Shown: positions 1-64,000 of the stretch, piece after piece
Position numbering within the stretch: the stretch's first letter is position 1
How the letters are laid out: each line of letters starts with the position of its first letter
Assembly: GCF_034259325.1 (NCBI RefSeq)
Contig: NZ_JAXIVS010000006.1
Location: forward strand, 186,001 to 250,000
Direction: 5' to 3'
Length of the DNA: 64,000 bases
Source of the DNA: Hyalangium ruber
GTDB taxonomy: Bacteria > Myxococcota > Myxococcia > Myxococcales > Myxococcaceae
Translations under genes and position numbers: made by a program
The notes under the pieces: model-generated
Databases searched by the model: none
Told to the model about the DNA's origin: nothing
What the model saw: only the letters and a program-made list of their open reading frames with translations

Positions 1-640
1 AGGGCATCTTCGTCTGGGCGTCCGGCCCGTCCATGGCTCCCCGCTGGGGCTCGGGCATGAAGAAGGCCATGATCGCGAGGATCAGCCCCGGGGCGCCACC
101 GGCGAAGAAGGCCACGTGCCAGGAGTACGTCTTGCTCAGGAACCCGCCCAGGCCGTAGCCCGCCGCCGCGCCCACGGGGATGGCGATGTAGAAGAACGCC
201 AGCATGCGGGTGCGCATGGAGCGGGGGTAGAGGTCCGAGATCATCGAGGGCGCCACCGCGCCGTAGCCCGCCTCGCCGATGCCGATGAAGGCGCGCGCGA
301 CCAGCAGCGCCACGAAGGAGGCCGCCAGGCCCGAGGCTCCGGTGGCGAGGCTCCACATGAGCACGCCGCCCGCCACCAGCATCTTCCGGGGGACGCGATC
401 CCCGAGATAGCCGCCGAGGGGCGAGGCCAGCATCAACACGATGATGAAGACGGTGCCCAGCATGCCCGACTGGGTGTTGTTGATGTTCAGGTCCGCCTGG
501 ATGGAGGGCAGCGCGGCCGCGACGATGTACCGGTCGAGGTAGTTGACCAGGTTGATGAGGGTGAGGATGAAGAGCGCGTAGCCCGCGCGCACGGCGGGCG
601 TGGTGGGCTCGGCGGCGGACACGGCGGGAGTCAGGTTCAT
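1..640 (-). CDS. MFS transporter, 3' end cut by window edge
   Basis: Encodes the first ~213 residues of a major facilitator superfamily permease; the rest lies to the left of the window. The reverse-strand translation begins MNLTPAVSAAEPTTPAVRAG and contains the TM1 signature INLVNYLDRYIVAAALPSIQ followed by a loop with GDRVPRK, the conserved MFS G-x-x-x-D-R-x-x-R-(R/K) motif between TM2 and TM3. This pattern is typical of the spinster-like/hexuronate-type MFS branch, but the substrate cannot be read. The ATG overlaps the TGA of the Ppx/GppA gene (ATGA), so the two are probably translationally coupled. The link to phosphate metabolism is only positional. Confidence 0.85.
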   Translation of the reverse strand, partial: MNLTPAVSAAEPTTPAVRAGYALFILTLINLVNYLDRYIVAAALPSIQADLNINNTQSGMLGTVFIIVLMLASPLGGYLGDRVPRKMLVAGGVLMWSLATGASGLAASFVALLVARAFIGIGEAGYGAVAPSMISDLYPRSMRTRMLAFFYIAIPVGAAAGYGLGGFLSKTYSWHVAFFAGGAPGLILAIMAFFMPEPQRGAMDGPDAQTKMP

Positions 641-1566
641 GTCCGGGAGGCTCCGAAGCGGTGGGCCAGTAGCCCCCAGCGCAGGCCGCGGTCGCTCACG
701 CGGCACTGCTCCAAGCGCAGGGCGCGCAGGGCTTCCAGCAGCACGAGCGCGCCACAGGAGATGACATCCGCGCGCTTGGGCTGGAGGCCAGGGAGCTTGC
801 AGCGCTCGGCCAGCGGGGTGCGGAAGAGCTGCTCCACGAGCTGCTCGAGCTGGGCGCGCGTCAGCGTGCCGCCGTGTACGCGCTCGGAGTCATAGGGGTC
901 GACGCGGTGCTGCATCGCGTAGAGCGTCGTCACTGTGCCGGCCACGCCCACCAGCTCCGCGGTCGGCGGAGGCGGGGGCAGCGAGGCGAAGGTGTCGCGC
1001 AGGAACTTCTCGACGCGCTCGCGCTCCTCGGTGGAGGGGGGATCGTTTCGGATGAAGCGCTCGGTGAGGCGGACCGAGCCCACGTCGTAGCTGTGTCGGA
1101 AGTCCACCCGGCCGGCGCTGTTGCCGTAGATGAATTCGGTGGAGCCGCCGCCGATGTCGATGACCAGCAGCGGCCCGGCCGCCTCGCTGCCGAAGTCCAT
1201 GTGGGCCGAGGCGAACGAGAGCTGCGCCTCCTGCTCGCCGGAGATGATCTCCACCGTGACGCCAGCGCGCTCCTTGGCGGCTTGCAGGAACTCCGCGCCG
1301 TTCTGGGCGTCGCGCGCCGCGCTGGTGGCGGACACAGCGATGCCCTCGGCTCCGAGTGAGCGCGCCTCCTGGGCGAAGGCAGTGATGACGGAGAGCGTGG
1401 CCTCCATGCCTTCGGGAGACAGGCGGCGGCTCTGATCCACTCCTCGTCCGAGGCGGGTGATCTCGGCGCGCTCCACGACCGACTGGAAGCGACCCTCGGG
1501 AGTTCGGTCCGCTACGAGCAGGAGGACCGAGTTGGTGCCCACATCAATAGTGGCGAAACGCGGCAT
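637..1566 (-). CDS. Ppx/GppA-family phosphatase (exopolyphosphatase-like)
   Basis: 309 residues with the ASKHA (actin-like ATPase) fold signatures of Ppx/GppA enzymes: phosphate-1 loop ATIDVGTNSVLLLVAD near the N-terminus, the SATSAARDA segment, and phosphate-2 loop DIGGGSTEF near residue 138. Family members cleave terminal phosphates from polyphosphate or convert pppGpp to ppGpp. At ~300 aa this is the short type that has only the two ASKHA lobes and lacks the C-terminal HD-like extension of E. coli Ppx. It lies downstream of the CefD-like gene (15 bp gap) and overlaps the following MFS start. Which of the two reactions it performs cannot be decided from sequence. Confidence 0.88.
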   Translation of the reverse strand: MPRFATIDVGTNSVLLLVADRTPEGRFQSVVERAEITRLGRGVDQSRRLSPEGMEATLSVITAFAQEARSLGAEGIAVSATSAARDAQNGAEFLQAAKERAGVTVEIISGEQEAQLSFASAHMDFGSEAAGPLLVIDIGGGSTEFIYGNSAGRVDFRHSYDVGSVRLTERFIRNDPPSTEERERVEKFLRDTFASLPPPPPTAELVGVAGTVTTLYAMQHRVDPYDSERVHGGTLTRAQLEQLVEQLFRTPLAERCKLPGLQPKRADVISCGALVLLEALRALRLEQCRVSDRGLRWGLLAHRFGASRT

Positions 1567-1581
1567 TGGCCGCGAGCCTAC

Positions 1582-2769
1582 TCAACGCAGCAGCGCTTCC
1601 AAAGCCTCGGCGAGGGTCTGGTACTCGGTGTGCGTGTTGTAGAGCTGGGCGGACAGCCGGAGGTGGCGTTGGGGCGCCTGGGGCCAGGCGGTGACGGGCA
1701 CCTCGATGCGCCACTCGTGGAAGAGCCGGTCCTGGAGCGGATCCAGGAAGAAGGGAGGAGGCGGCTGCAGGGGAAAGCCGTCGGGCAGGCCCACGGTGGC
1801 CATGGCGCCCACCATCTCCTCCGGGCAGTGGGGCTCCACGCCGAGGCGCTCGCAGAGCATCCGTCGCGCGGCCAGCACCTTGTCGCGGTTGTCCGCCATC
1901 AGCGCGGGCCAGCCTCCCGGCAGCATGCCGCCCATGACGCGCAGGGCGTGGGGGACGCAGAGCGCCGGGGTGGGGTCGGACGTCCCCGTCCAGTCGAAGT
2001 CCAGCCGGAAGTGCGAGCGGTCCTTGCGTGTCGAGTTGTGGCCGTGGCTCACCGAGAGGGGCTTGAGCGGTGCCTGAAGGTCTCTGCGTACGTGGAGGAA
2101 GGCCACGCTCTTGGGCGCGCACATCCACTTGTGGCAGTTGCCGGTGTAGTAGCCAACGTCCAGCTCTCGCAGGGACAGCGGCACCTGGCCCGGGCCGTGG
2201 GCGCCATCCACCAGGGTCTCCACGCCTCGCTCGCGCAGCTTGCGGGCCAGCTCCTGGATGGGGAGCACCAGCGCCGTCTGGCTGCTGATGTGGTCCAGGA
2301 GCACCAGCCGGGTGCGCGGGGTGACGTGGGCCAGCACCGCCTCGACGATGGCCGCCGGGGTGGGGTGGGGCCAGGGCAGCTTCGCCACGACGACCTTCGC
2401 GCCCCAGCGGCTGGAGGCCCAGTCCAGCGCGTTGCGCGAGGCGTTGTACTCGTGGTTGGTGGTGAGCAGCTCATCGCCGGGCTCGAAGCGCAGCGCGCGC
2501 AGCACCGTGTTCACGCCCGCGGTGGCATTGGGCACAAAGGCCAGGTTATCCGCGTCCGCGCCGACGAAGGCGGCCAGGGCCACGCGGGCCTCGTCGAGCA
2601 TCGCCTCGTACTCGCGCACGAAGAAGCGCACGGGCTCGGCCTCCAGGCGCGCGCGCAGCTCCGACTGCGCTTGGAGCACTTCGGTGGGGCAGGCGCCGAA
2701 CGAGCCGTGGTTGAGGAAGCGGATGTTCGGGTCGAGCGACCAGCGCGCCCGGAAGGGCGAGACGCTCAT
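1582..2769 (-). CDS. Class V aminotransferase, isopenicillin-N-epimerase (CefD)-like
   Basis: 395-residue fold-type I PLP enzyme. Near the N-terminus is NHGSFGACP, the typical CefD-like opening. D188 in LVDGAHGPGQ is the expected pyridine-nitrogen aspartate. K214 in TGNCHKWMCAPKS is the expected Schiff-base lysine. Family members include epimerases, cysteine desulfurases and kynureninase-like enzymes; the NHGS and HKW motifs favour the CefD/Egt-like subgroup, but the real substrate is unknown. The ATG overlaps the stop of tolB (ATGA), so it is probably translated with the Tol operon. Nothing in the sequence explains why a PLP enzyme is coupled to tolB. Confidence 0.85.
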   Translation of the reverse strand: MSVSPFRARWSLDPNIRFLNHGSFGACPTEVLQAQSELRARLEAEPVRFFVREYEAMLDEARVALAAFVGADADNLAFVPNATAGVNTVLRALRFEPGDELLTTNHEYNASRNALDWASSRWGAKVVVAKLPWPHPTPAAIVEAVLAHVTPRTRLVLLDHISSQTALVLPIQELARKLRERGVETLVDGAHGPGQVPLSLRELDVGYYTGNCHKWMCAPKSVAFLHVRRDLQAPLKPLSVSHGHNSTRKDRSHFRLDFDWTGTSDPTPALCVPHALRVMGGMLPGGWPALMADNRDKVLAARRMLCERLGVEPHCPEEMVGAMATVGLPDGFPLQPPPPFFLDPLQDRLFHEWRIEVPVTAWPQAPQRHLRLSAQLYNTHTEYQTLAEALEALLR

Positions 2770-4040
2770 GGCGCCCAGTCGGGCGTGAGTCCACCGGCCT
2801 TGTCCATGGGCAGGGCCAGCTGATTGTTGCCCTCGGCCGTCATGACGTAGAGCCGCGGGGCGCCGTCGCGCGTGGAGGTGAAGAGGATGAGGCGGCCGTT
2901 GGGCGAGAAGACGGGCTCCTCGTTGTTGCCCTGGTCCTGCGTCAAGCGGGCGATCTTCCCGGTGTCCACGTTCACGGTGAAGAGATCGAACGCGTTGCGC
3001 TCGTCGCGCGCGGTGAACGCGATGAGGTCTCCGCGCGGCGACCAGTCCGGCGTCTGGTTGTAGTTGCCCTGGAAGGTGAGGCGCCGCGCGCCCGTGCCGT
3101 CCGCGTTCATCACGTAGATCTGCGGCGAGCCACCCCGGTTGGACACGAAGGCGATGCGCTTGCCATCCGGCGACCAGGCGGGGCTGGAGTTGATGCCGTA
3201 GGGCGTGTCGGTGACGCGCTTGGGGTCGCTGCCGTCCGCGCTGGCCACGTAGAGCTGGGTGCTCTCGCCCTGAGCCAGCGCGTAGGCGATGCGCTTGCCG
3301 TCCGGCGAGAAGGCGATGCCGGTGGCCATCTGCCCGCTGTTCTCGAGCTGGCGAGCCTCGCCCCCGGGCGCCTGGATGTAGAGGTCCGGTCGGCCACGGC
3401 GGTACGAGGTGAAGGCCACGGTGCCACCGGGCCCCAGGGCGGGCAGCAGGTTGATGCCGCCGCTGGTGACGGCGCGGGCGTTGTTGCCGTCCCAGTCGGC
3501 CAGGTACACGTCCCGGTTCTGGCCGGCCTTGCGCACGAAGGTGATGCGGGACAGGAAGGGGCTCGACTCGCGGGTGAGGTGTTTGTAGAGCGCGTCGGCC
3601 AGGAAGTGCGCCAGCTGGCGGGGCTCGGGGGTGGGCACGGAGTGGCTCACCTTGAGGTCCTCGCGACCGGTGCCCACGTTGAACAGGCGCAGCTCGCCGC
3701 GCAGCGTGCCGCCCTCGGCGCCCAGCTGCACCTTGACCAGCGACTCGGCGCCCACGTCCGTCCAGCGCGAGAAGTTGATGCTGCCCGCCGTCATGCCCTC
3801 CTTGGCGTCGGCGGTGAAGCTGGCGCGGTCCAGCACCTGGAAGAGGCCCGAGGCGCGCAGGTCGAACATGAAAGGCTCGTCGAACTCGGCAGCGGCCTTC
3901 TTCCCGCCGTCATCCACCGAGAGGGGCGCGGGGACGGCCAGGGGCAGCGGGCGGAAGTTGGCGCCAGAGATCTGGATGACGGGGGCCTGCGCGAGCGCGG
4001 CCAGGGGCAGGAGTACCAGGGAGACGAGGAGGGCTTTCAC
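2766..4040 (-). CDS. tolB: TolB, periplasmic beta-propeller of the Tol-Pal system
   Basis: 424 residues with a Sec signal peptide (MKALLVSLVLLPLAALAQA), an N-terminal domain of about 150 residues, and a six-bladed WD40-like propeller. The propeller shows repeated blade signatures such as AFSPDGKRIAYA, AWSPDGKRIAFVSNRGG, DWSPRGDLIAFTA and VFSPNGRLILFTS. TolB links TolA and the peptidoglycan-associated lipoprotein Pal during outer-membrane constriction at division. The gene follows tolA with an ATGA overlap. The expected pal partner is not the next gene; a CefD-like enzyme is. Confidence 0.95.
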   Translation of the reverse strand: MKALLVSLVLLPLAALAQAPVIQISGANFRPLPLAVPAPLSVDDGGKKAAAEFDEPFMFDLRASGLFQVLDRASFTADAKEGMTAGSINFSRWTDVGAESLVKVQLGAEGGTLRGELRLFNVGTGREDLKVSHSVPTPEPRQLAHFLADALYKHLTRESSPFLSRITFVRKAGQNRDVYLADWDGNNARAVTSGGINLLPALGPGGTVAFTSYRRGRPDLYIQAPGGEARQLENSGQMATGIAFSPDGKRIAYALAQGESTQLYVASADGSDPKRVTDTPYGINSSPAWSPDGKRIAFVSNRGGSPQIYVMNADGTGARRLTFQGNYNQTPDWSPRGDLIAFTARDERNAFDLFTVNVDTGKIARLTQDQGNNEEPVFSPNGRLILFTSTRDGAPRLYVMTAEGNNQLALPMDKAGGLTPDWAP

Positions 4041-4813
4041 GGGCGGAACTCCAGGACGACGCCCTGCTTCTGGAGCGCGTCACGAAGATGATCAGGGGGA
4101 GGGGAGAACGGGGAGGCCTTCTTCACGGCGGCCACCACGGCGGCGTCGAACAGGTCGTTGCCGCTGGGCGTGGACAGGCTCGCCTCCAGCACCTCGCCGA
4201 TGCGGCCCAGGCGCATCTTCACCTGGGCCTTGAGGTACATGCGCTCGGTGTCGGGGATGGTGTCGGCGACGTTGTAGTTGCGGCGCACCTGGGTGGAGAG
4301 CAGGGCGTAGTAGCGCTCGCCCTCGGCGGTGGCGGAGTCGCCGTCCGGATCGCCATCCTCGGCGCCTTCCAGCTCCTCTGGTGCCTGCTTCGCCGTCTTG
4401 TCGAAGGCGCCAAAGAGCCGCTTGCGCCGCTCCTCGGCGGAGGCCTCGCCCTTCTGCGGCGCGGGCTTGGGCGCGGGCTCGGGCTTCACCCCGGGCACCG
4501 GCACCGCCACCTTCTCCGGGGGCGCGGGCGTGGGAGTGGGCGGAGCAGGCGGAGCCTTCACCTCCTTGGGCGGCGGCGGGAGCTCCTCCTTGCGCGGCAG
4601 CAGCTTCTGGTCTCGCGGCTTGCCCTGGCGCACCAGGGTGGCGCGGATGACGGGCGGGTTCGGATCCACCTTCGGCCCGGAGGTGAGGAACGAGTACAGC
4701 GCGCCCAGGACCACCAGCATCGCGTGGCCACCCACGGAGACGCCGAGGAACAGCCCCATGCGCGAGGGCCGGGCAGCGAGCATGCTCTGGGAGACGGCCG
4801 GGTGCAGGGCCAT
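4037..4813 (-). CDS. tolA: TolA/TonB-family periplasm-spanning protein
   Basis: 258 residues. The N-terminal half starts with a single transmembrane anchor (around residues 20-45, GLFLGVSVGGHAMLVVLGAL). A Pro/Lys/Ala-rich linker rises into the periplasm (residues ~75-135). The C-terminus is a TonB/TolA-like domain containing VKMRLGRIGEVLEASLSTPS and ending VVLEFRP. TolA couples the TolQ-TolR proton channel to TolB/Pal. It is much shorter than E. coli TolA (421 aa), mainly because the helical domain II is replaced by a short Pro-rich linker. It is assigned as TolA rather than TonB because it sits between tolR and tolB. Confidence 0.9.
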   Translation of the reverse strand: MALHPAVSQSMLAARPSRMGLFLGVSVGGHAMLVVLGALYSFLTSGPKVDPNPPVIRATLVRQGKPRDQKLLPRKEELPPPPKEVKAPPAPPTPTPAPPEKVAVPVPGVKPEPAPKPAPQKGEASAEERRKRLFGAFDKTAKQAPEELEGAEDGDPDGDSATAEGERYYALLSTQVRRNYNVADTIPDTERMYLKAQVKMRLGRIGEVLEASLSTPSGNDLFDAAVVAAVKKASPFSPPPDHLRDALQKQGVVLEFRP

Positions 4814-4816
4814 GGG

Positions 4817-5293
4817 CTAGCGCTTCGCCTCCTTCTTGCCGCTCTTGGGCGGCGGACTGCCCTTGGACGTCGCGGCCGCCGGGGTTGGGTCCGTGATCAT
4901 CCCCACATTGGCGATGCCCGCGCGCTGGGCGGCGGCCATCACCTCCACCACCACGCCGTAGGGCACGTCCCGGTCCGCGTGGAGGTACACCTCCTTGTCG
5001 GCCTGGGCCTTGGCGTTGGCGGCCAGCTTCGTCTCCAGCTCCTCCAGAGGCACCTCCGCGTCACCGATGAAGACGCGGCGCCCGGCGTCGATGGAGAGCA
5101 CCACCTTCTTCTCGGTGGCCTCCACCGGAGCGGCCTTGGTCGCGGGCAGGTTCACCTTCACGCCCTGCTGGATGAGCGGCGCCGTCACCATGAAGATGAT
5201 GAGCAGCACAAGCATCACGTCCACCATGGGCGTGACGTTGATCTCGCTCATGGTGGTGCGACCCTGGCCCTTGTTGCCTCCTCCCATGCCCAT
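4817..5293 (-). CDS. tolR: TolR/ExbD-family energy-coupling protein
   Basis: 158 residues. The single TM segment follows the conserved MSEINVTPMVDVMLVLLIIF; the aspartate in this stretch is the proton-path residue of ExbD/TolR proteins. A periplasmic domain with IGDAEVPLEELE follows, then a Lys-rich tail after residue ~140. It forms the proton channel with TolQ. It begins 12 nt after tolQ and ends 3 nt before tolA, so it is in the same transcript. Confidence 0.95.
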   Translation of the reverse strand: MGMGGGNKGQGRTTMSEINVTPMVDVMLVLLIIFMVTAPLIQQGVKVNLPATKAAPVEATEKKVVLSIDAGRRVFIGDAEVPLEELETKLAANAKAQADKEVYLHADRDVPYGVVVEVMAAAQRAGIANVGMITDPTPAAATSKGSPPPKSGKKEAKR

Positions 5294-5305
5294 GGCGGCG
5301 CCTCG

Positions 5306-6013
5306 CTACCGGAAGAAGTGCCGCTTGATGATGTTCAGGAAGTCGGCGGAGAAGTTGGACATCTCCGTGTCGAAGATCTTGATGCGGCTGACGAACGAGT
5401 TGTAGGCAACCACCGCCGGAATCGCGGCGAACAGGCCCGCCGCCGTGGCGAACAGCGCATTACCCACTGGCGCGGCCACCGTGGCCAGCGTGGCGTTGCC
5501 CTTCTCGGCGATCTGGTTGAAGGCGTTGAGGATGCCGATGACCGTGCCGAACAGGCCCACGAAGGGCGCCGCCGCGCCCACCGTGCCCAGGAAGGGCACC
5601 CGCGCTTCCAACTCCGTAATCTGCGTCGTGGCGGCCCGGTTCAGCGCTCGCTCCACGTTTTCGATCCCGCCCAGCCGCTCGGCCATCGCCCCCTCGGTGC
5701 CCTCCTTCGTCTGGGCCAGCTTGCTCAGCTCCTCGTACCCCGCGCAGAACACCTTGGAGAGCGGGGAGCCGTCCAAGCTCTGGGCCGTCTGGTAGATGCC
5801 CTCCAGCCGCGTGGCCTTCCAGAAGGTGTCCAGGAATGTAAGTGACTGTGCGCGAGCCTTGGAGAGCTGGCGCTGCTTCATGACGATGAGGGCCCAGGAG
5901 GACACGGACACGCCCATGAGCAGCACCAGCACGGCCAGCTCGATGAGGGACGCGTCGCGGATGATCTCCAGGTAGTTCATGGCGCCGAGCGCCAGGGGCA
6001 GGTGGGACATCAT
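5306..6013 (-). CDS. tolQ: TolQ/ExbB/MotA-family proton channel subunit
   Basis: About 235 residues with three predicted TM segments. The first is MNYLEIIRDASLIELAVLVL. The second and third contain the family signature VPFLGTVGAAAPFVGLFGTV and GNALFATAAGLFAAIPAVVA. It forms the inner-membrane proton channel with TolR. I chose the ATG pair at 6013/6010; an internal ATG at 5980 (MNYLEII) is an equally good family start and neither has a strong Shine-Dalgarno. It is the first gene of the leftward tolQRAB run; the divergent gap to 6169 should hold its promoter. Confidence 0.93.
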   Translation of the reverse strand: MMSHLPLALGAMNYLEIIRDASLIELAVLVLLMGVSVSSWALIVMKQRQLSKARAQSLTFLDTFWKATRLEGIYQTAQSLDGSPLSKVFCAGYEELSKLAQTKEGTEGAMAERLGGIENVERALNRAATTQITELEARVPFLGTVGAAAPFVGLFGTVIGILNAFNQIAEKGNATLATVAAPVGNALFATAAGLFAAIPAVVAYNSFVSRIKIFDTEMSNFSADFLNIIKRHFFR

Positions 6014-6168
6014 GGGGAACAGGCCGTAACACTCCGATCCAGGGTGGTCAAACAAAGCCGGCTTGGCGCGAGGGCATCCGGGAAGGCTTGAATAATTCCC
6101 GACCCCCCCCGTCCTTGAGGGCACAACGGGTTGAACGCCCGGACGCCCCCAACACACGCGGTGCCTTC

Positions 6169-7176
6169 ATGAACTCCAGACTGCTCCTCGCATTCCTCTG
6201 CGTCGCTTCACTGTCCACCGGATGCATCATCGTCGATGACGACCACCCGCCCGCTCGCCGGGGAGACGTGACCTTCATGTGGACGTTCGCGGGCCTGCGC
6301 TGCGACGGGGCGCGGGACGTGTACGGGGTGAACATCCAGATCCCCGGTGAGTCCCTCCACAACGGCGGCCAGTACGGCTGCAACACCAACAACGTGGATG
6401 GCATCGTCCTGCACGACTTCGTGCCCGGCACGTACAACTTCCAGATCCAGGCGGTGGACTACCGCAACGTGGTCATCTTCGAGGGCTCGGGTTCCTTCGT
6501 CATCAACGGCGACGCGCGGGTGAACATCGACATGGTGCCGGTGGGCAACAGCAACAACAGCTCCTACGCGTACCTGACCTGGACGCTGCCCGGGAACAAG
6601 CTGTGCAACCAGGCGGGCATCACCACGGTGGAGATCACCCTGGATGACCTGCCGCCCGAGAACTTCCCCTGCTTCCGGGGCCAGGAACTGCCGGGTCTGC
6701 AGACGCCGTACCTCGCGCCGGGCGAGCACTACATCGACTTCATCGCCAAGGACTCGACGGGCCGTCCCCTCTACTACTTCCGCGGCAGCCTGAGCACGCA
6801 GGCCTACAACCCGGTCTCCGCCAACTACCACCTCACGTCGGGCGGCGCGGCCATCTCCTGGCGGTTCTCGGACGGCTCGGTGACGTATGACTGCTTGCAG
6901 GCGGATGGCTCGCCTGGCTTCCGGGTGGGGCTCAACTTCCGCGACGTCTTCACCAACGAGCTGGTGTACGGCGAGGAGGGGGACTGGCAGGTTTGCAGCT
7001 CCAAGCCCATCACCTACAGCTTCCTGCGGCCCGGCACCTACAAGGTCATCCTGATCGCCACGACGTCCAACGGCATTCAGTACCGCTCCAACCCCAACAT
7101 CCCCAACCTGGTCGTGCAGGCCGACCAGTTCCCGGGGCCCAACCAGGCGCTCGAAGTGACGCTGTTCCGCCAGTAA
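6169..7176 (+). CDS. Large lipoprotein of unknown function
   Basis: 335 residues starting MNSRLLLAFLCVASLSTGC, a signal peptide with lipobox STGC giving a mature N-terminal Cys. The mature protein looks like tandem beta-sandwich modules of about 100 residues. Each has a pattern like FMWTFAGLRCDGARDVYGVN or YLTWTLPGNKLCNQAGI, followed by a carbohydrate-domain-like strand pattern (FVPGTYNFQIQAVDY, LAPGEHYIDFIAKDS, LRPGTYKVILIATTS). I count three such repeats, each with Cys residues that could pair. I do not recognise a function. It is monocistronic and followed by a strong hairpin terminator. Confidence 0.75.
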   Translation: MNSRLLLAFLCVASLSTGCIIVDDDHPPARRGDVTFMWTFAGLRCDGARDVYGVNIQIPGESLHNGGQYGCNTNNVDGIVLHDFVPGTYNFQIQAVDYRNVVIFEGSGSFVINGDARVNIDMVPVGNSNNSSYAYLTWTLPGNKLCNQAGITTVEITLDDLPPENFPCFRGQELPGLQTPYLAPGEHYIDFIAKDSTGRPLYYFRGSLSTQAYNPVSANYHLTSGGAAISWRFSDGSVTYDCLQADGSPGFRVGLNFRDVFTNELVYGEEGDWQVCSSKPITYSFLRPGTYKVILIATTSNGIQYRSNPNIPNLVVQADQFPGPNQALEVTLFRQ

Positions 7177-7207
7177 TCCAGGTCAGCAAGGGTTGAGGGC
7201 ACAGCAG

Positions 7208-7242
7208 GAGGGTCGGGGAGCAAGCCCCGGCCCTCTTTGCAT
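7208..7242 (+). terminator. Intrinsic terminator after the 6.2-7.2 kb lipoprotein gene
   Basis: Perfect 11-bp inverted repeat GAGGGTCGGGG / CCCCGGCCCTC around a 6-nt loop (stem 7208-7218 and 7225-7235), followed by a T-rich stretch (tttgcattt). Seen directly. Confidence 0.85.
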
Positions 7243-7291
7243 TTGCGGGGTGGCGTGGGCGTTGGCATCAAACGTGATAGGGAGCCGGGGT

Positions 7292-8104
7292 ATGCGGCAA
7301 GGCAGCCACAGTCCCATCGGGGTGTTCGACTCAGGCGTCGGCGGGCTCACGGTCCTCAAGGCGCTGATGGAGCGACTTCCCCACGAGAGCGCCCTGTACC
7401 TGGGCGACACGGCGCGCGTCCCCTACGGCACCAAGTCCGGCGAGGTGGTGACGCGCTACTCCCTCAAGAACGCCGAGTTCCTCATGGAGCGAGGCATCAA
7501 GCTGCTGGTGGTGGCCTGCAACACGGCCTCCGCCGTGGCCCTGCCGGCGCTGTCGGCGGCCCTGCCGGTGCCGGTGCTGGGGGTGATTGGCCCTGGCGCC
7601 CGCGCGGCCCTGCGGAAGACGCGGGGTGGCGGGGTGGGCGTCATCGGTACGCCGGGCACGGTGCGCTCCGGGGCCTACCAGCGCGAGCTGCAGGCGGCGG
7701 AGCCGAACGTCCGGGTGAAGGCGCGGGCCTGCCCGCTCTTCGTCCCGCTGGCGGAGGAGGGGTGGACCGCGGGCGAGGTGCCGCGCCTGGTGGCGCGCGA
7801 GTACCTCACGGACTTCGCCCAGGACGGCGTGGACACGCTGGTGCTGGGCTGCACGCACTACCCCCTCCTCAAGACGGTGATCGCCGAGGTGGTGGGGCCG
7901 CGCGTGGCGCTGGTCGACTCGGCGGAGGCCACGGCGGAGGCGGTGGCCGCGCTGCTCGGAGAGCGCGGCATGCTCGCCTCCCCGGGGCCCACGCCCGCGT
8001 ACGGCTACTTCGTCACCGACGTGCCGGAGCGCTTCGTCGAGGTGGGGGCGCGCTTCCTCGGGCGCCCCATCCCGACGGCGGAGCAGGTGGACCTGAGCTT
8101 CTAG
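7292..8104 (+). CDS. murI: Glutamate racemase
   Basis: 270 residues. Makes D-glutamate for peptidoglycan. The N-terminal motif SPIGVFDSGVGGLTVLKAL includes the catalytic Asp/Ser region. VVACNTASAVALP carries the first catalytic Cys, and LVLGCTHYPLL carries the second Cys with its His partner. The start at 7292 (MRQGSHSPIG) follows a GGAG-containing stretch and removes an upstream extension with no family similarity. Its stop codon overlaps the convergent carF stop through a shared CTAG palindrome. Confidence 0.95.
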   Translation: MRQGSHSPIGVFDSGVGGLTVLKALMERLPHESALYLGDTARVPYGTKSGEVVTRYSLKNAEFLMERGIKLLVVACNTASAVALPALSAALPVPVLGVIGPGARAALRKTRGGGVGVIGTPGTVRSGAYQRELQAAEPNVRVKARACPLFVPLAEEGWTAGEVPRLVAREYLTDFAQDGVDTLVLGCTHYPLLKTVIAEVVGPRVALVDSAEATAEAVAALLGERGMLASPGPTPAYGYFVTDVPERFVEVGARFLGRPIPTAEQVDLSF

Positions 8105-8949
8105 GCGGAGTGCCGCGCGGAGGAGACGGACTCCGCGTCCTCGGCGCTCTCCAGCAGTGCCTTGGCGGCCTGCACCATGGGGGCCTCGGTCTTGGCGGTC
8201 GAGTTCATCAGCTCCGCGGCTGCCTCCACGCCGATGTCATCCTTGCGCGGAATGAGCCCGGTGAGCCGGGTGACGATGCGCTCTGCCAGGGAGAAGAAGC
8301 CGATCATCAGCAGCGGCTTGTTCAGCCAGCCCACGGTGATGCAGTAGTACTTGTTGAAGGGCGCCGTGTGGTGGATGCGGTGGTGCGCCGGCGGCAGGAT
8401 GAGGTGTACCCGCTGGAAGAAGGCGATGACGGGGGACGGCTCGTCCAGGTGCGACCACTTGTGGAACTGGTTGGTCGTCATCACCCAGAAGATCATCGAG
8501 CCCAGGAAGGCGGCGAGGAACACCCACGCGGAGCTGGTGTGCGGCATCATCACGCAGCCGATGGCCACGGGGATCGAGATGGCGCAGTTGTTACCGTTGG
8601 TCTCGATGAAGTCGTGGCGGGTGATGGCCTTCTCGTCCACGTGGTGCTCGCGGAAGGGCCGCACGAAGGCCTTGCCCAGCACGGGCATGTCCGCCGAGCC
8701 CCAGGTATCGGCCATCCAATGCACGAAGCCGGAGACGAAGTCCGAGGCCAGGTAGCCCAAGAGCACCGCGCTCAGCAGCAGCCACGGGCCCACATGGGGG
8801 TTGCCCCACAGTTGGTACACCAGGAACAGCTCGAGGGAGAGGAAGATGACGATGCTGGCGATGTCCATCGCCCGGATCGCGGGCGAGTAGCCCTTGGCCA
8901 GGACCTGAGCGTCCTGCTGGCGCAGTTTGTTCGTGACGTTGTTCTTCAT
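8101..8949 (-). CDS. carF: CarF/TMEM189-type plasmanylethanolamine desaturase
   Basis: 282 residues, the length of Myxococcus xanthus CarF. Members (CarF, animal TMEM189/PEDS1, plant FAD4-like) introduce the vinyl-ether bond of plasmalogens; in M. xanthus CarF is needed for singlet-oxygen signalling that triggers carotenoid synthesis. There are TM segments near residues 30-50, 55-75, 125-160 and 200-220. The histidine clusters expected to bind the di-iron centre are visible: H78 in FVHWMAD, H102/H103 in FREHHVDEKAI, H112, H163 and H167 in QFHKWSH, and H189/H190 with H193/H194 in AHHRIHH. Neighbours are unrelated, so it is probably its own transcript. Confidence 0.93.
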   Translation of the reverse strand: MKNNVTNKLRQQDAQVLAKGYSPAIRAMDIASIVIFLSLELFLVYQLWGNPHVGPWLLLSAVLLGYLASDFVSGFVHWMADTWGSADMPVLGKAFVRPFREHHVDEKAITRHDFIETNGNNCAISIPVAIGCVMMPHTSSAWVFLAAFLGSMIFWVMTTNQFHKWSHLDEPSPVIAFFQRVHLILPPAHHRIHHTAPFNKYYCITVGWLNKPLLMIGFFSLAERIVTRLTGLIPRKDDIGVEAAAELMNSTAKTEAPMVQAAKALLESAEDAESVSSARHSA

Positions 8950-8995
8950 CTCACACCTGGTTGGCAGCGCCGGGAACGATGTTCACGGAGGGACG

Positions 8996-9025
8996 TACGT
9001 AGCCTAGCCGCAATCCGGTTTTCAA
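8996..9025 (-). promoter_or_regulatory. Candidate promoter of carF
   Basis: On the minus strand TTGAAA (9025-9020) and TACGTA (9001-8996) are 18 nt apart, about 45 nt upstream of the carF ATG. The -10-like element lies within the palindrome TACGTACGT-like sequence. Spacing and match to a sigma-70 promoter are only fair. Confidence 0.3.
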
Positions 9026-9138
9026 CGAACTGGAGGGAGGCTCGAACGGCCGGAGAGCAGGCACGCCTCTTCTTGCCCTACATCGGCGGAAAAGCGGCCT
9101 GCCGGGCGAGATTCGGACCGAAGCAGGCGACGCTTAAC

Positions 9139-9167
9139 TTGTTTCGCTCAGGGGGCACTGCTAGCTT
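9139..9167 (+). promoter_or_regulatory. Candidate promoter of the 9182 gene
   Basis: TTGTTT (9139-9144), 17 nt, TAGCTT (9162-9167). Transcription would begin only about 8 nt before the ATG at 9182, and no Shine-Dalgarno is visible upstream of that ATG. The message would therefore be nearly leaderless. Confidence 0.3.
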
Positions 9168-9181
9168 CCGACGCCTTCGGC

Positions 9182-9733
<552 letters not shown>

Positions 9734-9819
9734 CCCCGTAGCTCCCTTCCCGGGCTGGCGAGCAAGGGAGGGTCACGGATTGGTGCGATGGCCCAGATGG
9801 GGCCACAATCGCGCCGCCG

Positions 9820-10512
9820 ATGATCCAGATGTTCCATGTGTACAAGTCCTACCCGGGCGATCCGCCGGTCCTCTCGGACATCAACCTCCACGTCGAGAAG
9901 GGGGAGTTCATCTTCCTCACCGGGCCCTCGGGCGCGGGGAAGACGACGCTCCTGAAGCTCCTGTTCTGCGCGGAGAAGGCGACCAAGGGGCAGATCCTCG
10001 TGGGCGGCCGCAACATCGCGCGCATCCGCGAGTCGGCCGTGCCGTACCTGCGGCGCAACATCGGCGTGGTGTTCCAGGACTTCAAGCTGCTGCCCCAGCG
10101 CACCGTGGAGGACAACGTGGCCTTCACCCTGGACGTGCTGGGAGTGCCCCGGGCCGAGGCGCGCGAGAAGGTCCACCGCATGCTCAAGCTGGTGGGGCTG
10201 GAGCACAAGGCGCGCTCGTACCCGCTGCGCCTCTCCGGTGGAGAGCAGCAGCGCGTGGTGATTGCCCGCGCGCTGGTGAATGATCCGACCATCCTCTTGG
10301 CCGACGAGCCCACGGGCAACCTGGACCCGGCGCTCACCGTCGAGATCATGGACCTGCTCAACCAGGTCAACATCCGCGGCACCACGGTGATGGTGGCCAC
10401 GCACGACAGCACGCTGCTGGCGCGCTACCAGAAGCGCACGGTGCGCTTGGAGCGCGGCTTCATCGTCTCGGACGAGGACGGCGTGAAGGCCGCGCGGCGG
10501 ATGGCGGTATGA
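9820..10512 (+). CDS. ftsE: FtsE, ATPase of the FtsEX cell-division ABC complex
   Basis: 230 residues. Contains the A-loop region MIQMFHVYKSYPG, Walker A GPSGAGKTT, Q-loop VFQDFKLLPQRTVEDNV (characteristic of FtsE), signature LSGGEQQRVVIARA, Walker B ILLADEPTGNLDP and H-loop ATHD. FtsEX transmits ATP hydrolysis across the membrane to periplasmic EnvC-type activators of septal murein hydrolases. It is coupled to ftsX by an ATGA overlap. Confidence 0.96.
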   Translation: MIQMFHVYKSYPGDPPVLSDINLHVEKGEFIFLTGPSGAGKTTLLKLLFCAEKATKGQILVGGRNIARIRESAVPYLRRNIGVVFQDFKLLPQRTVEDNVAFTLDVLGVPRAEAREKVHRMLKLVGLEHKARSYPLRLSGGEQQRVVIARALVNDPTILLADEPTGNLDPALTVEIMDLLNQVNIRGTTVMVATHDSTLLARYQKRTVRLERGFIVSDEDGVKAARRMAV

Positions 10513-11411
10513 GCGCGCTGGCCAAGGTCTCCTACTTCTGGCGCTCTGCAGCCGGAGGGCTCAAGCACTCGCCCTTCGTTCACTTCATCGCCATCACCAC
10601 CATCGCCATCGCCCTGTTCGCCGCGGGGCTGGCGCGCACGGCGGGGTGGGCGCTCGACGGGCTCCAGGCCTCGCTGGGCGGCGAGGTGGAGGTGACGGTG
10701 TACCTGGCGCCGGAGCTGACCGCCGCGCAGGTGGAGGAGATGCGCGCCAAGCTGGAGACGGCCAGTGGTGGCAAGGCCGTGCTGGTCAATCCGGACGAGG
10801 CGCTGTCTCGACTGTCCCGTGAGCTGGGAGATCTGGGTGACGCGCTCTCGCAGCTTCCGGAGAACCCGCTGCCGCCCTCGCTGGAGCTGTCGGTTGCCCC
10901 GGAGCAGCGCACGCCCGAAGGGCTGGAGGCGCTGGCGCTGCAGGTCAGAGCGCTGCCGGGCGTCACGGGCGTGGACTATGGCCGGGAGGCAGTGGAGCGG
11001 CTGACGGCCATCGCCCGGGCGCTGCGCTACGGAGGGCTCGTGGCCTTCGCGGTGGTGCTCTTCGCCACCGTCATCATCGTCGCCGCCACGCTCCAGCTCG
11101 CCATCTACGCCCGGCGCGAGGAGATCGAGATCCAGAAGCTGGTCGGCGCCACGGACCGCTTCGTCAAGGCGCCGTTCCTCATCGAGGGGCTGCTCCAGGG
11201 CGTCCTGGGCGCGGCGGTGGCGCTCCTGGGGCTGTGGACCTTCGGGCGGCTGGTGGGGCCCACTCTGGCCTCGCTCTTCTCGTTTCTCCTAGGGCCGGCG
11301 AGCTCCGAGTCGCTGGTACGGCCCGGGCTGGCCCTGGAGCTGGTACTGGCCGGCGGCATGCTGGGGCTGGTGGGCAGCTTCGTCGCGGTGGGGCGCTTCT
11401 CGCGGGTATGA
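10509..11411 (+). CDS. ftsX: FtsX, permease-like subunit of FtsEX
   Basis: 300 residues with the FtsX layout: one TM near residues 20-45, a periplasmic domain of ~110 residues with an ECD signature (VEVTVYLAPELTAAQVEEM), then three TMs in the C-terminal half. The third-loop motif EEIEIQKLVGATDRFVKAPF is the conserved FtsX coupling region (E-I-x-K-L-x-G-A). It overlaps ftsE upstream and the EnvC-like gene downstream, each by ATGA. Confidence 0.95.
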   Translation: MSALAKVSYFWRSAAGGLKHSPFVHFIAITTIAIALFAAGLARTAGWALDGLQASLGGEVEVTVYLAPELTAAQVEEMRAKLETASGGKAVLVNPDEALSRLSRELGDLGDALSQLPENPLPPSLELSVAPEQRTPEGLEALALQVRALPGVTGVDYGREAVERLTAIARALRYGGLVAFAVVLFATVIIVAATLQLAIYARREEIEIQKLVGATDRFVKAPFLIEGLLQGVLGAAVALLGLWTFGRLVGPTLASLFSFLLGPASSESLVRPGLALELVLAGGMLGLVGSFVAVGRFSRV

Positions 11412-12523
11412 GCCGGGCGTTCCTCCTCACGGTGCTGCTGTCTGCCACCGCCGCCCTCGCGCAGGACGAGGCGGCGGAGCGGGCAGCGGTGCGCGAGCAG
11501 ATCGCCGCCCACAAGGCCACCCTGGTCCTCATCGAGTCCAAGAAGGTCTCCGTGCTGGAGGGCATGGAGCTGCTGGAGCACATGGTGGGCTTCTCCCGTA
11601 AGCGCGTGCAGGCGCTGGAGAAGGACCTGGCCGCCTTCCGCAAGCGCGTGGCCGCCGCCGAGCGCGAGGAGGCCGTGGTGCGCGAGGTGCTTCAGCAGCA
11701 GCTGCGGCGGCTCTCTCCCCGGCTGCGCGCCCTGTACCGTCTCACGCGCCGTCAGCCCGTGGAGGTGCTGCTCACCTCGCGGGACTTCTCCTCGCTCATC
11801 TGGCGCGCCCGCACGCTCGAGGCGACGATGAAGAGCGACCTGGAGCTCCTGCGCGCCGTACGGCATGTGGCCCGGTTGGAGCAACAGGCCTTGCGCGAGC
11901 TCAAGCGCCTTCAGGGCTCGCTCACCCTGCGCGCCTCCGTCCTCAAGGAGCAGGTGTCCCTCGCCGAGCAGCAGCAGGCGGCGCTCCGGGACGTGGCGGC
12001 CACGCTCTCGGGTGAGGCGGATCTGGCCAAGCGGGCGATGCGCGAGCTGGAGCAGGCCGACGAAGAGCTGTCGCGGATGTTGGAGGACATGGCCGAGGGC
12101 ATCCCCACCACGGGCTTTCGTGCGCTCAAGGGCAAGCTGCCGTACCCCGCCGCGGGCGTCGTGGAGGTGGGCTTCGGCAAGGTGGTCAACCCGCTGTTCA
12201 ACACCGTCACGGTGCAGAAGGGCGTGGACATCCGCGCCGCGGAGGGCAGCCCCGTACGGGCCGTGGCGCCCGGAAAGGTCGTCTATGCCGGCTGGCTGCG
12301 TGGCTATGGCAACCTGCTCATCCTCGACCACGGCGGCGGCTATCACACTCTCATGGCCCACCTGGCCACGGTGACGGGCACGACCGGGGCGGAGCTGCAG
12401 GGCGGCGACGAGGTGGGCACCGTGGGAGACACCGGCTCGCTCAAGGGCGCCTACCTCTACTTCGAGATTCGCAAGGGCGGTCAGGCCGTGGATCCGGTCC
12501 CCTGGCTGACACGGTCTCCTTAA
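11408..12523 (+). CDS. EnvC-like murein hydrolase activator with degenerate LytM domain
   Basis: 371 residues: signal peptide (MSRAFLLTVLLSATAALAQ), long coiled coil (~20-235), and a C-terminal M23/LytM domain. The LytM zinc ligands are lost: the usual H-x-G-x-D reads QKGVDIRA, and the HxH before FE reads YLYFEIR. The domain is therefore probably non-catalytic, as in E. coli EnvC, which activates amidases when opened by FtsEX. The ATG overlaps the ftsX stop, supporting a functional FtsE-FtsX-EnvC unit. Longer in-frame starts upstream lie inside ftsX and lack the signal peptide. Confidence 0.9.
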   Translation: MSRAFLLTVLLSATAALAQDEAAERAAVREQIAAHKATLVLIESKKVSVLEGMELLEHMVGFSRKRVQALEKDLAAFRKRVAAAEREEAVVREVLQQQLRRLSPRLRALYRLTRRQPVEVLLTSRDFSSLIWRARTLEATMKSDLELLRAVRHVARLEQQALRELKRLQGSLTLRASVLKEQVSLAEQQQAALRDVAATLSGEADLAKRAMRELEQADEELSRMLEDMAEGIPTTGFRALKGKLPYPAAGVVEVGFGKVVNPLFNTVTVQKGVDIRAAEGSPVRAVAPGKVVYAGWLRGYGNLLILDHGGGYHTLMAHLATVTGTTGAELQGGDEVGTVGDTGSLKGAYLYFEIRKGGQAVDPVPWLTRSP

Positions 12524-12592
12524 CGCGCTGCGCAAAGCCCGTGCGCCCGTTAGGCTATTCTCCAGGACCTTCAACAAGAGCGAGGGAGCACG

Positions 12593-13453
12593 GTGGATCT
12601 GCTGGGAGGCATGCAGAAGGCAATGCGCCGCGTGTTGGTCGCGCGGGGTGTGCAGTCCAAGGTGGTCCCCGTGGCCGGCCAGTCCGTACACATGTACGAG
12701 CTGAAGGGACAGGGCAAGGGACCGCCGGTGGTGCTCGTCCACGGCCTGGGCGGCTCGGCCAACGGCTTCGCCGGGGTGTTCTTCGGGCTGAGGCGGCGCT
12801 TCTCCCGGGTGCTGGCGGTGGACCTGCCGGGCCATGGCTTCTCCTCGGAGTACTGCGGCGGAGAGGTATGCGTACGGGGGCAGTTCGACGTGCTACGCGC
12901 CTGGCACGAGCAGGTGGTGGGTGAGCCCGCCTTCGTGGTGGGCAACTCCCTGGGCGGCGCCATGGTCGTCAACCTCGCCGCCGAGGCGCCTTCGCTGGTG
13001 AAAGCCCTGGGGCTGGTAGCGCCCGCGGGCGCCGTGCTCACCCAGGAGGCGACCGATGCGCTGCTCTCCTCGTTCGCCATCCAGACGCCCGCTCAGGCAC
13101 GTGCGCTCACCCGGCGCCTGTTCCACAAGCCGCCCCTGGCCCTGATGCTCTTCGCCACCGAGCTGAAGAAGTTCTACGCCACCACCACCGTGCAGGCGCT
13201 GGCGGCGGAGGCCCGGGTCTCCCGGGCGAGTCTCGCGCCGGAGCTGCTACGCGGTCTGTCCATGCCCGTGCTGATGCTGTGGGGAGGAAGCGAGCGGCTG
13301 CTGCCCTCCGAGACGCTCGACTACTACCGGACCCACCTGCCGGCGCACGCACAGGTGCGGGTGGTGAAGGGCTTCGGCCACGTCCCCCAGGTCGAGCGGC
13401 CCGACGAGCTGGTGTCCCACCTGGTGGGCTTCGCCGACACGGCGGGCTTGTAG
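12593..13453 (+). CDS. Alpha/beta-fold hydrolase
   Basis: 286 residues, GTG start 5 nt after a GAGGGAG-type ribosome site. Oxyanion-hole region VVLVHGLGGSANGF, nucleophile elbow VVGNSLGGAM (Ser in G-x-S-x-G-G), acid region MLWGGSERLLPSETL, and catalytic His in KGFGHVPQVERPDE make a complete triad. There is no signal peptide. The family includes esterases, lipases, epoxide hydrolases and C-C hydrolases; substrate unknown. It lies in the same orientation between the EnvC-like gene and the CtpA-type protease. Confidence 0.88.
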   Translation: MDLLGGMQKAMRRVLVARGVQSKVVPVAGQSVHMYELKGQGKGPPVVLVHGLGGSANGFAGVFFGLRRRFSRVLAVDLPGHGFSSEYCGGEVCVRGQFDVLRAWHEQVVGEPAFVVGNSLGGAMVVNLAAEAPSLVKALGLVAPAGAVLTQEATDALLSSFAIQTPAQARALTRRLFHKPPLALMLFATELKKFYATTTVQALAAEARVSRASLAPELLRGLSMPVLMLWGGSERLLPSETLDYYRTHLPAHAQVRVVKGFGHVPQVERPDELVSHLVGFADTAGL

Positions 13454-13499
13454 GCGCGGGTGTAGACTGCGTGGGCCACTGCCGGAAAGGACGTACCCC

Positions 13500-14840
13500 G
13501 TGAAGGGCCTGCTCCCCTCGTGGCGCGCGGCGATCGCGGCGGGCCTGCTGCTCGTCGCTCCCACCGCGCGCGCCGACCGCGAAGACAACACCTACAAGAA
13601 CCTGGAGGTCTTCGCGCGGGTGCTCTCCTACGTGGAGAACAACTACGTGGAGTCGGTCGACAACCGGAAGCTCATGCACGGCGCCATCAAGGGCATGCTC
13701 GAGACCCTGGATCCGCACACCATCTTCATGCCCCCCGAGGTCTTCAAGGAGATGAAGATCGACACCTCCGGCGAGTTCGGAGGGCTGGGCATCGAGATCG
13801 CCCGCAAGGGCGAGAGCATCATCGTCGTGGCCCCCATCGACGACACGCCCGCGGCCCGCGCCGGCGTGCGCTCCGGGGACGAGCTGCTGCGCATCGATGA
13901 CGAGAGCACCGAGGGCAAGGACCTGCCCTGGGCGCTCCAGAAGATGCGCGGCCCCGCGGGCAAGCGGGTGCTGCTCACCATCATGCGCGAGGGCTTCAGC
14001 GCGCCGCGGGAGATCGCCATCATCCGCGACCACATCCGCATCGTCTCCGTGGAGAGCGCGCTCTACGGGGGCATCGGCCATGTGAAGGTGAAGAACTTCC
14101 AGGACCGCACGGACCTGTACCTGCGCAAGGAGCTGGACCGGCTGCGCACCCTCAACGGGGGCAAGGAGCTGCGTGGACTGGTGCTGGACCTGCGCAACAA
14201 CCCGGGCGGGCTGCTGGATCAGGCGGTGGCGATCAGCGACCGCTTCCTGCCCGGCAACCTCCCCATCGTCAGCACGCGCGGACGCAATGGGCGCAACGCC
14301 TCCGAGGAGCGCAGCAAGGACCGCGACACGGAGGCCAACTACCCCGTGGTGGTGCTGGTGAACGCCGGCAGCGCCTCGGCCTCGGAGATCGTCGCCGGAG
14401 CGCTGCAGGACCACGGCCGCGCCGTCATCATGGGCACGCAGACCTTCGGCAAGGGCAGCGTGCAGACCGTCATCGAGCTGGAGGACGGCTCGGGGCTGAA
14501 GCTGACCATCGCCCGCTACTACACGCCCAAGGGGCGCAGCATCCAGGAGCGCGGCATCACCCCGGACTTCCTCGTGCCGGACGAGGCCGGCGGCAAACCT
14601 GGCCGTGAGGCGCCTCGGGAGAAGGACCTGGAGCGCCACTTCAAGGCGGAGCCCATCATGTCGCTGCCCGAGCAGCCCTCCAGCCCGCGCGCGCTGCCGG
14701 CCAACCTCAAGCCCTGGGAGGCCTCCTCGAAGCTCAAGGACTACCCCCTCAAGATCGCCCTGGAGTACCTCAATGGCATGGCCTCCGAGTCCGCGGGGAC
14801 GGCTCCGGCCCAGGCGGGGACGGGAACCACGCAACGTTAG
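13500..14840 (+). CDS. S41 C-terminal processing protease (CtpA type)
   Basis: 446 residues from a GTG start with a signal peptide (LPSWRAAIAAGLLLVAPTARA). Domain order: N-terminal helices; PDZ domain at about residues 95-165 (FGGLGIEIARKGESIIVVAP); S41 protease core with LVLDLRNNPGGLLDQAV; catalytic Ser in VNAGSASASEIVAGAL near residue 292; and catalytic Lys in TFGKGSVQT near residue 319. Periplasmic Ctp proteases trim C-termini of envelope proteins and often regulate peptidoglycan hydrolases. The ~60-residue C-terminal tail is low in complexity. Confidence 0.93.
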   Translation: MKGLLPSWRAAIAAGLLLVAPTARADREDNTYKNLEVFARVLSYVENNYVESVDNRKLMHGAIKGMLETLDPHTIFMPPEVFKEMKIDTSGEFGGLGIEIARKGESIIVVAPIDDTPAARAGVRSGDELLRIDDESTEGKDLPWALQKMRGPAGKRVLLTIMREGFSAPREIAIIRDHIRIVSVESALYGGIGHVKVKNFQDRTDLYLRKELDRLRTLNGGKELRGLVLDLRNNPGGLLDQAVAISDRFLPGNLPIVSTRGRNGRNASEERSKDRDTEANYPVVVLVNAGSASASEIVAGALQDHGRAVIMGTQTFGKGSVQTVIELEDGSGLKLTIARYYTPKGRSIQERGITPDFLVPDEAGGKPGREAPREKDLERHFKAEPIMSLPEQPSSPRALPANLKPWEASSKLKDYPLKIALEYLNGMASESAGTAPAQAGTGTTQR

Positions 14841-14905
14841 TTGCTTTCCCAACTGGCGTTTCGCCGCCCAGTCCGTTTAATGACCGGCGAATGGTGGGAA
14901 GAGAG

Positions 14906-16849
14906 ATGCGACATCCTTTGAACCGCATGTTGCAGGCTGCCCTGAGCGGCCTGCTGGTGGGTCTGCTCGCCGCGGGCCCAGCCTTCGCGCAGCAACCTCC
15001 GCTGCGCCTGTTGCCCCGAGTCCTTCCGGCCGCGACTACGCCGAAGATCGGGGTGGTGGTGATTCCTCTCGATGCGGCCGCCCAGGCCCAGTTGCCACGG
15101 CTGACCTACATGGCCGAGCAGGCCGCGGCGGACGCCGGACGCTTCGAGCGGGTGCGCCTTGCCGACGTGCTGGACTCGCAGGGGGCCCGCGCCCGAGAGC
15201 AGAAGGCTCAGGAGGGAGCCGCCGCGATCCAGGAGGGCCAGAAGGCCTACGACGAGCTGGACACCCAGAAGGCGCTCGAGCAGTTCGAGCAGGCGGCGGC
15301 GGCGTACGAGGCCAGTGACTTGTCCCGGCACTTCACGGACATGAGCCGGGCGCGGGTGATGAAGATCGCCTCGTATGTGGCCAACGGCGACAACAAGGCC
15401 GCCACGAAGGAGCTGAGGGACATGCTCGGCCGCAACCCGCGGGCCGAGTTCTCGCCCAACTTCTTCCCGCCCGATGAGCTCGCCCTCGTCGAGAAGACCC
15501 GCAAGGCCGTCCTGGCCCAGGCCGACAAGACGCTGGAGGTGAAGACCGGCACGGTGGGCGCGCAGGTCTACGTGGACGGGCAGTTCCAGGGCATCTCCCC
15601 CGTGACGGTCTCGGGCCTCTCGCGGGGCGACCACTACGTCACCGTCATCGCCCCCGGCTATGCCCTGGCCCAGGAGCGGGTGAGTGGCACCGAGGCGAGC
15701 TTCACCCTCGAGCCCGTTCCGGCCGCGCAGCGCCTGGAGGCGTGGGTCAAGCGCATCGTGAAGGAGCCCGAGGACGAGGACCGGGACAAGTCGCTCCGGG
15801 AGTTCGGCGCCTTCGCGGGCACCGCTCAGGTGCTGGCGCTGCTCGTGCGAGGCACTCCCGGGCCGGCGGCTCAGGATGCCATCGCCCTGCGCCTGGAGGT
15901 GTCGGATGGCCACAACCTGGGCTACGCGGTGGGGCCGGTGCCCTCCTCGGGCGAGGCGATGGATGCGGCGATTCAGTCCCTGCTCTCCAGCGCCCTGGCG
16001 ACGGATGCGCCCCGGAAGGATGGGCCGGTGCGCCACTTCGCCTCCGGAGGGCCGAGTCCGGGCCGCCGGACGGCGGGCTATGTGCTGATGGCCGCGGGCG
16101 CGGCGCTCCTGGCGGGCGGCGTCTACTTCGGCCTGGAGGCCTCTTCTCGCTCGGATCGCTTCAAGGAATTGCCCCAGACGGACGCGCGCGCGGAGAAGCT
16201 GCGCTCGGACGGCAAGACGTTCGCGCTCATCGCCGACGTGGGCATCCTCGCGGGCCTGGGCTCGGCGGGAGCGGGCGCCTGGCTGGCCTTCGCGGGCGGC
16301 GGTAGCGGGAAGAAGGAGACCCGGCCGAGCCGTGTGACGCCGCCGCCGACGCCGGTGCGTGAGCAGCAGCCGACGCCTGCCACTCCCACGCCGCGTCCAG
16401 AGGACAAGCCCAAGCCCGAGGCCACGCCGCAGAGCAAGCCCCCCGCCAGTACCCGCGAGGAGACGTCCAAGCGTGAGGCGGAGGAGGCTCGCAAGCGCGA
16501 GGAGGAGGAGAAGCGCAAGCGCGACGAGGCCGCCAAGCAGGAGGAGGAGAAGCGCAAGCGCGAGGAGGAGGAGAAGCGCAAGCGCGACGAGGCCGCCAAG
16601 CGTGAGGAGGAGGAGAAGCGCAAGCGCGACGGCGACTCGCGCCTCAAGCAGGAGGAGGAGCAGCGCAAGCGCGAAGAGGAAGCGCGCCTCAAGCAGGCCG
16701 AGGAGGACAAGCGCAAGCGCGAGGAGGAAGCGCGCCTCAAGCGCGAGGCGGAGGAGCAGCGCAAGCGTGAGGCGGAGGAGCAGCGCAAGCGCGAGGAAGA
16801 GAAGAAGAAGCGGCCTCCACTCGATGAAGACGATCTGCGGAACTACTAG
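14906..16849 (+). CDS. PEGA-domain envelope protein with charged repetitive C-terminus
   Basis: About 647 residues. The start at 14906 is chosen because GGGAAGAGAG precedes it; ATG 14891 is the alternative. A signal peptide ends at AGPAFAQ. A helical N-terminal region contains TPR-like stretches (DELDTQKALEQFEQAAAAYE). A PEGA domain lies at ~210-270 (VYVDGQFQGISPVTVSGL). Two hydrophobic helices (~387-410 and ~434-460) are followed by a Pro-rich linker and a ~150-residue Glu/Lys/Arg helix-forming tail with a repeating EEEKRKR-type motif. The tail is TolA-like in composition. Function unknown. Confidence 0.8.
   Translation: MRHPLNRMLQAALSGLLVGLLAAGPAFAQQPPLRLLPRVLPAATTPKIGVVVIPLDAAAQAQLPRLTYMAEQAAADAGRFERVRLADVLDSQGARAREQKAQEGAAAIQEGQKAYDELDTQKALEQFEQAAAAYEASDLSRHFTDMSRARVMKIASYVANGDNKAATKELRDMLGRNPRAEFSPNFFPPDELALVEKTRKAVLAQADKTLEVKTGTVGAQVYVDGQFQGISPVTVSGLSRGDHYVTVIAPGYALAQERVSGTEASFTLEPVPAAQRLEAWVKRIVKEPEDEDRDKSLREFGAFAGTAQVLALLVRGTPGPAAQDAIALRLEVSDGHNLGYAVGPVPSSGEAMDAAIQSLLSSALATDAPRKDGPVRHFASGGPSPGRRTAGYVLMAAGAALLAGGVYFGLEASSRSDRFKELPQTDARAEKLRSDGKTFALIADVGILAGLGSAGAGAWLAFAGGGSGKKETRPSRVTPPPTPVREQQPTPATPTPRPEDKPKPEATPQSKPPASTREETSKREAEEARKREEEEKRKRDEAAKQEEEKRKREEEEKRKRDEAAKREEEEKRKRDGDSRLKQEEEQRKREEEARLKQAEEDKRKREEEARLKREAEEQRKREAEEQRKREEEKKKRPPLDEDDLRNY
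16462..16815 (+). repeat. Low-complexity Glu/Arg/Lys coding repeat
   Basis: The 3' end of the PEGA gene is built from near-identical 12-24 nt units such as gaggaggagaagcgcaag, encoding a long charged, alanine-bearing helix. It is an in-frame protein repeat, not a mobile element. Confidence 0.8.
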
Positions 16850-16851
16850 CC

Positions 16852-17088
16852 ATGCGCTCCCTACGAACCCTGTGGTGGCTTGCGGCGCTGTGCCTGTCCG
16901 GGTGCAGCCTGTTGCTGGACTTCGATCCCGAGGGCCAGCCCTGTGACTCCCAGAACCGGTGCCTCGAGGGCTACACCTGCCAGGCACAGGTCTGTGTCTC
17001 CTCGCCCGGCGCGGATGGAGGCACCGGCGCCAACGCCTGCGACACCCCCGAGGGCTGCCCCGAGCAGCCCCCGGCCGAGGCTCGCTGA
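16852..17088 (+). CDS. Small cysteine-rich lipoprotein
   Basis: 78 residues: signal peptide with lipobox CLSGC (MRSLRTLWWLAALCLSGC), then LLLDFDPEGQPCDSQNRCLE and YTCQAQVC. The Cys spacing suggests a small disulfide-knit module of a kind common in myxobacterial surface lipoproteins. It starts 2 nt after the stop of the PEGA gene, so it is almost certainly co-transcribed. Function unknown. Confidence 0.75.
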   Translation: MRSLRTLWWLAALCLSGCSLLLDFDPEGQPCDSQNRCLEGYTCQAQVCVSSPGADGGTGANACDTPEGCPEQPPAEAR

Positions 17089-17231
17089 ACCCGCCTGCCT
17101 GCCCCCCGAAGCGTGGCCCACGGGCCACGCCGTGGCTTCGAGGCCGCAAGTTACAGACATGTATACCCGTGAAATTACAGGGTTACACCCACTCCCGGCG
17201 GCAGTTTTCGTGACCTGTAGCACGAGTGATG

Positions 17232-17248
17232 TTGGCATCCGGCGTGCT
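17232..17248 (+). promoter_or_regulatory. Candidate sigma-54 promoter upstream of ddl
   Basis: TTGGCATCCGGCGTGCT matches the -24/-12 consensus: TGGCA, and GG and GC separated by exactly 10 nt (17234-35 and 17246-47). It lies 31 nt before the ddl ATG, leaving a leader of about 20 nt that contains the Shine-Dalgarno. The -12 T is replaced by G, so this is a moderate match. Confidence 0.35.
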
Positions 17249-17278
17249 GAGGGACTGACCCAGGAGGAATTCATCAAC

Positions 17279-18256
17279 ATGGGCAAGCGCGTTGGAGTGC
17301 TGATGGGCGGGTGGGGCGAGGAGCGGGAGATTTCGCTGAAGACTGGAGAAGCGGTGGTGGCCGCGCTGGAGGAGCAGGGGCACACCGTCACCCGCGTCTT
17401 CGCCGGGCCGGGCCTGGATCGGGTGCTCCGGTCGGCCGAGATGGACGTGGCCTTCCTCGCGCTGCACGGGCGCATGGGCGAGGACGGCAAGGTGCAGGGG
17501 CTCTTGGAGCTGCTCGAGCTGCCCTACACCGGCTCCGGGGTGATGGCCTCGGCGCTGGCGATGAACAAGCCCTTCGCCAAGAAGCTCTTCCGCCTCCACA
17601 ACCTGCCCACGCCGCAGGGCTACCGCATCGGCCGCGCCGAGCTGGACAAGCTCCAGGAGCGCCATGGGGACCTGGGCTTCCCGTGCGTGGTGAAGCCGGC
17701 GTGCGGCGGCTCCTCGGTGGGGCTGGCGCTGGTGAATGACGCCGAGGCGCTGACCTCTGCCGTGGCCGAGGCGTGCCGCTACGGGGGCGAGGCCCTGGTG
17801 GAGCACTTCGTGCGCGGCCGCGAGGTGACGGTGGGCATCCTCGGCGGCGAGGTGCTCGGCAGCTGCGAGATCTCCTATCCCCGCGAGGGCTTCGACTACG
17901 AGGCCAAGTACAAGACAGGCGCGCGCTACTTCCTGCCGCCCCGGCTGTCTCCCACGCGGCTGGCCAACGTGGAGCACCTGGCGCTCGCGGCCTGGCAGGC
18001 GCTGGGCTGCCGCGGCTACGGCCGGGTGGACCTGATGTGCTCGGATGAGGAGAACGACTTCGTCCTGGAGGTCAACACGCTGCCGGGCCTGACGCCCATG
18101 AGCCTGTTGCCGAAGATCGCCGCGCAGCGGGGCATCTCCTTCCCGCAGCTCGTCGAGCGCATCCTGGAGCAGGCGACCCGCGACGAGGCCGGGGTGACGG
18201 AAGCGCCCGAGACGGCCACCGTGCAGCCCGCCACGCTCCGCGCCGTGGGCGGCTGA
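17279..18256 (+). CDS. ddl: D-alanine--D-alanine ligase
   Basis: 325 residues. ATP-grasp enzyme joining two D-Ala for the peptidoglycan precursor. Motifs: KRVGVLMGGWGEEREISLKT (N-terminal loop), FLALHGRMGEDGKVQGLLEL, SALAMNKPFAKKLF, PCVVKPACGGSSVGLALV (ATP-binding), and C-terminal FVLEVNTLPGLTPMSLLPK (Mg and D-Ala binding). The ATG follows AGGAGGAAT by 8 nt, one of the best ribosome sites in the window, which excludes the longer in-frame reading upstream. It converges with the DUF2378 gene. Confidence 0.95.
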   Translation: MGKRVGVLMGGWGEEREISLKTGEAVVAALEEQGHTVTRVFAGPGLDRVLRSAEMDVAFLALHGRMGEDGKVQGLLELLELPYTGSGVMASALAMNKPFAKKLFRLHNLPTPQGYRIGRAELDKLQERHGDLGFPCVVKPACGGSSVGLALVNDAEALTSAVAEACRYGGEALVEHFVRGREVTVGILGGEVLGSCEISYPREGFDYEAKYKTGARYFLPPRLSPTRLANVEHLALAAWQALGCRGYGRVDLMCSDEENDFVLEVNTLPGLTPMSLLPKIAAQRGISFPQLVERILEQATRDEAGVTEAPETATVQPATLRAVGG

Positions 18257-18270
18257 GGCCCGGCGGAAGC

Positions 18271-18864
18271 CTACGGACTCGGGGGGGGCTGGACCGAGAT
18301 GCGGTAGGTACAGGCGTGGCCATCGTAGTGCGCGATGGTCACCTGGAACTTGCCCTGGCCGAGGTGCTTGAGGATCGCGCTCATGATGCCGAGCGTGATC
18401 TCCGGGAAGCGGCCCACCTCGTTGACCCAGACTTCATAGAGGTCGCGGTTGATCTCGCGCACCTCGGTCTGAACGAAGTTGTTCGCGTTGCGCCAGGCGC
18501 GCGAGAGCCGATCGAGGGCCATCTTCACGCTGAACAGCCGCATGGCGGCGAGCGTCGCGCGACCGACGAGCGTCCGCGTGAAGGCATCCACCTGCAGCTC
18601 GCCCAGCGCCCGCAGCGCCACCTCTTGAGGGACCCCGCGATAGAGGCGCTGCGCGGCCACCTCCATGCACTTCTCCAGGACCTCCATGGGGTAGGCGGGC
18701 AGCAGCGGACGCGACAGGTCGAGCCCCACATCTCGCAGCGCCTGCTGGAGCTCCGGAGTCACCCTTCCCGCGAGGACCTCGTTGAAGAGCCTGTCGAAGG
18801 TCTGCCCGAAGACCAGGTGGGGCGAGGCGGTGTCTGTCGCGGTGAGGCTCATCGCTGCGGCCAT
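18271..18864 (-). CDS. DUF2378 (TIGR02265) myxobacterial paralog-family protein
   Basis: 197 residues, mostly helical. It begins with LVFGQTFDRLFNEVLAGRVT and contains LPAYPMEVLEKCMEVAA and RLFSVKMALDRLSRAWRNAN, ending in a beta-rich QVTIAHYDGHACTYRISV. This matches the DUF2378 family, which is expanded in myxobacteria and has no known biochemical function. It starts 5 nt after the stop of the shortest AAA+ protein and is the last gene of that operon, so a role with those ATPases is likely (inference). Confidence 0.85.
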   Translation of the reverse strand: MAAAMSLTATDTASPHLVFGQTFDRLFNEVLAGRVTPELQQALRDVGLDLSRPLLPAYPMEVLEKCMEVAAQRLYRGVPQEVALRALGELQVDAFTRTLVGRATLAAMRLFSVKMALDRLSRAWRNANNFVQTEVREINRDLYEVWVNEVGRFPEITLGIMSAILKHLGQGKFQVTIAHYDGHACTYRISVQPPPSP

Positions 18865-18869
18865 GATAA

Positions 18870-21170
18870 TCAGGCTTCGAGGATCGTCGCGAGTACGCGT
18901 GACTCGGGCCTCAATCCCCGCTCGGCCTCGCTTCCGGCCACGACCACCGGTAGGATCGCGTCCTCCAGCCGGGCGTCCGCCGCGAGCCTGACCGCGATGG
19001 GTGCCATCACCTTCGCTTCAATGAGGCGCTTGAGGGGGCGGGCGCCCAGCTTCGGGTCATTGCCGTGCCGTGCCAGCCAGGCCCGCGCGTCCGGCTCCAC
19101 CACCAGCCGCAGTCGGCGCCGCAGCAACCCCGCCCGCGAAGCCGCCTTCTCCAGCTCGAGGTCGACGATGCGCAGCACGTCCGCCTCCGCCAGCCGGCGG
19201 AAGGGGATGACATGGTCGATGCGGTTGAACAGCTCGGGCCGGAACGCCTGGCGGACCGCGCGTAGGAAGTCTCCCGAGCCGCGCTCGGCCCCGTAGCCCA
19301 CCGGCTCCGACTGCTCGACGCCGAGGTTGCTCGTCATGCAGATGACCGTCATCCGGAAGTCGACCCGCCGCCCCAGGCTGTCGGTGAGGCGGCCCTCGCC
19401 GAGGATTCCGAGCAGCAGATCGAAGATCTCCGGGTGCGCCTTCTCCAGCTCGTCGAAGAGCACGAGTGACAGCGGCTGTTGCCGCACCCGCTCGGCCAGG
19501 CTGGTGATGCCCGGCCCCACCTCCATCAGCCGCTGCGCCGAGCCGGGCAGCATGTACTCGGACATGTCGAGCCGGATCATCCGCTCTTCGTGGCCGAAGA
19601 GCGTGCGCGACAGTTGCTTGGACAGCTCTGTCTTCCCCACGCCCGTGGGGCCGACGAACAGCAGCGTGCCTACCGGCTTGTCCGGATCATTGAGGCCGGC
19701 CTTGAACCGCGCGAGCACGCCCGCGGCCAGCTCGCAGGCGCGATCCTGGCCGATGACTCCCTGCGCGAGCTGTGTCGTGAGCGTGCCCTGCTCGGCGGGG
19801 ATCTCGTCACTGATGAGCTGCAGCGGCAGCCCGGTGTAGCGCGCGTAGGCCTCCGAGGCATCGCGCGGGTAGAGCGTTCGGGTCTTGCCGCGCTCGGCCT
19901 GCTGGTCCAGCCAGTCCATGAAGCGGAAGGCCTTGCCCGGGAACAGGCTGTCGCGCTGGAACATCTCCAGGTGCCCGACGACCTGCCGCAGGCCCATGGG
20001 GTGCAGGTGTACACGGCTGCGCCGGGTCTCCTGGTAGCGCCGCATCAGCTCCGGCACCTGCGAGGTGGCTGGCTCCTCCAGGCGGATGATGCGGAAGGGA
20101 CGCAGCGCCTCGGGGAAGCGCCGTTGGCAGCGCTCCAGCTCACCCTCGGTACACTCGGCGATGAGGGAGATCTCCTCGCTCATCACCGCGGGCAGGAGCA
20201 GATCTCCAATCGAGGAGCCGTCCGGCTGGGGGGCCAGGATCGAGGTGAGCCGATCGACGTAGAGGTAGTCGTTCTCGAACGAGAGCGCGTCGACGATCTG
20301 CAGGCAGCGCTCCTGCCACATGCCCAGGTACACCATGCCGGCGACGATTCGCTCGGCGCTGGTGCGCCAGATCTTCGGAAAGTGCTTCTCCTTCTCGTCG
20401 CGCCGCTTCTCCGAGAGCCAGCGCGCCAGCTTCAGCACCCAGCTCGTCTTGCCCACCCCCGGTCCTCCCACGAGGAGGATCGAAGCGGGCGGCTGGCGCA
20501 GCACGAAGGCGCGCCAGTCCTCCATCGGAGCGCCGTCGTAGACCAGCGGCAGCGCCCGTCCGCTGCGCGCGCGCGAGGTCAGCTCCTCGCCGATCGCTTC
20601 AAGCACTGGCGGGGCGGGCTCCTCGTCGGAGTGGGGCCGCTCGGCCTGTCGCAGCCCTCCCGGATCCCAGCTGTGTACGAACTCCTCGCCCTCGTGGCGG
20701 AAGTCATAGAGGCCCTGCGGCTGCTCGCCGAGCAGGGCAGTGGTGAGCGCGTGCTGGAGCACCTCGCGCGCGATGGACAGCTCCTCGAGCACGAACGACC
20801 AGCCAAAGCGAGGCACCAGGACACGGTAGGCGCCGGACTCCAGCTTTCCGTAGACGTACGTGAGCTTCAGCGGCACCAGCGCCTTGCCAATCACCGGCCG
20901 CTTCTTGTGTACCGTCTGCGGATGGACCTCCACCGTGAGCGTGCGCGCCTGCAGGGACTCTTCCCACAGGAACCGGTTCAGCATGGAGGCATCGTCCATC
21001 ATCAACTGCCGCACCCGCGCCTCGAGCTGCGCGTAGACCTCGGCTTCGCTGGCGCCATACGCGGACGGGGCAGGGGCGTCGAAGAGACTCTCCCATACCG
21101 GCAGCAGCCGGCCCGTGAGCCTGCCGTCGTGGTGGGTGGTGAAGTAGACGCGAAGGCTCTTGTCGCTCAT
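18870..21170 (-). CDS. ClpA/B-like AAA+ ATPase, paralog A (766 aa)
   Basis: N-terminal region 1-225 unlike ClpB's N-domain. First AAA+ module: Walker A GGPGVGKTS (~235-243), IVAGMVYLGMWQERCL at the D1 pore-loop position, and a Walker B reading YLYVDRL, lacking the catalytic Glu. Second module: Walker A GPTGVGKTE (~507), Walker B LVLFDELEKAHP (~569), sensor-1 MTSN, arginine finger FRPELFNRID (R650) and sensor-2 GARPLKR (R711). The GYVG pore loop normally between MSEY and the second Walker B is replaced by PGSAQRLMEVGPGITSLAE. ATG 21170 overlaps the stop of paralog B. It has no C-terminal extension. Confidence 0.85.
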   Translation of the reverse strand: MSDKSLRVYFTTHHDGRLTGRLLPVWESLFDAPAPSAYGASEAEVYAQLEARVRQLMMDDASMLNRFLWEESLQARTLTVEVHPQTVHKKRPVIGKALVPLKLTYVYGKLESGAYRVLVPRFGWSFVLEELSIAREVLQHALTTALLGEQPQGLYDFRHEGEEFVHSWDPGGLRQAERPHSDEEPAPPVLEAIGEELTSRARSGRALPLVYDGAPMEDWRAFVLRQPPASILLVGGPGVGKTSWVLKLARWLSEKRRDEKEKHFPKIWRTSAERIVAGMVYLGMWQERCLQIVDALSFENDYLYVDRLTSILAPQPDGSSIGDLLLPAVMSEEISLIAECTEGELERCQRRFPEALRPFRIIRLEEPATSQVPELMRRYQETRRSRVHLHPMGLRQVVGHLEMFQRDSLFPGKAFRFMDWLDQQAERGKTRTLYPRDASEAYARYTGLPLQLISDEIPAEQGTLTTQLAQGVIGQDRACELAAGVLARFKAGLNDPDKPVGTLLFVGPTGVGKTELSKQLSRTLFGHEERMIRLDMSEYMLPGSAQRLMEVGPGITSLAERVRQQPLSLVLFDELEKAHPEIFDLLLGILGEGRLTDSLGRRVDFRMTVICMTSNLGVEQSEPVGYGAERGSGDFLRAVRQAFRPELFNRIDHVIPFRRLAEADVLRIVDLELEKAASRAGLLRRRLRLVVEPDARAWLARHGNDPKLGARPLKRLIEAKVMAPIAVRLAADARLEDAILPVVVAGSEAERGLRPESRVLATILEA

Positions 21171-24100
21171 GGCGCCACACTCCCGTCCGCCGGGTTCTGG
21201 GTCATTCGCAGCCGCCACAGGGCGGGCAGGGCCTCCCCGGGAGACCGCACCCGGTGGCTGCCGCTGTAGGTGAGCAGGTAGTCATCGAGTTCCAGCACCG
21301 ACACGGCATCCGGGCGGGTGGGGGGCTCGAAGCGGTAGGCACGCATCACCGGGGCGGCTGCCTCGGGGTTCTCGGGCAGGGGGCGGGTGCCCTCCTGGCG
21401 CGCCTTGTGGAAGGCCTGGAGCTTCGCTTCGTGCTGGGTGATGAGCGCCAGGGGCTCCGGGGCGGACTCCTCGTACACTCGCACCTTGACGATCTCCGGG
21501 AGCCGTCCCGAGGACTGCCAGACGTGCAGGCCGGCCTCTCCCTCGAAGAAGGGGCGCACGCCGGGCCCCACCTTCTTGAGCACCAGGTGTACGGGCTCCA
21601 TGCCCAGGCGCAGCATCTCCGACAGTTGCCCGTAGCCACCCGAGACGAGTGTGCCGTCGGACATGCGCGCGGCGAAGCTCTCGAACTCGCCTCGTGCGTG
21701 GGCATAGGCCTCGCAGAGCCACCGGGTGAGCAGCGAGCCGGAGTCCCCACCCTGCCGCCACTGGCCCAGGGGCAGCAACTCCAGGGTGACGACGTGCTGA
21801 TCGGAGCGGGAGAGCTCCCGGAGGATGCGCTGCAGGAAGTAGACCTCCGAGAGGGCGTCGAGCATCTGTTCGCGGGAGACGACGCGCACCGGCTCGAACG
21901 CCCGCCGATCGAAGAGCCGGACGCGCTGGCCTTCGGAGCGGCTGTGGGGCTGGGGGCGCCGCTCCAGGACGCCGAAGTGCTCTACCTCGATCATCTCCCG
22001 GGCTTCCTCCTCGGGTGCCCGGGCAAGGGCCTCCAGCTGGGCCGCGAAGTTCTCCAGGTGCAGCCGCATCGCGTCCAGCGTGTAGAGCGACTCGGCATGG
22101 TCTCGCTCGCCGGCTTGTAGCCGCTCCAGGTGGAGGCGGACCTGCTCGGAGAGCGCGCCCAGGTTCTCGCTGTGCCGCATGTGCTGCACCTGCTCGCGCG
22201 CCTCGAGCACCTTTTCGCGCAGCTTCGCCACCGGCAGGGACAGGAGGGGCTCGAGCGCGAAGCCTTCGAGCGCGGGCTCTCGGGGGACCAGCGCGTCGGC
22301 CTGCACCTCGAAGCGGCCGTCCCGGGTGTAGAGCTGGAACAGCCGCATCAGCGCCTGAGGCCCTCGGATGATGGCCTCGGAGAGCACCTGCCCGACCTTC
22401 TCCTCCAGGTAGCGCTTGAGCGGGCGCGCGCCCAGGGTGGCATCGAAGGCCTCCGCGACGATGCGCCGCTTCACCGCGTCATCGGCGGACACGAAGATGT
22501 TGCGCGACGTCAACCCACGACGCGCCAGCAGCCGCGCCAGCTCCTTCTCGACGACCTTCTCCCCCGACTCCCGCGAGAGGGGCGAGAAATGCACGATGCG
22601 GTCGATGCGGTTGAAGAGTTCGGGCGGGAAGAACTCGCGCACGGCGCGGTCGGAGTCGAGGGCCACCGAGCGCGCGTCCTGCTCGCCGATGCCCACCGCC
22701 GGTCGCTGGCGGGCTCCGAGGTTGCTGGTCATCACGATGACCGTGTGCGTGAAGTCGGCGGTCTCGCCCGAGGCATCGGTCAGCCGGCCTTCATCGAACG
22801 TCTGCAGCAGCAGGTTGAGCAGCGCAGGGTGCGCCTTTTCAATCTCGTCGAGCAGCACGAGGGTGAAGGGTTGCTCGCGGATCTGGCGTGTCAGGCGGCC
22901 CTCGGGTTGCCAGGCATCCCCGGTCAGACGCGCCACGGCATCCGGAGTCTGGAACTCGGCCATGTCGAGCCGCACCATGCGCGAGTCATCTCCGTACAGG
23001 TAGCTCGCCAGGGCCCGCGCCAGCTCGGTCTTGCCTGTTCCCGTGGGGCCGGTGAACAGGAAGACGCCATAGGGTCGCCGGGGGTCGGTGAGCCCGGCGT
23101 GGATGCGCACGATGAGATCGCACGCCACCGCCACCGCCTCCGACTGACCCATGACCTTTCGAGAGAGCGCGGTGCGCACCTCGTCCGGCTCCAAGCGCTT
23201 GCCGGGATGGAGCAGGAAGTCCGGCAGGCCCGTCCTTCGGGAGAGGTGCTCGAAGAGCATGCCGACATGCACATGTCGGCCGGTGCCGCCGTAGTCCACC
23301 GCCAGCTCTCGCAGCAGATCGAGCGCCTTGCCCGGCAGCGCGGCGCCCGCGAAGAGAGAGCCGGCCTGTTCGAGCAGGGCCGGGAAGAGCGGAGGCGCCC
23401 AGATGACGCCGTGGCGGCCCTCCAGCTCCCGGGCCTCGTGCAGCAGCATCCGCAGCGTCTCGTCGGCGCTGGTGGGCCGCACGTGCAGTTGCGTGAAGAG
23501 CGCGGCGAACGAGGGGGCGTCGGTCTCCAGCCGCTGGAGCTGCTCCGGCGTCACCGTGCCCACGAGGGTGATTTCCCCGCGTGCCAGGGGCCCCTGGAAG
23601 AAGAGGGCGAGGTTGGCGTCGCTGTCGCGCGAGCGGCCAATGCGGCCGAAGGCGTGCAGATCCTCGATGAAGAGGATGCGGCGCCCGCCCCGTGAGTCCT
23701 CGAGCAGCTTCAGACAGCGCTGCTCCCAGTCGCCCACGTAGCTCATGCCGGCGATGATGCGCTTGCCGGCCAACGCCCAGACCTCGGTGACCTTGTCCAG
23801 GTTGCGGTGGCTCCGGAAGTCCTCGGCCTCGAGCTGCTCGGCGACGAAGCGCCGAAGCAGGGTCCGCTTGCCAGAGCCCGGCGGGCCCACGAGGAGCACC
23901 GGAGTGCGTCGCTCTCCGCCGAGGAGCAATTGGAGCTGCTCGCGGTAGGGGCTGCGCGGCATGCCGGTGTCGAGCGCGCCCTCCGCCGCCTGGACGGTCA
24001 GGTTGGTGCCCAGGTTGCCCAACACCTGGTTCCCTCCCTGTTTCTGTTTCTTCTTCTTGCCGGGTCGATCGTCCAGCTCGAGATCGTCCCAGGGCCCCTT

Positions 24101-24640
24101 CTTCTTGCCCAGCTCGTCGAGCAGCGACTTCGTCCGGGCCACGAACGAGAGCGCGGTGAGGCTGTCCTTACGGCTGGTGCGCAGCTCCTCGTGCTCGTAC
24201 GCCTCCAGCCTGGCCCAGGTGCGGGTGAAGAAGGCCTTCGCCTGGTCTTCCAGGCCCTGCTCGGGATCGATCGGGAACCACTCGTCCTGGCGAAGGGGAT
24301 GGTAGGCGATCGTCAGGGGCTCGGCGCGCGTGCGCCAGCGCGGTTCGAGGATCAACGGGAAGACGCCGGACAGCCGCCGTGTCTCGGCGCCCGCCTGTAC
24401 CCGCTTGAAGTCCAGCTCGAGCCGCACCCGCTCCAGGCGGATGCCTCGCGGCAGCTGGAAGTAGGACAGCTCGCGGATGGGCAGCTCGCCGAGGGCGGTC
24501 CGCAGCTCATCCACGAGCTTGCGCTGCAGCTTCACCGTGTTCTTGCCCGTGCGGCTGCGGGTATGTGGGCCCAGCGCGAGCGTCGTCCAGCGCAGACCGG
24601 AGGACTCCCGGCTCTGGTAGATGGCGATGGTGAGGTTCAT
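21167..24640 (-). CDS. ClpA/B-like AAA+ ATPase with PCRF-like C-terminus, paralog B (1157 aa)
   Basis: N-terminal region 1-235 (beta-rich, then a Lys-rich linker). First AAA+ module: P-loop reads GPPGSGKRT (~252-260), so the usual Thr/Ser after GK is Arg; Walker B reads ILFIEDLH. Second module (~485-760): GPTGTGKTE, LVLLDEIEKAHP, MTSNLG, FPPELFNRID and GARPLKR intact; the GYVG loop is replaced by GDAWQPEGRLT. A coiled coil follows (~800-880), then a domain (~945-1055) with the spacing and the GEAGLHVWQ motif of release-factor PCRF domains, and ~100 more residues. No GGQ domain. ATG 24640 overlaps the stop of paralog C. Confidence 0.85.
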   Translation of the reverse strand: MNLTIAIYQSRESSGLRWTTLALGPHTRSRTGKNTVKLQRKLVDELRTALGELPIRELSYFQLPRGIRLERVRLELDFKRVQAGAETRRLSGVFPLILEPRWRTRAEPLTIAYHPLRQDEWFPIDPEQGLEDQAKAFFTRTWARLEAYEHEELRTSRKDSLTALSFVARTKSLLDELGKKKGPWDDLELDDRPGKKKKQKQGGNQVLGNLGTNLTVQAAEGALDTGMPRSPYREQLQLLLGGERRTPVLLVGPPGSGKRTLLRRFVAEQLEAEDFRSHRNLDKVTEVWALAGKRIIAGMSYVGDWEQRCLKLLEDSRGGRRILFIEDLHAFGRIGRSRDSDANLALFFQGPLARGEITLVGTVTPEQLQRLETDAPSFAALFTQLHVRPTSADETLRMLLHEARELEGRHGVIWAPPLFPALLEQAGSLFAGAALPGKALDLLRELAVDYGGTGRHVHVGMLFEHLSRRTGLPDFLLHPGKRLEPDEVRTALSRKVMGQSEAVAVACDLIVRIHAGLTDPRRPYGVFLFTGPTGTGKTELARALASYLYGDDSRMVRLDMAEFQTPDAVARLTGDAWQPEGRLTRQIREQPFTLVLLDEIEKAHPALLNLLLQTFDEGRLTDASGETADFTHTVIVMTSNLGARQRPAVGIGEQDARSVALDSDRAVREFFPPELFNRIDRIVHFSPLSRESGEKVVEKELARLLARRGLTSRNIFVSADDAVKRRIVAEAFDATLGARPLKRYLEEKVGQVLSEAIIRGPQALMRLFQLYTRDGRFEVQADALVPREPALEGFALEPLLSLPVAKLREKVLEAREQVQHMRHSENLGALSEQVRLHLERLQAGERDHAESLYTLDAMRLHLENFAAQLEALARAPEEEAREMIEVEHFGVLERRPQPHSRSEGQRVRLFDRRAFEPVRVVSREQMLDALSEVYFLQRILRELSRSDQHVVTLELLPLGQWRQGGDSGSLLTRWLCEAYAHARGEFESFAARMSDGTLVSGGYGQLSEMLRLGMEPVHLVLKKVGPGVRPFFEGEAGLHVWQSSGRLPEIVKVRVYEESAPEPLALITQHEAKLQAFHKARQEGTRPLPENPEAAAPVMRAYRFEPPTRPDAVSVLELDDYLLTYSGSHRVRSPGEALPALWRLRMTQNPADGSVAP

Positions 24641-27600
24641 CGCTTCACCTCCCGCACCGCGTCGAGCTCGAAGGAGAAGAGGCCCTCGCGGTCCAGGCCG
24701 CCTGCCAGCTCGGCGAGGGAGATGTGCGCGAGCAGGATGAGCTCGAGGTCTTCGAAGTAGTTCCGTCCATTGAGCGTCATCACGCGCGCCCCACCGCACA
24801 GCGCGAGCAGCCCGTCGGCGCGGTGCTCACGTGCGGCTGGCATGATGCGCAGCTGCTTGAGGGTGGACGTCGCCCAAGGGCTGACCGCGGGCTGCGCGAG
24901 CTCCTTCGGGGACAGGCTGCTGCGCATCGCCACCGGCTTGACGGTGAACATGAGCGGGCCTTCCTTCTCTCCCGTTCCCTCGAAGCGATGCAGCCCGGCC
25001 TCGAGCGCCAGGAACACTCCCGCATTCGCTCCCTGCACCGAGAGCAGCAGCTCGCGGAAGGGACGCTCGGGCGCGGTGAGGGCTCTGCGCAGGGCCTCGG
25101 CCCCGAGGGGCTCGCCCCATTTGCGCCGGCGCTCGCTGCTCTTGCTGGTCTCCAGCGGCCGGGCCTCGACATGCCACCGGCGCCGCAGTGCATCCTCCAG
25201 CAGGGGGAGGAGCCAGCGTTCCAGGGCGCGTCCCTCGTCAGCCTCCTGGAGCACCAGGGTGATGTCGTCCCGCCTCGGCAGCATCGCGAGCAATACCGAG
25301 GGCATCCGCCGGTTCAAGGCCTGGAGCTGTTCGCGGGCGTCGCTGACGAAGGGCTCGACGTCCTGCTGTTCGAACAGCGCCATCAACGCCAGCTCCTCGG
25401 CGGCCACCAGCGCCGCGTGCAGCTTCTGCACCTGCGCCCAGAGTCCATCGAGCCGGTGGTGCTCACTGCGCAGCATCGCTACCGAGGCAGCGCCGGGCCC
25501 TCGCTCGTCCCGCTCTCCTTGGGAGAGCTGCGCCACCAGGAAGGCGATCTGCTCCTCGAGCTGCACCACCGCGTCGAGTCGGAAGAGCGCGTCCACGGTC
25601 CGCCGGTCCGTCTGCAGCTCCGTCACCTGTTCGAGCTGGTTGCGCGCCGCGCGAGGGCTGCCCTTGTGCAGCTCCACCGCGAGGACTCCCTCGCGCAGGG
25701 AGATGTCCACGCGTCCGCCCTGCGCATCTCGCCCCGCGGCGGACAGCGCACGCGCCACGGGGACGACGAGGTGTTGGTCCAGGTGCCTGCGCATGGCTCG
25801 CGCGCCATAGGCTTCCTGGTACCCGGAGGTGGCCAGGGTGGCGGTGACCTCGGGAGGGACCTCCAGGGTGATTCCTCGCTGGAGCAGGCCGCGCCGCTGG
25901 CCGAGCTTCTCCACTCCGAGCCGCGCCACTTCCGCTACTTGCTCGGAGGTGAGTGCGTGGAAGGGGATGATCTGATCGATGCGGTTGACCAACTCGGGCC
26001 GGAAGTGCCGGTGTACTTCGCGCAGGTAGTGGGAGGAGTCGTCCACCGCTGTCGCGCCGATGCCCAGCGGAGTGCGGCGATGAGCCGCCCCGAGGTTGCT
26101 GGTCATGATGATGAGGGCGTTGTGGAACCAGGCCGTGCGTCCGCGAGCATCCGTGAGCCGCCCTTCGCCGCACACCTGGAGGAGCAGGTCGAAGACAGCG
26201 GGGTGGGCCTTTTCGATCTCATCGAGCAGGAGCACGCAGAAGGGCTGCTGGCGCACGCGCCGGGTGAGCAGGCCCTCTCCCTGCTCGTTGCCACGGATGA
26301 GGCGCTCGGCGGCCCAGCCGTCCATGAACTCGCTCATGTCGAAGCGGAACAGCCGCTCCGGCGAGCCGAAGAGGAAGGTGGCCAGCAGCCGCGCCAGCTC
26401 GGTCTTTCCCACGCCGGTGGGGCCGACGAAGAGGAAGGTGGCCAGCGGTTTGCCCTGCGGTTGCAGCCCGGCCTTGACCATGCACAGCGTCTCCACGACG
26501 CGGCGCACCGCCTGCTCCTGGCCAATGAGCTGGCGGCGGAAGACAGCCTCCACGTCCGAGGCGAGCAGCGCGCGGTCCTCGCGCAGCAGGAACTCGGGGA
26601 CGCCCGTCTTCAGGCTGAAGAGCGAGTAGACCTTCTCGCGGGTGAGCATGGGCACCTTGCCATCGCCGGTGCGCTCCTGCTGGACGCCTGCCCGCATCTC
26701 CTCGTACAGCCGCACGGCCTTGCCCGGCAGCGCGCGGCTGGGGAGGTAGCGCTCCGCCAGGTCCACGAGCGGCTCCACCGCGTCGTCGGCCAGCGTCGGC
26801 CGCGAGGACTCCTCCTTCCGCTGCCAGGCCACCCGCGCTCTCAGGGCCTCGGAGGTCTGTCGGGCGCTGAGCGGCTCCAGGCGCACGCGCGTGAGCGCGG
26901 CGAAGAGGGCGGGTTGACGGCTCTCCAGCAGGTCGAGCGACTCGGGGGCGAGCTCGCCCAGGAATCGGACCTTGCCCTCCTCCAGGAAGGGCTTCATCGC
27001 CCCGGGCAGGTCGATGGACTCCGTGGAGTGTTGTGCGAGCAGCTCGCCCAGGTTCTCGAAGTAGAGGATGGCGTCCAGGTCGTGCGCCGCCCGCATCACC
27101 CGCAGCACGCGCTCCTGCCACTGGCCAAAGCCGGACATGCCCGCGATCAGCCGCGAGCCGCTCGTGGCATAGACCCGCCGCTCACGCCCAGCCTTTCGCT
27201 CGGCGCGCAGCCACGCGGTGAGCAGCTCCGTCTTGCCCGCCAGCTCCGGCCCGACGAGCAGCACGCCCTGCCGCTTCTCGCCGCTGAGCAGGTTCGCCAG
27301 CAGCGCCAGCTCCGTGTCCCGGCCGATCAACGGAGGGCCGCGTTTGGCCTCGTTGCGCTCGTGCAGCACCGTGGAGACGGAGAGGAGCACCTCGTGCGCC
27401 TGATCGCGCTTGAGCTTCTCCTGCTGCCGCTTCCGGGCCTGCCGGGCCTTCTCGCCGAACGCGTCCTGGCGCCGGAGCTTGAGCTGCACGGTCTCCAGCG
27501 CCACCGACTTCGGCGGCAGCAGCCGCAGGTACTCGTGGGAGTTGGGCTCGCGCGCGGTGAGGATCCGCTCCACATCCGCGCGAATGGCCTCGAGGACGTC

Positions 27601-27987
27601 CTGGTTGCGCGCCACGTAGACCGTGTGGTCCAGCGCGGGGACGAAGGCCCAGGTCTCCTGGGGCAGGGGAACGATGACCGCGGCCAGCTCCAGGGTGGTC
27701 GGCTTGAAGAGGCGCTTGGGCAGGTCGGCGCGCGGCGCCAGCACCTCGATCATCTCGATCCGTACCTGCTCGGGCAGGGAGAAGCGGGCGAGGATCTCCG
27801 GCTCCACCCGCGACAGGTGCTCTTCCAGGAAGAGGCGCTGCTCGGCCAGGCAGGCCTCCCGGGTGGGCGCGTGGCTCGTCATCGCGGGCGCGGCGACAGG
27901 GAACGCCTGGTGGTCGCCGTTCCACAGTTGCTGGCAGAGCAGCGGGGTGGCGAAGTCGAGGGTCCCGGCGACGTCGGAGGAGGCCAT
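24637..27987 (-). CDS. ClpA/B-like AAA+ ATPase with PCRF-like C-terminus, paralog C (1116 aa)
   Basis: First gene of the operon. N-terminal region 1-215, with a helical linker (~175-212). First AAA+ module: GPELAGKTE (~246), LIAGMSGFGQWQERVL, and Walker B ILYFENL, lacking both acidic catalytic residues. Second module (~478-750): GPTGVGKTE, VLLLDEIEKAHP, IMTSNLG, FRPELVNRID and GARAMRR; the pore loop is replaced by IRGNEQGEGLL. Helical coiled coil ~780-895, then a PCRF-like region ~905-1020 with DDITLVLQEADEGRALERWL and LLSVQGANAGVFLALEAGLH. It diverges from the secretin-N gene at 28047; the operon promoter should lie in that gap. Confidence 0.85.
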   Translation of the reverse strand: MASSDVAGTLDFATPLLCQQLWNGDHQAFPVAAPAMTSHAPTREACLAEQRLFLEEHLSRVEPEILARFSLPEQVRIEMIEVLAPRADLPKRLFKPTTLELAAVIVPLPQETWAFVPALDHTVYVARNQDVLEAIRADVERILTAREPNSHEYLRLLPPKSVALETVQLKLRRQDAFGEKARQARKRQQEKLKRDQAHEVLLSVSTVLHERNEAKRGPPLIGRDTELALLANLLSGEKRQGVLLVGPELAGKTELLTAWLRAERKAGRERRVYATSGSRLIAGMSGFGQWQERVLRVMRAAHDLDAILYFENLGELLAQHSTESIDLPGAMKPFLEEGKVRFLGELAPESLDLLESRQPALFAALTRVRLEPLSARQTSEALRARVAWQRKEESSRPTLADDAVEPLVDLAERYLPSRALPGKAVRLYEEMRAGVQQERTGDGKVPMLTREKVYSLFSLKTGVPEFLLREDRALLASDVEAVFRRQLIGQEQAVRRVVETLCMVKAGLQPQGKPLATFLFVGPTGVGKTELARLLATFLFGSPERLFRFDMSEFMDGWAAERLIRGNEQGEGLLTRRVRQQPFCVLLLDEIEKAHPAVFDLLLQVCGEGRLTDARGRTAWFHNALIIMTSNLGAAHRRTPLGIGATAVDDSSHYLREVHRHFRPELVNRIDQIIPFHALTSEQVAEVARLGVEKLGQRRGLLQRGITLEVPPEVTATLATSGYQEAYGARAMRRHLDQHLVVPVARALSAAGRDAQGGRVDISLREGVLAVELHKGSPRAARNQLEQVTELQTDRRTVDALFRLDAVVQLEEQIAFLVAQLSQGERDERGPGAASVAMLRSEHHRLDGLWAQVQKLHAALVAAEELALMALFEQQDVEPFVSDAREQLQALNRRMPSVLLAMLPRRDDITLVLQEADEGRALERWLLPLLEDALRRRWHVEARPLETSKSSERRRKWGEPLGAEALRRALTAPERPFRELLLSVQGANAGVFLALEAGLHRFEGTGEKEGPLMFTVKPVAMRSSLSPKELAQPAVSPWATSTLKQLRIMPAAREHRADGLLALCGGARVMTLNGRNYFEDLELILLAHISLAELAGGLDREGLFSFELDAVREVKR

Positions 27988-28046
27988 GTGGCCCTCATCC
28001 TATGACGTCATTCCCTGCCATGGCAGGAACGCTACACTTCCGGCTC

Positions 28047-28703
28047 ATGCGCTCCCTTTCGTGGCTTCTGCTCTGCCTGCTCCTCCTCCCCCTGCCCGCG
28101 AGGGCCGCGGAGCCCGCGGTGCAACTGGCCCCGGGCGCGCAGACGGTGCTCGACTTCACTGGCATCCGCCGCATCGCCGTCGCCAACCCGGACGTGGCGG
28201 ACGTGAAGGTGGTGGGCAAGACGCAGCTGCTCATCGTCGGCAATCGCCGCGGTCGCACCGCCCTCACGGTGTGGACCGACAAGGGGGAAGTCCAGCGCAC
28301 CCTCGTGGTGGAGCCCCCTCGGGTAGAGGAGTTGGCCCGGGAGCTGAAGGCCCTCGGCTTCTCCTCGCTGGAGGTTCGCCCCATCGGTGATCAGGTCGTC
28401 GTCGACGGGCAGGTGGAGTCCTTCCAGGATCTGAAGATGCTGCGCCAGGCCGTCGCGGGGCTCTCCTATGTGAAGCTCCTGGTGCGGGTGGATGCCCAGG
28501 TCGTCCAGGCGAGCCTCACCGTCACCGCCGAGCAGATCAACGCCGCCTTGAAGCGCAACGGCATCACCTCGGCCACGGCCGTCGTGGTGGGCCGGCGCAT
28601 CCTCCTGGAGGGCTCCGTCACCGACGAGGCCGAGCGCGACAAGGCCCAGCGCATCGCCGACTCGTTTTATGAGGAACTCAAAGGGTCCATCGGCCCACAG
28701 TGA
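28047..28703 (+). CDS. Secretin N-terminal-like (CpaC/pilus N) and BON-type secreted protein
   Basis: About 218 residues: signal peptide MRSLSWLLLCLLLLPLPARA; a domain with FTGIRRIAVANPDVADVKVV and LIVGNRRGRTALTVWTDKGE, typical of the N-terminal domain of pilus/secretin proteins (Pfam T2SS-T3SS_pil_N); then a BON/secretin-like repeat (LEVRPIGDQVVVDGQVESFQ) and a second such strand set (ATAVVVGRRILLEGSVTDEA). No secretin pore domain is present, so it may be an accessory or pilotin-like protein (inference). Start 28047 is chosen because it opens a clean signal peptide; ATG 28020 is possible. Confidence 0.75.
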   Translation: MRSLSWLLLCLLLLPLPARAAEPAVQLAPGAQTVLDFTGIRRIAVANPDVADVKVVGKTQLLIVGNRRGRTALTVWTDKGEVQRTLVVEPPRVEELARELKALGFSSLEVRPIGDQVVVDGQVESFQDLKMLRQAVAGLSYVKLLVRVDAQVVQASLTVTAEQINAALKRNGITSATAVVVGRRILLEGSVTDEAERDKAQRIADSFYEELKGSIGPQ

Positions 28704-28727
28704 CGTACGTGCTTCATGGAAGGTCCA

Positions 28728-28756
28728 ACCCAAGGCCTCGGGCCGGGGTTTTGTTT
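28728..28756 (+). terminator. Intrinsic terminator after the secretin-N gene
   Basis: AACCC-aa-GGCC / GGCC-g-GGGTT hairpin around a 3-nt loop, followed by a T-rich run (ttttgttt). It directly precedes the next promoter. Confidence 0.8.
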
Positions 28757-28783
28757 GACACGAACTTGACGCATCCCTATTGT
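28755..28783 (+). promoter_or_regulatory. Strong sigma-70-type promoter of the glycosyltransferase gene
   Basis: TTGACA (28755-28760), 17-nt spacer, TATTGT (28778-28783): perfect -35, 4/6 -10, ideal spacing. Transcription would begin near 28790, leaving a G+C-rich leader of about 160 nt before the ATG at 28951. The leader holds several potential stems (for example gcgcgggagcacccgcg), but I recognise no known riboswitch. Confidence 0.6.
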
Positions 28784-28950
28784 CCGGCGCCATTCGTCTG
28801 TCCGAGGGTTAAATCCCTGTGTTTTCGGGCAGATACGGGCGGGGGTTCACCGGATCCGGCAGCGGCGGTCCCGTGTGAGCGCAGGTTCATGGCCGCCGCG
28901 CAAGGGAAGCACCGCGCGGGAGCACCCGCGGTAGGGGTTGAGCGTCACCG

Positions 28951-30468
28951 ATGACCACCGTCGAGATCATCTTTCTGGGCGTGTACTTCGCCGTCCTGTG
29001 CGTGTTGGCCGTGTACGGCTCGCATCGCTACCGGATGGCGTACCTGTACTACCGCCATAAGTTCAAGTTGCCCACGCCCAAGGGCGTGCTGCCGTCCCTG
29101 CCGCGCGTCACCATCCAGCTGCCCATCTTCAATGAGATGTACGTGGTGGAGCGGCTGGTGGATGCGGTGTGCCGCATCGACTACCCGCGCGATCTGCTCG
29201 AGGTCCAGGTGCTGGACGACTCCACGGACGAGACGTGCGGCATCGCCCGCGCGTGCGTGGAGCGGCACCGGCAGAAGGGCATCGACATCGTCTACATCCA
29301 CCGGCAGAACCGCCAGGGCTTCAAGGCGGGCGCGCTGGAGAACGGGCTGAAGCTGGCCAAGGGCGAGTTCGTGGCGGTGTTCGACGCCGACTTCGTGCCC
29401 AGCCCCGACTTCCTGCAGCGCACGGTGCCGTTCTTCTCGGATGCGAAGGTGGGCATGGTGCAGGTGCGCTGGGGCCACCTCAACCGTGAGTTCTCCATCC
29501 TCACGCAGGCCCAGAGCATCTTCCTGGACGGGCACTTCATCATCGAGCACACGGCGCGCAACCGCTCCGGGTGCTTCTTCAACTTCAACGGCACGGCGGG
29601 CATCTGGCGCCGCAACACCATCTCGGACGCGGGCGGCTGGCAGCACGACACGCTCACCGAGGACCTGGACCTGAGCTACCGCGCCCAGCTCAAGGGCTGG
29701 CAGTTCATCTTCCTGCCCGAGGTGATTTCACCGGCCGAGGTGCCGGTGGACATGAACGCCTTCAAGAGCCAGCAGCACCGCTGGGCCAAGGGCTCCATCC
29801 AGACGGCGAAGAAGCTCTTGCCCACCATCCTCAAGAGCGACCTGCCGTTCGCGGTGAAGCGCGAGGCGTTCTTCCACCTCACCAACAACATGGCGTACCT
29901 GCTCATGGTGTTGCTGTCGGTGCTGATGCCGCTGTCCATGGTGGTGCGCTTCCACCACGGCCTGTACGGCACGCTGTTCCTGGATCTGCCCTTCTTCATC
30001 ACCGCCACGGCTAGCGTGTGCGTCTTCTACGTAGCCACGCAGCGAGAGCAGGGCCTGAGCGGGTGGGGGCGGGTGAAGTACCTGCCGTTCCTGATGAGCC
30101 TGGGCATCGGCCTGGCGATCAACAACGCCAAGGCGGTGCTGGAGGCGCTGCTCAACCAGCAGTCGGGCTTCGCGCGCACGCCGAAGACGGGCTCCGAGGG
30201 CAAGAGCGTCAAGCACGTGAAGAAGAGCTACCTGGGCACCAAGACGCTGATGCCCATGATCGAGCTGCTCTTCGCGCTCTACTTCACCGGCGCGCTGTGG
30301 TTCGCCATCGACGCGCGCATCTACACCTCGGTGCCCTTCATCGTCCTGTTTCAGGCGGGCTTCCTGTACGTGGGCCTGTCCAGCCTGCTCCAGGGCCGCC
30401 TGAAGCCCGCGGACGCCCCCGCTCAGGAGCTCAAGTCTCCTGAGGAGGGGGCGCACCGGGCCGCCTGA
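28951..30468 (+). CDS. Processive family-2 glycosyltransferase, cellulose-synthase-like, membrane-bound
   Basis: 505 residues. TM near 5-25; GT-A domain ~50-290 with VTIQLPIFNE, nucleotide-sugar Asp in VQVLDDSTDET, metal-binding FDADFVPSPD, acceptor-site TEDLDLSYRA and processive-type QQHRWAKGS (D,D,D,Q(Q/R)xRW). Four or more C-terminal TM helices follow (~310-335, 345-365, 380-400, 430-480). Such enzymes make and extrude beta-linked polysaccharide or glycosylate lipids. No PilZ domain or polymer export partner is adjacent, so the product is unknown. It is monocistronic, ending at a strong hairpin. Confidence 0.9.
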   Translation: MTTVEIIFLGVYFAVLCVLAVYGSHRYRMAYLYYRHKFKLPTPKGVLPSLPRVTIQLPIFNEMYVVERLVDAVCRIDYPRDLLEVQVLDDSTDETCGIARACVERHRQKGIDIVYIHRQNRQGFKAGALENGLKLAKGEFVAVFDADFVPSPDFLQRTVPFFSDAKVGMVQVRWGHLNREFSILTQAQSIFLDGHFIIEHTARNRSGCFFNFNGTAGIWRRNTISDAGGWQHDTLTEDLDLSYRAQLKGWQFIFLPEVISPAEVPVDMNAFKSQQHRWAKGSIQTAKKLLPTILKSDLPFAVKREAFFHLTNNMAYLLMVLLSVLMPLSMVVRFHHGLYGTLFLDLPFFITATASVCVFYVATQREQGLSGWGRVKYLPFLMSLGIGLAINNAKAVLEALLNQQSGFARTPKTGSEGKSVKHVKKSYLGTKTLMPMIELLFALYFTGALWFAIDARIYTSVPFIVLFQAGFLYVGLSSLLQGRLKPADAPAQELKSPEEGAHRAA

Positions 30469-30478
30469 GCTGACTCAG

Positions 30479-30501
30479 GCAGGGAGGGATGCCCTCCCTG
30501 C
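30479..30501. terminator. Bidirectional hairpin between convergent genes
   Basis: Perfect 10-bp inverted repeat GCAGGGAGGG / CCCTCCCTGC with a 3-nt loop, placed exactly between the stop codons of the glycosyltransferase and the SUKH gene. No T-run on either side. Confidence 0.6.
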
Positions 30502-30502
30502 A

Positions 30503-30973
30503 TCAGCCTGGGCGTGGCGAGAGCTCATCGGCGTGGAGCGATGAGAGAAACGCGGTGAAGTCCTCGGCCAGGCGGTAGAGGTTTCGCTCACCGGCCGGCG
30601 CATAGCCGTCCCAGTAGAAGATGGCGCCTGGGTGCTCGCCGGCAATCGACAGACACAGCTTGTCGGCGCCCTCGGTCGTTGCGATCGGGAGCAGCCCGGC
30701 TGGGATGCGATCCCTGAACACCTCGAGGTTCCAATCGAGGTTGCACGATACGACAGGGTCATTCAGCCCGAAGAACAGATGGATTCGTCCCGGCGATTGG
30801 GACTCCAGACCGGTGATCGCCACCAGGTCACGTTCGGGGCGCCCGCCGTTCGTGGCCAGCAGGAACTCCCGGTACGAAGCGGGGAGGGCAAGACCATGCT
30901 TCGTCTCGAAGGACCTGAGCGCCTCTTCCTGGAGGGGTGGCCCTCCCTCGAACGTCCGCAGCGAAGCAGCCAT
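30503..30973 (-). CDS. SMI1/KNR4 (SUKH) family protein, probable immunity protein
   Basis: 156 residues. The SUKH signature is visible: EEALRSFETKHGLALPASYR and FLLATNGGRPERD (helix, LP-x-x-Y-x-x-F-L, NGG), then a mixed alpha/beta core (IHLFFGLND, LLPIATTEGADKLCLSIAGE, IFYWDGY). SUKH proteins are the commonest immunity proteins of polymorphic nuclease toxins. The ATG overlaps the stop of the upstream lipoprotein that ends in a WHH-type nuclease motif, the classical toxin-then-immunity order. Confidence 0.88.
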   Translation of the reverse strand: MAASLRTFEGGPPLQEEALRSFETKHGLALPASYREFLLATNGGRPERDLVAITGLESQSPGRIHLFFGLNDPVVSCNLDWNLEVFRDRIPAGLLPIATTEGADKLCLSIAGEHPGAIFYWDGYAPAGERNLYRLAEDFTAFLSSLHADELSPRPG

Positions 30974-32262
30974 CACTGACCTCCCGCGAAGCCACCGGTG
31001 TGACCCGTTCTGGCGTGGATGTCCGTCGGAACCAGCTGCAGGGTCGTTCGGTCCTGGTGGTGATGCCAGGTCATACCCTTGGGAGTCTCCCGCAGTCCCG
31101 CTGCCTTGTCCCGCTCGTAGACGAAGAGCGCAGCCTCTCGCTGAGCCTGCATGTAGCGGGCAAGCTGGCGCATCCCTTCTCCGCCCAGCCGCTCCCACAG
31201 CCGATCAGCTACCTCCGCCAACCCCTTGAAGCCCAGCTCCGGTACCGTGAGTCGCTGCACGCGCACCCATCTGGGGCTGCCTTGGCCCTCGGAGACGAAG
31301 CGCACCGCCTTGCCTCCAGCGTACAGAGCCACCAACACCACCGCCGCGGAGAGCTCTCGCGAGGCCTGCTCGTACTGACCTTGCGTCAGCGAGTACACGC
31401 CATGGCACGTGCCGGCCACCAGGTTGTAGAAGCCCAGGGGCACCCCGAACGTCAGCGCATCGAAGCTCCCCAGCGCTACGCCGTGCGGCGAGAAGGCTGC
31501 TTCCAGCTCTGCGCGCTCGATCTCATCGAGCACCTGCTGATACGGCAGGGGCAACTGCCCTCGTTGCTCCGTGTACTTCAGAGTCAGCGCGCCGCGCCTG
31601 AGCTCACTGGTGGAAAGCGCTTCGGTGGCGGCGCTGACCATGCCCCGGACGACATCGCTCGGGCGCTCGGCTCGGTCTTCCGGGCTCGCAAGACTCAGCC
31701 CCCGCTGCCGCAGCGTCTCGCGCACGGCGCCCATGGGCCCCAACGTCTGTTCCAGGTGCTTGTCTTGAGCCAGCAGCCGCAACACCTGCTGGATGTCATC
31801 CGTGAAGGCCGAGTGGAGGAGGAAGAGTGCGAACACCTGAGCCCGGCTGGCGCCGTACTCCCGCGTGGCGGTGACGAGGAAGGCGGCCCGCTTGCGGTTG
31901 AGGTTTTCGGCTCCTGCCCGTAGGGGCCCCAGGGTGCCGAGCCGCACAGCGGACCAGTCATCCAGCCCGTCAACCAGCCGGGCCATGTCCACCCCGCGCT
32001 GCAACTCGATGAACTCCGCGGGGGAGGTGCATGCCAGGAAAGGGGAGAGTACGTCCTCACCGGAGGACAGCTCGGGCCAGCCCCGAGGCACCGGCTGCCC
32101 TCCGCAGGAAGGAGGACCCTCCTGGGAGGGGAGCGCTCCCAGGAGCACCGTGTCAGGCCAGGCGCGAGAGCGCCCGCCGCGCAGGGACGGCTCGGGTCCA
32201 GCGCAACCGGCGATGGTCCAAGCCATCGTCGCCGCCAGACCCAGCAAGAACTTCCAACGCAC
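30973..32262 (-). CDS. SitA-like lipoprotein toxin with C-terminal WHH/HNH nuclease motif
   Basis: About 429 residues. Signal peptide with lipobox TIAGC (FLLGLAATMAWTIAGC). A long N-terminal helical region is followed by a hydrophobic stretch (~285-330, including AAVVLVALYAGGK). The C-terminal tail MTWHHHQDRTTLQLVPTDIH plus a GHTGG is the metal- and DNA-binding motif of WHH/HNH-superfamily toxin nucleases. A lipoprotein toxin plus downstream immunity gene matches the SitA/SitI systems of M. xanthus, spread by TraA-dependent outer-membrane exchange. GTG 32262 is chosen because AGGGGAG precedes it by 5 nt; GTG 32277 is the alternative. Confidence 0.8.
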   Translation of the reverse strand: MRWKFLLGLAATMAWTIAGCAGPEPSLRGGRSRAWPDTVLLGALPSQEGPPSCGGQPVPRGWPELSSGEDVLSPFLACTSPAEFIELQRGVDMARLVDGLDDWSAVRLGTLGPLRAGAENLNRKRAAFLVTATREYGASRAQVFALFLLHSAFTDDIQQVLRLLAQDKHLEQTLGPMGAVRETLRQRGLSLASPEDRAERPSDVVRGMVSAATEALSTSELRRGALTLKYTEQRGQLPLPYQQVLDEIERAELEAAFSPHGVALGSFDALTFGVPLGFYNLVAGTCHGVYSLTQGQYEQASRELSAAVVLVALYAGGKAVRFVSEGQGSPRWVRVQRLTVPELGFKGLAEVADRLWERLGGEGMRQLARYMQAQREAALFVYERDKAAGLRETPKGMTWHHHQDRTTLQLVPTDIHARTGHTGGFAGGQ

Positions 32263-32331
32263 GGACGCTCCCCTCACCTGGGTGAACGTCCCAGCGTCTC
32301 GCGATTGGGCTCAGAGCGCCAGCGGCCAGCG

Positions 32332-33738
32332 TCAGGCCGGGGCCCGGGGCAGGGTGTCCACGTTGGCCCGCCGGGGCAGGGGAACGAAGAGGCTCTTGAG
32401 CCCATAGGCGGCGAAGGCGGCGAGCAGATCCGGCCGCAGCAGCGCCGCCATTCCCCGCCTCATGTGCATCACCTCGTAGAACTGGCGGCAGGCCAGTGTG
32501 CTCACCGAGGTGAGGTCGATCAGCGTCCCGAACGCCCAGTGCAGCAGCCCCAGCCCCGGGAAGCGCTGGCCCTGCGCCTGCGGGTACTTCAGGTCCATCG
32601 TCGTGCCCATCATCCAGGGGATGGAGAGCAGCTGGGAGAGCTTGCGCTGGAACCGCCGCGACAGCCCTTGCATCGTCCCCGGTGAGGCGCGCTTGTGCTC
32701 CACGAGCGTCTGCCCCAAGAGCTGCGCGCTCAGGCTGCAGACCGTCATCCCCTGGCCGTACACCGGGTTGAGCGCGCAGACCGAGTCGCCCAGCAGCACG
32801 AAGGCCTCCGGGAAGTTCTCCATCCGCTCGTAGTGCAGCATCCGGCTCGAGGGGATCTTATGCACCACCGCCTCCGTGAGCGGCTTCGCGTCCCGGATGG
32901 CCTCGTAGATGTCGGGCTGAGGCAAGGAGCGCGCGAACTCCAGGAAGCCCTTGTCGTCCCTCGGCGGGTCGTCGCCGAAGTAGCCATGGAGCGTGACGAG
33001 CCAGCGTCCCCCCTCCACGCGCGCGATGAAGCCCCCGCGCGATTGCTCCGGCGCCCGAGGGAACATGGCCATCATCTTCCAGTCACCCCGGTAGTTCGGA
33101 GGCGGCTCGAAGAACCGGCTCGTGTACGCCAGCCGCAGGCGGATCTCCTCCTCCTCGGGCTTGCCGTAGCCGAGCGCCTCCAGCCACGACGCGGCGCGAG
33201 AGCCCCGGCCTCCCGCGTCCACCACGAGGTCCGCCATGAGGGTCTCCTCTCCCTCGGGCGTCTTGAAGCGCACGCCCATCACGCGGGTGTGCGCGGGATC
33301 CGTGATGAGCCCCTCCACCGCGCAGCTCGAGCGCAGCTCCACCTGCGGGAGCGCGGCGACGCGGCCTCGCACCTTCCACTCCAGCCAGGTGCGGGTGCAG
33401 AGGATGAGCTCGATTCCGCTGATGTAGCGCGTCTTCCACGAGCCCGCCGTGTACCAGGCCGCGTCGCGCCCCATGTCCATGCGCTCCGCGCCCTCGGAGT
33501 ACATCTCCCGCATCAGGCCGGGGAACAATGTTTCGAGCACGTGGAGCCCTGCGTCCAACAGGCCGTGGGCGTGTCGCCCTTGAGGCACTCCCTTGCGAGC
33601 CTCGGGCCCGTTGGGCTCTGGGTCTCGCTCGAGGATGATCACCTGCTCGAAGTGGTCTGACAGCACTCGGGCGCCCAACAGGCCCGCCATGCTGCCGCCA
33701 ATGACAATGACTCGTCCGAATCGCTTCTCACTCCGCAT
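32332..33738 (-). CDS. FAD-dependent oxidoreductase (aromatic-hydroxylase/halogenase-type)
   Basis: 468 residues. Dinucleotide-binding motif VIVIGGSMAGLLGARVLSDH, second FAD motif LVVDAGGRGSRAASWLEALG, and third motif FVLLGDSVCALNPVYGQGMT (G-D-x-x-x-x-x-P-x-x-G-x-G). Residues YGQGMT and the following helices resemble the geranylgeranyl-reductase/FAD_binding_3 group. The ATG at 33738 follows GGGGGAAG. It uses FAD; whether it hydroxylates, reduces or halogenates cannot be told. Neighbours give no pathway. Confidence 0.85.
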   Translation of the reverse strand: MRSEKRFGRVIVIGGSMAGLLGARVLSDHFEQVIILERDPEPNGPEARKGVPQGRHAHGLLDAGLHVLETLFPGLMREMYSEGAERMDMGRDAAWYTAGSWKTRYISGIELILCTRTWLEWKVRGRVAALPQVELRSSCAVEGLITDPAHTRVMGVRFKTPEGEETLMADLVVDAGGRGSRAASWLEALGYGKPEEEEIRLRLAYTSRFFEPPPNYRGDWKMMAMFPRAPEQSRGGFIARVEGGRWLVTLHGYFGDDPPRDDKGFLEFARSLPQPDIYEAIRDAKPLTEAVVHKIPSSRMLHYERMENFPEAFVLLGDSVCALNPVYGQGMTVCSLSAQLLGQTLVEHKRASPGTMQGLSRRFQRKLSQLLSIPWMMGTTMDLKYPQAQGQRFPGLGLLHWAFGTLIDLTSVSTLACRQFYEVMHMRRGMAALLRPDLLAAFAAYGLKSLFVPLPRRANVDTLPRAPA

Positions 33739-34208
33739 GGACTTCCCCCTGGTGCGCGAAGATACGCACAAGGTTACGGCACTCTGACCCTACTTGTGGA
33801 GTTCCCCTCGTACGAATGCCCCTCTGGGTATTCCTCTACCCATGCCAAGTGAGTGCCTGTCCCCCATTTGCTGAGGACCCATTCAAAGGTGGGCACTGAA
33901 GAATCACCGCCACTGGCACTGCTCGATTCCTGCTGCGGTGCTCGAGGCGAACGCGCTTCTTGCCTGTTCGGGGAGCAGGCTCCAGTCGAGCCGAAGCTCT
34001 TCACCCACGGCAGCACTGCGATTCGCGTGGGCTCCCGGGCGATCTCACCCGAGGGATGGACCGCCTCCGGTCGCATCGGGTCCTGAAGGACACCCCTATC
34101 CCCGCCTGCTCGAGCAGCACTTTGTGTGAAGTGTCGCCTGGCGGAAGGACTGGGAGTGACACGCCTGGTGCTGGCGCTCAGGGAGTGAGCGCCGTCGCTG
34201 CGCCTGCC
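33739..34208. other. 470-bp intergenic region without a convincing gene
   Basis: Small overlapping ORFs exist on both strands, but none has a Shine-Dalgarno-backed start, known motif or gene-like composition. Local base composition is less GC-rich than flanking genes, so it may be a decayed gene. I see no repeats, tRNA or insertion-sequence ends. Confidence 0.5.
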
Positions 34209-34751
34209 TCAGGGCATTCCGGCGTCAGGCACTCCCGCGTCGGGAGCACCCCGGCGCAGCACCTGCTCCGTCCACTTCGGGGGAGCGCCACTCGGAGGCG
34301 GGCGGCACGCCTCGTCCAGGGCCGTGCTCGTCACCGTGCGCAGCTTCAGGCTGTCGTCCGCGCAGGCCGTCACCTCCGTGGGGAATTTCACCGGGCACGG
34401 GTTGCCGGAGACGTTGAAGCCCGTGGCGCGCGTCTCCCCCACGAAGCCCTGGGGCGTGCGTGAGAGCACCAGGTTGATCCCTCCCGCGTCCGGAGAGCCG
34501 CCCACGCCGCCATCCAGGCGCGCGCTCACCACGGTGAGGGACAGGGTGCGCCCGTCATCCTCCGCGACGTAGCGGAAGGCGGGGTTGCCCACATGGTGGT
34601 ATTCCCCCGCTTGACTGCTCTCGCAGCCGGAGGGAATGCGCACCGGCTCCGGCTGGGTCCCTCCGGAGGAAGGGGACCTGGCAGGGCAGGCCAGGAGGGT
34701 GGCGAAGGGCAGGGCACCGAGGACGAGGAGGGAACGCAAGGAAAGAGACAT
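34209..34751 (-). CDS. Small lipoprotein of unknown function
   Basis: 180 residues. Signal peptide with lipobox TLLAC (MSLSLRSLLVLGALPFATLLAC) and a beta-rich mature part (AFRYVAEDDGRTLSLTVVSA, GFVGETRATGFNVSGNPCPV) with several Cys that could form disulfides, then a Pro/Ala/Gly-rich tail. Function unrecognised. It diverges from the PEGA gene at 34834. Longer in-frame upstream starts run antisense through that gene and are not credible. Confidence 0.7.
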   Translation of the reverse strand: MSLSLRSLLVLGALPFATLLACPARSPSSGGTQPEPVRIPSGCESSQAGEYHHVGNPAFRYVAEDDGRTLSLTVVSARLDGGVGGSPDAGGINLVLSRTPQGFVGETRATGFNVSGNPCPVKFPTEVTACADDSLKLRTVTSTALDEACRPPPSGAPPKWTEQVLRRGAPDAGVPDAGMP

Positions 34752-34833
34752 GGGCGCGCATCTTTCATCACCCCGTCTTCCGGTGGCACAGCGTTTGACC
34801 CCCCCGTTTCGACTCTCTAACCTTCTGTCCGCC

Positions 34834-35802
34834 ATGTCCCTTCGCCGCGCCGCCGTCTTCGCCCTGCTGGCCGCCCTGGTGGCCCCCCCGGCCCTCGCCC
34901 AGGACGATGATCTCCTCGTCCCCATCGAGGCGACTCCGAAAGAGTCCAAGCCCAAGCCCAAGCCGGCCAAGCGTCGCCCGGCCAAGAAGCCCGCGAAGAA
35001 GCCCGCCACGGCGCAGAAGCCGCCTCCGGCCCCGGCTCCCGAAGACGACCTGCTCGTCCCCATCGCCGCTGGCAAGACGGAGCTGCTCGTGCGGCTGGGC
35101 GGGGGCGTGAAGGGTGCGCGCCTCCTGGTCGACAACAAGGAAGTGGGAGCGCTGCCCCAGGGCGCGTTCACCGTGGAGCCGGGCGAGCACCTCGTGGTCG
35201 TCCGCCGGCCGGGCTTCGCCGAGTTCTCCCGCCGCATCAACGTCGAGAAGGGCAAGACGGCCGAGCTCTCCGTGGCGCTCGACGCCGTGGCCGGCGTGGT
35301 GAGCGTGAACGCGGACGTGCCCGGCGCCAAGGTCTCCATCGACGGGCAGCCCCGGGGCCAGGTACCGCTCGCGAACGTGGAGCTCAAGCCGGGCTCGCAT
35401 GAAATCGTCGTCAGCCGCGAGGGCTTCGAGTCCGACGTCAGCCGCATCGCGGTCCGCGCGGGCCGCGACTACACCGTCAGCGCCCACCTGAAGCCCGTAG
35501 AGGGCAGCAAGCCCCCCGTCGTGGCCAGCGCGGATCGCCCGCAGCAGCCGGTGCTCACGCCCACCACTCCGACGGTGGACCCCCTGACGCCGGTGGCTCC
35601 GCCCGAGGAGCCCTCCGTGAGCGAGGACCGGCCGTGGTTCAAGCGTTGGTATGTCTGGGCCGGCGTGGGCGCGGTGGTCGCCGCCGCGGCCGCCGGCACG
35701 GTGGTGGCCACCCAGGGGGGTTCCGCCCGGCCGCTGAGTCCGGAGGAGGTCTGCGGTGGGACGTGCGACGGCACCCTCAACGGCGTCGTCCGGTTCCGAT
35801 GA
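34834..35802 (+). CDS. Twin PEGA-domain secreted/membrane protein
   Basis: 322 residues. Signal peptide ends at PPALAQ. A charged Pro/Lys-rich linker (~30-65, KPKPKPAKRRPAKKPAKK) is followed by two PEGA-like domains (~80-150 with GARLLVDNKEVGALPQGAFT; ~150-225 with AKVSIDGQPRGQVPLANVEL), a Pro-rich segment, and a TM helix (~270-290, YVWAGVGAVVAAAAAGTVVA). PEGA domains bind surface layers or other proteins in several bacteria. The short C-terminal tail has one CGGTC motif. Function unknown; the layout resembles the 14.9-kb PEGA protein. Confidence 0.8.
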   Translation: MSLRRAAVFALLAALVAPPALAQDDDLLVPIEATPKESKPKPKPAKRRPAKKPAKKPATAQKPPPAPAPEDDLLVPIAAGKTELLVRLGGGVKGARLLVDNKEVGALPQGAFTVEPGEHLVVVRRPGFAEFSRRINVEKGKTAELSVALDAVAGVVSVNADVPGAKVSIDGQPRGQVPLANVELKPGSHEIVVSREGFESDVSRIAVRAGRDYTVSAHLKPVEGSKPPVVASADRPQQPVLTPTTPTVDPLTPVAPPEEPSVSEDRPWFKRWYVWAGVGAVVAAAAAGTVVATQGGSARPLSPEEVCGGTCDGTLNGVVRFR

Positions 35803-35810
35803 CCTGCTGA

Positions 35811-36401
35811 CTACTGGCCGCGCAGGTCGTCCTCGGTGGCGCGGTTGGGGGACTCGAGCAACAGGAACACGTTGCTCACCCGGCCGACCCCCGAGTAGTC
35901 GAGCACGGTGGCGCGCACCTTGAAGGGCGCGCTCTCGGGCAGCAGGTTGGTGACGTCCACCTCGCCCGCCTCGAAGGCGAAGGACATGCGGCCCACACTG
36001 TCCACCCGCTCACGGCCGATCAGCACGCCGTCGGTGAAGCCCACCGCGCCTCGGTTGAGCACCTGGCCCTTGTCGCCGAGCACCTCGAGCAGGATGAAGT
36101 TGTCCACCGAGAAGCCCTCCTTGCCCGCCGCGTCGCCGTAGAGGCGCGCCCGTGCTCCCTCCAGCCGCAGCAGCGCTGTCTCTCCCGTGGCCACCACGCG
36201 CGGGGTGCGCTCGAAGTCGCGCGTGTCGATCTCCACATCCTCGCGCCGGGCTTCGATCTGCGAGGTCTCCCGCTCGGCCGTGTCCGCCAGGAGCTGCAGC
36301 GCTCGCGGAGGCCCGCTCCGGGTGGGGGTTGCGGGCACTTGTTTCATGCACGCGAGAAAGGAAGCAGCCACAGCGGCGAGGAAGAGTGTTCGGGCGGTCA
36401 T
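35811..36401 (-). CDS. Small lipoprotein of unknown function
   Basis: 196 residues. Lipobox SFLAC (MTARTLFLAAVAASFLAC). A helical stretch (TAERETSQIEARREDVEIDT) is followed by a beta-sandwich-like region (GETALLRLEGARARLYGDAA, KVRATVLDYSGVGRVSNVFL). It converges with the twin-PEGA gene and diverges from the M1 peptidase. No function recognised. Confidence 0.72.
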   Translation of the reverse strand: MTARTLFLAAVAASFLACMKQVPATPTRSGPPRALQLLADTAERETSQIEARREDVEIDTRDFERTPRVVATGETALLRLEGARARLYGDAAGKEGFSVDNFILLEVLGDKGQVLNRGAVGFTDGVLIGRERVDSVGRMSFAFEAGEVDVTNLLPESAPFKVRATVLDYSGVGRVSNVFLLLESPNRATEDDLRGQ

Positions 36402-36455
36402 TGACTACAGGGTTGTAGCGAGCGCTTCGCGGAAGGGTCAACTAGCATTGCCCCC

Positions 36456-38234
36456 ATGGCGCTCGCTCCTCGATGGTGGGTCCCCGTGCTGCTGCTCCTC
36501 TCGGCTCCGGCCCTGGCCGGAGGCTCACCCGAGGTGCAGCTGTGTCTGCAGCACCTCAAGCCCGCCGAGAAGGAGCGCGCCACGAAGGTGCTCGGCTCGT
36601 TGGAGGAGCTGCCGCTCTATCGGGTGCAGCTCGAGGTGGATCCGGCGAAGCGCGAGGTGAAGGGCCGGGTGCAGGTGGAGGTTCGCGCCAAGGGGCGCAC
36701 GCGCTCCGAGGTGTTCCTGCGGGTGACGCCGAACGCCGCCACGGGCAAGGCGGTGGTGCTCTCGGAGCCCAAGGTCGACGGCAAGCCGGTGACGATGGAG
36801 CGGCCGGAGCCCACGTTGATCCGACTGCCGCTCGATCCTCCCCTGGAGCCCGGCGCGATGGCGACGGTGGAGGTGATGCTGCAAGCCCGCGTGCCGGCGG
36901 CGAAGAAGAACGTCGGCTCGCTCCTGGGGGCGCTCGGCAGCTCGGGGCCTCCGGGGGATTATGGGGCTTTCTCGGCCACCAGTGACTTCGTCAGCCTGGT
37001 GGGCATCGTCCCGATGATGCCGCCGATGAACCCGGACGGTACGCCGTGGGCGGGGCCCTCGGGGATTGGCGATCTGGCGCTCTATGACCCCTCGAACGTG
37101 CTGGGCACCATCACCGTCCCGGCGGGCTGGGACGTGCATGCCACGGGCGTGGCGATGGGCGAGGTGCCGGAGAAGAGCGGCATGCGGCGCTACAGCTTCG
37201 CCTCGGCGCTGGTGCGGGACTTCCCGGTGTTCGTCTCGCGTGGCTACCAGAGCGCCTCGAAGACGGTGGAGGGCGTCACCGTCGAGAGCTTCTACTCGGC
37301 CCGGAACGCGGCGGTGGGCAAGCGCGTGCTGCAGTACGCGGCCTCGGCCATCTCGGAGTTCGACAAGCGGCTGGGGCCTCTGCCCTACAAGCACTTCCGC
37401 GTGGTGGAGGCGCCGCTGTCCGATGGCGCGGGCGGCATGGAGTTCCAGGGACTCATCACCGTGGGCACCTCGCTGTACCGGGGCGCGACGGACCCCAACA
37501 GCATCTTCGAGGGAGTCCCTGGCATGGAGATGCTGCAGGGGATGATGCAGGGGATGGCGGCGCAGGGTGGGGGATCGTTCGGAGATGATGCGAGCCCGTT
37601 CGCCAACATGGCGAAGACGCTCGAGCGCACGCTGGAGTTCACCGTCGCGCACGAGGTGGGGCACCAGTACTTCGCGGGCCTGGTGGGCACGGACCCCATC
37701 AAGGACCCGGTGGCGGACGAGGCGCTCACGCAGTACGCCTCGGTGCTCTACTTCGAGTGGGCGCATGGCAAGGCGGCGGCGGAGTCGCTGCGGCAGGAGG
37801 CGCTGGTTTCCTCCTATCACCTGTACCGCATGTCGGGAGGGGAGGACGGGCCCGCGCACCGGCCCACCGAGACGTTCTCCAGCTCGATGGAGTACGGCGC
37901 CATCGTCTACGGCAAGGCGCCGCTGATGTACCACGCCGCGCGCAAGCTGGTGGGGGACGACGCCTTCCAGCGGGCGCTGCGCTCGTACGTGGACACCTAT
38001 CGCTACAAGTGGGCGTGCGCGGACTGCTTCCGGAAGGAGCTGGCCAAGGCGAACCCTTCGCATGCCGGGGCGCTGGAGCGGCTCCAGGACCGGTGGTGGG
38101 AGCAGGCCCACGGGGATGAGGACCTGGGCGCGCCCACGCTCGAGTCGCTCATGGGCGGCATGGGGGACATGAAGATCGACCCCGAGACCCAGAAGCTGCT
38201 GGAGCAGATGCTGGGCCCCATGCTGGGCCAGTAG
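36456..38234 (+). CDS. M1-family zinc metallopeptidase (aminopeptidase-N-like), secreted
   Basis: 592 residues with a signal peptide (MALAPRWWVPVLLLLSAPALAGG). Zinc site H399-E400-V-G-H403 in FTVAHEVGHQYF, with E422 exactly 18 residues on (VADEALTQY), the M1 HExxH-x18-E pattern. The exopeptidase loop normally GxMEN reads GGMEFQ here. The N-terminal half has the M1 beta-sandwich (VKGRVQVEVRAKGRTRSEVF). It is shorter than aminopeptidase N, lacking the C-terminal helical domain. It cleaves peptides outside the cytoplasm; specificity unknown. It is followed 5 nt later by the 38.24-kb gene. Confidence 0.88.
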   Translation: MALAPRWWVPVLLLLSAPALAGGSPEVQLCLQHLKPAEKERATKVLGSLEELPLYRVQLEVDPAKREVKGRVQVEVRAKGRTRSEVFLRVTPNAATGKAVVLSEPKVDGKPVTMERPEPTLIRLPLDPPLEPGAMATVEVMLQARVPAAKKNVGSLLGALGSSGPPGDYGAFSATSDFVSLVGIVPMMPPMNPDGTPWAGPSGIGDLALYDPSNVLGTITVPAGWDVHATGVAMGEVPEKSGMRRYSFASALVRDFPVFVSRGYQSASKTVEGVTVESFYSARNAAVGKRVLQYAASAISEFDKRLGPLPYKHFRVVEAPLSDGAGGMEFQGLITVGTSLYRGATDPNSIFEGVPGMEMLQGMMQGMAAQGGGSFGDDASPFANMAKTLERTLEFTVAHEVGHQYFAGLVGTDPIKDPVADEALTQYASVLYFEWAHGKAAAESLRQEALVSSYHLYRMSGGEDGPAHRPTETFSSSMEYGAIVYGKAPLMYHAARKLVGDDAFQRALRSYVDTYRYKWACADCFRKELAKANPSHAGALERLQDRWWEQAHGDEDLGAPTLESLMGGMGDMKIDPETQKLLEQMLGPMLGQ

Positions 38235-38239
38235 CGCCC

Positions 38240-38527
38240 ATGAGTATTCACAGGAAGGTGCTGTGGGGCTGGGCGCTCGGAGTGCTGCTCTGCCTGCCCC
38301 AGGCCTTGTATGCGGCAGTGCCGACTCCTCCTGTGGTGGAGGCACTCCCCGCTGTTACCGAATCCACGCGCGCCCGGATGCTGGCCCTGCTTGCGCAGGG
38401 CAACGTTCCCGGCGCCATCGAGATGTGGAAGGTCCACACCGGGCGCGAAGTCCCCAAAGCCCTGCGGGCCATGCAGAATGCCTACGGAGCGGCCAATCAG
38501 GTGGCGGGGACCTGCATCGGGAACTGA
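38240..38527 (+). CDS. Small secreted protein, 95 aa
   Basis: Signal peptide MSIHRKVLWGWALGVLLCLPQALYA, then about 70 residues of helix (VTESTRARMLALLAQGNVPG, IEMWKVHTGREVP) ending in a lone Cys near the C-terminus. The stop overlaps a possible start of the next gene (TGATG at 38525-38529), a sign of coupling. Function unknown; one alternative is a small secreted peptide partnered with the next gene. Confidence 0.65.
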   Translation: MSIHRKVLWGWALGVLLCLPQALYAAVPTPPVVEALPAVTESTRARMLALLAQGNVPGAIEMWKVHTGREVPKALRAMQNAYGAANQVAGTCIGN

Positions 38528-38571
38528 TGGGGCATGGGGGGAACACCGCTGGTGCAGACGGTGGAGAGTCT

Positions 38572-39006
38572 ATGACGGCGAGATCTCAGCCCCGCTCCAA
38601 GCGTTCGGTCTTCCTGCTCGACGTCCTCCTGGAGATCCGGGAGGAGGCCAGGCGCGGACGGCCCATGTGGCTCTTCTTCGGCGCCGAGCAGTTCGATGCG
38701 ATGGTCGCGTACATCACGGGCTACATCTCCTGCTGCCACCGCAACGGTTTTCAGGACCGGGAGTGGGGCGCGTTCATGGCGTGGCTGCGGGACGTGCGCA
38801 AACGCATGCCCGAGGGCTGGGCGCGCAAGTACGTCGAGGACGCTGGTGGCGACCACGTGAAGGCGATGGTGAAGTTCCTGGACTACGTCGCGGAGTTCCG
38901 CGACCTGCCCGCTAGTCGAAGAGCGCCTTCACGAACTCGCGGGGCTCGAACCGGCGCAGGTCGGCGATCTTCTCGCCGACGCCCACCCACACCACCGGAA
39001 TCTTGA
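38572..39006 (+). CDS. Hypothetical protein overlapping the 3' end of ftsY
   Basis: 144 residues from ATG 38572, preceded by GGAGAG; an earlier in-frame ATG at 38527 overlaps the previous stop. The recognisable part is residues ~1-115 (FLLDVLLEIREEARRGRPMW, FMAWLRDVRKRMPEGWARKY, MVKFLDYVAEFRDL). The last ~30 residues are Arg/Pro-rich and run antisense to the ftsY 3' end, as if the original stop near 38913 was lost by a one-base shift (a TAG lies there in the neighbouring frame). Function unknown. Confidence 0.6.
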   Translation: MTARSQPRSKRSVFLLDVLLEIREEARRGRPMWLFFGAEQFDAMVAYITGYISCCHRNGFQDREWGAFMAWLRDVRKRMPEGWARKYVEDAGGDHVKAMVKFLDYVAEFRDLPASRRAPSRTRGARTGAGRRSSRRRPPTPPES

Positions 39007-40492
39007 GCTCGTCGCAGATGCCGATGATGACGCCGCCCTTCGCTGTGCCGTCCAGCTTGGTGAGCGCGATCGATGTGACGCCCACCGCCTCCTGGAATTG
39101 CTTGGCCTGCTGAATGGCGTTCTGTCCGTTGGTGGAGTCCAGCACCAGCAGCACTTCGTGAGGGGCGCCTGGCAGCGCCTTGCCCATCACCCGGTGTACC
39201 TTCTTCAGCTCCTCCATCAGCGGAGCCTTGGTGTGCAGCCGGCCCGCCGTGTCCGCGATGACCACGTCGGCCCCTACCTCTCGGGCCTTCTTCACCGCCT
39301 CGAACACCACCGCGCCCGGATCCCCGCCTTCCTCGCCCTTGATCAGCTCCGCCTTGGCGCGATCGGCCCACACGTCCAGCTGCTCCGTGGCCGCTGCGCG
39401 GAAGGTGTCTCCCGCCGCCAGCACCACCTTCTTGCCCTGACCGGTGAGCTGCGCCGCCAGCTTGCCGATCGTCGTCGTCTTTCCCGCGCCGTTGACGCCC
39501 ACCACCATCACCACGTGCGGCGGCCCGCCGCCCTCCAGCGAGCGCGGCACCGGTAGGTCGACAATTCTCGCCACCTCGTCGCGGATGAGGCCCTTCATTC
39601 GCTCGGGGTTGCTCAGCTCGTTGCGCTTGAGCTTCTCGCGCGCCACCTCCACCAGGTTCGAGGCCGTGCGCACGCCGATGTCCGCGGTGAAGAGGATCTC
39701 CTCCATCTCCGCCAGCACCGACTCGTCCACCTGGCGGTTCTGCCCGAACAGGCCGTTGAGCCGGGCCATGAAGCCTTGGCTCTTCGTCTTGTCCAGGCCC
39801 TGCGCCAGCGTCTTGCCGGCCTCGGCCTGCAGCTTGGCTCGCTCGGCCGCAGCCTCCGCCTGCCGGGCTGCCTCCGCCTCCGCCTCCGCCTGGGCCTTCT
39901 GCTCCGCCAGCAGCCGCTCGGCCTCCTCGCGCTCGCGCTTCTTGCGCTCCCGGGACTCCTCCTCGAGCGCCTTCTTGGCGCGGTACTCGGCGCGCTTCTC
40001 TTCCTCCTCCTGCTCCTTGAGCGCCCGGACTTGCGCCTCCAGGCGGGCGCGCTCGGTGGCATCCTTGGTCGTCTGGGCAGCGCGGGCAGCCTCCTCGCGC
40101 TGGCGGGCCAGGGCTTCGGCGCGGGCATGGGCCGCGTCGGCCTCGCGCTGGCGGGCCAGCTCCGCCTCCGTCTTCGGCAGCTCTACCCGGAGCTGCGGCG
40201 TCTCGGCGGGCAGCGTGGGCTTCTCGGCCTCGATGGGCTTCGCCGGCTTACCGGGCTCGGGCGCGCGGCGCGGCTTGAAGAAGAGCTTGCGCAGCGCCAG
40301 CAGCATCAGCACCGCGAAGAGCGCCAGCACCCCGTAGCCCACCACGGTGGACACGGGGCTGGCCTCGGGGGCCGGCACCCCCGTCTCGGTACCCGGAGGG
40401 AGGCCCGGCGTCGTCGGCTCCGGCGGAGCCGGAACGGGAGCGGGGACCGGCACCTGCGCGGCGAGGACGTCCAGGAAATTCGGAGTCTTCAT
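38912..40492 (-). CDS. ftsY: FtsY, signal-recognition-particle receptor
   Basis: About 526 residues. It begins with a Pro-rich stretch, then a single TM (~50-70, VVGYGVLALFAVLMLLALRK), a long Glu/Lys/Arg coiled coil (~100-230) and the NG GTPase domain. G motifs: GVNGAGKTTTIGKL (G1), AGDTFRAAATEQLDVWA (insertion box/G2), DTAGRLHTKAPLMEEL (G3), TKLDGTAKGG (G4) and WVGVGEKIADLRRFEP (closing loop). It receives SRP-ribosome complexes. The N-terminal TM anchor is unlike E. coli FtsY and puts the Pro-rich end in the periplasm (inference). ATG 40492 is preferred over GTG 40501. Confidence 0.95.
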   Translation of the reverse strand: MKTPNFLDVLAAQVPVPAPVPAPPEPTTPGLPPGTETGVPAPEASPVSTVVGYGVLALFAVLMLLALRKLFFKPRRAPEPGKPAKPIEAEKPTLPAETPQLRVELPKTEAELARQREADAAHARAEALARQREEAARAAQTTKDATERARLEAQVRALKEQEEEEKRAEYRAKKALEEESRERKKREREEAERLLAEQKAQAEAEAEAARQAEAAAERAKLQAEAGKTLAQGLDKTKSQGFMARLNGLFGQNRQVDESVLAEMEEILFTADIGVRTASNLVEVAREKLKRNELSNPERMKGLIRDEVARIVDLPVPRSLEGGGPPHVVMVVGVNGAGKTTTIGKLAAQLTGQGKKVVLAAGDTFRAAATEQLDVWADRAKAELIKGEEGGDPGAVVFEAVKKAREVGADVVIADTAGRLHTKAPLMEELKKVHRVMGKALPGAPHEVLLVLDSTNGQNAIQQAKQFQEAVGVTSIALTKLDGTAKGGVIIGICDELKIPVVWVGVGEKIADLRRFEPREFVKALFD

Positions 40493-40560
40493 AGGGCGCA
40501 CCGCTTATACCAATCCCCTGGTGGATGCAGCGCCCGTGGACCGGTAAAAACCGCTCCACC

Positions 40561-41115
40561 ATGCGCCTTCCGTCTCTTTGTCACCTCCTGCCCAGCCTGT
40601 TGCTCTGTGCCTGCATCGTCGAGGCTCCCGGAGGCGCCAGCGAGGCCGAGCGGCGCCAGGCCACCGTGCAGCAGGTGCCGCCGCTGTCCATCAAGAGCGG
40701 CGCCAACCTCGGCGGGAAGGTGGAGATCGCCGGCGCCTCGGTGCAGCCGGGCAGGGTGGTGCCGGGCGAGCCGGCCCGCATCACCGTCTTCTTCAAGGTG
40801 CTCCAGGCCATCCCCGAGGACTTCACCGTCTTCGTCCACGTGGAGGACGCCGAGGGGCGCATGGAGCGGATGAACCTCGACCACAAGCCCGCGGGTGGCC
40901 TCTACCCCACGACCCAGTGGCGGCCCGGGGAGACGGTGAAGGACGAGTTCTCCCTCTACCTGCCGCCCGACACCCAGGCGCGCAATGTCGTCATATGGAT
41001 GGGGCTCTGGGACGCGCGCACCGACGCCCGCATGCCGCTCACCAACCCGGAGGCGGTGCGCAATGACGGACGCCACCGCCTGCTGCTGGCGCAGGTGCCC
41101 GTGGCGACACGCTGA
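40561..41115 (+). CDS. Small lipoprotein of unknown function
   Basis: 184 residues. Signal peptide with lipobox LLCAC (MRLPSLCHLLPSLLLCAC). Mature beta-sandwich-like domain: AGASVQPGRVVPGEPARITV, FFKVLQAIPEDFTVFVHVED, YLPPDTQARNVVIWMGLWD. Similar beta-sandwich modules occur in periplasmic carbohydrate- or assembly-related proteins, but I cannot name a function. It diverges from ftsY. Confidence 0.72.
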   Translation: MRLPSLCHLLPSLLLCACIVEAPGGASEAERRQATVQQVPPLSIKSGANLGGKVEIAGASVQPGRVVPGEPARITVFFKVLQAIPEDFTVFVHVEDAEGRMERMNLDHKPAGGLYPTTQWRPGETVKDEFSLYLPPDTQARNVVIWMGLWDARTDARMPLTNPEAVRNDGRHRLLLAQVPVATR

Positions 41116-41125
41116 AGGGAAAAAA

Positions 41126-41520
<395 letters not shown>

Positions 41521-41569
41521 CACTCCGCGTCTTACAACAAGTCGCGGGCCGGCGGCACTCCGAAGGCGG

Positions 41570-42196
41570 CTACAGCTTCTCGTCGATGGCCCGGTTGCTC
41601 ATCTCATCCGCCGCCGCGTTCATCTCTCGCGGCACGTGGACCAGCTTCACCCGGGAGAACTCATTGAGGAGCTTCACCGCCTCCTCATACAGGGGGCGCA
41701 GCGTCGCGCTCTTCACCTGGTAGCGCCCACCCAGCTGGCGGATGAGCAGCTCGCTGTCGGCGAACACTTCGACTTCCTTGGCCCCCAGCGCCTTGGCGTG
41801 CTTGAGCCCCAGCAGCAGGGCCGAGTACTCGGCGTAGTTGTTCGTCTGGTGCCCGAGGTACTTGCCCAGCTGGGCCACCACCTTACCGCCCGGCTCGATC
41901 AGCACCGCGCCGGCACCGCTCGGGCCCGGGTTGCCGCGGGCCGCGCCATCCGAATACACACGCAGTCGGGGCAGGGGCTCACGCGGCTCCTCGGAAGGCT
42001 CGGCCGGCGCGGGAGCCGAGGGCTCCGCCGCACCCGGGGGACCTCCCAGACGCTCGGCGGCCTCCTCCAACAGCTGACCCAGCCGCTCGCGGGTGAGCCC
42101 CCGGAACGCGCGCACCGTGGCGGTGAGCGGCTCCTCCCGCGCGATGTGGCGCAGGATGTCGGCCTCGCTCGGCGGCGGCTTCGTGGCGCGCGGCAC
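41570..42196 (-). CDS. Ribonuclease HI-type protein with N-terminal extension
   Basis: 208 residues from GTG. Catalytic acidic residues are in LRVYSDGAARGNPGPSGAGA (D), NNYAEYSALLLGLKHAKALG (E), VEVFADSELLIRQLGG (D) and MNAAADEMSNRAIDEKL (D). The first ~75 residues are helical then Pro/Ala-rich and not part of the RNase H fold; similar extensions occur in bacterial RNase HI-like proteins. It degrades RNA in RNA:DNA hybrids (family knowledge). It is coupled to the zinc-ribbon gene and ends ~50 nt before rnpB. Confidence 0.9.
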   Translation of the reverse strand: MPRATKPPPSEADILRHIAREEPLTATVRAFRGLTRERLGQLLEEAAERLGGPPGAAEPSAPAPAEPSEEPREPLPRLRVYSDGAARGNPGPSGAGAVLIEPGGKVVAQLGKYLGHQTNNYAEYSALLLGLKHAKALGAKEVEVFADSELLIRQLGGRYQVKSATLRPLYEEAVKLLNEFSRVKLVHVPREMNAAADEMSNRAIDEKL

Positions 42197-42201
42197 GGTG
42201 C

Positions 42202-42927
42202 CTACTTCTCGGTGGGCTCGGCGAGCGCCTCAACCGCGAAGATGATGCGGTTGCACGACGGGCACACATCCGTCCCCAGCGAGGTGCGCAGCTGGTTGTA
42301 GAGCTGCGGGGGCACGTTCATGTTGCAGCCCTGGCAGGTCCCCGCCACCACGCCCACCAGCGCGGGCAGCTTCTTCTTGCGCACCGTGTCGTAGCGACGC
42401 AGCAGGTTGGAGTCCACCGAGGACGCCACGCCCGAGCGCTGTCCCTCGAGCTGCTTCACCTGGCCCTCGGCCTCGGCGAGCTTCGAGCGCAGCTCCGTCA
42501 TGCGTGTGACGAGCTGCTGCTGGCGGGCGGCGAACTCCGACTCCTTGCCCTTGACCGCCTCTCGCGCGGCACCCAGCGTCTTGGTCAGCTCGACCAGCTC
42601 GTCGGCCATGGTGAGGTTCGCCTTCTTGGCGATGTCGATCTCACGGGCCAGCGCCGAGTACTCACGCGTGGAGCGCTGCTCGGCCAGCCGCGCCTCCCAC
42701 TTCTTCACCTTGTCCTTCTCATCGGTGATGTTCTGCTCGAGCTGGGACTTCTGCCGCTCGATGTCCGCCACCCGGCTGCGCTCGGCCTCGATCGCGCTGC
42801 GCGCCGTTCCGAGTTCGCGTTCCAGCTCGGCGATCTGCTTGGGGTGGACGTCCGCGGCCTTCCGCAGCGCGGCAACCTCGAGATCCACCTTCTGGAGGTT
42901 CGCCAGCGCCTTCAATTTCTCCCGCAA
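42202..42927 (-). CDS. Coiled-coil protein with C4 zinc ribbon (zf-RING_7/CdsZ-like)
   Basis: About 241 residues: long coiled coil (~10-180, REKLKALANLQKVDLEVAAL onward), then a C4 zinc ribbon GTCQGCNMNVP with DVCPSCNRIIF near the C-terminus. Homologues in many bacteria are essential or developmental but biochemically obscure. I chose TTG 42927, which follows GGGAGG at 8 nt and begins the conserved REKL; upstream ATG/GTG starts would add residues unlike the family. The start of rnhA-like follows in tandem. Confidence 0.82.
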   Translation of the reverse strand: MREKLKALANLQKVDLEVAALRKAADVHPKQIAELERELGTARSAIEAERSRVADIERQKSQLEQNITDEKDKVKKWEARLAEQRSTREYSALAREIDIAKKANLTMADELVELTKTLGAAREAVKGKESEFAARQQQLVTRMTELRSKLAEAEGQVKQLEGQRSGVASSVDSNLLRRYDTVRKKKLPALVGVVAGTCQGCNMNVPPQLYNQLRTSLGTDVCPSCNRIIFAVEALAEPTEK

Positions 42928-43085
42928 AGTTGCTGCCTCCCACGAGGACCACACCGGCGTGTGGCCGGCGCACATCTACCAACAAAATGCATTGGGGTCC
43001 AACGCGCAGATGGTCTGAACGTCATCCCCGCCGTCTCTTTGGGTCCGGATTTGAAACGGCTGGGGCGAACCGTTACACGGCCTGC

Positions 43086-43868
43086 GTGCGCAATGCTCTC
43101 CTTGTCGGTGCGCTGATTTCCAGCGCGCTCCTGCCTGCCTGCCGTCCTTCCTCGGAGTCCGGCGCCACGCCGCCCGCCTCCGCTCCAGCCACGTCCGCCC
43201 CCACGCCTCGCGCGGCGGCGCCCGTGGGGCGGGGTTTCATTGAAGGCCAGGTGCGGCTCACGGGCACCCCGCCTCCGCCCGCCCTGCTGGAGACCACCCC
43301 CTCGGTGGCCGCGACGTGTGGCGACACGGTGCCCGATCGCTCGCTCACCATGGGAGGGGAGGGGGCCCTGGCCCAGGTGGTGGTGGCGCTCGCCGATGGC
43401 GCCGCCCTGCCCGCGGAGGGTGTGAATTCACCCCCCGCCCTGCTGGATCAGAAGAAGTGCTCCTATGAGCCGGCGTCCCTGGCCGCTCGCGCGGGCACTT
43501 CCTTGGAGGTGCGCAACTCGGATCCCGTCATGCACAACGTGCGCGCCGTGGCCGGCACCCAGTCCATCTTCAACGTGGCCATGCCGCTGGAGGGCATGAG
43601 CCTCAAGAAGCCGCTGCCTGCGAGCCCGGGCATCCTCCAGGTGAAGTGCGACGTCCACCCGTGGATGCGCGCCACCGTCCGCACCTTTGATCATCCGTAC
43701 TTCACCAGCACCGATGCCCAGGGCCGCTTCCGCCTGGAGGTGCCCGAGGGGACCCACACCGTGACGCTCTGGCACCCGCGGCTGCCCGAGGCCTCCCAGC
43801 CCGTCACCGTGAAGGCCGGAGAGACCATTCGCCTGGAGCAGGCCTGGGCCGTGGGCGAGCTGCGCTGA
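43086..43868 (+). CDS. Lipoprotein with cupredoxin-like domain and beta-sandwich C-terminus
   Basis: 260 residues from GTG. Lipobox LLPAC. After a Pro/Ala linker comes a Greek-key-like domain with DPVMHNVRAVAGT and ILQVKCDVHPWMRATVRTFD. H, C, H and M in the spacing M-H-N and C-x2-H-x2-M fit a type-1 copper site. A carboxypeptidase-regulatory-like beta-sandwich ends the protein (TDAQGRFRLEVPEGTHTVTL). It probably binds copper and may carry electrons in the periplasm or outer membrane (inference). Confidence 0.75.
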   Translation: MRNALLVGALISSALLPACRPSSESGATPPASAPATSAPTPRAAAPVGRGFIEGQVRLTGTPPPPALLETTPSVAATCGDTVPDRSLTMGGEGALAQVVVALADGAALPAEGVNSPPALLDQKKCSYEPASLAARAGTSLEVRNSDPVMHNVRAVAGTQSIFNVAMPLEGMSLKKPLPASPGILQVKCDVHPWMRATVRTFDHPYFTSTDAQGRFRLEVPEGTHTVTLWHPRLPEASQPVTVKAGETIRLEQAWAVGELR

Positions 43869-43884
43869 TCCGCGACGCCCCACG

Positions 43885-43910
43885 GGTCAAAAAAGACACG
43901 GGGGTGTCCT
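43885..43910 (-). terminator. Minus-strand intrinsic terminator with no gene in front of it
   Basis: Read on the minus strand: GGACAC-ccc-GTGTC hairpin followed by TTTTTT (plus-strand a-run at 43889-43894). It would end a minus-strand transcript starting somewhere in 43913-44083, where there is no protein gene; it could also serve the plus-strand gene as a hairpin without a U-run. Confidence 0.5.
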
Positions 43911-44025
43911 GGAGCAGCACAGTATTCCCTGACTATGTCTGAATGCAGGTGGGCTGTAGGGGAGGGTCAATCCCCCCTGGCTGCTAACCGACTGAAAAGT
44001 CAGGCCTGCGAATGGGAATTCTAAC

Positions 44026-44042
44026 TTGGCGGCAAAATTGCT
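44026..44042 (+). promoter_or_regulatory. Sigma-54 promoter of the 55-residue ORF
   Basis: TTGGCGGCAAAATTGCT matches the -24/-12 consensus: TTGGC, TTGCT, and exactly 10 nt between GG (44028-29) and GC (44040-41). Predicted start is near 44053, ~30 nt before the ATG at 44084. A short dyad GACTgaaaAGTC at 43990-44001 lies upstream and could bind an activator. Confidence 0.6.
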
Positions 44043-44083
44043 ATTGAGTGGATCACCAACTCCTAGGGGGGAGATCGCCCACG

Positions 44084-44251
44084 ATGCACGCCAAGAAGAA
44101 AGCCACTGACAGGGCCGACATCCGCACCGAGGACGCGAAGCAGCTTCCGTCTCCGCGTCCGCTCGGGCTGCAGACCCTGGGGCCCACGCGCTACGAGCAG
44201 ATCCGCCGCGCCCTGCTCGAGCTGGACCTGAAGCTCGCGTCCGAGAACTGA
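44084..44251 (+). CDS. Small protein, 55 aa, behind a sigma-54 promoter
   Basis: MHAKKKATDRADIRTEDAKQ, then LPSPRPLGLQTLGPTRYEQI and a helix RRALLELDLKLASEN. Basic, no TM or signal peptide. The ATG follows GGGGGGAG at ~10 nt. Function unknown; likely a small regulatory or stress protein (inference from promoter type only). Its mature size and promoter make it likely to be real. Confidence 0.65.
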   Translation: MHAKKKATDRADIRTEDAKQLPSPRPLGLQTLGPTRYEQIRRALLELDLKLASEN

Positions 44252-44272
44252 GCGGACACCCGCAAAGACAAA

Positions 44273-44298
44273 GGGGCCCCACGCTCTCGTGGAGCCCC
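44273..44298 (-). terminator. Terminator hairpin of the FYDLN-acid gene
   Basis: GGGGCcCCACG / CGTGGaGCCCC, 11-bp arms with one mismatch and a 4-nt loop. On the minus strand it is followed by TTTGTCTTT. It also lies between convergent genes. Confidence 0.6.
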
Positions 44299-44345
44299 TG
44301 AAGTCGGGCGGCAAGACACGGTGGGGTCGCGAGGACCCCCCAGCC

Positions 44346-44636
44346 TCAGATGTCCTCTTCCTCGTCGGCGCCCTCGATGGGCTCCTCGTCCTCGAAGGTC
44401 TCGATGTCGTCCTCCTCCTCGGAGGCCTCGGCGGGCTCCTCGGGCTCGGCGGGCTCGATGACCTTGGGCGCGGCGGCCAGGCGGCCCCGGCGTCCTTCGC
44501 TGGCGGGCTTGAGCGCTGGGCTCTCGCGCTGATCCGCACCACACTTCGGGCAGACCGGGTCCGGCTTCTTCAGGTCATAAAACTTCGTACTGCACTTGAA
44601 GCAGACGTACTTCGATCCGAGGTCCTTGGCCGGCAT
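44346..44636 (-). CDS. FYDLN-acid (TIGR02300) zinc-ribbon protein
   Basis: 96 residues: YVCFKCSTKFYDLKKPDPVC ending in a second CxxC (CPKCGAD), the conserved FYDL motif, then an acidic tail of Glu/Asp repeats (EEEDDIETFEDEEPIEGADE). The family is widespread in proteobacteria and has no known function. ATG 44636 preferred over the longer upstream start because it opens the conserved MPAKDLG. Confidence 0.85.
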   Translation of the reverse strand: MPAKDLGSKYVCFKCSTKFYDLKKPDPVCPKCGADQRESPALKPASEGRRGRLAAAPKVIEPAEPEEPAEASEEEDDIETFEDEEPIEGADEEEDI

Positions 44637-44787
44637 CTCGCCACCTTCTGGATACGAGGAAAGCAGAATCCCTGAGGCGCGGCTCAATAGTTGGCCCTTC
44701 GAAAGGAGTCAACGGGACGTTTTGCGCTTATAGAGACTGGGGTAGATTGCCCCCCTTGTTTTCCCCCAGCGCGCACCGGTCGCCCCT

Positions 44788-46587
44788 TTGAACTTTTCCT
44801 GTGACAATTGTCAGAGGCGGTACTCCATCGCGGACGAGAAGGTCCGCGGGAAGACCGTCAAGGTCCGTTGTAAGAACTGCCAGAACGTCATCTCCGTCCA
44901 GGGACCTCCCCTCGAGATGGAGGAGAGCACCCGAGTGGTGTCGCTGGCGGACGTGGAGCGCATTCGAGAGCAAGAGCGCGCCGTCGCGGCCGCCGCCAGC
45001 GCTCCAGCCGCCCGTGCCGCCCCCAGCCCCTGGGAGGAGGAGCCCACCCGCGCCGCCCCCGCCCGCCCGGCCAGCGCGCCGTGGTTCGTGATGGTGAAGA
45101 GCAAGCAGGAGGGCCCGTTGGACGAGGCCGGCCTGCGAGGGCTGATGGACAGTGGCGCCATCAACGCGCGCAGCTTCTTCTGGCAGCAGGGCATGGCCGA
45201 CTGGAAGCGCGGCTCGGACATCGCCGAGCTGGCGGCCCTGTTCGCCCCGCCGCCCGAGCCGCAGGCGCCTCCGGAGCTTCCGCCCGAGCCCGCCACCGTG
45301 GCCGTGCGTGGGCAGCAGCAGCGCTCCGCCCGCGCCCAGCCCGAGCCGGAGCAGGACTCGTCGTGGGATGATCAGCCCACCTCGGTGGGGCACATGGCCG
45401 CCGCCCCGGCGGGCCGTGAGCCGTGGGACCTGGATCCGCCCGAGTCCGCGCAGCAGCCCCGGCAGCAGCAGGCGCAGCAGCCCTGGGACATGCAGCCCGA
45501 GGAGCCGCAGCAGGACGCGGCCTGGAACGAGCCCCAGCCCGAGGAGCCGCAGCAGGACGCGGCGTGGAACGAGCCCCAGCCCGAGGAGCCGCAGCAGGAC
45601 GCGGCCTGGAACGAGCCCGAGCAGCCGGCGGCCTCTGGTAACGGCAAGGCGGGCGTTGGGGACGATCTGTTCTCGGATCTGGATCTGCCCGACCGCAGCG
45701 AGCCGGAGGAGCAGCCCGAGCCCCCGACGGCGGTCAACGCGGACGCGGATCCGCTGGCCGCCGTGGGTGGAAAGCCCGCCAAGGGCGACAAGAAGAAGCC
45801 GGTCGAGGACACGCGCCACTTCATGGTGCAGTCGGGCGTTACCCGCCGCAATCCGGTGTGGAAGATCGCCCTCTTCGTCCTGCTGCCCATCCTCCTCCTC
45901 GTGGGCGGGGCGTTCGCGCTGGACCGGGTGAACGTCATTCCGAAGATGAAGACGGTGACGCCCGAGGGCAAGACGGTGGAGAAGTCCTACTTCTCCGGCG
46001 AGGGTGTCAGCGAGCTGAGGGACCGGCTGATGGGACGCAACAAGCCCGCGCCCACGCCCGCGCCCGTGCCGCCGGGCACGGACAAGAAGCCGCAGCCGAG
46101 CGGCGGTGGCGCGCAGAAGCCCGCGCCGGGCGCTCCGGGGGAGACGGCTCCGGTGCCGGAGACGGGCAAGTCCGCCGAGGAGCTCAAGGCGCTCTACGGG
46201 GACACCGCGAAGACGGCGGTGGGCCCCGAGGTGCGTGAGGACGCCGAGGTGGCGGCCAAGGACGCTGCGGGCCAGGGCGGCCCTCCGCAGGAGGACATCG
46301 CGCGCGTGGTGGCGCAGTCGCAGGGCGCCATCCAGTCCTGCGTGGAGCAGGAGCTGCGCAAGAACCCCTCCTTCAAGGGCGGCAAGGTGACGCTGGTGGC
46401 CACCGTGGGCACCTCGGGCACCGTGAAGAGCGCGAAGCTGGACCGCAAGGACCTGGACAGCGCGCCGGTGGGCGAGTGCATCAAGAAGGGCGCCCGGAAG
46501 ATGGTCTTCCCGTCCTTCAAGGCGGAGGACGGAACGGAGGAGGTCGAGCTGCAGATCCCCCTGGTCCTCTCCTCCGGGGCGATGTAA
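44788..46587 (+). CDS. GltJ/AgmX-type zinc-ribbon, GYF, TM and TonB-like protein
   Basis: 599 residues from TTG. Zinc ribbon with Cys 5, 8, 28, 31 (FSCDNCQRRYSIADEKVRGK, VRCKNCQNVI); GYF_2 domain from W99 (WFVMVKSKQEGPLDEAGLRG, MADWKRGSD); Pro/Gln-rich region with three 14-residue repeats (EEPQQDAAWNEPQP); TM (~356-378, KIALFVLLPILLLVGGAFAL); and an AgmX/PglI-type C-terminal domain (~505-599, QSCVEQELRKNPSFKGGKVT). This is the architecture of M. xanthus GltJ (AgmX), a gliding-motility protein, but no other glt genes are adjacent, so it is probably a paralog. 12 nt precede the EutN gene. Confidence 0.85.
   Translation: MNFSCDNCQRRYSIADEKVRGKTVKVRCKNCQNVISVQGPPLEMEESTRVVSLADVERIREQERAVAAAASAPAARAAPSPWEEEPTRAAPARPASAPWFVMVKSKQEGPLDEAGLRGLMDSGAINARSFFWQQGMADWKRGSDIAELAALFAPPPEPQAPPELPPEPATVAVRGQQQRSARAQPEPEQDSSWDDQPTSVGHMAAAPAGREPWDLDPPESAQQPRQQQAQQPWDMQPEEPQQDAAWNEPQPEEPQQDAAWNEPQPEEPQQDAAWNEPEQPAASGNGKAGVGDDLFSDLDLPDRSEPEEQPEPPTAVNADADPLAAVGGKPAKGDKKKPVEDTRHFMVQSGVTRRNPVWKIALFVLLPILLLVGGAFALDRVNVIPKMKTVTPEGKTVEKSYFSGEGVSELRDRLMGRNKPAPTPAPVPPGTDKKPQPSGGGAQKPAPGAPGETAPVPETGKSAEELKALYGDTAKTAVGPEVREDAEVAAKDAAGQGGPPQEDIARVVAQSQGAIQSCVEQELRKNPSFKGGKVTLVATVGTSGTVKSAKLDRKDLDSAPVGECIKKGARKMVFPSFKAEDGTEEVELQIPLVLSSGAM
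45499..45620 (+). repeat. Three tandem 42-bp repeats inside the GltJ-like gene
   Basis: Units at 45499-45540, 45541-45582 and 45583-45620 (last incomplete) are nearly identical and encode EEPQQDAAWNEPQP. Within the cytoplasmic linker, before the TM. Confidence 0.9.
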
Positions 46588-46599
46588 CAGGCCGCGCGC

Positions 46600-46863
46600 A
46601 TGTACCTGGGACGCGTCCTCGGCACCGTGGTGTGCGAGCAGAAGTACGAGGGGCTCGAAGGCAAGCGCTTCCTGGTGGTCCAGCCGTTGGACCACCAGCT
46701 CGAGCCCATGGGCAGCCCCGAGGTGGCCGTGGACACGGTGTCCGCGGGCCCTGGCGAGCTGGTGTACCTGGTGGGCAGCCGCGAGGCGGCGCTCGCCCTG
46801 CAGCCGTCGTTCGTCCCGGTGGATGCCGCCATCGTCGGCATCGTGGACTCGGTGGACGTATGA
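46600..46863 (+). CDS. EutN/CcmL-family microcompartment vertex protein 1
   Basis: 87 residues: YLGRVLGTVVCEQKYEGLEG, FLVVQPLDHQLEPMG, VAVDTVSAGPGELVYLVGSR, and AAIVGIVDSVDV make the full EutN/CcmL fold, which forms the pentameric vertices of bacterial microcompartments. It overlaps the next gene by ATGA. No hexameric shell (BMC-H) gene is in the window. Confidence 0.88.
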   Translation: MYLGRVLGTVVCEQKYEGLEGKRFLVVQPLDHQLEPMGSPEVAVDTVSAGPGELVYLVGSREAALALQPSFVPVDAAIVGIVDSVDV

Positions 46864-47129
46864 ACCTGTGCAAGGTGCTCGGCACCGTCACCGCCACCGT
46901 CAAGCACCCGGCCTTCACGGGCCGGAAGCTCATGGTGGTGCAGCCGCTGGATGAGCGTCAGCAGCCGCTGGGCAAGAGCTTCATCGCGGTGGACCACACC
47001 TCCTCTGCCGGGCCAGGGGACGTGGTGCTGGTGATGCGCGAGGGCGGCGGGGTGCGGCAGATCCTCGGGGACAAGACGCTGCCCATCCGCTCGTTGATCG
47101 TCGGCGTGGTGGACGAGGTGGTGACGTGA
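46860..47129 (+). CDS. EutN/CcmL-family microcompartment vertex protein 2
   Basis: 89 residues: MNLCKVLGTVTATVKHPAFT, LMVVQPLDERQQPLG, IAVDHTSSAGPGDVVLVMRE and SLIVGVVDEVVT. A second, diverged copy of the vertex protein directly after the first. It overlaps the following GTG by GTGA, so three genes are coupled. Confidence 0.88.
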   Translation: MNLCKVLGTVTATVKHPAFTGRKLMVVQPLDERQQPLGKSFIAVDHTSSAGPGDVVLVMREGGGVRQILGDKTLPIRSLIVGVVDEVVT

Positions 47130-47794
47130 GCGAGGGCTTCGTGCCGCTGCCGAAGCTGCGCGCCGACGTGGTGGCCACCTCCCACCGGCTGCACGAGTAC
47201 GGCTGGGTGGCCAACCACGATGGCAACGTCTCGGTGCGCCTCAAGGGCGAGCGCTTCCTGATTACCTGCACGGCGGTGTCCAAGCGCGACATCGACGACG
47301 CCTCGCTGCTGGTGGTGGACGCGCAGGGCAAGGTGCTGGAAGGGCGGCGCAAGCCCTTCAGCGAGCTGGAATTGCACCTGGCCATCTACCGGGCGCGGCC
47401 CGAGGCCATGGTGGTGCTGCACGCGCACCCGCCCGTCGCCACCGCCTTCGGCCTGGTGGGGCAGGAGCTTTCGCCCATCGCGCTGCCGGAGATGGTGGTG
47501 TCCCTGGGAGACCGGGTGCCCACGCTGCCGCGCGCGATGCCCAAGGACCCCGAGGGCGTCAAACGCGTGGAGGCCGCCGCCGCCGAGTACGACGCCATGC
47601 TGCTGTCCGGCAATGGGGCCTTCACGCTGGGCGAGGACCTGACGCAGGCGCTGCTGCGCATGGAGCTCGTGGAGCACTACGCGAAGATCCTCATGGCCGC
47701 GCGCTCGCTGGGCACGGTGTCGCCGCTGGCGCCCGCGGACGTGCAGAAGCTGCTCGAGGCTCGCAAGAAGGCGGGCCTCGGACCCAAGCGGTAA
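47126..47794 (+). CDS. Class II aldolase/adducin-family protein
   Basis: 222 residues from GTG. Zinc ligands in MVVLHAHPPVATAF (HxH) and a third His in ELVEHYAKIL; GNVSVRLKGERFLITC and catalytic Glu in KPFSELELHLAIYR. Family enzymes split sugar-1-phosphates such as fuculose-, rhamnulose- or ribulose-phosphate. The C-terminal helix ADVQKLLEARKKAGLG could be an encapsulation helix (inference). Position after two vertex proteins suggests a microcompartment enzyme, as in the fucose/rhamnose BMC of Planctomycetes. Confidence 0.85.
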   Translation: MSEGFVPLPKLRADVVATSHRLHEYGWVANHDGNVSVRLKGERFLITCTAVSKRDIDDASLLVVDAQGKVLEGRRKPFSELELHLAIYRARPEAMVVLHAHPPVATAFGLVGQELSPIALPEMVVSLGDRVPTLPRAMPKDPEGVKRVEAAAAEYDAMLLSGNGAFTLGEDLTQALLRMELVEHYAKILMAARSLGTVSPLAPADVQKLLEARKKAGLGPKR

Positions 47795-47800
47795 TCCTCG

Positions 47801-48319
47801 CTACGTCTCGGGCTGATAGTCCCGCTGGAGGCACTCCGCGATCCGGTCCTGGAAGGTCCCGGTGATGACCTGGCCCCAGGTGCGTGCCTCGCGGAATGTG
47901 CCCCGGTCGAGGTCCACCACGAAGAGGCTCTGGACGATGCAGCGCTGGTTGTCGATGACGTCCACGCTCGAGCTCAGGCTCGCCGCGCGATGCGTGAGCC
48001 CGCGACCGCTCCACACCACCTGGAGTCCCATTCCGTAGAAGAAGGGGAAGTAGCCCAGCTCCTTGCCGAGGGGCAGCTTGAGCTGCTGCGTGAGCAGCCC
48101 CAGGTCCTTGGTGCTCGGCGGGGCGTGCAGGTGGACCACGGCGCGGTTGGTGTTCCAGGTCTTGCGCACCCAGGCGCCCAGGAGGACTCCCTCCTCGAGC
48201 GGCGTGCCGAGTTCCTTGGTGGCGAAGCCCATGGGCGCGAGCGCCTCGGCAAGCTTCTGGGCCAGCGCCTTCTCCGCGGGAGCGATGGTCGAGGGGGAGG
48301 CCGTCACACCGGCGAACAT
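47801..48319 (-). CDS. Hypothetical protein, 172 aa
   Basis: Starts MFAGVTASPSTIAPAEKALA. Alternating strand/helix pattern with TNRAVVHLHAPPSTKDLGLL and VVDLDRGTFREARTWGQVIT. No signal peptide or TM. Not recognised. Start ATG 48319 assumed. It converges with the aldolase gene and diverges from the MFS gene. Confidence 0.6.
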   Translation of the reverse strand: MFAGVTASPSTIAPAEKALAQKLAEALAPMGFATKELGTPLEEGVLLGAWVRKTWNTNRAVVHLHAPPSTKDLGLLTQQLKLPLGKELGYFPFFYGMGLQVVWSGRGLTHRAASLSSSVDVIDNQRCIVQSLFVVDLDRGTFREARTWGQVITGTFQDRIAECLQRDYQPET

Positions 48320-48373
48320 AGAGCATGCCGCTGACGCGCGAGATCGGTGGGAAGCCCCTATTGTTGACTGACT

Positions 48374-49573
48374 GTGAGCAAGGACCGTCTCCCCCAACCT
48401 GGGTCTTCCGGGAAGCTGCCGCGCACGGTGGTGGTGCTCGGGGTGGTGTCGCTGCTCACGGATGTGAGCAGTGAGATGATCTTCCCGCTGCTGCCGGCGT
48501 TCCTCGCCGCGCGACTGCCGGCTGCACCGCTGCTCCTGGGGGCCATGGAGGGGTTGGCGGATCTCGTCGCCGCGCTCCTCAAGTACCAATCCGGCGTGTG
48601 GGCCGACCGGGCGCGGCGCCTCAAGCCGTTGGTGCTGCTGGGCTACAGCGTGTCCAGCCTCGCGCGTCCGATGATGGCCTTTGTCACCGCCGCCTGGCAG
48701 CCGCTCCTCATTCGCTCTCTGGATCGGGTGGGCAAGGGCGTTCGGACCAGCCCGCGGGATGCGCTCATCGCCCATGCGGTGCCCGCGAACGCCCTCGGTC
48801 GGGCCTTTGGCTTCCACCGGGGCATGGACCATGCGGGCGCGGCCCTCGGGGCGCTGGTCGCGATGCTGCTCGTGGCCGCCGGGCTGCGCGTGGAGCAGGT
48901 CTTCCTCGTGGCCGCCGTGCCGGGGCTGCTGGGCGTGCTGGCCCTCTTCCTGGCTCCCGAGCCTTCGCGCGAGCAGGTTCCGGCACCGGCGGCGGGCCCT
49001 CGGCAGCAGGAGCCCGTGCCCCGGCGACTGGCGTACTACCTCGTCCCGGTGGGCCTCTTTGGAGTCGCCAACTCCACCGATGCCTTCATCTTGCTCAAGC
49101 TGAGCGAGGAGGGCGCCCGTCCGGAATTGCTGCCGCTCGCGTGGCTGATGCTGCATGGGGTGAAGGCGGCGGTTTCCTACCCGGCGGGCTGGCTCGCGGA
49201 TCGACTCGGCGCCGCGCGGCTGGTGATGGCGGGGTGGGGGCTCTATGCGATGAGCTACGTGGCCCTCTCGCGCGTGCATGGGGTGACGGGCACGCTCATC
49301 GTCATGGGGGTGTATGGGCTGTACCACGCGCTCTCCGAGGGGGCGGAGAAGTCGCTGCTCACCTCTCTGGTTCCGGCCTCCGCGCGGGGGCGGGCCTTCG
49401 GCCTGTACAACGGCCTCATCGGAGGCGCCTCGCTCGTGGCGGGGCTGCTCTTCGGCGCGGTGTGGACGCGGTGGGGAAGCTCCGTGGCCTTTCTCATGGC
49501 CGCAGCCCTCGCCGGGCTGAGCGTCGTCCTGCTCGGGTTCCTGTTGCCGCGGGCCCGTTCAAAACCTGTCTGA
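48374..49573 (+). CDS. MFS transporter
   Basis: 399 residues from GTG, about 12 hydrophobic helices. N-terminal signature VVSLLTDVSSEMIFPLLPAF (LTDVSSEM), TM2-TM3 loop GVWADRARRLKPLVLLG, mid-loop RVGKGVRTSPRDALIAH and GRAFGFHRGMDHAGAA. This is the drug/sugar efflux MFS branch; substrate unknown. Confidence 0.85.
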   Translation: MSKDRLPQPGSSGKLPRTVVVLGVVSLLTDVSSEMIFPLLPAFLAARLPAAPLLLGAMEGLADLVAALLKYQSGVWADRARRLKPLVLLGYSVSSLARPMMAFVTAAWQPLLIRSLDRVGKGVRTSPRDALIAHAVPANALGRAFGFHRGMDHAGAALGALVAMLLVAAGLRVEQVFLVAAVPGLLGVLALFLAPEPSREQVPAPAAGPRQQEPVPRRLAYYLVPVGLFGVANSTDAFILLKLSEEGARPELLPLAWLMLHGVKAAVSYPAGWLADRLGAARLVMAGWGLYAMSYVALSRVHGVTGTLIVMGVYGLYHALSEGAEKSLLTSLVPASARGRAFGLYNGLIGGASLVAGLLFGAVWTRWGSSVAFLMAAALAGLSVVLLGFLLPRARSKPV

Positions 49574-49590
49574 CTGTCTGACAGGTTTGT
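49561..49590. terminator. Bidirectional hairpin at the end of the MFS gene
   Basis: AAACCTGTC / GACAGGTTT, 9-bp arms with a 9-nt loop; the MFS TGA (49571-49573) lies in the loop. It separates the MFS gene from the convergent DUF3006 gene. Confidence 0.55.
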
Positions 49591-49596
49591 CCGCGG

Positions 49597-49839
49597 TCAG
49601 AGGTCGAAGTCGCCGGGAGGCGCGGCCTTCTTCTGGGTGGCCCGCCGCCGGGCCTCGCGCACCTGCTCGCGCAGCGCCTCGGTCGCCTGGGCGTCAACCT
49701 TTCCCGTTTCCAGGTCGATGACGTCTCCCTCCCGCGCCTCGGCGGGCAGCTCCGCGCGCGGCCGCGTCACCTGGCGGCCGTCCACGATGAGCACGGCCAG
49801 CTCTTCCTCGAAGCGGTCCACCGTTGCCTTGCTGCTCAT
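49597..49839 (-). CDS. DUF3006 small protein
   Basis: 80 residues: VDRFEEELAVLIVDGRQVTR and AELPAEAREGDVIDLETGK, a small beta-barrel-like fold. DUF3006 genes commonly sit beside ComEC-like MBL hydrolases, as here (10 nt after the MBL gene stop). Function unknown. Confidence 0.82.
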   Translation of the reverse strand: MSSKATVDRFEEELAVLIVDGRQVTRPRAELPAEAREGDVIDLETGKVDAQATEALREQVREARRRATQKKAAPPGDFDL

Positions 49840-49849
49840 GGGCGGCTCC

Positions 49850-51211
49850 TCAGGGGTTGCAGTCCTTGGCGGGCCTGCGATCTTTTTCCGCCGATTCCCG
49901 GGTGCTGAAGGTGAGGAGGTTCTCCGGCGAGATTTTGCGGGCATTGCGGCACTCCGGGATGTGGAAGACATCGCTGCGGCGGCTCGCCACATACCGGCCC
50001 GGAGTCGCCTTGGACGGCGTCTTGGTCGTGCGGACACCCTTGGCCGGCTTCTCCGTGGCCGTGCCCATCTCGTCGATGTCCACCACCTTGTAGCCCGACA
50101 GGTCCACATCCGCCTTCGCCTTCGCGCTCGTGGCCTTCACCGGCACCGCCTTCACCGGCTCCGGCTTCGCGGCGACGGGGGGCACCACCGGCGGCGGGGC
50201 CGGCGGCTCCTCCGCCACGGGCTCGAAGGCGTGCTGAGCGTTGGCGGGCTCTCCCGGCGCGGCGCGCTGAGTCGTGAGCACGAAGCGCTTGCCGTCGCTC
50301 ACCGCGTGCATCTCTCCATTCTGGTCCGTGCGGAAGATGCGCGCGTTGGCGGCCGCCAGTCGGTCGAGCGCGGGCTTCGCCGGCGGGCTTCCAGCCCCCA
50401 CGCTCAGGATGGCCGCCCGTGGGCGCATCCACTGGAGGAACTCCGGGCTCGTGCCGGTATCCGCCCCGTGCGCGCTCACCTTGAGCAGCGTGGCGCTCAG
50501 CTTCCCCCCTCGCGCGAGCAGCGCGGCCTCCGTCTCGGCTCGCGCATCCCCCGCGAAGAGCACCGACGTCTCCCCGTGCGTCAGTCGCAGGACGATGGAG
50601 TTCGCCTGGTGCTCCGCGCTCTTCGTGTCCGCGGCGCCCTGCACCGTGAGCAGCGGCGTGGTGGGCACTCGCGGCCAGAGCACCGTCAGCTCCGCGCCTC
50701 CTCCCAGCGGCAGGCGCAGCGACTCCTCCGGCTGGGAGGGGTTGAGCGCCGGCGAGAAGATCTCCACGCCCCCCGAGCCCAGCGACGTGAGCAGCGCGTC
50801 GTAGTCCGAGGACGTGCCCGGAAGCTGCGGCTCGAGCAGCCGCTTCGGATCCGTCACCTTCTGGATCGCCTCCAGCGCGCCATAGTGGTCCGCGGCGGGG
50901 TGGGTGAGGACGACCAGGTCCAGCCGGCTCGCGAGCAACTCCGGTAGCCGGTTGGTCAGGTGCGAGGCCGCCGAGGCGGGACCCGTGTCGATGAGGACGG
51001 TGCGGCCCTCGGGCGAGACGATGAGCGCCGAGTCCCCCTGGCCCACGTCGAAGAAATAGACGTGCAGCTTGCCGTCTGGAGGGCCCGCCAGGAAGCGCGT
51101 CGCCGCAGCCGGGCTGGGGCGGGGGGGCGCGGAAGGAGACTTCGGAGGCGGCTCCTTGCACGCGGTGGCCAGCAGCAGCAGGCCGAGGAGGGGCAGCAGT
51201 CGCGCGTTCAT
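49850..51211 (-). CDS. ComEC-like MBL-fold lipoprotein with impaired metal site (copy 1)
   Basis: 453 residues; lipobox-like ATAC after the signal helix. MBL core begins [15 protein letters not shown]. The metal motif HxHxDH reads HPAADH (A106 replaces the second His), and the downstream HHG reads AHG (KVSAHGADTG), so metal binding and catalysis are doubtful. A long Pro/Ala/Lys linker precedes an Ada-like C-terminal module (YVASRRSDVFHIPECRNARK ... KDCNP) with only one Cys at each end. It overlaps the second copy by ATGA. Confidence 0.82.
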   Translation of the reverse strand: MNARLLPLLGLLLLATACKEPPPKSPSAPPRPSPAAATRFLAGPPDGKLHVYFFDVGQGDSALIVSPEGRTVLIDTGPASAASHLTNRLPELLASRLDLVVLTHPAADHYGALEAIQKVTDPKRLLEPQLPGTSSDYDALLTSLGSGGVEIFSPALNPSQPEESLRLPLGGGAELTVLWPRVPTTPLLTVQGAADTKSAEHQANSIVLRLTHGETSVLFAGDARAETEAALLARGGKLSATLLKVSAHGADTGTSPEFLQWMRPRAAILSVGAGSPPAKPALDRLAAANARIFRTDQNGEMHAVSDGKRFVLTTQRAAPGEPANAQHAFEPVAEEPPAPPPVVPPVAAKPEPVKAVPVKATSAKAKADVDLSGYKVVDIDEMGTATEKPAKGVRTTKTPSKATPGRYVASRRSDVFHIPECRNARKISPENLLTFSTRESAEKDRRPAKDCNP

Positions 51212-52407
51212 GGGTGGCAGTCCTCGGCGGCACGGCGCTCACGGGCGGCGTCGGAGCGGCTCGTGTACACCTTGCGCTCCTTCGTCTTCGCGCGCTTCAG
51301 GGTGGAGCAGTCCTCCCGGTGGAAGACCTCGCTGCCCTTGAGGCTCACGAAGCGCAGGGCGCTCGGGGATGGGGAAGGTGTGGCGGGAGTCGGGGCCGGA
51401 GCCTTCCACGCCACTGGAACCGCCTCACGCCCAGTGGCAGCTGGGGCCGGGGGGGCGCTCGGCACGTTGACCACCGGCTTCACCTCGCCGGTAATCACCA
51501 GGGGCGGGGTGCCGCCCCGCGCGGCCTGCAGGGTGACGGTGCTCCCGTTGCTCACGGCCTGGATCTCGCCGTTCTGGTCCGTGCGGAAGACGCGCGCCTG
51601 CACCGCTCCGAGTCGCTCCAGCGCCTCCTGCGTGGGGTGGCCATAGTCGTTGCCAGCTCCGCAGGAGATGACCGCCGCCTTGGGCCGCACCGCCGCCAGG
51701 AAGGGCTCCGTCGAGGAGTGCTTGCCGCCGTGGTGCGCCACCTTCAGCACCGTGGCGCTGTAGTCGGCCTTCTGGCGCAGCAGCGCCGCCTCGGTGTCCG
51801 GCTCCGCGTCTCCCGTGAAGAGGAACGAGGTCTTCCCGTACGACAGCTTCGCCACGATGGAGTTCGAGTTCGGATCCGAGCGCGTGTTCTTCAGGAACGG
51901 CTCTTTCGGGTGGCGCGGCCAGTAGATGGTCAGCACCACGCCCTCGCCCAGGCCGATGGTGAGGAAGCTCTCCGGCGCCTGCGGGTTGGGCTGCGGCGTC
52001 ATCACCTGGCCCACCTCGTCGCCCACGAAGTCCAGCAGGTCGCGGTAGGCGGCGCTCGGGTGGTCGAAGCCCGGGTCCATGAACCGCTTCGCCCCCACCG
52101 CCCGGATGGCGTCCTTCATGCTCCCCAGGTGGTCCAGGTGAGGGTGGGTGAGGATGACCAGGTCCAGCGGCGCGTGGACCAGCTGGCTCAGCCGGCTCGC
52201 CAGCCGCTCTCCGGCCTCTGGAGGGCCTCCGTCGATGAGGACCGTCTTGCCCGTGGGCGAGACGACGAGCGCCGCATCTCCCTGGCCCACATCGAAGAAA
52301 TACACCGTGAGCGGCTTGGGAGCCGGGGCGGGGGAGGGCTGCGCCAGGCCCACCGAGGCCGTCAGGAGGACGAGGAGGAGGCTGAGCCACCGCGAAAAGG
52401 ACGTCAC
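51208..52407 (-). CDS. ComEC-like MBL-fold secreted hydrolase with Ada-like tail (copy 2)
   Basis: 399 residues; signal peptide to ASVGLAQ. MBL core [15 protein letters not shown], intact metal motif [10 protein letters not shown] (H88, H90, D92, H93), [20 protein letters not shown] intact, and [10 protein letters not shown] near the end. After a Pro linker comes [20 protein letters not shown] ... AEDCHP, the Ada-like tail. Resembles the C-terminal hydrolase half of ComEC, which degrades DNA during uptake; secreted nuclease or nucleotide hydrolase is likely (inference). Confidence 0.85.
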
Positions 52408-52514
52408 GGCACGACTCTACCGCCTGCTCCCCCCGTGCGGCACCCGGCATGCGGGGGGGCCTTCCTCGTCCGAGTGCTTCCCGAGGGGCCCCTTCCTGGG
52501 TTACACCCGCCGCC

Positions 52515-53441
<927 letters not shown>

Positions 53442-53460
53442 GGACTCGGGGGGAGCAGTC

Positions 53461-53853
53461 GTGACGGACGCCCAGCGAGAGGAACTGAGCAAGTTGCTGC
53501 TCGCCCTGCATGCCGAGCTCACCGGCAAGGCTCCGTTGAAGATCGAGCCGAACCGGACGGACGAGGCCCGCATCGGCGGCGACGAGGACGAGCAGCCGCT
53601 CAACGAGATGATGCAGGCCATCGCCTCCAGCCGGAACCGGAACATGGACGGGGTGCTCAAGCGCGTGGTGAAGGCGCTGGGCAAGCTGCGCAACGACCCC
53701 GATAGCTTCGGCGAGTGCGAGGACTGCGGCGACCCGCTGCCCTTCGGCCGGCTCAAGGCCATGCCGTACGTGGAGTTCTGCGTGGAGTGCCAGGGCAAGC
53801 AGGACAAGCCCAAGGGCGGGCCCACGCGCAAGAAGCTCACCGACTACACCTGA
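53461..53853 (+). CDS. DksA/TraR-type zinc-finger protein
   Basis: 130 residues from GTG, 19 nt after deoC. C4 zinc finger CEDCGDPLPFGRLKAMPYVE with FCVECQGK (CxxC-x17-CxxC), preceded by a helix pair (AQREELSKLLLALHAELTGK). DksA-type proteins bind RNA polymerase with (p)ppGpp. The acidic tip (D-x-x-D-A in DksA) is not clearly present. Confidence 0.85.
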   Translation: MTDAQREELSKLLLALHAELTGKAPLKIEPNRTDEARIGGDEDEQPLNEMMQAIASSRNRNMDGVLKRVVKALGKLRNDPDSFGECEDCGDPLPFGRLKAMPYVEFCVECQGKQDKPKGGPTRKKLTDYT

Positions 53854-53904
53854 ACCCAGCGTGCGCGGGCGCTCCGCGCATGGCTGGCGCAGAGGAGGCG
53901 GGAT

Positions 53905-55659
53905 ATGGACAGCACCGCACTGAGGGAGCAGGCGGAGGCGTGGCGCAAGGCGGATCCGGACCCCACCACCGGGGAGGAGTTGGCCCGGGTGCTGGCCTCC
54001 GGTGACACGGTGGACCTGGCCGACCGCTTCGCCGGCAACCTGGAGTTCGGCACCGCGGGCCTTCGTGGCGTGCTGGGCGCCGGCCCCAACCGGATGAACC
54101 GCGCGGTGGTTCGCCGCACCACGGCGGGGCTCGCGCGCTACCTCAAGGCCCAGATTCCGGACGTCGTCTCGCGCGGCGTGGTGGTGGGCCGCGACGGCCG
54201 GCGCATGAGCCCCGAGTTCGCCGAGGACACCGCCTGTGTCCTCGCCGCCGAGGGCATCCCCGCGCTCGTCTTCCCCTCGCTGGTTCCCACGCCGGTGACG
54301 GCGTTCGCCCTGCTGCACCTGAACGCCGCCGCGGCGGTGATGATCACCGCCAGCCACAACCCGCCCGAGTACAACGGCTACAAGCTCTACTGGAGCAACG
54401 GCGCGCAGATCATCCCGCCCCACGACAAGCGCATCGCCGCCGCCATCGACGCGGTGGAGCCTGCCAACCAGGTGCGGCTGCTCACGCCCGCCGAGGCTCG
54501 CGAGAAGAACCTGTGGCGCGAGATCCCCGCCTCCGTGGGCGACGACTACCTCAAGGCCATCCTCGGGCTCCGGGTACACGGGAGGGGCACGGACGCGCTC
54601 TCCATCGTCTACACGGCCATGCACGGCGTGGGCGGCACGTGGATGGAGCGGGCCATGAAGTCCGCGGGCTTCACCCGCTTCCACACCGTGGCCGAGCAGC
54701 AGCAGCCCGACGGCACCTTCCCCACCGTGCGCTTCCCCAACCCGGAGGAGCCCGGCGCCATGGACCTGTCGCTGGCCACGGCCGAGCGCGTGAAGGCGGA
54801 CCTGGTGCTCGCCAATGATCCGGACGCGGACCGGCTCGCGGTGATGGCGCGCGACGCCGCTGGGGCGCTGCGCATGCTCACCGGCAACGAGGTGGGTGTG
54901 CTGCTGGGCCACTACCTGCTCACCCAGGGCACCAAGCGCGGCCGGCCCCACGTGGCCACCACCATCGTCTCCTCGGTGCAGCTCGGGCAGATCGCCAAGG
55001 ACCTGGGCGCCGCCTTCGACGAGGTGCTCACCGGCTTCAAGTGGATCGCCAACCGCGCCTTGGAGCGCGAGCGCAGCGAGGGCACCCAGTTCGTCTTCGG
55101 CTACGAGGAGGCCCTGGGCTACACGCCCGGCACCGTGGTGCGCGACAAGGACGGCGTGAGCGCGGCGCTCGTGTTCGCGGACCTCGCGGCGTGGTGCCAG
55201 TCGCGCGGCGTCACGGTGCTCGGCTATCTGGAGGAGATCCAGCGCCGGCACGGCCTCTTCGTTGGCGCTCAGCGCAACTTCACCTTCTCCGGTCCCGGTG
55301 GCGCGCAGACCATCTCCGGCATCATGGAGGGCTTCCGCCGCGCGCCTCCCGCCAAGGTGGGCGCGCTCACCGTCGTGAGCCTCAAGGACTACAAGACCGG
55401 CGAGGCGCGCACCGGAGACCAGGTGGAGCGGCTCACCCTGCCGCCCTCCAACGTCATCGCCTACGAGCTGGAGGGCGGTGGCCGCGTCACCCTGCGCCCG
55501 TCTGGCACCGAGCCGAAGATCAAATACTACTTCGAGCTCAAGGAGACCCCCGGCGCCGGGGAGTCGCTCGCCCAGGCCCGGGCGAGGGCAGAAGGGCGCC
55601 TTCAGGCGTTCATCGACGCCTTTGTGACGCTTGCGCGTGACCGCGGCCAACCCGCCTGA
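53905..55659 (+). CDS. Phospho-sugar mutase (PGM2-like; possible phosphopentomutase)
   Basis: 584 residues. Active-site Ser in ITASHNPPEYNGYKLYWSNG, metal loop NDPDADRLAV, sugar-binding GYEEALGYTPGTVVRDKDG, phosphate-binding RPSGTEPKIKYYFE. PGM2-family enzymes interconvert hexose and pentose 1- and 5/6-phosphates. In this locus the substrate would plausibly be deoxyribose-1-phosphate going to deoxyribose-5-phosphate for DeoC (inference). ATG follows GGAGGCGG. Confidence 0.9.
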   Translation: MDSTALREQAEAWRKADPDPTTGEELARVLASGDTVDLADRFAGNLEFGTAGLRGVLGAGPNRMNRAVVRRTTAGLARYLKAQIPDVVSRGVVVGRDGRRMSPEFAEDTACVLAAEGIPALVFPSLVPTPVTAFALLHLNAAAAVMITASHNPPEYNGYKLYWSNGAQIIPPHDKRIAAAIDAVEPANQVRLLTPAEAREKNLWREIPASVGDDYLKAILGLRVHGRGTDALSIVYTAMHGVGGTWMERAMKSAGFTRFHTVAEQQQPDGTFPTVRFPNPEEPGAMDLSLATAERVKADLVLANDPDADRLAVMARDAAGALRMLTGNEVGVLLGHYLLTQGTKRGRPHVATTIVSSVQLGQIAKDLGAAFDEVLTGFKWIANRALERERSEGTQFVFGYEEALGYTPGTVVRDKDGVSAALVFADLAAWCQSRGVTVLGYLEEIQRRHGLFVGAQRNFTFSGPGGAQTISGIMEGFRRAPPAKVGALTVVSLKDYKTGEARTGDQVERLTLPPSNVIAYELEGGGRVTLRPSGTEPKIKYYFELKETPGAGESLAQARARAEGRLQAFIDAFVTLARDRGQPA

Positions 55660-55726
55660 GTCTTCTGGTAGGTGCATCCGCTCCTACCGGCCACGCCCCT
55701 CGCGTGGCCCCTTCCGAGAGGGCTTC

Positions 55727-56401
55727 GTGAAGCGTCTCCTCCCTGGGCTCATCCTCTGCTGTGTCCTCGCCGCTCCCTCCGCGTTCGCGCAGGAGGAGGG
55801 CGTCTCCTATGGGCGCGGGCAGGGCTGGTCCGTGCTCGCCGGCGACACCGTGGGCGCCAACAACACCGTCTTCAGCGGGCAGCTCGGCTGGCCGGGCATC
55901 TCCCTGGGCCTGCTCCACGGTGCCAATTCCAAGCTCGATATCGGCGGCAAGTTCACCTTCAACTATGGCCAGGAGGGCCTCGTCGAGGTGGTGGAGCCCG
56001 GCCTCAAGCTCCAGGCCTGGGTGCGGCTGATGCTCGCGCAGACCTCGAAGGTGTCCCTGGCCGTCACCTTCCAGCCCGGTCCGCTCTTCTACTTCCATGA
56101 TGGGGACACGGATGTGGGCCTGGCCCTGCCCGTGGCGCTCGTGGCCGGCATCCCCGTGGGCAGCGCGCTCATGCTCAACGTGGGCCTGGACATCCCCTTC
56201 CACGTCTACTTCGGCACCGGCGGCGGCCCCGTGTTCCCCCTCCTGGTGGGAGGCGGCATGGAGTACTTCCTCGACCGGAGCCTGGCGGTGAACTTCAACG
56301 TGCGGATGGGCCCGTCCATCTTCCCGGACTCGGGACGCCGGGGGCGCAGCGAGGCCTACTTCACCCTCGAGGCCCTCTTCGGCGTCGCCTACCGCTTCTA
56401 A
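55727..56401 (+). CDS. Secreted beta-rich outer-membrane-like protein
   Basis: 224 residues from GTG. Signal peptide to APSAFAQ, then amphipathic strands (GVSYGRGQGWSVLAGDTVGA, LDIGGKFTFNYGQEGLVEVV, KVSLAVTFQPGPLFYFHDGD, YFTLEALFGVAYRF) ending in an aromatic residue, as in outer-membrane beta-barrels. Function unknown. Shine-Dalgarno GAGAGGG precedes the GTG. Confidence 0.7.
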   Translation: MKRLLPGLILCCVLAAPSAFAQEEGVSYGRGQGWSVLAGDTVGANNTVFSGQLGWPGISLGLLHGANSKLDIGGKFTFNYGQEGLVEVVEPGLKLQAWVRLMLAQTSKVSLAVTFQPGPLFYFHDGDTDVGLALPVALVAGIPVGSALMLNVGLDIPFHVYFGTGGGPVFPLLVGGGMEYFLDRSLAVNFNVRMGPSIFPDSGRRGRSEAYFTLEALFGVAYRF

Positions 56402-56413
56402 CGACTCCCGCGA

Positions 56414-56977
56414 CTACCAGGAGGCGTTGACCACCTTCGCCGTCGGCACGTCCACCGTGAACATGTTGCCGCCGGTGGGGCGGGGCTTCACCGTGAGCGC
56501 AGCGCCCATCTGCTCCGCCGCGTCGATGGCCGCCTGCATCGCGTCCTCGATGACCACGGCGGCGCCCGTGTCCTGCACCTTCAGCCGCGGGCCGTAGTCG
56601 CCGAACTCATCCGCCGGCTCCACAATCACGCGCAGCAGGTGCTTGCGGTCGGCCACCGCCTTCATCGCCTCCACGGCGCTGGCCACCAGCTGCTCCACCA
56701 CCGCCGACAGCTGGCTGCGGGGCAGGTTCACCTGCACCGGCTCCTCCGGCAGGTGGTACATCACCTCCACCTGCTCCAGCCGACCCTCGGTCAGCATCTG
56801 GGCCACCACGTCCTGCGCCAGGTCCACCAGGTCCACCGGCGACTCGCGAAGCAGGGACTCCAGCGAGACCACATTGCTCACCGTGTCGGCGTCCACCGGA
56901 CGCGACCGCGGGGCCGGAGACTTGTTCTCCAGCGACAGGGTCTTGCGAGCAGCTGCCGTCATCGCCATCGTGGCCAT
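56414..56977 (-). CDS. Orphan histidine-kinase-like ATPase domain protein
   Basis: 187 residues. The C-terminal ~110 residues match a HATPase_c fold: VEQLVASAVEAMKAVADRKH (N-box helix, with Asn lost), LKVQDTGAAVVIEDAMQAAI (D-x-G box) and PRPTGGNMFTVDVP (G2 box, T-G-G). No dimerization/His domain is present. Such degenerate domains may act as anti-sigma factors or scaffold proteins (inference). ATG 56977 follows GGGGGAG. Confidence 0.65.
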   Translation of the reverse strand: MATMAMTAAARKTLSLENKSPAPRSRPVDADTVSNVVSLESLLRESPVDLVDLAQDVVAQMLTEGRLEQVEVMYHLPEEPVQVNLPRSQLSAVVEQLVASAVEAMKAVADRKHLLRVIVEPADEFGDYGPRLKVQDTGAAVVIEDAMQAAIDAAEQMGAALTVKPRPTGGNMFTVDVPTAKVVNASW

Positions 56978-57258
56978 CGTCTGGCTACTCCCCCGGGGTG
57001 AAGGTGTGTCTCCCGGGCAGCAGAAGTTCCGTGACGCATTATCCCTCCTGCTAGATGTATGCCTAGATTTCGGCCTGAACGGTTTTTTGAAGGCGCGAGG
57101 CGAGTGTTCGCTTTCCCAAGCAATGACGCGCACTTACATCGTGGCATTGCTACTGATTCTCAAGAACCGGAAGCGCCGACAGAACAGAGGGTGGGTCAAA
57201 TCGGAATCCTGGTCATTCCTGACCCGGGTGTCTTCCACCCCTCACTGGGGAATGAGGT

Positions 57259-58188
57259 TTAGCGGGATTCCTGCTCGTAGGGGGTGCCCAGGGCGGCCGG
57301 CGCGCTGCTGCGCTGGCCCTGGATGGCCAGCAGCACCAGCGTGAGCAGGTAGGGCAGGGCCAGCAGGAAACCCTGGGGGACGACTTCCAGGATTTCCGGG
57401 GCGCTGGAGGCCAGGCCAATCCGCAGGGCGTTGCCGAAGGCGAAGAAGCAGGCGGCGCCGAAGGCTCCCAGGGGGGTCCACCGGCCGAAGACCATGGCGG
57501 CCAGGGCCATGAAGCCCAGGCCCGCCGGGGTGTGCTGCTCGAAGCGGTCCAGCACGGCGGTGGAGAGCACCGCGCCGCCGAGCCCCGTCAGCATGCCTCC
57601 GCCCAGCACCGCGCCCCAGCGCAGCCCCGCCACGCTCAGGCCCAGGGTGGCCACCGCGTGCGGCTTTTCGCCCACCGCGCGCAGCCGCAGGCCCAGCGCC
57701 GTCTGGTGCAGCACCGCGTGGAAGGCGAAGGGCAGCACCAGCGACAGGTACGCCAGCCCCGGGTGGTCCGAGAGCGCCCGCAGCAGGGGCACGTGGTGGA
57801 TCAGCGGCAGCTCCCAGCGCGGCAGCTGGTCGATGGGCGGCGTTCCGTTGGGGCTGAAGAGGGCTTCCAGCAGGAAGGTGCCGCCGGCCAGGGCCACCAG
57901 GTTGATGGCCATGCCGGACACCACCTGGTCCGAGCGCCAGCGGATGCTGAGGTAGCCATGCACCGAGGCCAGCGCCGCGCCCGCGAGCATGCCCATCACC
58001 ACCGCCAGGGGCGTGGGCATGGCCAGCGCCGCCACCGCCGCGCAGAAGGCGCCCGCGCGCATCTGCCCCTCCACGCCCACGTTCACCACGCCGGCGCGCT
58101 CGGAGAGCACCCCGCCCAGCGCCGCGAAGATGAGCGCCGGCGCCGCGTCCAGGGTGGAGAACAGCAGCGCCTCGAGAAGCTCAAGCAC
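57259..58188 (-). CDS. BMP-type ABC transporter permease 2
   Basis: 309 residues, mostly TM. Motifs LIFAALGGVLSERAGVVNVG and VEGQMRAGAF (the E-G-x-M of the BMP/nucleoside permease family), GLRLRAVGEKPHAVATLGL and ALAAMVFGRWTPLGAF. Inner-membrane subunit of the nucleoside importer. Its ATG overlaps the upstream permease by 8 nt. Confidence 0.92.
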   Translation of the reverse strand: MLELLEALLFSTLDAAPALIFAALGGVLSERAGVVNVGVEGQMRAGAFCAAVAALAMPTPLAVVMGMLAGAALASVHGYLSIRWRSDQVVSGMAINLVALAGGTFLLEALFSPNGTPPIDQLPRWELPLIHHVPLLRALSDHPGLAYLSLVLPFAFHAVLHQTALGLRLRAVGEKPHAVATLGLSVAGLRWGAVLGGGMLTGLGGAVLSTAVLDRFEQHTPAGLGFMALAAMVFGRWTPLGAFGAACFFAFGNALRIGLASSAPEILEVVPQGFLLALPYLLTLVLLAIQGQRSSAPAALGTPYEQESR

Positions 58189-59293
58189 GCGGCACCTCGG
58201 GGGAAGCCACCGCCGCCTTGCGTCGCTTCAGCAGCGCCAGCCAGATGAGCCGGCCAGCCACGAAGAGCAGGGCCAGGCCTTGGATGAGCTCGGGGAAGGT
58301 CTTGTGGACGCCGAGCAGCTGCATGCGCGTGCCGCCCGCGCGAAGGATTCCGAAGAAGAGCGCCGAGAGCGTCACCCCCACCGGGTGGTTGTTGCCGATG
58401 AGCGCGATGGCGATGCCGTCGAAGCCGTAGGGCGCTCCGAGCGCCCCGGGGTAGCGGAACTCGGTGCCCAGCACCAGCACCGCGCCCGCCAGCCCCGCCA
58501 GCGCGCCGGACAGGCCCATGGCCTCGGCCGCCCGCTGCTTCACGGGGATGCCCGCCGCCCGCGCCGCCTCCGCGCCCATGCCCGCCGCGCGCGTCTCGAA
58601 GCCCCGCCGCGTGCGGATGAGCCACACCCAGACGGCCAGCGCCACGACCAGCGCCAGCGGGAAGCCCAGGTGCAGTCGGGAGATGTCCCCCAGCAAGCGG
58701 GGCAGGTGCGAGGTGGGCAGCAGCTCCGCCGTGCCCGACACCGAGTGGCCTCCGGTGGACACCGCTCGCAGCGGGCCCACCACCAGCCAGTTGTCCACCA
58801 GGCTCACCGCCACCCAGTTGAGCATGATGGTGGAGATGACCTCGTGGACGCCGCGCAGCAGCTTGAGCGCCGCGGCAATCAATGCCCACAGCGCCCCGGC
58901 CACCGCCGCCGCCAGCAGCGCCAGGGGCAGGTGCAGCGGGGCTGGCAGGGAGACCTGCGCGCCCACCACCGCCGCGGCGAGCGCGCCCAGCACCATCTGC
59001 CCCTGCGCGCCGATGTTGAACAGGCCCGCCTTGAAGGCCACCGCCACCGACAGCCCGGTGAGGATGAGCAGCGCGGCCTTGCCCGCGGACTCACCCAGCG
59101 GACGGGCCAGCACGCCCACGTCTCCGCCGTCCAGGTAGCGGGGCCACTGGCCGATGCCGCCAAAGAGCATCTGCAGGTAGGCCTCTCCGGCCACCTTGAC
59201 GTCCCGCGTGAGCGCGATGGCGATCCAGCACACCACCAACGCCAGCAACACCGAGAGGATGGAGGGGACCGCCGAGCGCCAGCGCTCACTCAT
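58181..59293 (-). CDS. BMP-type ABC transporter permease 1
   Basis: 370 residues with about 8-9 TMs. Motifs GLFNIGAQGQMVLGALAAAV, MLNWVAVSLVDN, TRRGFETRAAGMGAEAARAA and YGFDGIAIALIGNNHPVGVT. These match the YufP/nucleoside permease subfamily. It overlaps the ATPase gene by 8 nt. Confidence 0.92.
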   Translation of the reverse strand: MSERWRSAVPSILSVLLALVVCWIAIALTRDVKVAGEAYLQMLFGGIGQWPRYLDGGDVGVLARPLGESAGKAALLILTGLSVAVAFKAGLFNIGAQGQMVLGALAAAVVGAQVSLPAPLHLPLALLAAAVAGALWALIAAALKLLRGVHEVISTIMLNWVAVSLVDNWLVVGPLRAVSTGGHSVSGTAELLPTSHLPRLLGDISRLHLGFPLALVVALAVWVWLIRTRRGFETRAAGMGAEAARAAGIPVKQRAAEAMGLSGALAGLAGAVLVLGTEFRYPGALGAPYGFDGIAIALIGNNHPVGVTLSALFFGILRAGGTRMQLLGVHKTFPELIQGLALLFVAGRLIWLALLKRRKAAVASPEVPRA

Positions 59294-60803
59294 GGCTGGG
59301 CTCCACCGCGCACATCATCCGCCGGCCGATCTCCTGCTCGTCGAACTCCGGCCGCGTGAAGGTGCCCGTCACGCGACCCTCGAAGAGCACATAGATGCGG
59401 TCCGACATCTCCAGCACCTCTTCCAAGTCCAGGGAGATGAGCAGCACCCCGGCGCCCCGGGCCCGCTCCTCGCGCAGCCGCGCGCGCACCTGCGCCACCG
59501 CGCTGATGTCCAGCCCGCGCGTGGGCTGCACCACCACCACCAGCTTCGGCTGCGCGTCCAGCTCGCGCGCCACCACCACCTTCTGCTGGTTGCCGCCCGA
59601 CAGCCCCTGGATGGGCGCCGTCGGATCCGGCGGCCGCACGTCATACGCCGTCAGCAGCGCCTGGGTGCGCTTGCGCCGGTTGGCGAAGTCCAGCCACGGG
59701 CCGCGCGCGAAGGGCTCCTGCCCCTGCCGGCCCAGCGCCATGTTCTCCTCCACGCTCATGCCCTTCACCACCGCGCGCCACAGCCGGTCCTCGGGCACGT
59801 GGCTCACCCCGCGCCGCCGGGCCTCGGCCGGCGACAGGCGCTTGAGCGGCGCGCCCAGCAACATTCCGTGCCCGTCGTCCAGCGGGCGCAGCCCGGTGAG
59901 CACCTCGGCCAGCTCGCGCTGCCCGTTGCCGTCCACCCCCGCGATGCCGACGATTTCCCCGGCGTGTACCGCCAGCGCCACCCCGCGCAGCGCCGGGCGC
60001 CCGTCCGCCCCGCGCGCCTGCAGGTTCTTCGCCGCCAGCACCACGTCGCCCGTGGGTGGGTGGTAGGGCTCCGCCACCCCGGTGCTCGCTCGCATCTCGC
60101 CCACCATGAGGTTGGCCAGCGTGTTCGCGTCCGTCTCCGCCGCCTTCACCTCGGCCACCAACTTGCCGCGCCGCATGACGGCGATGCGCTCGGCCACGCT
60201 GAGCACCTCGCGCAGCTTGTGGCTGATGAAGACCACCGTGCGCCCCTGCTCCTTGAGCCCGCGCGCCACCCGGAAAAGGTCTTCGGACTCCTGCGGCGTG
60301 AGCACCGCCGTGGGCTCGTCGAGGATGAGCACCTGCGCGCCCCGGTGCAGCGCCTTGACGATCTCCACCTTCTGCTGCGAGCCCACGCTCAGCGTGTCCA
60401 CCGGCGCCCGCGGGTCCAGCTGGAAGCCGAAGCGCTGGCACGTGGCGGCCACCTCCGTACACGCCCGGTCCAGGTCGAAGCGGCCCAGGCGCGTCGGCTC
60501 GCGGCCGAGCACCACGTTCTCGGCCACCGTCAGCGTGGGCACCAGCATGAAGTGCTGATGCACCATGCCAATCCCCCGGGCGATGGCGTCCCGGGGGCTC
60601 TTGAAATGCACCGGCTGGCCGTCGATGACGATGTCGCCCGCGTCCGGGTGATAGAGCCCGTACAGGACGTTCATCAGGCTGGACTTGCCCGCGCCGTTCT
60701 CACCCACCAGCGCGAGCAGCTCGCCCGCGCCGATGTCGAGAGACACGTCGTCCAGCGCGGCCACGCCGCCGAACCGCTTGTGGATGTGTCGAAGGGAGAT
60801 CAG
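59286..60803 (-). CDS. BMP-type ABC transporter ATPase (double), probable CTG start
   Basis: About 506 residues with two ABC domains. Domain 1: A-loop HKRFGG, Walker A GENGAGKSSLMN, signature LSVGSQQKVEIVKAL, Walker B VLILDEPTAVLTP. Domain 2: AGVDGNGQRELAEVL, LSGGNQQKVVVAREL. The first ATG/GTG-type start (GTG at 60764) would delete the A-loop. In-frame CTG 60801-60803 overlaps the binding-protein stop (CTGA) and restores the usual ISLRHIHKRFGG N-terminus, so it is the likely start. Confidence 0.85.
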   Translation of the reverse strand: MISLRHIHKRFGGVAALDDVSLDIGAGELLALVGENGAGKSSLMNVLYGLYHPDAGDIVIDGQPVHFKSPRDAIARGIGMVHQHFMLVPTLTVAENVVLGREPTRLGRFDLDRACTEVAATCQRFGFQLDPRAPVDTLSVGSQQKVEIVKALHRGAQVLILDEPTAVLTPQESEDLFRVARGLKEQGRTVVFISHKLREVLSVAERIAVMRRGKLVAEVKAAETDANTLANLMVGEMRASTGVAEPYHPPTGDVVLAAKNLQARGADGRPALRGVALAVHAGEIVGIAGVDGNGQRELAEVLTGLRPLDDGHGMLLGAPLKRLSPAEARRRGVSHVPEDRLWRAVVKGMSVEENMALGRQGQEPFARGPWLDFANRRKRTQALLTAYDVRPPDPTAPIQGLSGGNQQKVVVARELDAQPKLVVVVQPTRGLDISAVAQVRARLREERARGAGVLLISLDLEEVLEMSDRIYVLFEGRVTGTFTRPEFDEQEIGRRMMCAVEPSHE

Positions 60804-62023
60804 GGCGCGGGCTTGTAGGAGGAGACCTCGTCCTTGGTCGCCGGGACCTTCAGCTCCCCGGACGCGATGCGCTGACGCAGGGCCTCCACCTTCTGCAGCG
60901 CCTCGGCCTTGCCCGGGAAGTCCAGGCGGACCTCGGCGTAACCCACGCCGCCCTCCTTGATTCCCAGCTCCTGCTCGCCGGCGCTGAACTTGCCCTCGGT
61001 CAGGTCCTTGGACGCGGTGTAGATGGCCAGGTCCACGTGCTTGAGCATCGAGGTCAGCACCACCTCGGGCGCCACGTGCGACTGGTCCGAGTCCACGCCG
61101 ATGACGTACACCTGCTTGCCCGTCGCCCGCGCCTCCTTCACCGCCTGGATGACGCCCAGGCCGTCCGCACCCGCCGCGTGGAAGATGACGTCCGCGCCCT
61201 TCTTCAGCAGGTCCTGCGCCACCTGCTTGCCCGCCGCCACGTTGTTGAAGCTGCCCGTGTAGACGGACATCAGCCCCGGCTCCGCCTTGGCGTTCGTCGT
61301 CTTCACGCCCGCGCGGTAGCCCGCCTCGAACTTCTTGATGAGGGGCACCTCCATGCCGCCCACGAAGCCCACCTTGCCCGTCTTCGTTACCAGGCCCGCC
61401 AGCGCGCCCACCAGGAAGCTGCCCTCGTGCTCCTTGAAGACGACGGCGCGCACGTTGGGCAGCTGGTACGGCTTGTTCTGCGCGTCGAGGATCAGGCTGT
61501 CCACCAGCAGGAACTGGGCCTTCGGGTTCTGCTTGGCCACCGTCTCCACGGCGCTCTCCAGCAGGAAGCCGTTGCCCACCGTCAGGTCCGAGCCCTGGTC
61601 CACCAAGAGCTGCAGGTTGGGCTCGTAGTCCTCCGGGGACTTGCTCTGGATGACCAGCGGCTCGATGGGCTGCGCGGTGATGGGCGGCTGGAGGCTGGCC
61701 AGGTCCGGGGTGATGGACTGCTTGACCTCCTCGGCCGGCGCGGTGACGTAGCTGCCACCCTCGTACTTCTTGCCGGCGGCCCAGGTCTCCAGGCCACGGA
61801 GCGCTGCGTCATTGAAGGAGTGGTCTCCGCGACCGCCCACGTCGATGACGAGTCCCACCTTGTAGCTCTTGGCGGCGGGCGGCTCGGGCGGCTTGGCGGC
61901 TTCGGCCTTGGGCTGCTCCTGCTGCGCGGCGGGCGCGGGGGGGGCAGGAGGGGGCTCTTCCTTCTTACAGGCGCCCAGCAGCGCCACTACGGCCAGGACG
62001 GACAGGCGGAGGGATCGGGTCAT
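60800..62023 (-). CDS. BMP-family nucleoside-binding lipoprotein
   Basis: 407 residues. Lipobox LLGAC (MTRSLRLSVLAVVALLGAC), a Pro/Ala/Glu linker, then the BMP fold: YKVGLVIDVGGRGDHSFNDA, EGSFLVGALAGLVTKTGKVG, FVGGMEVPLIKKFEAGYRAG, DVIFHAAGADGLGVIQAVKE and YVIGVDSDQSHVAPE. BMP/PnrA lipoproteins bind purine and other nucleosides for the adjacent ABC transporter. First gene of its operon; diverges from the phosphorylase gene (54-bp gap). Confidence 0.92.
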   Translation of the reverse strand: MTRSLRLSVLAVVALLGACKKEEPPPAPPAPAAQQEQPKAEAAKPPEPPAAKSYKVGLVIDVGGRGDHSFNDAALRGLETWAAGKKYEGGSYVTAPAEEVKQSITPDLASLQPPITAQPIEPLVIQSKSPEDYEPNLQLLVDQGSDLTVGNGFLLESAVETVAKQNPKAQFLLVDSLILDAQNKPYQLPNVRAVVFKEHEGSFLVGALAGLVTKTGKVGFVGGMEVPLIKKFEAGYRAGVKTTNAKAEPGLMSVYTGSFNNVAAGKQVAQDLLKKGADVIFHAAGADGLGVIQAVKEARATGKQVYVIGVDSDQSHVAPEVVLTSMLKHVDLAIYTASKDLTEGKFSAGEQELGIKEGGVGYAEVRLDFPGKAEALQKVEALRQRIASGELKVPATKDEVSSYKPAP

Positions 62024-62077
62024 GGAGCGCGTATCTAGCAGATGACGGACCCGATGGAAGGGGTAGGCTCTGGCCTT

Positions 62078-63382
62078 GTGAGACCCTACGAGCTCATCAA
62101 GGCCAAGCGCGACGGCGGAAAGCTGGACCCGGACGCCATCCGCGAGTTCATCGCCGCCTATACCCGCGGTGACGTTCCCGACTACCAGATGTCCGCCATG
62201 TGCATGGCGGTCTTCTTCAAGGGGCTGGACCCCGTGGAGCTCGGCGCGTGGACGCGCGCCATGCTCGAGTCCGGCGAGGTGCTGGACCTCTCGGAGACCC
62301 CCGGGCTCAAGGTGGACAAGCACTCCACGGGCGGAGTGGGGGACAAGGTGTCCCTGAGCCTGGCGCCGCTGGCGGCCGCGTGCGGGGTGCCCGTGCCGAT
62401 GATTTCCGGCCGCGGCCTGGGCCACACCGGCGGCACCTTGGACAAGCTGGAGTCCATTCCCGGCTTCAAGGTGAACCTGTCGGTGGCCGACTACCGGCGG
62501 TTGGTGAAGCAGGTGGGCTGCTGCCTCATCGGCCAGACCGCCACCCTGGCGCCCGCGGACAAGAAGCTCTACGCCCTGCGCGACGTGACGGCCACGGTGG
62601 ACTGCCTGCCGCTCATCGCCAGCTCCATCATGAGCAAGAAGCTGGCGGAGGGCATCGACGCGCTGGTGCTGGACGTGAAGGTGGGCAGCGGCGCCTTCAT
62701 GAAGAAGCTGGAGGACGCGCGCGCCCTGGCCCGGACGATGATCGGCATCGGCACGGAGATGAAGCGCAAGGTGACGGCGCTGCTCACGGACATGGATCAG
62801 CCGCTGGGCCGGGCGGTGGGCAACGCGCTGGAGGTGGTGGAGGCCGTGGAGATGCTGCGCGGCAAGGCCCCGGACGACTACACCGAGGTGACGCTGGCGC
62901 TCACCGCGGAGATGCTCGTGCTGGGCGGCAAGGCGCCCACCGTGAAGGAGGCGCGCGAGCAGCTCCAGCGCGCGGTGGAGGACGGCAGCGCGCTGCGCAA
63001 GCTCCAGGAGATCGTCCAGGCGCAGGGCGGAGACCCGCGCGCCATCGAGGACTACTCGTTGCTGCCCCAGGCGCGGGCCAAGGCGGACGTGGTGGCCCCG
63101 AGTGACGGTTTCGTCACGGGCATCGACACCGAGGCGGTGGGGCTGGCCGCGGTGGCGCTCGGCGCGGGACGGGAGCGGGTGGACAGCGTCATTGACCCCG
63201 CGGTGGGCTTCACGCTGCTGCGCAAGGTGGGCGAGCCGGTGAAGAAGGGCGAGCCGATCGTCCGCGTACACTACAATGACGAGAAGCCCCTGAAGGACGT
63301 GAAGGAGCGCCTGCTCAAGGCCTACCGCTTCGGAGCCACCGCCCCCGCGCCGCGCCCGCTCGTCGTCGAGCGGCTGGAGTAG
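62078..63382 (+). CDS. Pyrimidine-nucleoside/thymidine phosphorylase
   Basis: 434 residues. Motifs KVDKHSTGGVGDKVSLSL, MISGRGLGHTGGTLDKLESI (phosphate/substrate site), LYALRDVTATVDCLPLIASS and VLDVKVGSGAFMK. It phosphorolyses (deoxy)pyrimidine nucleosides to (deoxy)ribose-1-phosphate plus base. GTG 62078 (RPYELIKAKRDGG) is chosen as the family start; ATG 62042 is 18 nt from the divergent lipoprotein ATG and would leave little room for promoters. Confidence 0.92.
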   Translation: MRPYELIKAKRDGGKLDPDAIREFIAAYTRGDVPDYQMSAMCMAVFFKGLDPVELGAWTRAMLESGEVLDLSETPGLKVDKHSTGGVGDKVSLSLAPLAAACGVPVPMISGRGLGHTGGTLDKLESIPGFKVNLSVADYRRLVKQVGCCLIGQTATLAPADKKLYALRDVTATVDCLPLIASSIMSKKLAEGIDALVLDVKVGSGAFMKKLEDARALARTMIGIGTEMKRKVTALLTDMDQPLGRAVGNALEVVEAVEMLRGKAPDDYTEVTLALTAEMLVLGGKAPTVKEAREQLQRAVEDGSALRKLQEIVQAQGGDPRAIEDYSLLPQARAKADVVAPSDGFVTGIDTEAVGLAAVALGAGRERVDSVIDPAVGFTLLRKVGEPVKKGEPIVRVHYNDEKPLKDVKERLLKAYRFGATAPAPRPLVVERLE

Positions 63383-63466
63383 GCGCCGCGCATGAGACCT
63401 GTCACGAGCCCTTGAAGACGTGACGGGTCTTGTGCGAGATCGCCGCGCCCACCGGGAGGGGTCCCC

Positions 63467-64000
63467 ATGACACGCAAGCTGCTGTTCCTCGCCACGCTCG
63501 TGGCTGTCTCCATCACTCCGTCCATCGCTCACGCAGGCGTCTGGTTCGAGCTGCTGCACGCGCCCTGTTGGACGGGCGATGAGAACAACATCAAGCAGGA
63601 CAACGGCGTCATCGGTCGCTACTCGGGCGCCATCGACTGCTTCAACAAGGACTTCAATGGGGGCGGGGCCCGCACCGTCCTGTCGATCAAGGCGTTCCAG
63701 GCGTGGGAGTACGGGACGATGTTCCTGTATTACGACATCACCGGACCCTTCAACAGCGCCAACTCCCGGACCGACGGGGTGACGGACACCGCCAACGAGC
63801 GCGGCGGCTTCTTCGGCGGCATCACCCTGACGGCCTCGCCCAAGAAGATCACCGAGAAGATCCTCGGCCGCGAATTCGACTGGGGCCCGCTGCGCGACGT
63901 GCAGGTCAAGTACGAGGCCGAGCACGTCTCCAAGTTCGGCATGCTCAGCTACTACGGCCTGCAGTGGGACCTGAACATCCCCGTGCTGGACTTCATGTCG
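63467..64000 (+). CDS. Tsx-like outer-membrane nucleoside channel, 3' end beyond window
   Basis: 178 residues visible. Signal peptide MTRKLLFLATLVAVSITPSIAHA, then FELLHAPCWTGDENNIKQD and strands FQAWEYGTMFLYYDITGPFN, GGFFGGITLTASPKKI, EFDWGPLRDVQVKYEAEHVS and YYGLQWDLNIPVLDFMS. The pattern fits Pfam Channel_Tsx (E. coli Tsx). ATG follows GGGAGGGG. Placement next to the BMP operon and phosphorylase fits nucleoside entry. Confidence 0.82.
   Translation, partial: MTRKLLFLATLVAVSITPSIAHAGVWFELLHAPCWTGDENNIKQDNGVIGRYSGAIDCFNKDFNGGGARTVLSIKAFQAWEYGTMFLYYDITGPFNSANSRTDGVTDTANERGGFFGGITLTASPKKITEKILGREFDWGPLRDVQVKYEAEHVSKFGMLSYYGLQWDLNIPVLDFMS

Follow-up and report, generated by a model that had tools for sequence, protein, structure and literature searches.

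Why should a bacterial operon for Clp-type AAA+ ATPases encode, behind the motor rings, sequences that resemble peptide chain release factor 2 (RF2)? The locus that raises this question lies in the window, by which we mean the whole 64,000-nucleotide stretch of Hyalangium ruber DNA that was analysed, and comprises the following features:

24637..27987, minus strand: gene C, 1116 aa; ClpA/B-type ATPase with two AAA+ rings and an RF2-derived C-terminal module
27343..27987, minus strand: C residues 1-215, N-terminal region, no Pfam match
25723..27342, minus strand: C D1-D2 AAA+ rings, residues 216-755 (approximate); D1 Walker B degenerate, D2 intact
25285..25665, minus strand: C residues 775-901 (approximate), helical part resembling release factor (RF) domain 1
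24691..25278, minus strand: C RF domain 2 (PCRF core) and degenerate domain 3/4 region, residues 904-1099 (approximate)
21167..24640, minus strand: gene B, 1157 aa; ClpA/B-type ATPase, also with two AAA+ rings, its RF-like C-terminal module more diverged
24023..24640, minus strand: B residues 1-206, N-terminal region, no known domain matched
22355..24022, minus strand: B residues 207-762 (approximate), D1-D2 AAA+ rings; Walker B of D1 degenerate, D2 intact
21809..22231, minus strand: B residues 804-944 (approximate), helices resembling RF domain 1, with low pLDDT
21344..21802, minus strand: B residues 947-1099 (approximate), core resembling RF domain 2
18870..21170, minus strand: gene A, 766 aa, the operon's third double AAA+ ATPase, without an RF module
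18271..18864, minus strand: gene D, TIGR02265-family protein, downstream of A

At both junctions, C/B and B/A, the genes overlap in an ATGA, and C, B and A form a translationally coupled operon whose gene order is kept in the window, in 13 of 13 close loci and also in five Myxococcus-type loci. Conserved neighbours of this unit were sought and none was found; gene D has no BLAST match in the 13 orthologous loci and is therefore probably not part of it. Both B and C match AAA_2 and ClpB_D2-small in Pfam, followed in the structural models by helices and an alpha/beta region. The N-terminal regions of the three operon proteins give no mutual match by hhalign (Prob 0.2, 0.2 and 4.1). Within the family Myxococcaceae, C-type genes are present in 53 of 96 genomes and a further family, E, encoded by a distinct gene of this genome, in 86 of 96; a scan of genome contigs with the B alignment returned four loci, all titled as the same myxobacterial group. 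In trees, the A, B, C and E proteins stand apart from seven Clp controls (control row ctl_L008, which is E itself, was left out of both trees), with a warning from the tree program that long branches meet and no firm placement for A and C orthologues from either type of operon.

The end of C had been aligned by eye to RF domain 1 plus PCRF in an earlier note on this DNA, whose quoted strings map to residues 907, 935 and 981 of the protein, and the assignment is borne out by profile and structure searches. PCRF is the sole Pfam family matched by 14 of 14 close C orthologues (E<=1; best 7.3e-5), and a C-family profile that includes distant relatives retrieves RF2 from the PDB at E 1.9e-8; on these two grounds, derivation of the C-terminal region of C from RF2 is firm. 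When an AlphaFold model of this region, based on a five-row alignment and with a mean pLDDT of 59.6, was compared with the PDB by Foldseek, release-factor entries took ranks 1-24, and VIA gave release factors in 24 of 50 rows, with helical bundles at similar Z among the others. As a single sequence, the window's own C matches PCRF at E 0.13, under the Pfam cut-off, and single-sequence searches with the C-terminal regions of C and B yielded no significant Pfam or NCBIfam match. Weak Pfam matches to QWRF, Hemerythrin and Rootletin were discounted as coiled-coil or chance.

By hhalign, the corresponding module of family E aligns with RF2 at Prob 99.8 and E 1.5e-28 over RF2 columns 13-357, nearly the full length, and to judge from its sequence it is an unmistakable RF2 derivative. 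PCRF was found in 21 of 21 E members scanned, the copy of this genome scoring above the Pfam cut-off, and the member in genome G137 matches prfB at E 1.1e-21. Beyond the domain 1 plus PCRF span of the earlier note, the homology in E reaches the C-terminus of RF2 (domain 4), the GGQ loop having been cut out, and the modules of 20 other genomes are 46-85% identical to the own-genome copy, their invariant positions being spread through domains 1, 2 and 4. No conserved gene neighbours E, an RNase J-like gene being present at 4 of 20 other E loci. In tblastn searches with the E module, the best 30 of 34 plasmid records and the best 20 of 33 phage records are 22-32% matches; among those listed, the annotated ones bear the name peptide chain release factor 2 and many carry no annotation. 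A 948-aa PCRF-matching frame in genome G156 turned out to be no fusion: it holds a normal, GGQ-bearing RF2 within a frame that is long by accident.

The module of B is more diverged. None of 14 B members matches PCRF in Pfam, no sequence or profile search run with B and its relatives gave a PCRF or RF2 match, and the B and C modules are barely alignable by hhalign (Prob 5 and 7). In the Foldseek comparison that had been proposed as a check, release factors nevertheless head the list for B as they do for C, instead of no hit or another fold: they fill ranks 1-19 for a low-confidence AlphaFold model of the B C-terminal region (five-row alignment, mean pLDDT 47.6), with whole-chain TM-scores of the B and C models against the top-ranked release factors of only 0.18-0.34. 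VIA likewise gave release factors in 40 of 50 rows for the B model, with a best Z of 7.5 that is under the tool's safe level. Together with a link between the B profile and family E in profile comparison, this makes an RF2 origin of the B C-terminal region, for which the earlier note saw a likeness to RF1/RF2, probable.

SPF is the stop-codon reading loop and GGQ the peptide-release loop of release factors. As had been stated before, GGQ is absent: the string occurs neither in A, B and C of the window nor in the C-terminal regions of 14 B and 14 C members (0/14 each), and SPF is also missing from the three window proteins. Among 21 E members one (L093) contains GGQ, off position; in the E rows shown, the GGQ loop is a gap, as are the SPF columns on alignment to the genome's own RF2. 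Ordinary RF1 and RF2 with GGQ are encoded elsewhere in the genome. An RF2-derived but catalytically gutted tail suggests that the Clp motor is directed to ribosomes, most likely at times when translation falters, and we give roughly an even chance to the proposal that the dead RF2 module docks the motor there. Since the modules of the window are only weakly RF-like (C in a single-sequence search, B with no sequence or profile match to PCRF or RF2), their binding surfaces may be gone.

Absence of both ribosome-acting loops from B, C and E could also be read as a sign that the ribosome is no longer the partner, the RF2 fold having been repurposed as a plain protein-protein adaptor or a clamp of the Clp oligomer that makes no ribosome contact. 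Such a role, which would agree with the lack of sequence-detectable likeness between B and RF2 and with neighbouring genes that show no consistent link to translation, is in our view doubtful without being far-fetched, as it sits poorly with what has been retained: the RF2 segment that follows the switch region, R-x-Y...V-x-D-x-R-T-G, is among the most conserved stretches of E, and DLRT is retained in the C-types of Myxococcus and its relatives. Two further observations that point to translation count against it. Some distant C-types have an insert resembling the C-terminal domain of bL12 (L173, 25.7 bits against a cut-off of 25.9; L170, 14.8 bits, with bL12 chains at E 0.05-0.45 in a PDB search); listed for two of four intermediate C-types and missing from the C of the window, it would be a second translation-related piece in these proteins. 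Moreover, PMC6617876 describes MXAN_4823-4825 of M. xanthus as one operon of Clp ATP-binding subunits, raised by chloramphenicol (log2FC 3.57/2.67/2.61) along with another Clp gene, MXAN_4832, a rise taken by its authors as an unfolded-protein response; from the operon layout, these genes are presumed to be the C'-B'-A' counterpart.

The two-ring Clp/Hsp100 architecture is present throughout, with a predicted D1 chemistry that is doubtful. Walker A and B, arginine finger and sensor 2 of D2 are intact in the A, B, C and E rows viewed, whereas Walker B of D1 is degenerate in every one of them, its acid pair being replaced (FEN in C and IED in B of the window); in 15 of 15 further rows, too, Walker B is intact in D2 and degenerate in D1. 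Following D2 sensor 1, an IGF-type tripeptide is found with a loose pattern in 13/14 A, 14/14 B and 14/14 C, as well as in 7/7 E rows viewed, and the same type of loop is seen in ClpA-like controls; the letters are there, and docking to ClpP is putative. The matches that PADLOC gave for the four proteins (best DolB, E 1e-26) are confined to AAA+ parts, and a defence role was set aside.

These motor features bear on the possibility that the proteins are decoy or hibernation factors, each ring displaying several inert RF2 mimics which, in translation arrest, obstruct the A site or else titrate RF3, PrmC or bL12 partners, with the AAA+ part serving removal or recycling and not client unfolding. 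A precedent is offered by Balon, which can occupy the A site although, as a homologue of release factors, it lacks the codon-reading and GGQ motifs (PMC10901736), and induction by a ribosome-inhibiting antibiotic (PMC6617876) would fit as well. So would the D2 pore loop: the canonical GYVG motif is found in 0/14 each of A, B and C and is absent from E too, so that threading may be weak, and its site holds a Trp-containing loop in window-type B and E, not in Myxococcus-type B. Such a function is nonetheless rather improbable, as a D2 Walker B retained in 14/14 A, 14/14 B and 14/14 C, together with the IGF-type loop, would be superfluous for a mere decoy, and A is a motor without any module. A general stress disaggregase or ClpP-coupled unfoldase whose RF-derived tail is a functionless relic is very unlikely, for although the B and C modules of the window are strongly eroded and chloramphenicol raises another Clp gene along with the presumed operon (PMC6617876), the identity among E modules and the spread of their invariant positions are unlike those of a relic.

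We return to a ribosome-directed motor, for which the role of a translation-quality or ribosome-rescue machine proposed in the earlier note is plausible if putative. In its fullest form, offered tentatively and at clearly less than an even chance, this would be a single-polypeptide bacterial counterpart of a Cdc48-type ribosome quality-control motor, in which a codon-blind, release-dead RF2 recognises ribosomes and stuck material is extracted or dismantled; its two forms would be E, found in almost all of the family, and C-B-A, a mixed ring of three subunits that is presumably induced by chloramphenicol. The targeting part would be the retained RF2 fold (helical domain 1 and the 2/4 superdomain) stripped of its SPF and GGQ loops, docking the ring, whichever codon is present and with no peptide release, at or near the RF binding site (A site or GTPase-associated centre). 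Powered mainly by D2, the ring may then pull on or remodel a ribosome-bound polypeptide or factor and possibly hand a pulled polypeptide over to ClpP, while the C-B-A paralogues would probably form a mixed ring with two diverged kinds of RF module and one module-less subunit.

Compared with ClpA, ClpC and ClpB, A, B, C and E share D1-D2, ClpB_D2-small, the D2 motor motifs and the IGF-type tripeptide, but have no detected Clp N-domain, a degenerate D1 Walker B and no GYVG, and C, B and E add an RF-derived C-terminal module of 300-380 residues. With RF2 (prfB; PF03462 PCRF, TIGR00020), the modules of C and E share homology through domain 1 and PCRF/domain 2, with likeness in domain 4 for E and, by eye, for Myxococcus C-types; unlike RF2, the C, B and E modules are fused behind two AAA+ rings and lack GGQ and SPF. 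PrfH, ArfB/ICT1 and C12orf65, bacterial-type RF paralogues that act outside normal termination, keep the GGQ catalytic domain, whereas the myxobacterial modules have lost GGQ. Searches of a library of open-licence papers listed no report of a fusion between an AAA+ protein and a release factor, and to our knowledge an AAA+ motor and a release-factor body at the translation machinery are known only as separate eukaryotic proteins. If the module does dock on ribosomes, a release-factor body would here bring a bacterial AAA+ motor to the translation machinery; the result would be a case of a release factor retained despite loss of catalysis and decoding, and a genetically accessible system, in Myxococcus, for the fate of stalled ribosomes besides tmRNA, ArfA/B and RqcH; even with a non-ribosomal partner, RF2 as a Clp targeting domain would be a new use of its fold. 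The likeness to both Balon and the eukaryotic Cdc48-Vms1 quality-control system is one of analogy. Balon follows the same logic of an RF homologue without both motifs, but belongs to the unrelated aeRF1/Pelota family, has no AAA+ part and binds ribosomes demonstrably, where docking of the myxobacterial proteins is inferred. Cdc48-Vms1 likewise pairs an AAA+ motor with a release-factor-family protein, yet there the aeRF1-family Vms1 is a separate protein that interacts with CDC48, whereas in myxobacteria a bacterial RF2 module and the motor are joined in a single polypeptide.

Genes C, B and A of the window form an operon of Clp-type ATPases whose start and stop codons overlap as ATGA at both the C/B and the B/A junction, with gene D lying beyond A:

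24637-27987, minus strand: gene C, 1116 aa
21167-24640, minus strand: gene B, 1157 aa
18870-21170, minus strand: gene A, 766 aa
18271-18864, minus strand: gene D, TIGR02265 family, directly downstream of A

All three Clp proteins are two-ring Clp/Hsp100 ATPases (Pfam AAA_2 and ClpB_D2-small) that match the ClpA and ClpB models of NCBIfam far under the equivalog cut-offs, and B and C carry ~380 and ~360 extra C-terminal residues, respectively, that A lacks. The C-B-A order of the window recurs in 13/13 close loci, and the adjacency also holds in the five Myxococcus-type loci read, with no conservation of flanking genes among the loci compared. Hosts identified by name for close relatives are Archangium lansinium, A. 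violaceum Cb vi76, Hyalangium versicolor and a Myxococcaceae MAG. Gene D probably lies outside the conserved unit, since it has no match in the other 13 orthologous loci. At the opposite end (27987-28002), the first ATG of C is only 14 bases from that of a divergent plus-strand ORF (28002-28703), which by eye resembles a pilus-assembly/secretin N-terminal protein; this spacing may mean that one of the two starts is called too early, or that promoters are intragenic.

A weak match to B (E 6.8e-4) in G137, a genome from another family of the order, lies in a 1067-aa open frame that combines AAA_2, ClpB_D2-small and PCRF (48.6 bits, cut-off 24), matches NCBIfam prfB at E 1.1e-21 and, in the PDB, RF2 chains at E ~3e-15, and contains a second short stretch matching the RF2 C-terminus, weakly if taken alone. 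In a PCRF search of the 10.77-Mb H. ruber genome (G000), contig C9 yields RF1 and RF2, contig C7 has a third match, of 64.9 bits, within a 967-aa frame, and a further single match stays under the cut-off. The C7 frame corresponds to gene E:

L057:7387-10224 (G000 contig C7:465386-468223): gene E, the third AAA+-RF2 fusion of this genome and the one with the clearest PCRF match

E starts almost at the D1 ring and continues through both rings to a terminal RF2 module, which matches PCRF in 21/21 E proteins; compared with a profile of 12 RF2s, the E profile covers RF2 columns 13-357 (Prob 99.8, E 1.5e-28). In the eight of 21 E rows viewed in alignment with the host's own RF1 and RF2, the GGQ and SPF loops are gaps and the domain 4 segment R-x-Y...V-E-D-P-R-T-G, among the best-conserved parts across all 21 modules, is retained. 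Judged by sequence, E joins a Clp motor to an RF2 stripped of both loops. At a match threshold of E 5.7e-46 or better, E modules occur in 86/96 genomes of the family and 1/99 other genomes of the phylum sample (G137); 79 of these 87 have them in open frames of at least 700 aa and the other eight in frames of 126-489 aa, presumably contig ends or frameshifts. Behind E in H. ruber lie genes that look by eye RNase J-like and RimO-like, and the RNase J-like neighbour is present in just 4/20 other E loci.

An earlier note had proposed RF1/RF2 domain 1 plus PCRF, without GGQ, at the ends of B and C, and the strings it quoted are indeed found in C at residues 907, 935 and 981. Searched as a single sequence, the C-terminal region of the window's C does not match PCRF significantly (E 0.13); all 14 close C orthologues match at E<=1 (best 7.3e-5), and their profile matches two RF1 chains only (E 0.054 and 0.057). 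Distant C-types were collected with a Myxococcus-type C module as query, which matched 39/96 family genomes. Of three Myxococcus-type modules, one exceeds the PCRF cut-off (30.1 bits), one falls below (18.6) and one has no match, with prfB as the sole NCBIfam match in 3/3; among the intermediate modules L170-L173, two pass the PCRF cut-off of 24 (28.5 and 24.5 bits) and two do not (21.1 and 21.6). A single Myxococcus-type module has no match in the PDB; the profile of all C-types (14 rows) matches RF2 with Prob 96.6 and E 5.2e-10, RF2 chains being the best 21 of its 24 PDB matches (top E 1.9e-8). Because the distant C-types are included, a derivation of C from RF2 can be considered firm. In Foldseek, the AlphaFold model of C draws only release-factor entries at ranks 1-24 (best E 3.8e-5); in VIA, E. 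coli RF2 (1gqe) aligns over 254 residues at 6.8 Å (Z 10.0), with unrelated helical bundles close in Z. C-type modules occur in 53/96 family genomes (39 + 14, sets without overlap).

The C-terminal region of the window's B has no PCRF match in a single-sequence search, and no sequence or profile search made links B directly to RF2. Aligned to E by hhalign, B matches over 50 columns around GPGV..F..GEAGLH (Prob 84, E 7e-6). Its AlphaFold model has a mean pLDDT of just 47.6, with two domain-2 core stretches at 67-81; release factors occupy Foldseek ranks 1-19 throughout (best E 7.3e-5) and 40/50 VIA rows, 87-96 core residues aligning to RF1/RF2 chains at 2.8-4.2 Å. Together, the alignment with E and the model make it probable that B is also RF-derived. 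B-type modules are found in 14 + 36 of the 96 family genomes.

In the motor, Walker A/B, arginine finger and sensor 2 of D2 are intact in the rows viewed, and D1 has other residues in place of the Walker B acid pair (VDR/VDK in A, IED/VED in B, FEN in C, IRD or VRD in E with LRD in one), compared with IDE in seven Clp controls; Myxococcus-type and intermediate rows likewise combine an intact D2 Walker B with a replaced D1 pair (15/15). The GYVG motif is found in 0/14 A, 0/14 B and 0/14 C. By a loose pattern, an IGF-type tripeptide, which may serve ClpP docking, follows sensor 1 in 13/14 A, 14/14 B and 14/14 C, as well as in controls taken by eye for ClpA and not in two taken for ClpB. By architecture, the proteins are a diverged Clp/Hsp100 subgroup. 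A D1-D2 tree sets the seven controls apart (100/98) and unites A, B and C (95/95); with other rows, it groups six controls (100/100), A-B-C of both types (92/95) and B with its Myxococcus counterpart (84/83), leaving A and C without resolution. These groupings are compatible with, without proving, a single origin of E and A-B-C.

The C-type module is present in 27/27 genomes of genus code g19, which we infer to be Myxococcus. Each of five g19 genomes searched has one adjacent Clp triplet (C'-B'-A'), and in 3/5 another Clp gene lies at a distance of 5-6 kb, as in:

L157:17696-19834: further Clp ATPase near the triplet
L159:16718-19411, minus strand: further Clp ATPase near the triplet

By gene layout, rather than by DK1622 sequence, this arrangement fits MXAN_4823-4825 and MXAN_4832 of M. 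xanthus DK1622. A transcriptomic study describes the former as a single operon of Clp ATP-binding subunits, with log2FC of 3.57, 2.67 and 2.61 (cm8h) and 1.47, 2.17 and 1.92 (Cm5_36h) in chloramphenicol, where MXAN_4832 is up by 1.19 (PMC6617876). MXAN_4832 is clpC, said to influence development and sporulation; a study of ClpX and ClpP mentions eight, less conserved, clpA/B/C copies in DK1622.

Intermediate C-types also contain, between RF strands, a ~30-residue insert resembling the bL12 C-terminal domain, which scores 25.7 bits in L173 (cut-off 25.9) and 14.8 in L170, with no match listed for L171 and L172:

L173:2853-4052, minus strand: C-terminal region of the L173 C-type

Against the PDB, L170 matches bL12 chains at E 0.05-0.45 and RF2 at E 3e-4. 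The bL12-CTD-like motif is also found outside ribosomes. The window's C has a different insert at this position.

A kept fold, excision of both ribosome-acting loops and a kept motor are more in keeping with a targeting module than with a release factor. Our first choice, short of proof, is that the RF2 module docks on the ribosome: the segments it keeps, the bL12-like insert and the response to chloramphenicol are all hints of a link to translation. A purely protein-protein adaptor is a strong rival. The C, B and E modules are, on sequence grounds, not release factors, since neither GGQ nor SPF was found in them. No report of an AAA+-RF fusion came up in searches of an open-licence library, and in a word search the main text of a 2019 survey of release-factor evolution contains no words starting with Clp or myxo; both halves are known, and their combination appears undescribed. 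For docking on the ribosome, Balon offers a comparison from a different family: this release-factor homologue, without codon-reading and GGQ motifs, still occupies the A site (PMC10901736).
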